Shown: positions 1 through 28,675, counted from the first letter of the stretch. The stretch is 28,675 nt of DNA from a virus (IMGVR_UViG_3300030118_000820:1-28675); one strand, 5' to 3'. Notes: generated from the letters alone by a model not told the origin. Translations and numbers: made by a program.

Positions 1-58
1 TACACCACTTTTTCTGCCCAAATTTCTAGTTATTTTTTCCAAGCTTATATTTATGTAT

Positions 59-98
59 ATGCAATGTTATGTAGCGTTATGCAGTATTATGTTGTTTG
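59..98. repeat. four helically phased 10-bp direct repeats
   Basis: Four consecutive 10-bp units begin at 59, 69, 79 and 89, all starting ATG and close to ATGYARYGTT (ATGCAATGTT, ATGTAGCGTT, ATGCAGTATT, then a decayed ATGTTGTTTG). The unit equals one helical turn, so a bound protein would meet every copy on the same DNA face. They lie 50-90 bp upstream of the small terminase gene near the genome end, where cos phages keep terminase-binding repeats. Packaging recognition is an inference; an operator is the alternative. Confidence 0.5.
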
Positions 99-104
99 TA
101 TAAT
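99..104 (+). promoter_or_regulatory. TATAAT -10-like element upstream of the packaging genes
   Basis: A perfect TATAAT lies 44 bp before the first structural gene. No convincing -35 hexamer sits 16-18 bp upstream, where the phased 10-bp repeats occupy the position. In an AT-rich phage this could be chance. If real, it would start the late (packaging and head) transcript. Confidence 0.3.
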
Positions 105-148
105 GTTTTATATAGTTTTGTGTAAAAATATAAATTAAGGTTATTTAC

Positions 149-706
149 ATGGGTAAAAGGGGACGCATACCAAAAGATAAAGATAAATTAGTTGGCCATA
201 GGGACAATAGCTTAAACGTTATTAAAGGTGGTGTAGCTTTTGACGCGCCAAAACCTAATTCACGTTGGTTACGCAGAACAAAAACACAATGGCAAGACTA
301 TTGGAACAGTGATTTGGCTAAAACTGCCCAGATCGTAGATTTTCCGGCATTTTATAGATTATTCCAGTTTTATGATGAAGCTGAACGTGCAAACAGAACA
401 ATACAGTCAATGGGAAGCGCTGGATTGATTGATGTAGGTAGTAAAGGCCAACCAGTAGTAAATCCATTAATAAATTTAACTTTGAAGTTAGAAGATAAGA
501 TACTTAGATTAGAACAAGAATTAGGCCTTACGCCTTTAGCCCGCCAGCGTCTTGGAATAGCTTACAGTGAAGCACAAACTGGATTTGCACAACTACAAAA
601 ACTTTTAGAACTAGATGATCAAAAAGAAATTGAAGATCCTAGACTAAAAGTATTAGAAAATAAAGAAGTAAAAGAAAAAGTAGAAGTAAAGGAAAAAAAT
701 GGCTAA
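149..706 (+). CDS. terminase small subunit (P27-like)
   Basis: This protein would recognise the packaging site and deliver DNA to the large terminase. The 185 residues have the usual length and layout of P27-type small terminases: a basic glycine-rich start, a central helical region with the motif W-x-DYW near residue 50, and a conserved stretch near residues 100-145 where NPL is followed by LTPLARQRLG. The tail (about 160-185) is almost all Lys and Glu. An AAGG ribosome-binding site lies 8 nt before the ATG. The end overlaps the SET-domain gene by 8 nt. The position as first gene, ahead of the large terminase and portal, fits. Identification is by sequence pattern and gene order. Confidence 0.85.
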   Translation: MGKRGRIPKDKDKLVGHRDNSLNVIKGGVAFDAPKPNSRWLRRTKTQWQDYWNSDLAKTAQIVDFPAFYRLFQFYDEAERANRTIQSMGSAGLIDVGSKGQPVVNPLINLTLKLEDKILRLEQELGLTPLARQRLGIAYSEAQTGFAQLQKLLELDDQKEIEDPRLKVLENKEVKEKVEVKEKNG

Positions 707-1067
707 CGAAGAAATGTATAAACCTTTGCCAAGTTTCTTAACAGTAGATAAATCAGAAATACACGGACTTGGTATATTTGCTACAAAAGATGTTGCAAAT
801 CAAACTAACTTGGGATTGTCACATGTTCTTGTTGATAAACCAAACATCTTTGTACGTACCCCGCTTGGTGGATTTATAAACCACACGCCAGATAATCCTA
901 ATTGTGTTTTGATACGTGACATAAACTTTACGCATTTGTTTTTTATTATGGCTATAAGACATATCAAAGCTGGGGAAGAATTAACAATAACATATCAAAG
1001 TTATGATCCAGAACAATACATTGACGATCATGACACTGAATTTGAAGAAGTAAAGGAAGAAGAATAA
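699..1067 (+). CDS. SET-domain protein (putative protein lysine methyltransferase)
   Basis: SET domains move a methyl group from S-adenosylmethionine to lysine side chains. The 122-residue protein is little more than a bare SET domain. It shows the N-terminal GLGIF motif (residues 23-27, cofactor side), the FINH knot motif with N61 and H62, and the C-terminal GEEL...Y motif (92-99) carrying the catalytic-type tyrosine. The tail is acidic (EEVKEEE). It overlaps the small terminase gene by 8 nt and precedes the large terminase, so it is expressed with the packaging and head genes. The target is unknown: a lysine-rich phage structural protein or a host protein are both possible. The family call is firm; activity is inferred. 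Confidence 0.8.
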   Translation: MANEEMYKPLPSFLTVDKSEIHGLGIFATKDVANQTNLGLSHVLVDKPNIFVRTPLGGFINHTPDNPNCVLIRDINFTHLFFIMAIRHIKAGEELTITYQSYDPEQYIDDHDTEFEEVKEEE

Positions 1068-1148
1068 ATGGACGCATTTATTGTTGTTATGGCCATAATT
1101 GTTATAAATGCTATTGCATGGCAATTAATTAAAAATGGTAAGATATGA
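1068..1148 (+). CDS. 26-residue single-span membrane micro-protein
   Basis: An ATG directly abuts the stop of the SET-domain gene and opens a 26-codon frame encoding an acidic start, a run of about 17 hydrophobic residues (FIVVMAIIVINAIAW) and a short basic end (LIKNGKI). This is the size and charge pattern of a one-span membrane peptide. Its stop overlaps the start of the next micro-gene (ATGA at 1145). No family is recognised. Support comes from the packed overlaps and sensible composition; it is too short for statistics to prove coding. Confidence 0.5.
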   Translation: MDAFIVVMAIIVINAIAWQLIKNGKI

Positions 1149-1225
1149 TCTTTGATAAAATTATTTTAGATGATCTTGATGAAGAATTGACTAATGAAGA
1201 AATATGTCAGAAACAAAACAAATAG
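1145..1225 (+). CDS. 26-residue acidic micro-protein before terL
   Basis: This frame starts at an ATG that overlaps the previous stop (ATGA) and ends 22 nt inside the large terminase gene. The peptide is acidic (DDLDEELTNEE) with a hydrophobic start (MIFDKIIL) and a Lys/Gln end. It could be a real micro-protein or a translated leader that carries ribosomes to the terminase start; the purine-rich codons around 1193-1203 also serve as the terminase ribosome-binding site. No family is recognised. Confidence 0.4.
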   Translation: MIFDKIILDDLDEELTNEEICQKQNK

Positions 1226-2667
1226 TATTACCAGAAACAAGGGGAAGTCGTGTTGTAAAGTTTATTGAAAACTTTTGTGTACATGGTGAGGGTGATTTTT
1301 ACGGTGAAAAATTTTTGCTTGATGATTGGCAGAAAGCAATAATCTATGAATTGTATGAACTAAATAAAAATGGATCAAGAAAATATAGGGAAGCTCTTGT
1401 GGGCTTGCCCAAAGGAAACGGCAAGACTGCACTAAGCGCTTGCATTGGTTTGTATGAATTACTTGGATCTGGTGTAACATCACCACTTGTTGCAGTTGCG
1501 GCCGCTTCGTATGAACAAGCAAACCTTGTGTTTGGAACTATGAAAACAATGTGTAATGAAAGTCCATTATTATCTGAAATGGTAACAACTTATGAAAATG
1601 AAATACAAGTAAAAAACGCTTCTGGCCGTGCATTTAGAGTTGCGGCAAAAGCTGGTACTGCTGACGGTGGTAGAAACAGTTGTTTTATTGCAGATGAAAT
1701 ACATGAGTGGAATAACATAAACCTTGAACGTGTCCATTATGTATTATCTAACAACACTGCGAAACGTAGGGACGGTTTGGTTTTAAATATTACTACTGCT
1801 GGCCATGATCTTGATAGTATGGCCGGTAAGATGTATCAACGTGGATTATTGAAAGAAGCTGGTAAACAAGAAGATCCAGAGTTTTATTTTAAGTGGATTG
1901 GTGCAACAGATGATCAAGATCCAGAAGATGAACAACTTTGGGAAGAAGTAAACCCGGCAATAACAAATGATTGGTGGCCTATTGAAAACCTAAGACGTAG
2001 GCATAAATCATTACCACTTAATGAGTTTCAACGCTATCACCTTAATCAATGGACTAGAACAGAAGAAGAAAGCTGGATAAAAGCCGAAAATTGGTTATCT
2101 TGCCAAGATACACAACTTGAACTTGAACAAGGGGAAGAAACATTTGTTGGTATAGATATGGCGCTTCGTCACGATAGTGTTGCAATAGTTTATGGCCAAA
2201 AAGATGAAAATGAAGTTGTAAACATGAAAGCTAAGATATGGAAGCCAGAAGATCAAGTTTATATGGATTATCAAGAAATTGAAGCATTTGTTGTAGAGTT
2301 AATGAAATTATACAAAGTAACAGAAGTTGCATACGATCCAGCGTTTTTTGAAAGATCTGCACAAGTATTGTTAGATCGTGGTGTTCCAATGGTAAACTTC
2401 CCGCAAACTCATAGTCGTATGATCCCCGCTTGTGGGAACGCATACGATATGATTGTAAATAATAAAGTTAGACATGACGGTGATCCTACATTTACAGATC
2501 AAGTTATGTCTGCGGCACAAAAAATTACTGATATGGGTTGGCGATTGTCAAAGGGTAGATCAAAAAGAAAGATTGACGCATGTATTGCAATGGTGCTTAT
2601 GTTAGATCGTATCACTGCGCCTACACCAGAAGATGATGATCCAGAAGTGTCTATAATAAACCTATGA
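1204..2667 (+). CDS. terminase large subunit (TerL)
   Basis: This is the ATPase-nuclease motor that pumps DNA into the prohead and cuts it. The 487 residues show both halves of the Terminase_1 type. The ATPase has a Walker A motif GLPKGNGKT (67-75) and a Walker B followed by the catalytic acid, FIADE (161-165). The C-terminal RNase H-like nuclease has acidic residues in GIDMA (D318), YDPAFFE (D378) and KIDACIAM (D458). The length is typical. The ATG at 1204 follows a purine run (GAAGAAAT). Its stop overlaps the ATG of a tiny membrane-protein gene. Identification is secure from motifs and its place before the portal gene. Confidence 0.96.
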   Translation: MSETKQIVLPETRGSRVVKFIENFCVHGEGDFYGEKFLLDDWQKAIIYELYELNKNGSRKYREALVGLPKGNGKTALSACIGLYELLGSGVTSPLVAVAAASYEQANLVFGTMKTMCNESPLLSEMVTTYENEIQVKNASGRAFRVAAKAGTADGGRNSCFIADEIHEWNNINLERVHYVLSNNTAKRRDGLVLNITTAGHDLDSMAGKMYQRGLLKEAGKQEDPEFYFKWIGATDDQDPEDEQLWEEVNPAITNDWWPIENLRRRHKSLPLNEFQRYHLNQWTRTEEESWIKAENWLSCQDTQLELEQGEETFVGIDMALRHDSVAIVYGQKDENEVVNMKAKIWKPEDQVYMDYQEIEAFVVELMKLYKVTEVAYDPAFFERSAQVLLDRGVPMVNFPQTHSRMIPACGNAYDMIVNNKVRHDGDPTFTDQVMSAAQKITDMGWRLSKGRSKRKIDACIAMVLMLDRITAPTPEDDDPEVSIINL

Positions 2668-2804
2668 ATAATTATATAACAACAATCGCAGATCTACTAG
2701 GTGTAGCACTTATAATTTATGGTGTATATACAGTTAATGTTTCACTAGCTTATATAGTTGGTGGTGCATTTATAATATTAGGAAGTTATTTACAAGCTAG
2801 ATGA
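2664..2804 (+). CDS. 46-residue two-span membrane micro-protein between terL and portal
   Basis: The frame begins with an ATG overlapping the terminase stop (ATGA) and ends overlapping the portal start (ATGA), so it exactly fills the gap between the two genes. The product has two hydrophobic stretches (about 8-22 and 26-42) separated by a short polar turn, with an Arg at the very end, as in a small hairpin membrane protein. No family is recognised. Overlaps on both sides and the membrane-like composition make it a good coding candidate. A role in lysis or membrane-linked assembly would be a guess. Confidence 0.65.
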   Translation: MNNYITTIADLLGVALIIYGVYTVNVSLAYIVGGAFIILGSYLQAR

Positions 2805-4015
2805 GTTTATTCAAAAGAACAGAAAATAGGGACGCGGCACTTGGTAATCTAGTAGATTTATTAGCACTTCGTGAGGGTGGCCTAACTAACCAAACTGGTG
2901 AAAAAGTTAATGAAATGTCTGCATTGGGCATTTCAACTGTTTATTCTGCTATTTCACTGATCGCAGATAGTATTGCATTACTTCCAATAAAAACAGTCAG
3001 ATACGATAATGAAAAAACTATTTTCACTGACAAGCCAAAGTTTTTAGAAAAACCAAATCAAAATCAAACAATCTTTCAATGTATTCACGAAATAATTACA
3101 TCACTTGCAATGCACGGTAATGCCTTTGTTCTTGTAGATAAAGATAGACAAGGTAGAGCTATTGGCATGACACCAATACACCCAGAAAAAGTTAAATGCG
3201 AAATGCAAGGTAGTGAAAAAGTATTTATGCTTCAAGGCGCTAAGGGTGACTATTCAAGAAGAATTACAAGAAACAATATGTTGCACTTCACATGGTTTCA
3301 ATATCCCGGCCAATTAGTTGGGGTAAGTCCATTACGTACCCAAAGCAATACGTATGGTTTAGCATTGGCAATGGAAAGACACATTGCCCAGTTCTATGGA
3401 CAAGGTGGAACACCGTCAAGCGTTTTGGAAACAGATAGAGATTTGACTGCTGAACAAGCCAAGACATTGAAAGAAACTTGGTTAGGTAATCACAACAGAA
3501 ATAGAAAACCAGCAGTATTGACTGGTGGCCTTAAATGGAAAGCTATAAGCGCTTCTGCTGGTACAGAACTAATAGAAGCACGTGAACAGATTGTAAATGA
3601 AATAGCTAGAGTATTTAGAATACCAGCACACATGTTGCTTGCTAAAGACGGATCAAACGTATATTCAAACATTGAAAGCAATGGTTTGCAATTTATTCGT
3701 CACACACTTTTGCCGTGGATTAGAAGAATAGAAGACGGACTTGGAACATTATTACCAAACAAACAATATGTAAAAATGGACACTTCTGAATTTGCACGTG
3801 CAGATCAGTTAAGTAGGGTAAGAAGTTTCCAAGTTGCAATATCTTCGGGTGTAATGACACCAAACGAAGCTAGGGCAAAAATGGACTTAGAGCCGTACGC
3901 GGGTGGTGATAAATTCTATCTTGGTTTGCAAGGTGCAATGGTTGATCCAACTATTGAGCCACTAGGGAAAGACGAACATAGTCCAACTGAAAATTTAACT
4001 GAAGTTGAAGAATAA
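2801..4015 (+). CDS. portal protein (HK97 family)
   Basis: The dodecameric portal is the channel in one capsid vertex through which DNA enters and leaves. The 404 residues match the HK97-type portal in length and landmarks: an N-terminal region with STVYSAISLIADSIALLP (about residues 45-62), the helix-rich middle with YGLALAMERHIAQFY (175-190), GGTPSSVLE (about 192-200), and the region around FRIPAHML and SNIESN before the C-terminal clip and crown. The start overlaps the upstream micro-gene stop (ATGA); the end overlaps the protease gene by one base (TAATG). The short acidic tail is ordinary. Confidence 0.95.
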   Translation: MSLFKRTENRDAALGNLVDLLALREGGLTNQTGEKVNEMSALGISTVYSAISLIADSIALLPIKTVRYDNEKTIFTDKPKFLEKPNQNQTIFQCIHEIITSLAMHGNAFVLVDKDRQGRAIGMTPIHPEKVKCEMQGSEKVFMLQGAKGDYSRRITRNNMLHFTWFQYPGQLVGVSPLRTQSNTYGLALAMERHIAQFYGQGGTPSSVLETDRDLTAEQAKTLKETWLGNHNRNRKPAVLTGGLKWKAISASAGTELIEAREQIVNEIARVFRIPAHMLLAKDGSNVYSNIESNGLQFIRHTLLPWIRRIEDGLGTLLPNKQYVKMDTSEFARADQLSRVRSFQVAISSGVMTPNEARAKMDLEPYAGGDKFYLGLQGAMVDPTIEPLGKDEHSPTENLTEVEE

Positions 4016-5931
4016 TGCCTTACAGTATAGAAGATAACAATCCAGATTGTAACGGATTTGCAGTTGTCAAAGATGATGATAAAAAAGTTATGGGTTGTCA
4101 CGAAACAAAAGCAAAAGCACAAGATCAGATAACTGCACTTAATATTGCAGAACAAGAATATCAAAGGCAATCAATGCCAGAACAAGATCTTTATGAAACA
4201 GAAGAAGAAGCATTAGCAAAAGCAAAAGAAATAGGTTGTGTTGGTACACACACACATGACGTTAATGGCAAGATTATGTATATGCCTTGTGAAAAAATGG
4301 AAGATTATACAAAACTAACTGGTGGTGAACACACTGATGAAGATGATCCAACATTAAAATATAATGATCAAGATCCACAAACAGAACAACGTGCAGTAGA
4401 TAGAAAACCACCTAAATTTATGCAAGATAATGCACAACGTGGTTTAGACAATTTAGACAAAGCTGGTGACGGACTTGTTGACGAAACAGTTAGACAAGCA
4501 AGGATTATGGCTAGGGGTGAAGAATTAAGCATAAACAAAATAGTCAAAATCCGTGCATGGCATGCACGTCACCTTAGTGATCTTGATCGTGAAAAAACAA
4601 ATCCTAATGATCCAGCTTCATACAAACCGTCAGATGTAGCATTTCTATTGTGGGGATCTAACCCGTGGACTGATCCAATGCAAGCGCATGATTGGGCAGA
4701 AAGAAAGATTGCACAATTAATTAACGCTGGTGAGTATGAGCCAAGAAACGATCCAAGTACACCAGCACCAAAAAAAGATCAGATTAAAGGAAGTAAGACA
4801 AATCCAAAGGGATCTGCAACTGGTAAGAAAGGTGGGATCAAGTTTAGTGAAGCAACAGAAAAATCTATTAGGGGAAGAATAGAAGAACACAATGAAGATG
4901 TAAAAGGCATGGCCACATGGCGTAAGTTGAAAATGGGAACTGCAAAAGCAGTTGTCAGACGTGGATTTGGTGCGTATAGCACTTCACACCGTCCGGGTGT
5001 AAGTCGTCAAGCATGGGGATTAGCAAGACTTCGTGCATTTAGTTATTTACTAAAAAATGACAAACCACAAAATCCAGCGTACAAAAGTGACAATGATCTT
5101 TTACCAGAACAACACCCAAGATATTCAAAGAAAGAAGAAAAAAGTATGAACAATCAACATATAGAAGTATTAGATCCAGTTGTTGCTATATCAAACACTA
5201 TGGAAACACAAAAAAGGTCAACTAATCTTAAAGAAATGGATAGACAAACTGAAAATAGAAGTTTTACATTTAGCGCAGTAGAAGAACGCAAAGATAACGA
5301 TAATAATACTTTGTTGTTTACTGGTTATGCTTCTGTATTTGACAAAGCATACGGTGTGCGTGATAGCAAAGGCGTTTACGAAGAAACAATTAAACAAGGC
5401 GCATTTAAGAAAACATTACAAGAACAAGATGACGTTAGATTTTTGGTTAACCATGACGGTATACCACTAGCAAGGACATCTTCTGGAACTTTAGAACTAG
5501 AAGAAGATGATTATGGATTATTCGTAAGAGCAGAATTAGATCCGTCAAATCCTACGGTTGCAGAAGTTGCTAGTGCAATGAAACGTGGTGATCTAAATGA
5601 AATGTCATTTGCATTTCAAGCAATCAAAGATGAGTTTGACGCAAGTGGCCAAAATAGATCAGTAAACGAAGCAAGATTATTTGATGTTTCTGTTGTGACT
5701 TATCCAGCTAACCCGTGGGCGGGTGCAAAGTTACGTGGATTAGATATAGAAGATCTACATAAAGAACTTGTTGAAGCTAGAAGTGGGGATAAGGCAACAG
5801 AAATATTAGAAAGTTTTATTAACAAAGTTGAAAGTATTACGGACAATGATGTTGATGAAAAACGAAGCAATCCCAAAGTTGAGTTGTTAAAAATGAAACT
5901 TGAAAGGGACGGTATTCGTAAGAAGTCGTAG
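4015..5931 (+). CDS. multidomain HK97-type prohead maturation protease
   Basis: This 638-residue protein is about three times a usual prohead protease. The C-terminal third (about 415-580) is the HK97 protease: TGYASVFD (436-443), catalytic-type H480 in FLVNHDG, S531 in EMSFAF, and VSVVTYPANP (558-567). It trims scaffold sequence from the capsid protein. Upstream lie three other modules: a small domain (about 5-50, NPDCNGFAVVK...CHETKAKA), a helical module (about 130-245) with PPKFMQDNA and RHLSDLD, and a small module (about 300-355) with RGFGAYSTSHRPG and QAWGLARLRAF. An in-frame ATG at 5146 (residue 378) follows a purine-rich run and would give a 261-residue stand-alone protease. The C-terminal tail is Lys-rich. 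The roles of the extra modules are unknown. Confidence 0.9.
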   Translation: MPYSIEDNNPDCNGFAVVKDDDKKVMGCHETKAKAQDQITALNIAEQEYQRQSMPEQDLYETEEEALAKAKEIGCVGTHTHDVNGKIMYMPCEKMEDYTKLTGGEHTDEDDPTLKYNDQDPQTEQRAVDRKPPKFMQDNAQRGLDNLDKAGDGLVDETVRQARIMARGEELSINKIVKIRAWHARHLSDLDREKTNPNDPASYKPSDVAFLLWGSNPWTDPMQAHDWAERKIAQLINAGEYEPRNDPSTPAPKKDQIKGSKTNPKGSATGKKGGIKFSEATEKSIRGRIEEHNEDVKGMATWRKLKMGTAKAVVRRGFGAYSTSHRPGVSRQAWGLARLRAFSYLLKNDKPQNPAYKSDNDLLPEQHPRYSKKEEKSMNNQHIEVLDPVVAISNTMETQKRSTNLKEMDRQTENRSFTFSAVEERKDNDNNTLLFTGYASVFDKAYGVRDSKGVYEETIKQGAFKKTLQEQDDVRFLVNHDGIPLARTSSGTLELEEDDYGLFVRAELDPSNPTVAEVASAMKRGDLNEMSFAFQAIKDEFDASGQNRSVNEARLFDVSVVTYPANPWAGAKLRGLDIEDLHKELVEARSGDKATEILESFINKVESITDNDVDEKRSNPKVELLKMKLERDGIRKKS

Positions 5932-6014
5932 AGCCGTAAAAACGAAGTCGTATCACACACTTAATATTTACACTAGACGCATAAGTAAAAGAAAACACAC
6001 AAAAGGAAATCATA
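5932..6014 (+). promoter_or_regulatory. leader of the major capsid gene
   Basis: This 83-bp gap carries CACACAC at 5954-5960 and TAATATTTACA at 5962-5972, then an AAAAGGAA ribosome-binding site at 6000-6008. The same 11-mer recurs at 9724-9734 before the second tail tube gene, and CACACA recurs in four other leaders. The shared layout suggests a promoter, RNA-processing or translation element for highly expressed late genes; which one cannot be told from sequence. Confidence 0.35.
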
Positions 6015-7349
6015 GTGAAAAACATAATTGAAGCTAGAGATAGTAAAGTTGCTGAACTTGATCAATTAGTTGAAGAACTTGACACAATGGACGCTGGTGA
6101 AGAATTTGACGCAAAATTTGCGCGATCACAAGAACTACATGGTGAAATCAAGGAACTTAACGGAAAAATTGATGAAGCAAGGGAACTAAACGAAACTCTT
6201 GAAGCAGTTAAAGAAAGCAGAAATGCTTTAGGTGTGGAAGATGAAGATCTTAGCGAAAAAGAAGCTATTGTTGAAGTCAATGAGCCAGATATGTACAGAA
6301 AGGGTGGCGAACACTCATTTTTGGCAGACGCTTATGCCGCTAGACAAGGTGACTATAAAGCACAAGAAAGAGTTAACTCACACCAAGAATATGAAGCTAG
6401 AGATATTGGAACAGGCGCATTTGCTGGGCTAGTTGTTCCACAATACCTTGTTGACGAATACGCACCAATTGCACGTGCTGGATCTGCACTTTATAACGCA
6501 GTTCCTAAAAAGCCATTACCGGCTTACGGCATGAAAGTGGAAGTGTCCAGAATTACTACTGGATCTGCCGCCGCAGTTCAAGCGTCACAAAACAGTGCAG
6601 TTCAAGAAACAAACATGGACGATACTTTATTGACAGTTAATGTTGATACAGTAGCTGGCCAACAAGATGTTTCAAGACAAGCATTAGAGCGTGGTGGTCA
6701 ACCGGGCTTTAGTTTAGAAAACATCATTTTCGGTGACTTAGTTGCCGCATATTATGGTGAATTAGATAGATTGTTATTTGAGGGATCTGGATCTTCTGGA
6801 CAACCTTTAGGTATCAGAAACGTATCTGGAATAAACACAGTAACTTATACAGACGCAAGTCCAACAGTTGCTGAGGCATTTCCTAAGTTAGCAGACGCAG
6901 TACAAAAAGTTAATGCAAATAGATTTGCACCAGCTACTGCAATACTAATGCACCCAAGACGTTGGGGTTTCTTCACTGCTGGACTTGACAGTTCTAACAG
7001 ACCGTTAATTGTTCCACAAGGAAACAACCCAGACAATCCAATGGGCATTGGTGAAGCCGCTTCCTATGGAAACGTTGTTGGAAACCTACTTGGTATTCCA
7101 GTAATTACAGACGCCAACATTACAACTTCTGACGGTGGTGGAAATGACCAAGATCAGATCTATGTAATCAAAGTTGACGATCATATCTTATTTGAAGATA
7201 ATTTAATGCAGTTGAAGTTTGAAGAAACAAATGCTGGATCATTAACAACAAAAATGGTTGTTTATGGTTACAACGCATTTGCTTCTGGAAGATACCCAGC
7301 TGGCATGACAAAAATACAAGGAACTGGTTTAATTACACCTAGTTTCTAA
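6015..7349 (+). CDS. major capsid protein (HK97 fold)
   Basis: This protein builds the icosahedral shell. Residues 1-85 are a charged coiled-coil delta domain, the built-in scaffold that the protease removes. Residues from about 130 on carry the HK97 fold: GTGAFAGLVVPQYL, a long E-loop region around YGMKVEVSRITTGSAAAVQAS, then the spine and A domain with AAYYGELDRLLFEGSGS and QPLGIRN, and LMHPRRWGF further on. The length (444) is typical for an uncleaved precursor. The start is GTG, chosen because it follows AAAAGGAAAT at the right distance and begins the coiled coil. It follows the protease gene, as expected. A stable hairpin sits just after its stop. Confidence 0.96.
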   Translation: MKNIIEARDSKVAELDQLVEELDTMDAGEEFDAKFARSQELHGEIKELNGKIDEARELNETLEAVKESRNALGVEDEDLSEKEAIVEVNEPDMYRKGGEHSFLADAYAARQGDYKAQERVNSHQEYEARDIGTGAFAGLVVPQYLVDEYAPIARAGSALYNAVPKKPLPAYGMKVEVSRITTGSAAAVQASQNSAVQETNMDDTLLTVNVDTVAGQQDVSRQALERGGQPGFSLENIIFGDLVAAYYGELDRLLFEGSGSSGQPLGIRNVSGINTVTYTDASPTVAEAFPKLADAVQKVNANRFAPATAILMHPRRWGFFTAGLDSSNRPLIVPQGNNPDNPMGIGEAASYGNVVGNLLGIPVITDANITTSDGGGNDQDQIYVIKVDDHILFEDNLMQLKFEETNAGSLTTKMVVYGYNAFASGRYPAGMTKIQGTGLITPSF

Positions 7350-7356
7350 ATAATTT

Positions 7357-7391
7357 GGTTTAGGTGTGTCTGGCAACAGACACGCCAAACC
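7357..7391 (+). terminator. GNRA-capped hairpin after the major capsid gene
   Basis: The arms 7357-7372 and 7377-7391 pair over 15 bp with a single bulged A and one G-U pair, closed by a GCAA loop of the GNRA class. It starts 7 nt after the capsid stop. No T-run follows; instead an AAAGGAA ribosome-binding site comes directly after it. It therefore looks less like a complete intrinsic terminator than like an mRNA 3'-end stabiliser, processing site or partial terminator that lets capsid message exceed downstream message. Confidence 0.6.
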
Positions 7392-7404
7392 ATAAAGGAA
7401 AAAT

Positions 7405-7584
7405 ATGGCAAAACAAGACAAAGAATTAATAGAAGCGCTGAAACAAGAGTTGAAGCACTACGAAATATACAAGAAAGCAGATCGTGCTAAACAAGTTAAA
7501 GAAGCAATTAAAAAAGCTGGTGGATCAGTTGAAACAAAAACTGCAAAACCTAAAGCTGAAAAAAAAGTAGAAAAAAAGAAGTAG
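7405..7584 (+). CDS. 59-residue lysine-rich small protein
   Basis: The ATG follows AAAGGAAAAAT, a good ribosome-binding site, straight after the hairpin. The first 35 residues form a likely amphipathic helix (IEALKQELKHYEIYKKADR, KQVKEAIKKAGG); the rest is a disordered Lys/Ala/Pro tail ending KKVEKKK. It lies between the capsid and head-tail connector genes, where phages often encode small accessory head proteins. No family is recognised. A DNA- or capsid-associated role would fit the charge but is only a guess. Confidence 0.7.
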   Translation: MAKQDKELIEALKQELKHYEIYKKADRAKQVKEAIKKAGGSVETKTAKPKAEKKVEKKK

Positions 7585-7587
7585 ATC

Positions 7588-7656
7588 ATGCCTAAACATT
7601 ACGGTGGTAAAAAAATGAAAGGTGGCAAAAGTAAAGGCCGAAAAAAAAGGAAGTAA
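7588..7656 (+). CDS. 22-residue Gly/Lys/Arg micro-protein
   Basis: The frame starts 3 nt after the previous stop and encodes a strongly basic peptide, MPKHYGGKKMKGG then KSKGRKKRK, with about half its residues Lys or Arg and no acid. The next gene begins 6 nt after its stop. The position between the capsid and connector genes and the nucleic-acid-binding look resemble tiny basic frames seen at this place in other marine phages, but I cannot confirm a family here. Because it is so short, coding rests on context alone. Confidence 0.45.
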   Translation: MPKHYGGKKMKGGKSKGRKKRK

Positions 7657-7662
7657 CTTTTT

Positions 7663-8292
7663 ATGGCAATTACTAATGGCTACTGTACACAAAACCAGTT
7701 AAAGCAATTTAACGGTATTCCTACTTCAGATACTGCTGATGATGATCTTCTTGATGACGCAATAAATGCGGCCAGTAGGCAAATTGATACTTTTTGTGGA
7801 CGTATCTTTTTTCAACAAAACGCTACTGCACGTAAATTTTTCACAAACGATCTATATAGATTACATGTAGATGATATTTCAACAACTACTGGATTAGTAG
7901 TTAAATATGATGATGATGATGACGGTGTTTATGAAACAACAGTATCTGCTTCAGAATTTCAATTATTACCAATAAATCAAGTAGTTGGTGGAATATTAAT
8001 ATCACCGTTTTACATTGTTGAATTAATATCTGACGGAAACCATGAGTGGCCACTAGATTATTCAAGCAATAGGCCACGTGCAGAAATTACTGCAAAATGG
8101 GGTTATTCAGAAGTTCCAGAGCCAATAAGACAAGCCACACTTATGCTAGCCAGTGAGTTGTTTGCAATGCGTAATGCACCACTAGGGGTTGCTGGTGTAG
8201 GTGACTTTGGTGTTGTTAACATACAACAAAATAGGGAAATCACAAGATTAATTGCACCATTTCGTAAAGGCACTGTTTTTGGGTTAGCGTAA
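7663..8292 (+). CDS. head-tail connector (gp6-like adaptor)
   Basis: Adaptor proteins of this type form a ring below the portal. The 209 residues begin with the pattern of gp6-like connectors: a short start (YCTQNQLKQF), an acidic stretch (SDTADDDLLDDAINAASRQI, about residues 23-42) and an aromatic-rich continuation (DTFCGRIFF). The middle has a beta-rich insertion (DDDDDGVYETTV and following) and the C-terminal half a helix, EPIRQATLMLASELFAMRN. It overlaps the next gene by one base (TAATG). Gene order (capsid, connector, tail completion, tail tube) supports the call. Confidence 0.8.
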   Translation: MAITNGYCTQNQLKQFNGIPTSDTADDDLLDDAINAASRQIDTFCGRIFFQQNATARKFFTNDLYRLHVDDISTTTGLVVKYDDDDDGVYETTVSASEFQLLPINQVVGGILISPFYIVELISDGNHEWPLDYSSNRPRAEITAKWGYSEVPEPIRQATLMLASELFAMRNAPLGVAGVGDFGVVNIQQNREITRLIAPFRKGTVFGLA

Positions 8293-8714
8293 TGGCAACA
8301 ATGGCGCAGATCCGTGACGGTTTAAAAACTACTATTTCAAACATATCTGGACTACGTGTTTATGATACAGTCCCAGATCAAGCAATAAACTTTCCAGTTT
8401 GTTTGTTTATACCAACATCTATTGAGTTTGATCTAGCAATGCAACGTGGCACTGATCGTTATGAATTTGAATTGACTGTTGCAGTACAAAGATCAGATAG
8501 CAGAACTGCACAAGATAAACTAGACGCATTTGTTACTGGATCTGGATCATCAAGCATAAGACAAATAATTTATAATAATAAAACATTAGGCCTAGCAGAC
8601 ACAGACGCTAGAGTTACAGAAATGAATAGTTATGCCGCTGATGTCAGTTTAAATGGAATTGACGCAGTAGGTGCTAATCTTACTATTGAAGTATTTACGA
8701 AAGGAAGTAGTTAA
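8292..8714 (+). CDS. tail completion / tail terminator-like protein
   Basis: The 140-residue protein has the length and position of the protein that caps the tail tube and joins it to the head. It starts with a helix (MAQIRDGLKTTISN) followed by GLRVYDTVPDQAINFP and continues as alternating beta segments (YEFELTVAVQRSD; ANLTIEVFTKG at the end), as in tail terminators of siphoviruses. It overlaps both neighbours by one base (TAATG). The fold is inferred from layout; I see no diagnostic active motif. Confidence 0.65.
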   Translation: MATMAQIRDGLKTTISNISGLRVYDTVPDQAINFPVCLFIPTSIEFDLAMQRGTDRYEFELTVAVQRSDSRTAQDKLDAFVTGSGSSSIRQIIYNNKTLGLADTDARVTEMNSYAADVSLNGIDAVGANLTIEVFTKGSS

Positions 8715-8752
8715 TGGACTGTTGTGGAAACGGTTGTTGTGGGGGTAAGTAA
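8714..8752 (+). CDS. 12-residue Cys-rich micro-ORF (MDCCGNGCCGGK)
   Basis: The upstream gene ends TAA at 8712-8714 and this ATG shares its last base. Its own stop (8750-8752) shares its last base with the ATG of the next gene. The 12 codons therefore fill the gap exactly with TAATG junctions at both ends. The peptide is one third cysteine in a CC-x3-CC arrangement, with Gly and one Lys. Cysteine is rare elsewhere in the structural genes. It could be a real metal- or cluster-binding peptide, or a translated linker that couples the neighbours. Confidence 0.45.
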   Translation: MDCCGNGCCGGK

Positions 8753-8982
8753 TGCCAAAATATAAGATCATAGGTAACAAAAAAGTAATGGGCAAAGAAA
8801 AAGGCAAAACAATTACTATTACTGATGAGCAAGTTGCTAAATCATTAATTAAAGGTGGGCATATTGAAGCTACTACAATTAAAAAAAGACGTGCTAGAAA
8901 AAAAGACGGTACGTTTATAAAAGATGACAAAAGCACACCAGATATTAACGAAGCATGGGAAGAAGTAGAAGATAATGGCTAA
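8752..8982 (+). CDS. 76-residue basic protein of the head-tail region
   Basis: The protein begins with a likely small beta segment (KYKIIGNKKVMGKEKGKTITI), followed by a helix (DEQVAKSLIKGGHIEATTI), a basic patch (KKRRARKKDG) and an acidic tail. The first 45 residues resemble the small domains that phages place near the head-tail join, but I cannot name a family. It begins at a TAATG overlap with the Cys-rich micro-ORF and overlaps the tail tube gene by 8 nt. Confidence 0.75.
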   Translation: MPKYKIIGNKKVMGKEKGKTITITDEQVAKSLIKGGHIEATTIKKRRARKKDGTFIKDDKSTPDINEAWEEVEDNG

Positions 8983-9700
8983 ATTTGTATTTAATGACGG
9001 TAAAGTTTTCAGTGGTGGATATGATCTATCAGATCACGTTACTAATGTAAACCTTGAACTTACTGCTGAAGAATTAGACGCAACAACACTGCAATCTGGT
9101 GGATTTACAGAAAAACTTGCCGGGCTTAAAAATTCAGAATTGACATTGGACGGTTTTTATGAAGCTGGCGCAAATAAGCCAGACGCACTTCTTGGTACTT
9201 CAGTAGGTAATGAATTGATTGTAACAACCGTGCCAGACGCGGGTGTTGGCAATATTGCTTACTTTACTAAGTCAAGGGAATTTAGTTATGAAATCTTTGG
9301 CGAAGTAGGTGAGATCGCACCATTTAGCGTAACAAAGTCACAATCGTCAGAAATCATGGTGCGTGGCACAATAGCGCTTGACGGTGCAATAACTGCTTCT
9401 GGTAACTCTACTGGCGCTAATTTAGGTGCAGTAGGCGCAACAGAAAAATGTTATGTAGCGATCCATTGTACAAGTGTTAGTGGTACTTCTACACCAACAA
9501 TAACTTTTAAATTACAATCAGATGATAATTCAAGTTTTACAAGTCCAACTGATAGGATCACATTTACTGGGATAACTGCAATAGGTGCAGACTTTCAAAG
9601 TGTTGCTGGTGCGATCACTGATACACATTGGCGTTTAAATTACACTGTATCTGGCACAAACCCAAGTTTTAATATTCATGCAACAGTTGGCATAGAATAA
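8975..9700 (+). CDS. tail tube protein 1, with extra C-terminal domain
   Basis: The first 120 residues match the second tube protein (9760-10167): both begin MAKFV and share YDLSDHV/VDLSDHV, LEL...EELD/EEID and a GLK-(N/S)-(S/G)-x-L segment. A second beta-rich domain of about 100 residues follows (from about 135: ASGNSTGANLGAVGA through TDHWRLNYTVSGTNPS), rich in Ser, Thr and Gly as in Ig-like decorations of tail tubes. It would stack into the tube with the extra domain outside. Which of the two tube genes supplies the main tube is not evident; the added domain favours this one as a decorated variant or tail-end ring. It overlaps the previous gene by 8 nt. Confidence 0.75.
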   Translation: MAKFVFNDGKVFSGGYDLSDHVTNVNLELTAEELDATTLQSGGFTEKLAGLKNSELTLDGFYEAGANKPDALLGTSVGNELIVTTVPDAGVGNIAYFTKSREFSYEIFGEVGEIAPFSVTKSQSSEIMVRGTIALDGAITASGNSTGANLGAVGATEKCYVAIHCTSVSGTSTPTITFKLQSDDNSSFTSPTDRITFTGITAIGADFQSVAGAITDTHWRLNYTVSGTNPSFNIHATVGIE

Positions 9701-9759
9701 CACACATAACAAATCTAAATATATAATATTTACAATTAAATCAAGAAAGGATTTATTAA
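9701..9759 (+). promoter_or_regulatory. leader of the second tail tube gene
   Basis: This 59-bp gap begins with CACACA (9701-9706), contains TATAAT within AAATATATAATATTTACA (its last 11 bases match those before the capsid gene), and ends with an AAGAAAGGA ribosome-binding site. It is one of few real gaps in the structural operon and precedes a gene expected to need high expression, so an internal promoter or processing site is plausible. Confidence 0.4.
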
Positions 9760-10167
9760 ATGGCAAAATTTGTATTAACAGACGCAAGTTTGGTTATCAA
9801 TAGCGTTGATCTATCAGATCACGTAGCTAGTGTGACACTTGAACTTAATTCTGAAGAAATAGATACTACGGCTATGGGATCAACCTTTATGAGCAAAACG
9901 GGTGGTTTGAAGTCTGGAAATTTGAGCATAGATTTTCAAGCTGACTTTGCAAGTTCTGAAGTTGACGCAACAATGTTCCCGCTTTTTGGATCAACAACAA
10001 CATTTGTTTTAAAACCAACAAGTGGAGCAGTAAGCGCAACAAACCCAAGTTATAGTGGATCTATCCTTGTTAACCAACATATCCCAGTTGCTAACGCAGT
10101 GGGTGAATTAGCAACAATGTCCGTTACGTTTCCAACAAGCGGTACAATAACAAGAGCTACTTCCTAG
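9760..10167 (+). CDS. tail tube protein 2 (major tail protein candidate)
   Basis: The 135-residue protein has the size of a minimal siphovirus tail tube subunit and the expected beta layout: LVINSVDLSDHVASVTLEL, then STFMSKTGGLKSGNLSIDFQ, with a closing segment ELATMSVTFPTSGTITRA. It is a paralogue of the preceding gene without the added domain. It has its own leader and a strong AAGAAAGGA ribosome-binding site, and it directly precedes the frameshifted tail chaperone, as major tail proteins usually do. Both facts favour it as the main tube protein. Its stop shares one base with the chaperone GTG start. Confidence 0.8.
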   Translation: MAKFVLTDASLVINSVDLSDHVASVTLELNSEEIDTTAMGSTFMSKTGGLKSGNLSIDFQADFASSEVDATMFPLFGSTTTFVLKPTSGAVSATNPSYSGSILVNQHIPVANAVGELATMSVTFPTSGTITRATS

Positions 10168-10421
10168 TGGGTAACATAACCGTCACAATGTCTGACGGCA
10201 CAACTTACGAATTAAAGATAAAACCAGCTGACATAGTCAAGTTTGAAAGAAAATTTGATGTGCCAATATCTGAACTTACTGAAACGCAAAAGTATGAGTG
10301 GATATTGTATTTAGCTTGGTTATCTGCAAAACGCAATGGCGTTACAGATGACTATGACGCTTGGATTGAAAAAGTTGAAGAAATAGACGTTAAAGGTGGA
10401 ACTGATAACCCAAAAGGGTAA
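10167..10421 (+). CDS. tail assembly chaperone, frame-0 product (gpG-like)
   Basis: The 84-residue protein begins at GTG (TAGTG overlap with the tail tube stop). A small N-terminal beta part (ITVTMSDGTTYELKIKPADI) is followed by a helical part (KFERKFDVPISELTETQKYEWILYLAWLSA split by turns), the usual layout of siphovirus tail chaperones that hold the tape measure during assembly. Just before the stop, the codons AAC CCA AAA carry the heptamer C CCA AAA in the correct phase, so some ribosomes should shift -1 and make a longer fusion. Position between tail tube and tape measure genes is classic. Confidence 0.85.
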   Translation: MGNITVTMSDGTTYELKIKPADIVKFERKFDVPISELTETQKYEWILYLAWLSAKRNGVTDDYDAWIEKVEEIDVKGGTDNPKG

Positions 10422-10561
10422 ACAAGTTCATTGACGTAGTTGCTTTAATTAGCTTGGAAAGTGGGATAAGTCCCAATGAGATAATGAACTTGGACATGGA
10501 TATGTTTGAAGCACTTTTTGCAATGATTAAAAAAAGAAATAGCAATGGTAGCGAAACTTAA
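10167..10561 (+). CDS. tail assembly chaperone, -1 frameshift fusion (gpGT-like)
   Basis: After decoding through 10415, a -1 shift reads AGG GTA AAC AAG and stays open for 48 codons to TAA at 10559-10561, giving a 131-residue fusion. The added part (FIDVVALISLESGISPNE, then IMNLDMDMFEALFAMIKKRN) is helical and resembles the T-extension of lambda-type chaperones, which binds the tail tube or recruits it to the tape measure. There is no start codon with a good ribosome-binding site at the head of this stretch, so frameshifting is the natural way to translate it. Its end overlaps the next gene by 17 nt. Confidence 0.8.
10409..10415 (+). promoter_or_regulatory. -1 frameshift slippery site CCCAAAA
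   Basis: The heptamer fits X XXY YYZ in the reading phase of the upstream chaperone (aaC CCA AAA ggg taa). The zero-frame stop comes 4 nt after it. I did not find an obvious strong stem immediately downstream, so stimulation may depend on the nearby stop or on weak structure. Confidence 0.8.
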
Positions 10562-11114
10562 TCATTTAGCAATTGACAATACTGAAGTAAAAGCAATTGT
10601 TAAAGAACTAACACGTTATGGCAAAAAAGACGTGTTAAACGCGCTACGTAAATTCAATAGGGAAATAGCAAAAGAAGTATCTGACAAAGCTAGATCACTA
10701 GGTGCAAAACAACCAGTGCCAAAAGCAGTTAGATCTACAAAAAACATAAAACCACAAGCAACAAGAACACAAGCCAAAATAAAAATAGGTAAGCCAAGTA
10801 ACAGACAACCGTCTGCACTATCAATGGAATTTGGTCGTGATAGTTTGCTTGTACCCGTACGCGGATCATCTAAAATGCGTAAGATAGATCGTAACGCAGT
10901 TGGTAAATTACGTTATTCCAGACGTGGTGCAACATTTCCATATAGACGTTGGATTGGAAACCAATATGCGTCTGGTACTTCAAGTTTTGGTAAATTTGGT
11001 AAGGGTGGTTATGTTGTACAAAGAACTGTTGCAAATGAACAAGATAGAATTATGTCAACGTATAATGATCGCCTTTATGAAGCATTGGCAAGATCAATAG
11101 GAAAGAAAATATAA
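10545..11114 (+). CDS. HK97 gp10-like tail protein (probable)
   Basis: The 189-residue basic protein has an N-terminal helix pair (VKELTRYGKKDVLNALRKFN, then REIAKEVSDKAR) typical of gp10-like tail-completion or minor tail proteins, where a subunit begins with alternating charged helices. The rest is basic and rich in aromatic residues (RRGATFPYRRWIGNQYASG). It sits between the tail chaperone and the tape measure, unlike the usual gp10 position ahead of the tube gene, which lowers certainty. Its ATG lies inside the frameshift extension of the chaperone, 17 nt overlapping. The final residues (ARSIGKKI) run directly into the next start. Confidence 0.55.
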   Translation: MVAKLNHLAIDNTEVKAIVKELTRYGKKDVLNALRKFNREIAKEVSDKARSLGAKQPVPKAVRSTKNIKPQATRTQAKIKIGKPSNRQPSALSMEFGRDSLLVPVRGSSKMRKIDRNAVGKLRYSRRGATFPYRRWIGNQYASGTSSFGKFGKGGYVVQRTVANEQDRIMSTYNDRLYEALARSIGKKI

Positions 11115-12539
11115 ATGGTAAAAATTAATCGTGAAGCAGTCATTAGCATTATTGGTAATGTTGACGGATTAGTTAAAGGCATTACACGTGGACAACGTGC
11201 ATTACAAGGTTTTGGCAAAGTTGCTGGTGGTATAGCCAAAGTAGGTGCAACTGCTATTGCTGGGCTTGGTGTTGCCGCTGGTACAGTTGGCAAAGAAATG
11301 GTCAACCTTGCTTCTAGTGCAAAGGAAGCTGGATCTGCATTTGACGTTGTTTTTGGAACTGGTGAAAGTGGTCAACAACTAAACGCTTTTGTTGAAGAAT
11401 TTGCAAACAAAGCTGGTATGGCCAATTTTGAATTGCAAGATCTTCTTAAAACAACTGGTCAAGTTGTACAATCTGTTGGATTTACTGCTGAAGAAAGTGC
11501 CAAACTTGGTGAAGAACTAGCAATTGTTGCTGGTGACGTAGCGGCATTTAATAACGTTCAAGGTGGTGCAACACCAGTTATGCAAGCATTTACCAAAGCA
11601 TTATTAGGTGAACGTGAAAGTCTAAAAACTTACGGTATAACAATTATGGAAGCAGATGTGCAAACACAAGCATTTGCAATGACTGGTAAAGAAAACGCAA
11701 AACAACTTACCCAGCAAGAAAAAGCAATGGCCACTTTAGAATTAATTAAAAAACGGTCATTAGTCACACAAGGTTATTTAAATGCAGAACAAGAAAGTTT
11801 TGCGGCCAAATCAAATGAAGCACGTGCAAAGCTAACTGAACTTAAAGCAACAATGGGTGAAGAATTACTGCCTATTGCAGAAGCATTGTTACCAGTTATT
11901 GTTGATCTGGTACAAGAGATCGGCCCGCAATTAGTTGGTGCAATTCAAGCAGTAGCACCATTTGTATCTGCTATTGGTCAATTGATATCACAACTTGCGC
12001 CACCAATATTAACAATCGTATCACTATTGCTGACAATGCTAGCGCCAGCATTTAGAAAGTTTACAGAAATAGTTGAAAAACATATAACACCGTTTTTAGT
12101 TAACTTACCTAAAAACTTTGAAAAAATGATAAATGCAATAATTAATGGATTTAATAGATTTGCAGATAAATTAAACAGTTTTGCAGAAAAAGCGCAAAAC
12201 ATTTTGGGCAAAATAGGAATTAAATTAGATATACCAAAACTAAGAAAGTTTGAAAATATTAGTTTAGGTTTTGCCGAAAAAGAAGTTAAAAGATTAACAC
12301 CAGATGAAATAGACGCACAAAGGGAAGCTGACGCATTACTTGCAAGAGTACCGTCAAGCAACTTTGCTGGTGCTGGTAGGCGATCAGATTTGAACGTAAC
12401 TATGAATATAAACGGTGGTGGCAATCCAGACGAAGTTGCTAGAAAAACTGCTGAAGAATTGAAGAAGTTTACTGATAAAAATGGAACACTAGGGCGTGTT
12501 GGTATCGGTGGTGGTGGATCTGGGGTTGTCATAGTCTAA
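11115..12539 (+). CDS. tape measure protein (short)
   Basis: The tape measure fills the tail tube, sets its length and takes part in DNA entry. This 474-residue version has the family signature: a Gly/Ala-rich hydrophobic start (FGKVAGGIAKVGATAIAGLG), the conserved block EAGSAFDVVFGTGESGQQLN through LGEELAIVAGDVAAFNNVQGG (about 70-150), then LLGERESLKTYGI (160s), and two hydrophobic spans (LLPVIVDLVQEIGPQLVGAI and ILTIVSLLLTMLAPAFRKF, about 260-320). At about 1.5 angstrom per residue it predicts a tail near 70 nm, at the short end for siphoviruses. The C-terminal 60 residues are Gly-rich. It overlaps the tail-tip gene by one base (TAATG). Confidence 0.93.
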   Translation: MVKINREAVISIIGNVDGLVKGITRGQRALQGFGKVAGGIAKVGATAIAGLGVAAGTVGKEMVNLASSAKEAGSAFDVVFGTGESGQQLNAFVEEFANKAGMANFELQDLLKTTGQVVQSVGFTAEESAKLGEELAIVAGDVAAFNNVQGGATPVMQAFTKALLGERESLKTYGITIMEADVQTQAFAMTGKENAKQLTQQEKAMATLELIKKRSLVTQGYLNAEQESFAAKSNEARAKLTELKATMGEELLPIAEALLPVIVDLVQEIGPQLVGAIQAVAPFVSAIGQLISQLAPPILTIVSLLLTMLAPAFRKFTEIVEKHITPFLVNLPKNFEKMINAIINGFNRFADKLNSFAEKAQNILGKIGIKLDIPKLRKFENISLGFAEKEVKRLTPDEIDAQREADALLARVPSSNFAGAGRRSDLNVTMNINGGGNPDEVARKTAEELKKFTDKNGTLGRVGIGGGGSGVVIV

Positions 12540-13771
12540 TGGCACAACCAACAGTACGTGTACGTGTAGGGTTTACTGCTAATGAATTTACCTTAGATGA
12601 CGCAATACGTGGCCTTTTAGGAACAGGCGAACTTGGTGGCGCAGTATCATTATCAGATGTAACAAGTGATGTTCAAAGTATTACTATTAATCGTGGTAGA
12701 TCTAAAGACTTAGAAAGTTTTTTTACAGGATCTTGTACAGTGCGTTTGCTTAACAACACAAGAAAGTATGAAAATACAAATACATCAAGTCCATTTTCAC
12801 CGGGTATTGAGCCACTTATAGCTATACACATTGACGCAACAACTGACGGTGGCAGTAGTTATGAAGATTTATTTGTTGGATTTGTTACTGACATAAATCT
12901 TACTTATCCAGACAAATCAAATTCATTTGCAGATTTTGTAGCGTCTGACGCATTTATGAAAATTGCAAATACAGAAATTGTAAATCAATCATTTTCTTCT
13001 ACAACAAGTGGCGCAATGATTGAAGCAGTTTTAGATAATACTGACGTTAAATTTAGCGCTGGTGACAGAGATATTGAAACTGGATTATCTACAATGCAAG
13101 CGTTTTCAGATTTAAGTGGAAATACATTATCTATTTTGCAACAAATAGAACAATCTGAAAATGGGTTATTATTTATTTCTAAAAGTGGTAATTTAACTTT
13201 TAAGTCAAGGCATACAACGTTTCCGTCTAGTTCTGTTGCTACATTTAGTGATGACGGTAGTGATGTACCATATATATCAGTTGATTATGTAAATGATGAT
13301 AATGAAATTTACAATGTTATAAATTTAACTAGAAATGGTGGAACTACACAAACTGCTGAAGATTTAGCAAGTCAAGGTAAATATCTTGTAAGAACATTAT
13401 CTAGGGATAGTTTATTTAACAATACAGATACAGAAGTTCTAGACGCTTCAAATTTTTTACTTAGTAAATTTAAGGACGCACTAATTAGGTTTGATAATTT
13501 AATTGTTGATGTAAAAGAAGCAACAACATCTAATCAGAATACGATTTTGGCTAGGGAAGTTGGTGACATAGTACAAGTAGAACTAACCCCAACTGGAAGT
13601 GGATCACCAGCACAAATACAAACATTAGAAATTATTGATAGCATTAGTTATTCAATAACACCAGATATATTTACTTGCACGTATATGTTGTCAAATGCTG
13701 ATGTACAAGCATTTTTTAGGTTAAATAATACTTTATTTGGGGTATTAGATACAGACAAGTTAGGTTATTAA
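12539..13771 (+). CDS. tail-tip / minor tail protein (hub type)
   Basis: The 410-residue protein directly follows the tape measure, where siphoviruses encode distal tail and hub proteins. The N-terminal part (about 1-130) is beta-rich with ITINRGRSKDLESFFTGSCTVRLLNNTRKYE and FVGFVTDIN, a pattern found in actinophage minor tail proteins that combine an oligosaccharide-binding-like domain with hub domains. The middle has NTLSILQQIEQSENGLLFIS, typical of phage hub proteins, and the end (EVGDIVQVELTPTGSG, YSITPDIFTCTYML) is a closing beta domain. No separate distal tail protein is evident, so this one may serve both roles. It overlaps the tape measure stop by one base. Confidence 0.75.
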   Translation: MAQPTVRVRVGFTANEFTLDDAIRGLLGTGELGGAVSLSDVTSDVQSITINRGRSKDLESFFTGSCTVRLLNNTRKYENTNTSSPFSPGIEPLIAIHIDATTDGGSSYEDLFVGFVTDINLTYPDKSNSFADFVASDAFMKIANTEIVNQSFSSTTSGAMIEAVLDNTDVKFSAGDRDIETGLSTMQAFSDLSGNTLSILQQIEQSENGLLFISKSGNLTFKSRHTTFPSSSVATFSDDGSDVPYISVDYVNDDNEIYNVINLTRNGGTTQTAEDLASQGKYLVRTLSRDSLFNNTDTEVLDASNFLLSKFKDALIRFDNLIVDVKEATTSNQNTILAREVGDIVQVELTPTGSGSPAQIQTLEIIDSISYSITPDIFTCTYMLSNADVQAFFRLNNTLFGVLDTDKLGY

Positions 13772-13816
13772 TGACACACAATATAGAACAGAAACAAGAA
13801 AGGATAAACTGAAAAC
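13772..13816 (+). promoter_or_regulatory. leader with CACACAAT motif
   Basis: This 45-bp gap holds CACACAAT at 13775-13782, 42 nt before the start codon, and GAAAGGATAAAC close to it. The leader at 18353-18394 has the same motif at the same distance and a similar GAAAGATAAGATAAAC, so the two share origin or function. Confidence 0.4.
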
Positions 13817-14695
13817 ATGGCATTATCTGGATATAAAGAATTTGCAACTGGTGAAGTTTTAACTGCTTCTGACGTTAATGCGTATTTAATGCAAGCGATC
13901 ATGGTTTTTGCTGATAGTAGCGCAAGGGATAGTGGTATTGCAAGCGCCAAACGTGAAGAAGGGCAATTTGTATTTCTAAAAGATACCAATACGCTACAAT
14001 TTTATGACGGATCTGCTTTCGTAAATTTTATTGGGGACGGTGATATTACTGGTGTCACTGCTGGAACTGCATTATCTGGTGGTGGTACTTCTGGCGCAGT
14101 CACACTAAATGTTGACATAAACAGTGCTTCTTCTGGAACAGTTGCCAGTGCTGATGAAATATTAATTGCTGATGTTTCTGATAGTAATAATATTAAAAAG
14201 GTAACTGCACAAACTGTTGCTGATTTAGCTTCTGTAACTGCATTAACTACAAATGTAACTGTTAAAGTAGCTGATGACGGTAGTGGTAGCCAAAACGTAT
14301 TTTATTTTTTAAGTGGATCTGACACTGGTGCTGGCACTAAATCTTCTGCATTTGATATTTATTTTGGTATGAAAATTAAGTTTGATTTATCAGATAGTTC
14401 ACTTGCTACACACAATTTTAAATTTTCTACAACACAAGACGGTACGCACAATTCTGGATCAGAATTTACTACAAACGTAACTACGTCTGGTACACCCGGT
14501 AGCGCTAACGCATTTGTGCAATTAGAAGTGACACCAGAAACAATGGGTACTGCAACTGCAACTGGATCTACGATTGAAACTTTATATTATTATTGTTCAA
14601 ATCATGCTGGTATGGGTGGTAATGGTAGATTAAGTTTGTACCCAGCGGCCGCTTCTGCTGGGGTAAGTTTGGGATTAGTATTAGCATTAAGCTAG
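13817..14695 (+). CDS. tail-tip or fibre protein with cupredoxin-like C-terminal domain
   Basis: The first 75 residues (EFATGEVLTASDVNAYLMQA ... GQFVFLKDTNTLQFYDG) are the widespread marine-phage tail fibre start. Residues 78-110 (GVTAGTALSGGGTSGAVTLN) are a fibre shaft repeat often seen in such proteins. The C-terminal 100 residues look like a cupredoxin: H199 in THNFKF, then YYYCSNHAGMGG with C260, H263 and M266, spaced as type-1 copper ligands. Whether copper is bound is unknown; such domains recur in marine phage structural proteins. It follows the tail hub gene and precedes the spike cassettes. The last residues (AGVSLGLVLALS) are hydrophobic. Confidence 0.7.
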   Translation: MALSGYKEFATGEVLTASDVNAYLMQAIMVFADSSARDSGIASAKREEGQFVFLKDTNTLQFYDGSAFVNFIGDGDITGVTAGTALSGGGTSGAVTLNVDINSASSGTVASADEILIADVSDSNNIKKVTAQTVADLASVTALTTNVTVKVADDGSGSQNVFYFLSGSDTGAGTKSSAFDIYFGMKIKFDLSDSSLATHNFKFSTTQDGTHNSGSEFTTNVTTSGTPGSANAFVQLEVTPETMGTATATGSTIETLYYYCSNHAGMGGNGRLSLYPAAASAGVSLGLVLALS

Positions 14696-14712
14696 AAAGG
14701 AAAAAATAGACT

Positions 14713-15039
14713 ATGCCGGATACGCTTCATAGTGTTCAAGGAGTTCTAGGAACTTCTGCTGGTGATATTGTTGACGCAGTACCGTCATCAACAACTGAAA
14801 CTGTTATTGGTATATTATTATCAAACGTAAGTTCCAGTAGTGCTGATGTTACAGTTGATCTAAGTGTTACAAAATCTGGTGGATCATTAAGACACATTTT
14901 AAATGATGTATCTTTACCATTTGGAACAACAATAGAAATAACAACTAAGATCACCTTAGAAACTGGGGACAAGTTACAGGGGTTATGTTCAGCGGCTTCA
15001 AGTGCTGAATATAACGTATCATTTTTGCGTCAAACCTAA
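14713..15039 (+). CDS. small beta-rich virion protein (tail-tip accessory)
   Basis: The 108 residues are Ser/Thr-rich with regular beta segments (TETVIGILLSNVSSSSADVT, PFGTTIEITTKITLETGDKL, YNVSFLRQT). The alternation of a receptor-like first half and the stretch TLETGDKLQGLCSAAS recall small phage tail or decoration proteins of the sandwich type, but no named family is certain. It sits inside the tail-tip cluster, with an AGAAAGGA ribosome-binding site 12 nt upstream, and is probably a virion component. Confidence 0.6.
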   Translation: MPDTLHSVQGVLGTSAGDIVDAVPSSTTETVIGILLSNVSSSSADVTVDLSVTKSGGSLRHILNDVSLPFGTTIEITTKITLETGDKLQGLCSAASSAEYNVSFLRQT

Positions 15040-15050
15040 GGGGGTAATTT

Positions 15051-15641
15051 ATGGCCTACATAGGTGCGCAACCACAAAATGTAAAACAGAATATTGGCTT
15101 ATACACACCAAGTGACATATTAAGATTGACAAAAGACGGTCATTGGGGTGGTAGCTTAGATTTAATACAATCACAATCTGTAAGTGGTGCGGCTACATGT
15201 AATTTTACAAATATTCAAGGTGCAAAATATGATGTACATCTTTTGCAATTAGATGATATAGATACTGCAAGCACTTTTTATACAGAACTAAGATTGTCTA
15301 ATGACGGTGGAAGTAGTTTTGAAACATCTAGTTATCATAGATCAATACAATATGGTGGAACAAATAGTGGTTTTGGTGTAAATAATAGCACAAGTGCAGA
15401 TAGATTTACCATATTGGGACACTCTAGGGGCATAAGCCATTATGTTTATTTGTATTCTTTAAATAATTCATCACAATATAGTTATATTACACATCAAAGC
15501 GCCCCAGCAAACATTTATATGTATTTTGGTAGTGGTGCTTATGCAGTTGCTGAAAAAATAGACGCAATTCAACTTTTGAACAGTGCTGGATCTAATTTTT
15601 CAAGGGGTACTGCAACTTTGTTTGGGATTAAAGATATATGA
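15051..15641 (+). CDS. spike cassette 1, gene A (anchor plus variable domain)
   Basis: The 196-residue protein has two parts. Residues 1-40 form an N-terminal segment (YIGAQPQNVKQNIGLYTPSD, then ILRLT) that is shared with the gene at 16686 and looks like a virion attachment anchor. The rest is a Ser/Gly/Tyr-rich beta domain starting KYDVHLLQLDDIDTASTFY and closing GTATLFGIKD, a closing pattern repeated in all six proteins of this region. It is first in a triplet (15051, 15638, 16172) that recurs at 16686-18336. Probable role: receptor-binding tip protein. It overlaps the next gene by 4 nt (ATGA) and has an AAGGGGGT ribosome-binding site. Confidence 0.6.
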   Translation: MAYIGAQPQNVKQNIGLYTPSDILRLTKDGHWGGSLDLIQSQSVSGAATCNFTNIQGAKYDVHLLQLDDIDTASTFYTELRLSNDGGSSFETSSYHRSIQYGGTNSGFGVNNSTSADRFTILGHSRGISHYVYLYSLNNSSQYSYITHQSAPANIYMYFGSGAYAVAEKIDAIQLLNSAGSNFSRGTATLFGIKDI

Positions 15642-16171
15642 GCAATTTAAGATTAATAAATTCAACTGAAATAACTTCTGCCGTTAATTCAGTTAACATT
15701 ACAGATGTATTTACAGATGATTTTGATATTTACAAAGTAGTCGGTGTTGATATAGCCATGACTAATGGTGGGGGCGATTATTTATATGGTAGATTAATAA
15801 ACAGTAGTGGTAATGAAATAACTTCTGATTATGATTATGTTTCTGGCTACATCAATAGTGGTGGTAGTACAATGACAAAAGAATTTGGATCAAATAAAAC
15901 AGAGTGGGAAAGTTTGAATTATATTGGTGCTGGTACAAATGATATTGGAAGCATTACAATGTATATATTTAATCCAACAGATCCCCAATCATACACATTT
16001 TATATACTGCAAGGAAGTTCCTTTAGAACACCTAGCACAATTAATTATATGTGGAAAGGAATTGGCGTTTTAAAAAATTTAGGAACTATCAAAGGCATAC
16101 AATTTTCTGCTAAAACTGGAAATATGGACAGTGCTAAATTTCGTATATACGGCATAAGGGTTGATGAATAA
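15638..16171 (+). CDS. spike cassette 1, gene B
   Basis: The 177-residue protein lacks the N-terminal anchor and starts directly with the shared beta domain (LRLINSTEITSAVNSVNI, then FDIYKVVGVDIA). It ends with AKFRIYGIRVDE, matching the family ending (hydrophobic, F or Y, G, I/V/K). It lies between A and C of the first triplet with an ATGA overlap upstream and direct stop-start contact downstream, so the three are made together, possibly as parts of one heteromeric tip. No catalytic motif is visible. Receptor binding is inferred from position and composition. Confidence 0.55.
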   Translation: MSNLRLINSTEITSAVNSVNITDVFTDDFDIYKVVGVDIAMTNGGGDYLYGRLINSSGNEITSDYDYVSGYINSGGSTMTKEFGSNKTEWESLNYIGAGTNDIGSITMYIFNPTDPQSYTFYILQGSSFRTPSTINYMWKGIGVLKNLGTIKGIQFSAKTGNMDSAKFRIYGIRVDE

Positions 16172-16684
16172 ATGGCATTAGTACAAGTACAAACAACAAC
16201 AGTAACATCTGCAACTGGTTATGTAGATTTAATTGGTACAACCACTGATGATGTTTACATGATTGCATTTAATAATGTTCAACCAACAATTGACAATACA
16301 CAACTTATTTGCAGAGTGTTAGTTTCATCAAGCCCAGATACTTCTGCTAATTATGATCGTGCGGCAATACAATTTCTTGCTGGTGGTAGTGGTGCTAATA
16401 ATCAATATAATACAAATGAAACTTTTACATATATATCTGGTGCGCAATCTGGCACAAATACAAGTGAAACAAATCAAGGTATTTTATATTTATATAATTT
16501 TAATAATTCAAGTGAATTTACATATGCAGTAATTGATCCAGTAAATAGAAATGCAAGTGGTACTTTGTATGGCATGCAGGGCGGTTGGGTGCATACCGTA
16601 GCCCAAAGTTGCAACGGTCTTAGGATTTATTATTCAAGTGGTAATATAGCAAAAGGAACGTTTACGCTTTTTAAGCAGGTTTGA
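16172..16684 (+). CDS. spike cassette 1, gene C
   Basis: The 170-residue protein is the clear counterpart of the gene at 17815. Both contain SPDTS-(A/S)-NYDRA (about residue 55-70) and YL-(Y/F)-NFNN-(S/A)-SE-(F/Y), followed by NRN and a QGG motif. It closes with GTFTLFKQV. It has no separate anchor. It follows gene B with adjoining stop and start codons (TAAATG) and is followed 1 nt later by the second cassette. The likely role is tail-tip receptor binding. Confidence 0.55.
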   Translation: MALVQVQTTTVTSATGYVDLIGTTTDDVYMIAFNNVQPTIDNTQLICRVLVSSSPDTSANYDRAAIQFLAGGSGANNQYNTNETFTYISGAQSGTNTSETNQGILYLYNFNNSSEFTYAVIDPVNRNASGTLYGMQGGWVHTVAQSCNGLRIYYSSGNIAKGTFTLFKQV

Positions 16685-16685
16685 T

Positions 16686-17309
16686 ATGAGTAGTGAATTT
16701 GGATATATACCAGAAAGCCCAGAACAAAGTTTTCAAAATAACAAAGGGATCTTTACACCTACTGATATTTATGATTTAACAAGAGCAGATAAATATACTA
16801 ACTATGGACAATTAGAATTAATTGAAACTAAAACTGCAAGTAGTGATAGTGCAATTGATTTTACTTCTATTGATGAAACAAAATACAATGTTCATTTTAT
16901 GACATTAACTATTACAGATTTATCTTCTGCTGATTATTTAGGAATTAGGTTTTTTGAAAATGGTACTATAAATACTTCTACTGTTTATCAAGAAAGTTTC
17001 CAAAATTGTCAAGCTAATGGTACATTTAATACAGTAGCAGCTACTAGAAATCAAATTATAACTACTCAAAGCAATGCAATAAATTCTTCTACTTGTTTAT
17101 ATATTATTTTTTACAATTTAGGGGATAATACAAAATATAAACATATAGAGGGTAACAGTTTGGGATTTCACACTACAGGAAGTCATTTTAATTCATATTA
17201 TGGAATAGGAGTTTTTCCACAAACTACACAAGTAGATGGTATAAGAATATTTGGTAATCTTGGTAATATGACAGGCACACTATCTTTATATGGAATTAGG
17301 TACTCATAA
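16686..17309 (+). CDS. spike cassette 2, gene A'
   Basis: The 207-residue protein repeats the layout of the gene at 15051: N-terminal anchor (YIPESPEQ, then GIFTPTDIYDLT, residues 21-32) followed by the beta domain (KYNVHFMTLTITDLSSADYL) and the ending GTLSLYGIRYS. Beyond the anchor and general pattern the sequence has diverged strongly, as expected for receptor-binding parts. DNA use differs from the rest of the window: it carries GCAGC (17037) and GATGG (17234), two words otherwise nearly absent, and only one GATC. It overlaps the next start by one base (TAATG). Confidence 0.55.
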   Translation: MSSEFGYIPESPEQSFQNNKGIFTPTDIYDLTRADKYTNYGQLELIETKTASSDSAIDFTSIDETKYNVHFMTLTITDLSSADYLGIRFFENGTINTSTVYQESFQNCQANGTFNTVAATRNQIITTQSNAINSSTCLYIIFYNLGDNTKYKHIEGNSLGFHTTGSHFNSYYGIGVFPQTTQVDGIRIFGNLGNMTGTLSLYGIRYS

Positions 17310-17815
17310 TGGCAACTTCTTTACAATTTATAAAATCTGCAAGTGCTAGTGGTGGTGTAAGTACATTAGATATTTCAAACTGTTTTTCAGCACAATATGA
17401 TGTATATGAATTGCTTATAACAAAAGTAGATACTGCTTCAAATTTTTATCCAAGTTTTAGATTATTAAAAGAAAGTGACGGAAGTGCAGATACAACTTCA
17501 AATTATGATAGTGCAGGTTTATTATTTGGACTTTCTGGCACATCAGAAATTAGATATGTTAACCAAACATCAATGATAAACAGTTTTGGTTTAGCTAGTA
17601 CAAATGACGCCAATAATTTTGGTAGACTTACTATTTATCAACCATTTTCGGGATCTAGTTACACTTTTTTACAGGGACAAGCTGCACATTTTTATTCTGC
17701 ACTAGAGGGTGGTAAAACAATTGGAGTTCATAAAGTTGAACAATCAAATTCTGGCATACAACTTATGTTTTCTAATATGACATTAGTTCAAGCAAGTATA
17801 TATGGGGTTGAATAG
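17309..17815 (+). CDS. spike cassette 2, gene B'
   Basis: The 168-residue protein is in the B position of the second triplet: no anchor, a start resembling the common domain (LQFIKSASASGGVSTLDISN, then QYDVYELLITKV), and the ending QASIYGVE. Similarity to B of the first triplet is weak outside these points. It contains GCTGC (17690), one of few such words in the window. The stop shares one base with the GTG start of C' (TAGTG). Confidence 0.55.
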   Translation: MATSLQFIKSASASGGVSTLDISNCFSAQYDVYELLITKVDTASNFYPSFRLLKESDGSADTTSNYDSAGLLFGLSGTSEIRYVNQTSMINSFGLASTNDANNFGRLTIYQPFSGSSYTFLQGQAAHFYSALEGGKTIGVHKVEQSNSGIQLMFSNMTLVQASIYGVE

Positions 17816-18336
17816 TGGCAGGTAGCTTAATAAAAATAGATGAAGAAATAGTTACATCAGGAGTAGCAAGTGTAACTCTTGGTGGCAGTAATTGGGATAA
17901 TTCTTATGATGTATATATGGTGCAAGTAATAAATGTTGCTACTGATACTGATGCACAGGGTTTAAGATTTAGATTTACTGTTAGTGGAAGTCCAGACACA
18001 TCAAGCAATTATGATAGAGCTTTTAAAAACCTAAGAGCAGATAGTGCTTTTAGTGATATTAATTATACAAACCAAGCTGAACTTGATTTAGGAAATATTG
18101 GAACAGGCACACAAGAAGTTGCCAATGCTAAACAATATTTATTTAATTTTAATAATGCAAGTGAATATTCTTTTTGTACTGTTGAAGCAAGTAATAGAAA
18201 TAATAATAGTAATTTAAGGGGGTTTCAAGGTGGTGGAACTTTGAAAGAAACTCAATTAACAGACGGTGTTCATTATTTTATGGCAAGTGGCAACATATCT
18301 AGTGGTATATTTAAGTTATATGGTTATAAGAAGTAA
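17815..18336 (+). CDS. spike cassette 2, gene C'
   Basis: The 173-residue protein starts at GTG and is the paralogue of the gene at 16172, sharing SGSPDTSSNYDRA, YLFNFNNASEY and FQGGG at equivalent positions, and closing GIFKLYGYKK. It ends the second triplet and the tail-tip block. It contains GATGC (17949), a word otherwise missing from the window, and no GATC, unlike most neighbours. That points to separate recent origin of this cassette. Likely role: tail-tip receptor binding. Confidence 0.55.
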   Translation: MAGSLIKIDEEIVTSGVASVTLGGSNWDNSYDVYMVQVINVATDTDAQGLRFRFTVSGSPDTSSNYDRAFKNLRADSAFSDINYTNQAELDLGNIGTGTQEVANAKQYLFNFNNASEYSFCTVEASNRNNNSNLRGFQGGGTLKETQLTDGVHYFMASGNISSGIFKLYGYKK

Positions 18337-18394
18337 GTATAAGAAATAATGTCACACAATAAGAAAAAAAACAGAAGAAAGATAAGATAAACAC
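18337..18394 (+). promoter_or_regulatory. leader with CACACAAT motif before the second chaperone-like gene
   Basis: This 58-bp gap carries CACACAAT at 18353-18360, 42 nt from the start codon, and a purine-rich GAAGAAAGATAAGATAAAC. It mirrors the leader before 13817 in motif, distance and downstream text. Confidence 0.4.
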
Positions 18395-18733
18395 ATGGCA
18401 ATTAAAACAATTGAAGAATTTAGAACTGAAGCTACAACAGAAATAAATGCAAAGAAAACTGAAAATGGTGGTGACGGTATGTTTGCGCAAGTAAATAACG
18501 AAAGACGTGAATTTACAGACGCAGAATACGATCAAGCAATAGAAGATCTTGCACAATCTAAATTAGATGAACAAGATAATGGTTATAAAAGAGCTAGACA
18601 AGGCGAATATCCAGCTTTACCAGAACAGTTTGACTTACTGTATAAAGACATGTTAGCTGATAAAGGTGATAAAAATGGTGAGTGGTTTAAGGCAATCAAA
18701 AAGGTAAAAGACGATAATCCTAAACCAAGCTAA
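18395..18733 (+). CDS. tail-fibre-associated chaperone-like protein
   Basis: The 112-residue, highly charged protein ends with a pattern common to small phage tail assembly chaperone-like proteins that follow fibre genes: R-x-x-EYPALPEQFDLLYKDM, then a helix with WFKAIKKVKDDNPKP. The N-terminal half is helical (IKTIEEFRTEATTEINAKKT). It follows directly after the spike cassettes, the usual position, and would help fold or mount the fibres. It overlaps the next start by one base (TAATG). Confidence 0.6.
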   Translation: MAIKTIEEFRTEATTEINAKKTENGGDGMFAQVNNERREFTDAEYDQAIEDLAQSKLDEQDNGYKRARQGEYPALPEQFDLLYKDMLADKGDKNGEWFKAIKKVKDDNPKPS

Positions 18734-18921
18734 TGTCTACAAATGGCTTTACGCAAAAAGAATTACTAAATTTAATTCTTGAAAATCAACAAATCATTGA
18801 TCGCAAAATTTCAGAAGTCCACGAAAGATTAAATCAACGTCCAACACGTATGGAAATTTTTGGGTGGTTGACAATAACAATAGCAAGTTTTGGTGCAATA
18901 TTTAACAGTATAATGTCTTAG
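18733..18921 (+). CDS. small one-span membrane protein (XhlA-like layout)
   Basis: The 62-residue protein has a polar amphipathic helix (KELLNLILENQQIIDRKISE, then VHERLNQRP, about 9-38) followed by one C-terminal hydrophobic span (MEIFGWLTITIASFGAIFNS, about 40-59). This is the layout of XhlA-type haemolysin/holin accessory proteins. It lies two genes ahead of another small membrane protein and upstream of the endolysin, so it may be part of lysis timing. Its stop shares one base with the next GTG start (TAGTG). Function is inferred from layout alone. Confidence 0.55.
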   Translation: MSTNGFTQKELLNLILENQQIIDRKISEVHERLNQRPTRMEIFGWLTITIASFGAIFNSIMS

Positions 18922-20942
18922 TGCTGACAAGATATTTACACAAATTCAATACAATATGCAGATTATTTTTAGTTGGTTTGTTATTTTATCCAATGCCAAT
19001 TTATGCTGATCATGTCCCAACACAACCACCTTATGATCAATCAATAGCACTAGATAATTCAACTGGTGATCTTACAATTGGTATATATTCTTCTGACGGT
19101 TTTGAAGATAGTCCACCAGAAAAATATACAATATTTTTTACGATCAGTGATAGCACGATTGATACAACTACATCATTTTGTGTATCTACTTCATTTGGAC
19201 ATGGGACAAACTTAACTTGGCAATATCACGTTTTTTCTTTAGAAGATTTACAATATTACTTTGAAGATCCATACGGTACATTTAGAACAAAGATCAGATC
19301 AGATAATGATACAGACAACAGTTTTAGTACACTTACGGCAGAACAAACAATAACAATACCTAATCAATTACCATTTACTAATCTTGGTGAGTGGACTGCA
19401 CCAACTGACACTTGCAATGATACATCTACTACAACAACTACAACATCTACAACCACCACAACATCTACTACAACTACTTTGCCACCAGATACAACAACTA
19501 CAAGTTCTAGCACAACTACAAGTTCTACAACTACAAGTTCTACAACTACAAGTTCTACAACTACAACTACAACTACAACTACAACACTTCCACCACCACC
19601 ACCCCCACCACCAACAACTACAACAACACTTGCGCCAGTGATTGTAACAATAGGTGGTGAAGAAGTTGAGTACACCCAAGAAGAATTAAATGACGGAACA
19701 ATTGAACGTGATCAAGAAAGATCAGATAATGAAGAAATATATGGTTGCTACATGACTAATGCACAAATAGAACGTGGTGACTGTTTTGACATAGAAGAAG
19801 AAACAGAAGAAGAAGTTATTATAATATTAGAAGATGACAAAAAAACAGACGATACCGAAAAAGAATTTTTTGATGATGATGATGTGGTATTTGATGTGGA
19901 AGATGAAGATGACATTAAAAATCTTGATGAAAAAGTAATTGATCTTGAAACACTAGAAGAAGAAATAATTATTGAGATAGAAGAAGATCTTGACTTAACA
20001 GAAGAAGAAAAACAAGAACTTATAGAAGTAATAAAAGATATACAAGAAACAGATTTTGAAGAATTTGTTATTGAAGAAGATGAAATAGTTTTTGACGAAA
20101 TAATTATTATTATTGAAGAAGATGAAGAAGAAATATTTGAAGATGATAAACCTATTGATGAAATCAAAGATGATCAACAAGATCTGGAAGAAGATACACA
20201 AGAAGTCGTGGCAACGATACCAATATTGGTTGAAGATGTAGAAGAAGAATTTACAGAAGAAGAAATAATAGTTTTTGTTGAAGAAGCTGAAGAAGCTATT
20301 GAAGAAATAATTAGTATTGAAGAAGTTGTAGAAATATTAGATCAAGAAGAATTAGAAGAATTATCAGAAGAAGAATTAATTGAGTACGAAGAAGAAGTAG
20401 AAGAAAAAATTATTGAAGCAGTAAAAGAACTGCCAGTTGAAGAAAAAGTAGCAGTTGTAGAAGAAGTTGCAAAAGTATCTGTACAAAACCTTGCAGTTGC
20501 AGATAAACAAACACAAACAGTTGTGCAAGCAGTTGTTACAGAAGTTGTACAACCAGAAGTTATAGAAACATTAGACGAAACACAAAAAGAAGCAGTTGCA
20601 GAAGTTCTTGGTGTAGAAGAAACAAATGACGTAGAGATTATTGCAGAACAAGCAAAGAAAGATGACAATATAAATATTGCAGTCCAAGAATACGTAGAAC
20701 GTGCAACAGAAAACGCAGACGTTGAAAATTATTCCGTCAGTAATTCAATCGTGGAAGTACAAGTAGAACAGTTCTTTGAAGATCCGATAGGACAACTAAC
20801 TGATATTGATCTTTCCGATATAGTATTATCAGATATTGGTAGTGATATGACGCAATCAAGCAAAGACAATGCCAAGAAAACGGTAGTGCCAGTGATCATT
20901 GTAAGTCAGATCATAGCAACACCATTTACAAGAAGATTTTAA
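18921..20942 (+). CDS. secreted Thr-linker, Glu/Asp-rich surface protein
   Basis: The 673-residue protein starts at GTG with a clear signal peptide: basic start, hydrophobic core and an IYA-D site (cut after residue 29). Residues 30-165 are a folded, beta-like domain with two cysteines. Residues about 167-240 are a Thr/Ser linker ending in a run of prolines, encoded by DNA repeats. Residues about 245-510 are extremely acidic, built from loose repeats of EE-hydrophobic-hydrophobic patterns such as EEIIIEIEEDLDLTEEEK. Residues 520-640 are a more ordinary Val/Glu-rich helical part, and the end (VVPVIIVSQIIATPF, RRF) is a hydrophobic stretch with basic end, a possible membrane anchor. Such Thr-rich linkers are common in secreted actinobacterial proteins. 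No enzyme motif is visible. It lies between the tail and lysis genes; exclusion of other phages, surface display or a fibre are possible roles. Confidence 0.7.
   Translation: MLTRYLHKFNTICRLFLVGLLFYPMPIYADHVPTQPPYDQSIALDNSTGDLTIGIYSSDGFEDSPPEKYTIFFTISDSTIDTTTSFCVSTSFGHGTNLTWQYHVFSLEDLQYYFEDPYGTFRTKIRSDNDTDNSFSTLTAEQTITIPNQLPFTNLGEWTAPTDTCNDTSTTTTTTSTTTTTSTTTTLPPDTTTTSSSTTTSSTTTSSTTTSSTTTTTTTTTTLPPPPPPPPTTTTTLAPVIVTIGGEEVEYTQEELNDGTIERDQERSDNEEIYGCYMTNAQIERGDCFDIEEETEEEVIIILEDDKKTDDTEKEFFDDDDVVFDVEDEDDIKNLDEKVIDLETLEEEIIIEIEEDLDLTEEEKQELIEVIKDIQETDFEEFVIEEDEIVFDEIIIIIEEDEEEIFEDDKPIDEIKDDQQDLEEDTQEVVATIPILVEDVEEEFTEEEIIVFVEEAEEAIEEIISIEEVVEILDQEELEELSEEELIEYEEEVEEKIIEAVKELPVEEKVAVVEEVAKVSVQNLAVADKQTQTVVQAVVTEVVQPEVIETLDETQKEAVAEVLGVEETNDVEIIAEQAKKDDNINIAVQEYVERATENADVENYSVSNSIVEVQVEQFFEDPIGQLTDIDLSDIVLSDIGSDMTQSSKDNAKKTVVPVIIVSQIIATPFTRRF
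19512..19590 (+). repeat. tandem repeats encoding the Thr/Ser linker
   Basis: Three perfect copies of the 15-bp unit ACAACTACAAGTTCT (19512, 19527, 19542) are followed by a run of the 6-bp unit ACAACT. They encode Thr-Thr-Ser-Ser-type repeats. Perfect tandem copies are prone to slipped-strand length change in steps of whole codons, so linker length may vary between relatives without breaking the frame. Confidence 0.85.
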
Positions 20943-21121
20943 TGAAAAAAGTTATAAACGCAATAAAAGCAATACTTAAAGAAGCAAGTGCGCAGATCTT
21001 CACCGCGCTTGGATTTTTTCTTAGTTGGTTTCTTTTGACCGGAACGGCCAAAGACATTGTAGGTATTATGATCCTTATAAGTTTTGCTTTATGGTTTGCA
21101 ACAATAAATTTACGAAAATAG
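20942..21121 (+). CDS. 59-residue two-span membrane protein (holin candidate)
   Basis: The ATG shares one base with the previous stop (TAATG). The product has a basic amphipathic start (MKKVINAIKAILKEAS), a hydrophobic span (FTALGFFLSWFLLTG, about 20-34), a short charged turn (TAKD) and a second span (IVGIMILISFALWFATI, about 39-55), ending in Arg-Lys. This is the size and topology of small class II holins. Codons in the middle (ATC TTC ACC GCG, and TTG ACC GGA ACG GCC) are richer in G and C than in neighbouring genes, which suggests different origin or strong constraint. The endolysin lies 1.5 kb downstream. Confidence 0.65.
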   Translation: MKKVINAIKAILKEASAQIFTALGFFLSWFLLTGTAKDIVGIMILISFALWFATINLRK

Positions 21122-21170
21122 TAAAAAAGTCACTGATCGGTATTAGACTGATCATAACAACAAGGGCTTT

Positions 21171-21440
21171 ATGGTAGAAACATTTGATGAATTTATTGAT
21201 AAAAAGCGTAGTAAATCACCAAATCGTGCCTATGAACACAAATATCCAGAAAATCTTGATCTAATTAAACAATTATTGCAACAATGCCATGAAAAACGCA
21301 CATCAACAATGTGGTCACTATATTCATACAGATCCATAGCTGAATACATGTATTATGGCCTTGAAATGACTGAAATTAGCTTAGAGGGCTTACGAAAAGC
21401 CATATCACGAATTGCAAAGGATAATAACCTTGAACTTTGA
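21171..21440 (+). CDS. 89-residue protein, possible DNA-binding partner of the phosphoesterase
   Basis: The protein starts 7 nt after an AAGGG ribosome-binding site. It is helical and charged; residues 50-89 (YRSIAEYMYYGLEMTEISLE, then GLRKAISRIAKDNN) look like a helix-turn-helix with a recognition helix near the C-terminus. Its last 11 nt overlap the next gene, so the two are translated together. Two ACTGATC repeats 15 bp apart (21132 and 21147) lie just upstream. No family is firmly recognised; a small regulator or a sensor for the following phosphoesterase is possible. Confidence 0.6.
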   Translation: MVETFDEFIDKKRSKSPNRAYEHKYPENLDLIKQLLQQCHEKRTSTMWSLYSYRSIAEYMYYGLEMTEISLEGLRKAISRIAKDNNLEL

Positions 21441-22638
21441 AGAATTTATAAAAACAAAGCAAGATCAGAAGCCACATCAATCTGAACACCCCAAAGGTTT
21501 TAAGCCGGGCGTGGAATTTGACGGTAAAAAAGGCAAGATTACAACAAAAGGCCTTGCTGATCGTGCTGATCTTGACTGGGACGGTTGGATTGATTACTGG
21601 CTTGGTAAAGGTGCAAGTAAAACGTTTTATGTTAAAAAAGATGAGCCAGTTAACTTTAGAGTGTGGGACGGTTACGGTAAAGACGGTGTGCAAAAGTTTT
21701 ATTATTTTAAAACAAACCTTTATTCAAGGGAAACAACAGTCACAGATGAAGATATAAATAAAATTATCCAAGAAATAAAACGTATAAAACCTAAGCCAAA
21801 AAAGAAAGTAAAACATCAAACTCTTATGGTCATAGGCCTTGCAGACTGGCAAATCGGTAAACCTAACACGAAAAAAGCAGTTGAAGCATATTTTAAATCT
21901 ATTTATGCAGTGTTAGATGATCTTAAAAACTTGCGTAAAAAATACACAATAGAAAAATTAGTGTTATGTGGTATGGGCGATTTGCTTGAAAATTGTTCAA
22001 ACAATTTTTCACCCACTGGCTTATTTGAACAAGAATACGATAATCGTACCCAAATGAAAATTGCAAGACGTATGTTAGTCAAAACAATAAAAATACTTAC
22101 ACCACATTTTACTGACATAACCGTTATGTGTTGCATGGGAAATCATGGGCAAAAACGTCAAGGCAAAGGAAATTTTGAAACTACGTATGGTGATAATTTA
22201 GACGCAGAACTGTTTGATAATGTTAGTGAGATATTTCAAGACGCACCAGCTTATAAGCACATAAAATGGATTATACCAGAAAATGATTTGACTTTATCAG
22301 TACAAGTCTTGCCAGATACAGTTTTAACAATACATCATGGACATAGTGCAAAAAGTGGCCAGAACGCACAAGCAAAAGTAGTAAATTGGTTTAGAAAAAT
22401 GGCAAGTAACAAATCACAAGGAAAGGTTTATGACACTTCAGTTTTAATGGTTGGCCATTTTCATCATCATTTTTCTGTTGAATTAGATGAAAGATTAATT
22501 ATAGGTTGTTCTGCGCAAGATCATAGTGGCCAACAATACTTTGTTGAAACTGGTGGTGGATCTGCAATACCGGGTACAACTGCATTTTTAATGCACAACA
22601 AAGAGGGACGCAAGTGGTCTGATATTAATATATATTAA
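21430..22638 (+). CDS. calcineurin-like metallophosphoesterase
   Basis: The 402-residue protein has the metal-binding motifs of the calcineurin-like family in order: ADWQ (D139, Q141), GMGD (D184), MGNHG (N238, H239), IHHGH (about 302-305) and VGHFHHH (H343, H345). The first motif has Gln in place of the usual His (DxQ rather than DxH). An N-terminal region of about 130 residues is unrelated to the enzyme and may bind DNA or another protein. It may act on nucleic acid or nucleotides; the substrate cannot be told. I chose TTG at 21430, which lies 9 nt after AAAGGA; another TTG at 21412 is open. It overlaps the preceding gene. Confidence 0.85.
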   Translation: MNFEEFIKTKQDQKPHQSEHPKGFKPGVEFDGKKGKITTKGLADRADLDWDGWIDYWLGKGASKTFYVKKDEPVNFRVWDGYGKDGVQKFYYFKTNLYSRETTVTDEDINKIIQEIKRIKPKPKKKVKHQTLMVIGLADWQIGKPNTKKAVEAYFKSIYAVLDDLKNLRKKYTIEKLVLCGMGDLLENCSNNFSPTGLFEQEYDNRTQMKIARRMLVKTIKILTPHFTDITVMCCMGNHGQKRQGKGNFETTYGDNLDAELFDNVSEIFQDAPAYKHIKWIIPENDLTLSVQVLPDTVLTIHHGHSAKSGQNAQAKVVNWFRKMASNKSQGKVYDTSVLMVGHFHHHFSVELDERLIIGCSAQDHSGQQYFVETGGGSAIPGTTAFLMHNKEGRKWSDINIY

Positions 22639-22649
22639 GGAAAGGTTTT

Positions 22650-23438
22650 ATGAATATAATAACAAGACAAGACTGGGGTGCTAAAGAGCCAAAAAGCAGA
22701 TTTAGCAAACTAGCAGAAGTAAAAGGATTAGTGGTACATTGGTCTGCTTATCCAACTGCGTTAGACGTTGAAGAAGAAAAAGCACAAGTTAGACAGATCC
22801 AAGCATTACATCAAAATGATCGTGGTTGGAACGATATTGCATATAATTATTGCGTAGGTGATAGTGGTAATCTTTATGAAGCACGTGGTGAAAACAACAG
22901 AAGCGCAGCGCAAGGTGGTAACACACGTGAAGAAGTTAATTACAACAACAGACATTTCTATGCAGTTTGTTGGCTAGGTGGATCAAATCCAGACGATCAA
23001 CCAAGTGAAAAAGCAGTTATGGCAGTAAAAGAACTTTGGAAAGAAGTTGGTGGTGATTTAAGGCCACATAGCAGTTTTAAATCAACAAATTGTCCGGGTG
23101 ACGCATGGCGCAAGTGGATTGACGGTAGATTGACATTTGTACCAGAAGAAGTCAAAGCAAAAGAAACAGTGGCTAAAGTAAGTAGATTTTCAATAATGAA
23201 ACAAGGGGATCGTGGACAAAACGTTGAAGAATTACAAATTATGTTAAACATGATCAACAAAACACAACTTGTTGTTGACGGTGACTTTGGTGGTAAAACC
23301 AAAGCTGGTGTTATAAATTTTCAAAAGAAGTACAAATTAGCAGTGGACGGTATTGTTGGCCAAATGACTTACGCTAAGTTAGTGGAAGTTAATAGGGCTA
23401 AAATAAATACAACGAAAGGAAAGTACAGAATTGAGTAA
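22650..23438 (+). CDS. endolysin: N-acetylmuramoyl-L-alanine amidase with peptidoglycan-binding domain
   Basis: The enzyme cuts the bond between muramic acid and the stem peptide of the cell wall to release progeny. Residues 1-160 are an amidase_2/PGRP domain with zinc ligands H30 (VVHWSAYP), H140 and C148 (RPHSSFKSTNCPG), and the region WNDIAYNYCVGDSGNLYEAR (60-79). Residues 183-250 are a PG_binding_1 domain (KQGDRGQNVEELQIMLN, DGDFGGKTKAGVINFQKKY, DGIVGQMTYAKL). There is no signal peptide, so it needs a holin. A strong AAGGAAAGG site precedes the ATG. It overlaps the following small gene by 8 nt. Confidence 0.95.
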   Translation: MNIITRQDWGAKEPKSRFSKLAEVKGLVVHWSAYPTALDVEEEKAQVRQIQALHQNDRGWNDIAYNYCVGDSGNLYEARGENNRSAAQGGNTREEVNYNNRHFYAVCWLGGSNPDDQPSEKAVMAVKELWKEVGGDLRPHSSFKSTNCPGDAWRKWIDGRLTFVPEEVKAKETVAKVSRFSIMKQGDRGQNVEELQIMLNMINKTQLVVDGDFGGKTKAGVINFQKKYKLAVDGIVGQMTYAKLVEVNRAKINTTKGKYRIE

Positions 23439-23652
23439 AGTAATGAAAAAAGATTGGAAAGCGTATTGGAAGTTTATGTTTACGAAAGCATTTCGTACAG
23501 GCTTGCAGAGCGGGATCGGAATATTCCTTTCCTCGTCGGCAGGGATTTTGGACGCGGATCTCATGCAAGTTATTTTAAGCAGTATGGCTGTATCGTTTTT
23601 GACAGTAATTCAGCATGCGCTAGAGCAGTACAAACCAAAAGAAACTTTTTAA
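23431..23652 (+). CDS. 73-residue membrane-associated protein (holin candidate)
   Basis: The gene directly follows and overlaps the endolysin. I chose TTG at 23431 because AAAGGA lies 10 nt before it; ATG at 23443 is an alternative. The product has a basic aromatic start (KKDWKAYWKFMFTKAFRT) and two moderately hydrophobic stretches (TGLQSGIGIFLSSSAGIL and LMQVILSSMAVSFLTVIQ) before a charged tail, like a small holin. Part of it (about 23505-23570) uses codons rare elsewhere here, such as TCC, TCG, GGG and CTC, and is visibly richer in G and C. That suggests separate acquisition. Confidence 0.7.
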   Translation: MSKVMKKDWKAYWKFMFTKAFRTGLQSGIGIFLSSSAGILDADLMQVILSSMAVSFLTVIQHALEQYKPKETF

Positions 23653-23677
23653 CGCTACGCTTAACGCAACACAAAAG

Positions 23678-23707
23678 AAATGGGACGGTGTAAAAACCGT
23701 CCCATTT
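23678..23707 (+). terminator. strong intrinsic terminator closing the late region
   Basis: A perfect 12-bp stem (AAATGGGACGGT at 23678-23689 with ACCGTCCCATTT at 23696-23707) encloses a 6-nt loop and ends in a short T-run. On the opposite strand the stem is followed by TTCTTTTGT, so it may act in both directions. It lies 26 bp after the last lysis gene and separates late genes from the early-type cluster. Confidence 0.9.
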
Positions 23708-23721
23708 TAGTATCAATGAAT

Positions 23722-23828
23722 AAGGGTATTTATTCTGATTTAACATAGTATCATATTATTTTTTATAAATACCACACAATCAGAAAATATATAGTATATT
23801 TTTATTAATACAAAGAAAGGGTATTTAT
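23722..23828 (+). repeat. pair of 12-bp direct repeats AAGGGTATTTAT
   Basis: Perfect copies lie at 23722-23733 and 23817-23828. The second supplies the ribosome-binding site and first two bases of the start codon of the next gene. The promoter candidate lies between them. A protein binding both copies could loop the promoter and block translation start; the first copy could also be the remnant of a lost gene start. Confidence 0.6.
23740..23769 (+). promoter_or_regulatory. candidate promoter of the replication cluster
   Basis: TTAACA (23740-23745, one mismatch to TTGACA) and TATAAA (23764-23769, one mismatch to TATAAT) are 18 bp apart, shortly after the strong terminator and 58 bp before the first gene of the cluster. 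CACACAAT (23773-23780) falls just after it, near the expected transcription start. This is the best sigma-70-type promoter I see in the window. Confidence 0.55.
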
Positions 23829-24039
23829 GACAAAATATGATAATCCAGAAGTCTTTATTGTTGTACTTGGATTAGTTGGAATATTGTTAATTGGCGCACT
23901 ATTAGCTGAACTTGCAGTGTGGATTGCAAAATTACTTGGCTACGAATTTGGTGACGAAGAATACATTAACACTGACTTTTACCAAAGATTGCAAGACGGT
24001 GAAGAACTAACGTCAGAAAACATGTTTAAAAGTGAATAA
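23827..24039 (+). CDS. 70-residue one-span membrane protein
   Basis: A strong AAGAAAGGG site precedes the ATG. After nine polar residues comes one long hydrophobic span (VFIVVLGLVGILLIGALLAE, then LAVWIAKLLGY, about 9-38), followed by an acidic cytoplasmic-type tail (FGDEEYINTDFYQRLQDGEE). It is the first gene of the second transcription unit and so probably made early. No family is recognised; early one-span proteins of phages often alter the host membrane or block superinfection, but nothing here shows which. Confidence 0.75.
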   Translation: MTKYDNPEVFIVVLGLVGILLIGALLAELAVWIAKLLGYEFGDEEYINTDFYQRLQDGEELTSENMFKSE

Positions 24040-24187
24040 GTTTGAAATACATTTAATGGGCAGTATGGATTTGTTTGCAAAAGACGAAGATCATGCGTTG
24101 CAGATTGCAGAAGAACAAATAAAAGTGACACACCCAAAATTTAATATTGAAGTTTCAAACGTGAAAGGAAAAACAAATGGAAACTAA
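24032..24187 (+). CDS. 51-residue small protein
   Basis: A GTG start overlaps the previous gene by 8 nt and the stop overlaps the next gene by 11 nt, so the frame fills the gap. The product starts with a beta strand (NKFEIHLMGSMDLFAKDED), then a helix (HALQIAEEQIKVTHP) and a final strand (KFNIEVSNVKG), the layout of a tiny alpha/beta domain. An ATG at 24056 is in frame but would remove the first strand. No family is recognised. Confidence 0.6.
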   Translation: MNKFEIHLMGSMDLFAKDEDHALQIAEEQIKVTHPKFNIEVSNVKGKTNGN

Positions 24188-24593
24188 TAAATTAATACTA
24201 AAGCAAGTTGCATTGAAAGGCGCAGTGCAATTATCAAAGGATCAGTTTAAAGTTGATCAAGATATATCTACACAAGTAGATACAGTAATAAACATTGCTA
24301 CGCAACTTAATGAGTGGTTATTAAACGGTTACCAAGATGAAGTAATTACAAAAATAGAAAGCGCTGGTATGAAAGCAGAACAGAAAGAAACAACTGGTGG
24401 ACATACTGCAAGTGACGGACAAGTTAAGTTTCTAAGGGATCTGCTTGGCCAAATACCAGAAGAAGAACAACCAAAATATAAAGACGTTATTCTTTCAGAT
24501 AGCATTACTTGGCAATATGCAAAAGAAAATATACCAGTTTTGCAAGAACTAGCATATAAAGCTAAGAAGAAAACTGACAAAGCACCATTTTAA
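24177..24593 (+). CDS. 138-residue early protein, unknown
   Basis: The protein has an N-terminal helical part (LILKQVALKGAVQLSKDQFK ... QVDTVINIATQLNEWLLNGY, about 6-52), a linker (KAEQKETTGGH), and a C-terminal part starting ASDGQVKFLRDLLGQIPEEE, a motif often placed at the end of phage and bacterial DNA-metabolism proteins (a GQ-x-K-F-L helix). AAAGGAAAAAC precedes the ATG. It overlaps both neighbours. Its place ahead of the helicase-loader-like and initiator genes suggests replication or recombination, but no catalytic residue is visible. Confidence 0.65.
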   Translation: METNKLILKQVALKGAVQLSKDQFKVDQDISTQVDTVINIATQLNEWLLNGYQDEVITKIESAGMKAEQKETTGGHTASDGQVKFLRDLLGQIPEEEQPKYKDVILSDSITWQYAKENIPVLQELAYKAKKKTDKAPF

Positions 24594-24727
24594 TGGATTT
24601 ATTGTTTCAAAACTTGGAACAAATGATAAGGCATATACAAACCTTAGAACAGTTGTTGCATGTTGAAAGATTAGTTTTAAACAAAAGATTGCAATTAGAA
24701 ATGGAAGTAAGAAATGCAAAAGACTGA
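24593..24727 (+). CDS. 44-residue coiled-coil micro-protein
   Basis: The ATG shares one base with the previous stop (TAATG) and the end overlaps the next gene by 14 nt. The peptide is almost entirely one helix with Leu at regular intervals (LLFQNLEQMIRHIQTLEQLL, then HVERLVLNKRLQLEMEV), as in a short coiled coil that would dimerise. It lies inside the replication cluster. No family is recognised. Confidence 0.6.
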   Translation: MDLLFQNLEQMIRHIQTLEQLLHVERLVLNKRLQLEMEVRNAKD

Positions 24728-25196
24728 ATATTTATATTGGGTTGAGTGGATTAAGATCCGTTGGCCTAATACAAAAATGGTAGAAAAAAGCATAATAAGT
24801 TTATATAAAGACTTTGAAATTTATTCTGATGATGTTTTTGGCAAATGTCTGCTTGAATACTTTGATCAAGGCCATGACTTTATCAACTGGTCAGATATAA
24901 AGAAACGTTGTAGGGAACTACAAGTAGAAGAATATAGTCAGTTTGCACAAAAGAAAGCATTAGAAAAAAAAGCAAAAGAATATGAACTTGATAGGCCAAC
25001 AGGGTTAGGCGCTTATTTAAAAACACAAGGTTGGAACAGTTTGGCAGAAGCAGTATTTTATACATCAAAAAGATTGTATAAAAGAAATGAACTGTATAAA
25101 CCGTCACAAGAAGCATTTGCAGAATATGCAAATATGGACTTTAATGAAGCTACTGAACAAGGTTGGAAATTAGGTTTAATAGATAGCGTATTATGA
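24714..25196 (+). CDS. possible helicase loader / replisome adaptor
   Basis: The first 75 residues (YWVEWIKIRWPNTKMVEKSI, then LYKDFEIYSDDVFGKCLLEYF, DINWSDIKKRCREL) resemble the N-terminal domain of phage helicase-loader or inhibitor proteins of the G39P kind: a Trp-rich helix, a helix that ends in a Y-S/D-x-D step, and a helix that starts with a short polar turn. The rest (80-160) is helical with aromatic residues. It stands just before the replication initiator, overlapping it by 4 nt (ATGA), where loaders are found. The similarity is by pattern only, so the call is tentative. Confidence 0.45.
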   Translation: MQKTEYLYWVEWIKIRWPNTKMVEKSIISLYKDFEIYSDDVFGKCLLEYFDQGHDFINWSDIKKRCRELQVEEYSQFAQKKALEKKAKEYELDRPTGLGAYLKTQGWNSLAEAVFYTSKRLYKRNELYKPSQEAFAEYANMDFNEATEQGWKLGLIDSVL

Positions 25197-25921
25197 CGGA
25201 ACAAATCAAGGTAGAAAGTGAAGTAACTTTTACTATTGTTCCACATTGGTTGCTTGATGTCTGTACACCAATTGAAATATCAACGTATATAGCGCTTGGT
25301 AAGTATGCAAACAACAAAACAAAAGAGTGTTGGCCTAGTGTTGCCACGATCAGTAAAGATATTGGCCGCGCAAAGAAAAACACGATAAAAGCGCTACAAG
25401 GCCTTGAAGAAAAAGGTGCAATACAAAAGTTTGCTAGATTAGATGATAAAACTGGTCAACAAACGTCAAATCTTTATATTCTTAAAATTAATCAAGGGGG
25501 GTTACAAAAACGTAACACCCCCAGTAACGAAATCGTAAAGGGGGGTAGTAACGAAAACGTTACCCAAACTATACTTAATAGAACTAAAGTAAATGAACTA
25601 TATTTTGATACCTATCCAAAAGACACACAAAATGAGTATTTAGAAATATTGAAATATGCCTTTAATAAAGAAAATCCGTCAAAAAATGAGTGGGGAAAAA
25701 TGTATGCTTCTGCAAAACAGTTGTGGGAAGCTAAGGTGTTACCAGAAGAAGTACCAACACTTGTAAAAAATATGATCATTACTTATGGCGAAAAATACAC
25801 AACAGTAAATAGCATTTGTAGCCATACAGAATTAAAGCACGGTGCAAAGACAAGATCTGGCAAAGAAGTAGAACAGATCCTTGAAACAAAAAACCTAGAA
25901 AACTGGGCAAATGATAACTAA
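25193..25921 (+). CDS. winged-helix replication initiator (O/DnaD-type replisome organiser)
   Basis: Residues about 20-80 form a winged helix-turn-helix of the type found in phage replication initiators (TPIEISTYIALGKYANNKTK, then CWPSVATISKDIGRAKKNTI and KALQGLEEKGAI). A linker (about 100-125) is encoded by the repeat cluster at 25496-25567. The C-terminal half (about 135-242) is helical (EYLEILKYAFNKENPSKNEW through LVKNMIITYGEKY), as in DnaD-like domains that recruit helicase. With no polymerase in the window, it would call in the host replisome. It overlaps the previous gene (ATGA) and the next by 11 nt. Confidence 0.7.
   Translation: MTEQIKVESEVTFTIVPHWLLDVCTPIEISTYIALGKYANNKTKECWPSVATISKDIGRAKKNTIKALQGLEEKGAIQKFARLDDKTGQQTSNLYILKINQGGLQKRNTPSNEIVKGGSNENVTQTILNRTKVNELYFDTYPKDTQNEYLEILKYAFNKENPSKNEWGKMYASAKQLWEAKVLPEEVPTLVKNMIITYGEKYTTVNSICSHTELKHGAKTRSGKEVEQILETKNLENWANDN
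25496..25567. other. candidate replication origin inside the initiator gene
   Basis: GGGGGGTTAC (25496-25505) pairs with GTAACACCCCC (25512-25522) around a 6-nt loop with one bulge. AGTAACGAAA occurs twice, 24 bp apart (25523 and 25547), each followed by CGTA or CGTTA. The second copy is a perfect GTAACG-aaaa-CGTTAC palindrome (25548-25563). G-runs of six are otherwise very rare here. In lambda the origin repeats also lie in the middle of the initiator gene (O), coding its linker. Confidence 0.6.
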
Positions 25922-26408
25922 GTGCATTTTGGCCTATGTAATGATATTGTCTAACTTTGGATCAACAAATGCAACAGAAATTATGGATCTAACAGATTGT
26001 AATCAATATATTCCAGATAGTTGTTATCAATATGCAACATTGCTTGTGGAACACTTTGACGAAGAAAACATAGAAAATGCAGTAAAAATTATGTGGTGTG
26101 AAAGCCGCAACAAAGCTGACGCGTATCGTTGGCAAGATCAAGATAGTGGTTTATTTCAGATAATACCGTTCAGTTATGGGTGGGTTAAGCAAAATTATGA
26201 TATTCCACACTGGGATTACCCGGTTGGCAATACTTATGCGCAGTTTGTACCAAGATACAATATACAAGTTGCTTCAATACTTGTAGAAGATATACATACA
26301 AGAAATCCATATTGGAAAGTGTTTAGTAGTTCACAATGGTGTTGGGAAGATACAGATAAGTGGATAAATAAATGGAAATCAGAAGAAAATGGCACACCTA
26401 GAGATTAG
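25911..26408 (+). CDS. secreted lysozyme-like transglycosylase (SLT)
   Basis: The 165-residue protein has a short signal peptide (cut near TNA-TE, residue 21) and a lysozyme-like domain: catalytic-type E64 in IMWCESRNKADAY, then DSGLFQIIPFSYGW (78-91) and YNIQVASILVEDI (116-128), as in bacterial SLT (GH23-type) enzymes that cleave the glycan strand. Four cysteines (30, 38, 63, 144) may form disulfides after export. Unusually it sits in the replication cluster and not in the lysis block, and carries its own export signal. It overlaps both neighbours. Confidence 0.8.
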   Translation: MITKCILAYVMILSNFGSTNATEIMDLTDCNQYIPDSCYQYATLLVEHFDEENIENAVKIMWCESRNKADAYRWQDQDSGLFQIIPFSYGWVKQNYDIPHWDYPVGNTYAQFVPRYNIQVASILVEDIHTRNPYWKVFSSSQWCWEDTDKWINKWKSEENGTPRD

Positions 26409-27000
26409 GCCAAACGTTTTTGATTGCGCAGTGTGTCATACGCCTTGTAATAGTGAGAGTGCAAAGCACAATACATTTCATATAAATAAAACTTGGGGGG
26501 ATAAAGCAGAAGAAATAGTTATGTATTACATAAATAAAAAAGGTAAATATAAAGCAGAAGAAACTACATTAGGCCATAAATATCCAGATTTAACCTTATT
26601 TGATAAAAGTAGAAACATGGCAAGTTTTGTAGAAGTAAAAATGGTAAGCAGTACGTTTATGAAGATCCAAGATAAGTTACCAGAAGCAAAATTAACACCG
26701 TCAGAACTTGTTGTGCTAAATAACAGTGCAATTGTTAATTACAGTAAGATAGCCCAAAAACATAACTTACCTATCTATATAGTGTTTATTGTGGCAAATA
26801 GGCCATGTATAACGCAAAATGATGATTACAAGCTATATTATCAGAACTTTGATGTGATCTACGATATATATAAGCAGAAAAAAGAACAAAGATCATACAC
26901 AAGAAGAATTGTACAAGGTGATCAAGACGATCAAGGTAATATACAAAATCCATTGTTCAAGGTGCATTTCAGTATCAACGAACTTATGCCATACGAATAA
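26389..27000 (+). CDS. PD-(D/E)XK nuclease with N-terminal Cys cluster
   Basis: Residues 35-110 contain the core of the PD-(D/E)XK superfamily: a helix with E41/E42 (WGDKAEEIVMYYI), then YPDLTLFD (P66, D67) and FVEVKMV (E82, K84). This fits Holliday-junction resolvase or recombination nucleases. The N-terminus has a Cys/His cluster (CAVCHTPC, residues 13-20, and H27/H31), likely a small zinc site. The C-terminal half has beta strands (LPIYIVFIVANRPC) and a charged end. It overlaps the transglycosylase gene by 20 nt. It would process DNA branches or cut host DNA; the exact substrate is not visible. Confidence 0.75.
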   Translation: MAHLEIRPNVFDCAVCHTPCNSESAKHNTFHINKTWGDKAEEIVMYYINKKGKYKAEETTLGHKYPDLTLFDKSRNMASFVEVKMVSSTFMKIQDKLPEAKLTPSELVVLNNSAIVNYSKIAQKHNLPIYIVFIVANRPCITQNDDYKLYYQNFDVIYDIYKQKKEQRSYTRRIVQGDQDDQGNIQNPLFKVHFSINELMPYE

Positions 27001-27008
27001 TGCCAAAA

Positions 27009-27043
27009 ATAATGTGATAAATCCACTAATACTATAATGTGAT
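27009..27043 (+). promoter_or_regulatory. promoter with twin ATAATGTGAT repeats
   Basis: A perfect TATAAT (27033-27038) lies inside the second of two identical 10-bp repeats, ATAATGTGAT, at 27009-27018 and 27034-27043. No good -35 is seen. The 25-bp offset puts the copies nearly on the same DNA face (about 2.4 turns apart, so slightly off). A repressor or activator bound to the repeats would control the promoter of the downstream gene. Confidence 0.55.
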
Positions 27044-27065
27044 GAATACAATTAAGGATATGTGC

Positions 27066-27479
27066 ATGACTAACAAAGGTTATGAAGAAGTAAATACGCT
27101 GATAAGAAACGTTGTAGGTTTCGTTGACTGGCTAGTGGACGTAGAGCCAGTAGAGCCATACAACAATGAAGATCATGGTCATCTTGGTGGTATGAACTTT
27201 ACAATCTTATGGACAAATGGGGACAAAACAAGATTTTGCGTAAGGTACAACTATCAAGGCAATTATGACGTCCAGCTAAACAATATTGCTGGTTATAGAT
27301 CCGTATTACTGCAAGTAGAAAAAGATATGCCACGTGAAGCATTATTGTCTATTCTGATCACAATGTATTCAGAAATAAATGAACAAACTTTAGACTTCTT
27401 AGAACAACACGAATTTAAGCTATCAAGGGAAACAAAAAAGATAATGAAAGAATTAAACGATCCATACGGTTATAATTAA
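27066..27479 (+). CDS. 137-residue protein of unknown function
   Basis: ATG at 27066 is chosen because AAGGA lies 7 nt before it; the upstream GTG/ATG codons at 27039 and 27042 fall within the -10 region of the promoter. The protein is acidic, with a helix (EEVNTLIRNVVGFVDWLVDV), a central beta part (GGMNFTILWTNGDKTRFCVR, YNYQGNYDVQL) and a C-terminal helix pair (EALLSILITMYSEINEQTLD). No family is recognised. It has its own promoter and terminator (27519-27545), so it is a separately controlled single gene. Confidence 0.7.
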   Translation: MTNKGYEEVNTLIRNVVGFVDWLVDVEPVEPYNNEDHGHLGGMNFTILWTNGDKTRFCVRYNYQGNYDVQLNNIAGYRSVLLQVEKDMPREALLSILITMYSEINEQTLDFLEQHEFKLSRETKKIMKELNDPYGYN

Positions 27480-27518
27480 ATCAGTATACGTAACGTAAAT
27501 ATCTACAAACATAAACGG

Positions 27519-27545
27519 AAACCCACATTAAACGTGTGGGTTTTT
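27519..27545 (+). terminator. intrinsic terminator before the WhiB-like gene
   Basis: A 9-bp stem (AAACCCACA at 27519-27527 with TGTGGGTTT at 27535-27543), a 7-nt loop and five T's make a textbook rho-independent terminator 40 nt after the previous stop. It covers the GTG codon at 27536 that would open the longest frame for the next gene, so that start is unlikely. Confidence 0.88.
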
Positions 27546-27559
27546 GTTATTATGATCCT

Positions 27560-28204
27560 ATGGGTTGGCAAGATAAAGCACTTTGTAAAACGTTACCCAA
27601 TGCAATGTTCTTTCCAAATACAGATAGCAATGTGACGGATCAACAGTTATGGGACGCACACAAAGCGTGTCGTGATTGCCCGGTTAATTATGAGTGTCTA
27701 GCAGAAGCATTAAACGGTGAATATGAATATGGATTATTCTGCTTACCAGAACGTGTACGCAAAAGATTTAGAACAAAAGCGCCAGAAGATCTACAAACAA
27801 CAATGGAAGAAACATTTAAAACAATAGAGATCATTGCACCAGCGTTTGATAAGCGTGGTAAGTTACTGCGTAAAAGATGTCTGCGTTGCAATAGAGTTAC
27901 AAGGGGATTTGCAAAAGATACAAGTAACTGGGGTGGTAGATCTCACATTTGTGTTAGTTGCCACATACAGATACAAAACAACAAACAAGCAGATAAATTA
28001 CTGGATCGTGAAAAACCTAGTAAGTCAATGCCAGACTTTGATAATCATGGTCAGCTGGTATCAAAGCGTTGCACAAAGTGTTGGGAACGTAAGATTGCTA
28101 GTGAATTTAGTAAAAGGCCACAAGGCATTGGGGGTAAGACTTCGTGGTGTAAGTTATGCACTAGAAAGAACTTAGAACAATGGCAAGCAAGGCAAAACAA
28201 ATGA
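27560..28204 (+). CDS. WhiB-like iron-sulfur regulator fused to two zinc ribbons
   Basis: Residues 1-65 are a WhiB-type domain: W3, C9, FFP (17-19), then C37, C40 and C46 in ACRDCPVNYECLAEAL, the four ligands of a 4Fe-4S cluster. The usual GIWGG turn is replaced by YGLFCLPERVRKRF. Two zinc ribbons follow: C107/C110 with C131/C134, and C171/C174 with C197/C200. They are internal duplicates, each starting D-x-x-G-x-L-x-x-KRC. WhiB proteins bind the sigma factor to redirect host transcription; the ribbons may add DNA or RNA binding. ATG at 27560 is chosen over GTG at 27536 because the latter sits in a terminator. TATTAT (27548-27553) would suit a leaderless transcript from the ATG itself. Confidence 0.85.
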   Translation: MGWQDKALCKTLPNAMFFPNTDSNVTDQQLWDAHKACRDCPVNYECLAEALNGEYEYGLFCLPERVRKRFRTKAPEDLQTTMEETFKTIEIIAPAFDKRGKLLRKRCLRCNRVTRGFAKDTSNWGGRSHICVSCHIQIQNNKQADKLLDREKPSKSMPDFDNHGQLVSKRCTKCWERKIASEFSKRPQGIGGKTSWCKLCTRKNLEQWQARQNK

Positions 28205-28557
28205 ACAAGTACAGTAGGCCTTGCTTAACATGTCGCATGTTGTTTATACCAAGCCAAGATAGTCCAAGTCATTGCGCTAAACACAAGCCAACACAAAAGG
28301 GTAGAGTGCGTAAGAAGAAATATAATTATCCAAAGGGACGTAGGCCTTATGATGACGCAGAGTACAGACGCAATAGAAAGATACTTAGGGAAACACAAAG
28401 ATATTGTAGCTGGTGTCAAACACGTGGATCTAGCAATAATAAACTGCAAGTAGATCACATAGTTCCGTTGGTAAAAGGCGGCACACATGAAATGTCTAAC
28501 TTACGTATATTGTGTCAGAAATGCCACCAATTACGTAAAGGTGTAGCACATAGGTAA
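28201..28557 (+). CDS. HNH endonuclease (terminase-associated)
   Basis: The 118-residue protein has an N-terminal zinc knuckle (C8, C11, C25, H28), a basic linker, then a classic HNH nuclease: C69/C72, VDHIVPL (D85, H86), GGTHEMSNLRILC (N100, C105) and C108-H109. In HK97-like phages, an HNH protein beside the small terminase helps TerL cut at cos. If the window is circular or packaged end to end, this gene lies about 270 bp before the small terminase. I chose ATG at 28201 (ATGA overlap with the WhiB-like stop; AAGG 8 nt upstream); ATG at 28180 is an alternative. Confidence 0.9.
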   Translation: MNKYSRPCLTCRMLFIPSQDSPSHCAKHKPTQKGRVRKKKYNYPKGRRPYDDAEYRRNRKILRETQRYCSWCQTRGSSNNKLQVDHIVPLVKGGTHEMSNLRILCQKCHQLRKGVAHR

Positions 28558-28675
28558 ATTAGGCCTAAAAACGTCAAAATACACGATCAGAAGAAGCATA
28601 CTAAAAAAGCCAATAATATAGGCGTTTACCAGTGGGGTAGGGGGGGTAAGTTTTTTGTATGTAGAGTGCTACCAC
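28558..28675. other. non-coding right end, possible cos-side region
   Basis: No reading frame of note. It contains the palindrome AGGCCT, a GCC-N9-GGC inverted pair, and an unusual G-rich tract GGGGTAGGGGGGG (28634-28646), striking in AT-rich DNA. Together with 1-148 it would form about 266 bp of non-coding DNA between HNH and terminase genes, the place of cos. I see no identical sequence shared by the two window ends. Confidence 0.4.

Follow-up and report, generated by a model that had tools for sequence, protein, structure and literature searches.

Do the six consecutive related genes in the tail module of this virus form a three-part unit that is present twice, and what would such a unit do? 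The window, that is the whole stretch of DNA analyzed here (28,675 nucleotides, IMGVR_UViG_3300030118_000820:1-28675), is a 28.7-kb virus record with a G+C content of 35% and a late region of the siphovirus type, which codes for terminase, portal, capsid protease and capsid, major tail protein, tape measure and tail proteins. The six genes occupy positions 15,051 to 18,336 and lie inside the tail module after the short tape measure gene (11115-12539), in the place expected for receptor-binding proteins. An initial annotation of the sequence had described them as a tandemly duplicated three-gene cassette and had suggested a heteromeric receptor-binding complex. We compared the six genes with each other, with predicted structures and with relatives in other phages.

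Six Paralogs in the Tail Module

All six genes are encoded on the plus strand, follow each other nearly spacer-free and are mutually homologous. The first triplet consists of the anchored A1 (15051..15641, 196 aa), the anchorless second subunit B1 (15638..16171, 177 aa), which overlaps A1 by 4 bases, and the anchorless third subunit C1 (16172..16684, 170 aa). The second triplet consists of the anchored A2 (16686..17309, 207 aa) and the anchorless second and third subunits B2 (17309..17815, 168 aa) and C2 (17815..18336, 173 aa), with overlaps of 1 base between A2 and B2 and of 1 base between B2 and C2. Each assignment is based on the open reading frame and a profile of the family, together with the positional clade A for A1, trees for B1, C1 and B2, a tree and an AlphaFold2 model for A2 and an AlphaFold2 model for C2.

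The common beta domain claimed for the six consecutive genes is in line with the pairwise comparison, in which all six proved homologous with shuffle z values mostly between 9 and 31; the weakest values (3.6-5.8) belong to genes 1 and 2 and to gene 4 against genes 2, 3 and 5. Genes 3 and 6 are indeed the closest pair (37% identity, E 5e-31), and genes 1 and 4 share 29% identity (E 3e-22). Furthermore, the N-terminal anchor is exclusive to genes 1 and 4, as had been noticed, and consists of an extension of about 34-41 aa with the motif (Y/F)TP(S/T)DIxxLT. In detail, A1 has a type I anchor at residues 1-33 with YIGAQPQNVKQNIGLYTPSDILRLTKDG, followed by the lectin-like domain at 34-194, and A2 has a type II anchor at 1-40 and the domain at 41-205. 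Two other claims hold in part. The short closing motif was found as aromatic-Gly-(I/V/Y) in five of the six proteins, and gene 3 ends with ...LFKQV. The double occurrence of the triplet is visible within the window for the A and C pairs, but not for the middle genes 2 and 5, which are not mutual best matches: the best match of gene 2 inside the window is gene 6, and that of gene 5 is gene 1. We therefore base the correspondence of B1 and B2 on the tree with relatives, which places genes 2 and 5, and not on identity within the window.

PHROG 14820 matched residues 3-171 of C2 (E 3.7e-8) and a part of B1 (6e-5), and A1, C1, A2 and B2 had no match to it. No Pfam or NCBIfam family reached its cut-off for any of the six proteins, and PF07484, the gp37-like collar, gave no match in any of them at E up to 1.

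Upstream of the triplets a fibre-like tail protein (13817..14695, plus strand; PHROG 693 tail fiber, E 1e-9) and a 108-aa protein (14713..15039, plus strand; weak match to PHROG 1276) are encoded, and neither gene is homologous to the six paralogs. According to the neighbourhood table, the 108-aa gene is located directly before first-type triplets with YLGTQP-like anchors in the relatives and lone triplets with MPLGAARFGLLGG anchors are not preceded by it; its product may be an adapter. The last C gene is followed by the gene of a 112-aa protein (18395..18733 in the window, plus strand; neighbourhood table and PHROG matches), and this also applies to almost all relatives whose downstream flank is present. 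This is the position of the tail assembly chaperone in cultured SAR11 phages, where three isolates have PF16778; the 112-aa protein itself has no chaperone match and matches only PHROGs of unknown function. Further downstream, positions 18921-20942 code for a protein of 673 aa, which has a signal-like start, runs of Thr/Pro and a Glu/Asp-rich region of great length; in many relatives, matches to it are located downstream of the triplets. An A-B-C-A-B-C run flanked by the same genes as in the window, both upstream and downstream, is also present in a single-cell or MAG contig (CACMQN010000011.1), whose label Candidatus Actinomarina hints at a marine actinobacterial host.

Predicted Fold

AlphaFold2 models of two of the six proteins, A2 (pLDDT 84) and C2 (pLDDT 96), have an identical order of strands; in the model of A2, the anchor is disordered at residues 1-20 and has a helix at 25-33. 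The nearest solved folds of both models are GH32 C-terminal sandwiches, galectins, L-type lectins and a carbohydrate module of a phage Dit protein, with middling matches (Z about 6.5-8.9, rmsd 3-4.5 Å over about 110-138 residues). The products of genes 4 and 6 thus agree in strand order as well as in structural neighbours and do not have unrelated folds. Judged from these two models and their middling matches, the six paralogs would share one all-beta, lectin-like fold. The sandwich predicted for them resembles that of galectins, L-type lectins and the GH32 C-terminal domain, but has no detectable sequence similarity to these proteins. No solved structure was detected by sequence search, and Foldseek against the PDB returned no E below 0.001.

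Among predicted viral structures (BFVD), the same domain was found in fibres whose annotation includes collagen or lambda Stf repeats, which favours a trimeric head without demonstrating it. Such long fibres, and also gp39 of HTVC034P, have the same predicted fold as a terminal head; unlike the triplet proteins, they consist of one polypeptide and are presumably homotrimeric. The HTVC034P protein (357 aa, positions 6037-7110 of its locus) starts with MAYIGKEP, ends with a distantly related version of the domain and adjoins the three-gene set of this phage. Within the domain, the stretches 44-56, 88-102 and 129-133 are hypervariable and are likely binding loops. Gene position together with fold points to a tail location and a receptor-binding role of the triplet products, and the heads may bind glycans.

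Gene Order and Gene Number in Relatives

Viral contig scans, one genome scan and five annotated phage regions gave 320 further loci (321 in the sample); this sample was drawn by similarity to the family, and its counts are not a survey of all phages. A single-sequence scan with A1 detected one relative, and alignment-based scans were needed. Profiles for the classes A, B and C assigned 1290 ORFs, and as some loci overlap on one contig, counts are given for non-redundant sequences.

The genes are arranged as A-B-C or A-B-C-A-B-C with very few exceptions, and not in a random order. The neighbour pairs comprise 203 AB, 217 BC and 87 CA, and six pairs depart from this order: five were found in cultured SAR11 phages, which belong to another subfamily, and one in L223, a contig whose frames are broken. 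Both single and multiple triplets, for which a search had been suggested, were found: of the complete runs that lie away from contig ends, 38 are ABCABC and 30 are ABC. Other runs in environmental contigs are limited to L223, L053, where the first A gene is missing, and L215. The seemingly missing A protein of L215 has a normal type II anchor and a head too diverged for the profile, and the adjoining B and C are equally diverged; the second triplet of this contig (4402-6044) keeps its type II anchor, with all three heads replaced by far-diverged versions. Exactly 3 or 6 copies are present in 19 of the 24 whole records, and several of the others run across contig ends. The A and B genes of relatives overlap mostly by 1 or 4 bases and the B and C genes by 1 base. 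Two contigs (L013 and L042) carry two triplets with other genes between them, one of 317-324 aa, which indicates that triplets need not be adjacent.

Phylogeny of the Domains

In domain-only trees, a single branch separates each of the classes A, B and C from all other sequences (support 95/94, 100/100 and 100/96, respectively), which argues for a duplication of the triplet as a block. Within each class the members of first and second triplets intermix, so the A-B-C order predates or accompanies the block duplication.

Three consecutive genes with the same domain are also known from the tail region of the SAR11 phages HTVC010P (gp30-32), HTVC019P (gp45-47) and HTVC034P (gp37-35), where they belong to PHROG 14820 of unknown function and are followed by the tail assembly chaperone (PF16778). 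In contrast to the triplets described here, all three members of these trios carry an N-terminal extension, the phages are of other types, and the trio forms a separate clade together with gp4 of the Lederberg phage (100/99). A positional orthology of the three SAR11 genes with A, B and C was rejected (AU p 0.0005, 0.0004 and 7e-6). Therefore, the set of three arose at least twice or was homogenized in one line.

Exchange of Single Subunits

In genomes with two triplets, the distances of subunits inside each triplet are correlated (rho 0.32-0.55, with at most 1 of 2000 permutations as high), and no distance correlation was found between the triplets; the value is 0.08 for C1 and A2, which are a few bases apart. 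Correlation of triplet distances with flanking genes is absent or weak (rho -0.22 to 0.14). Among the 117 triplet pairs with a subunit in common at at least 75%, 107 have only this one at at least 60%, indicating that subunits move singly while the identity of the triplet stays. Such single exchange rules out the co-transfer of whole triplets as the source of the correlation within triplets, which we read as shared sublineage or compatibility.

A Patch That Follows the Triplet Type

For the analysis of triplet identity, 185 non-redundant complete triplets were grouped by their anchor. Type I triplets stand at the first position and have a YLGTQP-like anchor, type II triplets stand at the second position and have YGYIPE...NNKGIFTP, and type III triplets are lone and have MPLGAARFGLLGG; the sorting rule also places in type II a few lone triplets whose anchors are unusual. 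Positions separating type I from types II and III cluster on the first strand, at 30-32, at 140 and on the last strand. The resulting patch comprises about nine positions (4, 6, 7, 9, 10, 30, 32, 140 and 167 in C2 numbering), which were chosen on the same data apart from a split-half check, where the selection was stable for most of them. Positions 9, 10, 30 and 167 are among the top 16 in all three classes, compared to 0.16 expected.

Mapped by homologous position on the plus strand, the patch of A1 consists of S35, D37, L38, Q40 and S41 on the first strand (15153..15173) and of K59 (15225), D61 (15231), S161 (15531) and T189 (15615). The corresponding residues are Q42, E44, L45, E47 and T48 (16809..16829), K66 (16881), N68 (16887), I174 (17205) and S200 (17283) in A2, and S4, I6, K7, D9 and E10 (17824..17844), S30 (17902), D32 (17908), G140 (18232) and K167 (18313) in C2.

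The patch is nearly fixed inside one triplet type and differs between first- and second-type triplets. In 181 of the 185 triplets, A, B and C have concordant patch scores, and in the other four the scores are discordant. The nearest neighbour by body is of the same type for 117 (A), 158 (B) and 143 (C) of 185 proteins, where about 98 are expected by chance; by the nine-residue patch these numbers are 180, 185 and 184. The domain outside the patch is exchanged subunit by subunit, even across types. In close cross-type pairs with bodies 70-95% identical, patch identity is 0.31-0.37, compared to 0.82-0.86 in same-type pairs. We identified 14 independent cross-type transfers (8 of A, 1 of B and 5 of C), in which the patch goes with the slot and not with the body. 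In detail, positions 4, 10, 140, 167 and 171 differ in 8 of 8 A transfers and in 1-6 of 24 same-type controls, and positions 7, 8, 9, 10, 170 and 171 differ in 5 of 5 C transfers and rarely in the controls; the single B transfer has a patch mismatch of 6/9, not far above the rest of the domain. The A proteins of L066 and L131, with bodies 93% identical, differ mainly at scattered patch positions, for which one crossover is insufficient, so these residues were reset to the slot. The C proteins of L054 and L188 form a further natural pair in which the bodies are almost alike and the patches are of opposite type. In the window, the body of C2 is 80% identical to the body in the C1 slot of L007, and the first strand and the patch differ.

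Across anchor types, position 4 of A covaries with positions 3 and 6 of B (S with SR, Q with TQ or TE, K with GE), which makes these residues a candidate A-B contact on grounds of covariation. Mean-field couplings between A and B, B and C, and C and A peak on one homologous patch, far above plain shuffles. As a source of contacts they were rejected: the signal survives shuffling within the triplet type and couplings within a type are not above shuffles. Therefore, no contacts are claimed from couplings and the transfer analysis was used instead. The antisymmetric part of the couplings gave no consistent cyclic direction.

Discussion

The two triplets probably represent two separate three-part attachment heads of the sugar-binding type. 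We propose that each A-B-C triplet would form one receptor-binding head of the siphovirus tail, in which three lectin-like subunits combine to a single heteromer that is held on the tail by the lone anchor on A, with a 1:1:1 heterotrimer as the most likely form. The patch, which comprises the first and last strands and residues nearby, would be the mutual recognition surface of A, B and C, and with both heads made together, its two versions would stop subunits of the first and second triplet from mixing. The rest of the surface with its hypervariable loops would bind host glycans, and recombination of the bodies between phages, one subunit per event, would make six semi-independent specificities combinable. 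We consider this account as a whole, with a heteromeric head per triplet, a single anchor, the patch as interface and shuffled bodies, to have somewhat better than an even chance. Its stricter form, an obligate heterotrimeric head of three paralogs in two copies with an orthogonal interface code of about nine residues and six bodies shuffled singly, is put forward tentatively, at rather less than even odds. The heteromeric reading receives indirect support from the gene number of three or six, from the patch common to A, B and C and from the analogy to a virophage heterotrimer; the stoichiometry, the interface and the location of the heads on the virion are inferred. The frequent exchange of single subunits counts against it, as the interface of a heteromer would have to be tolerant.

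The patch could also serve for docking to a type-specific tail platform, so that A, B and C would be separate homotrimeric or monomeric heads side by side. Its position on the N- and C-terminal strands of the domain, beside the anchor linker in A, would suit such docking, as would the 108-aa gene at 14713 that goes with first-type triplets, and in the Lederberg phage, with its single copy, the domain must work without paralogs. However, a platform code tied to the anchor is at odds with the type III lone triplets, where a very different anchor is combined with a nearly type II patch, and the lack of an anchor on B and C as well as gene numbers of three or six also speak against separate heads, which we regard as unlikely at roughly one chance in four. 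Lower still, at about one chance in ten, we place ordinary tandem duplicates that serve as a reservoir of alternative receptor binders and keep their order only by descent. The bodies recombine freely, as expected for a variable host-recognition locus, and similar islands with lectin-like and C1q-like genes are involved in host recognition in marine phages (PMC3909814), but descent alone explains neither the reset of the patch to the slot type at scattered positions including 140 and 167 nor the three or six genes in intact runs with so few exceptions. That only A is part of the virion, with B and C as assembly helpers or decoys, would fit the anchor being confined to A; we judge it very improbable, since B and C share the domain family of A and are as variable as A, which is not expected for helpers, and since in the cultured SAR11 phages all three members are extended at the N-terminus.

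By its behaviour, the nearest known system to the heteromeric heads favoured here is the tripartite tail of Dishui Lake virophage 2 (DSLV2), where three consecutive paralogous tail genes form positional clades across relatives, as they do here, receptor binding has been proposed and a 1:1:1 heterotrimer is supported by co-expression and native PAGE (PMC12724248). The DSLV2 proteins come from a virophage and have a T4 gp37-like fold with a PF07484 collar, whereas the proteins of this tailed phage have a predicted lectin-like sandwich without a Pfam match; as the gp37-like fold and the collar are absent, they are not members of that family. Two triplets per genome, one anchored subunit and two patch codes are further differences to DSLV2. 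A literature search for such trios, with most subscription journals outside its scope, found no description of these genes, and the triplet-identity patch is new here.

Phage receptor-binding tips are usually regarded as homotrimers. If true, a heterotrimeric tip with slot-wise exchange would account for the way in which common marine phages vary their host recognition without breaking assembly. The natural transfers reveal residues that would separate two paralogous complexes and thereby allow a direct test of how complexes remain distinct after duplication. Furthermore, a trio with this domain is present in HTVC010P, an abundant SAR11 phage, and is annotated there as hypothetical. A heterotrimer with an interface code and shuffled bodies would, if true, constitute a combinatorial host-recognition system.
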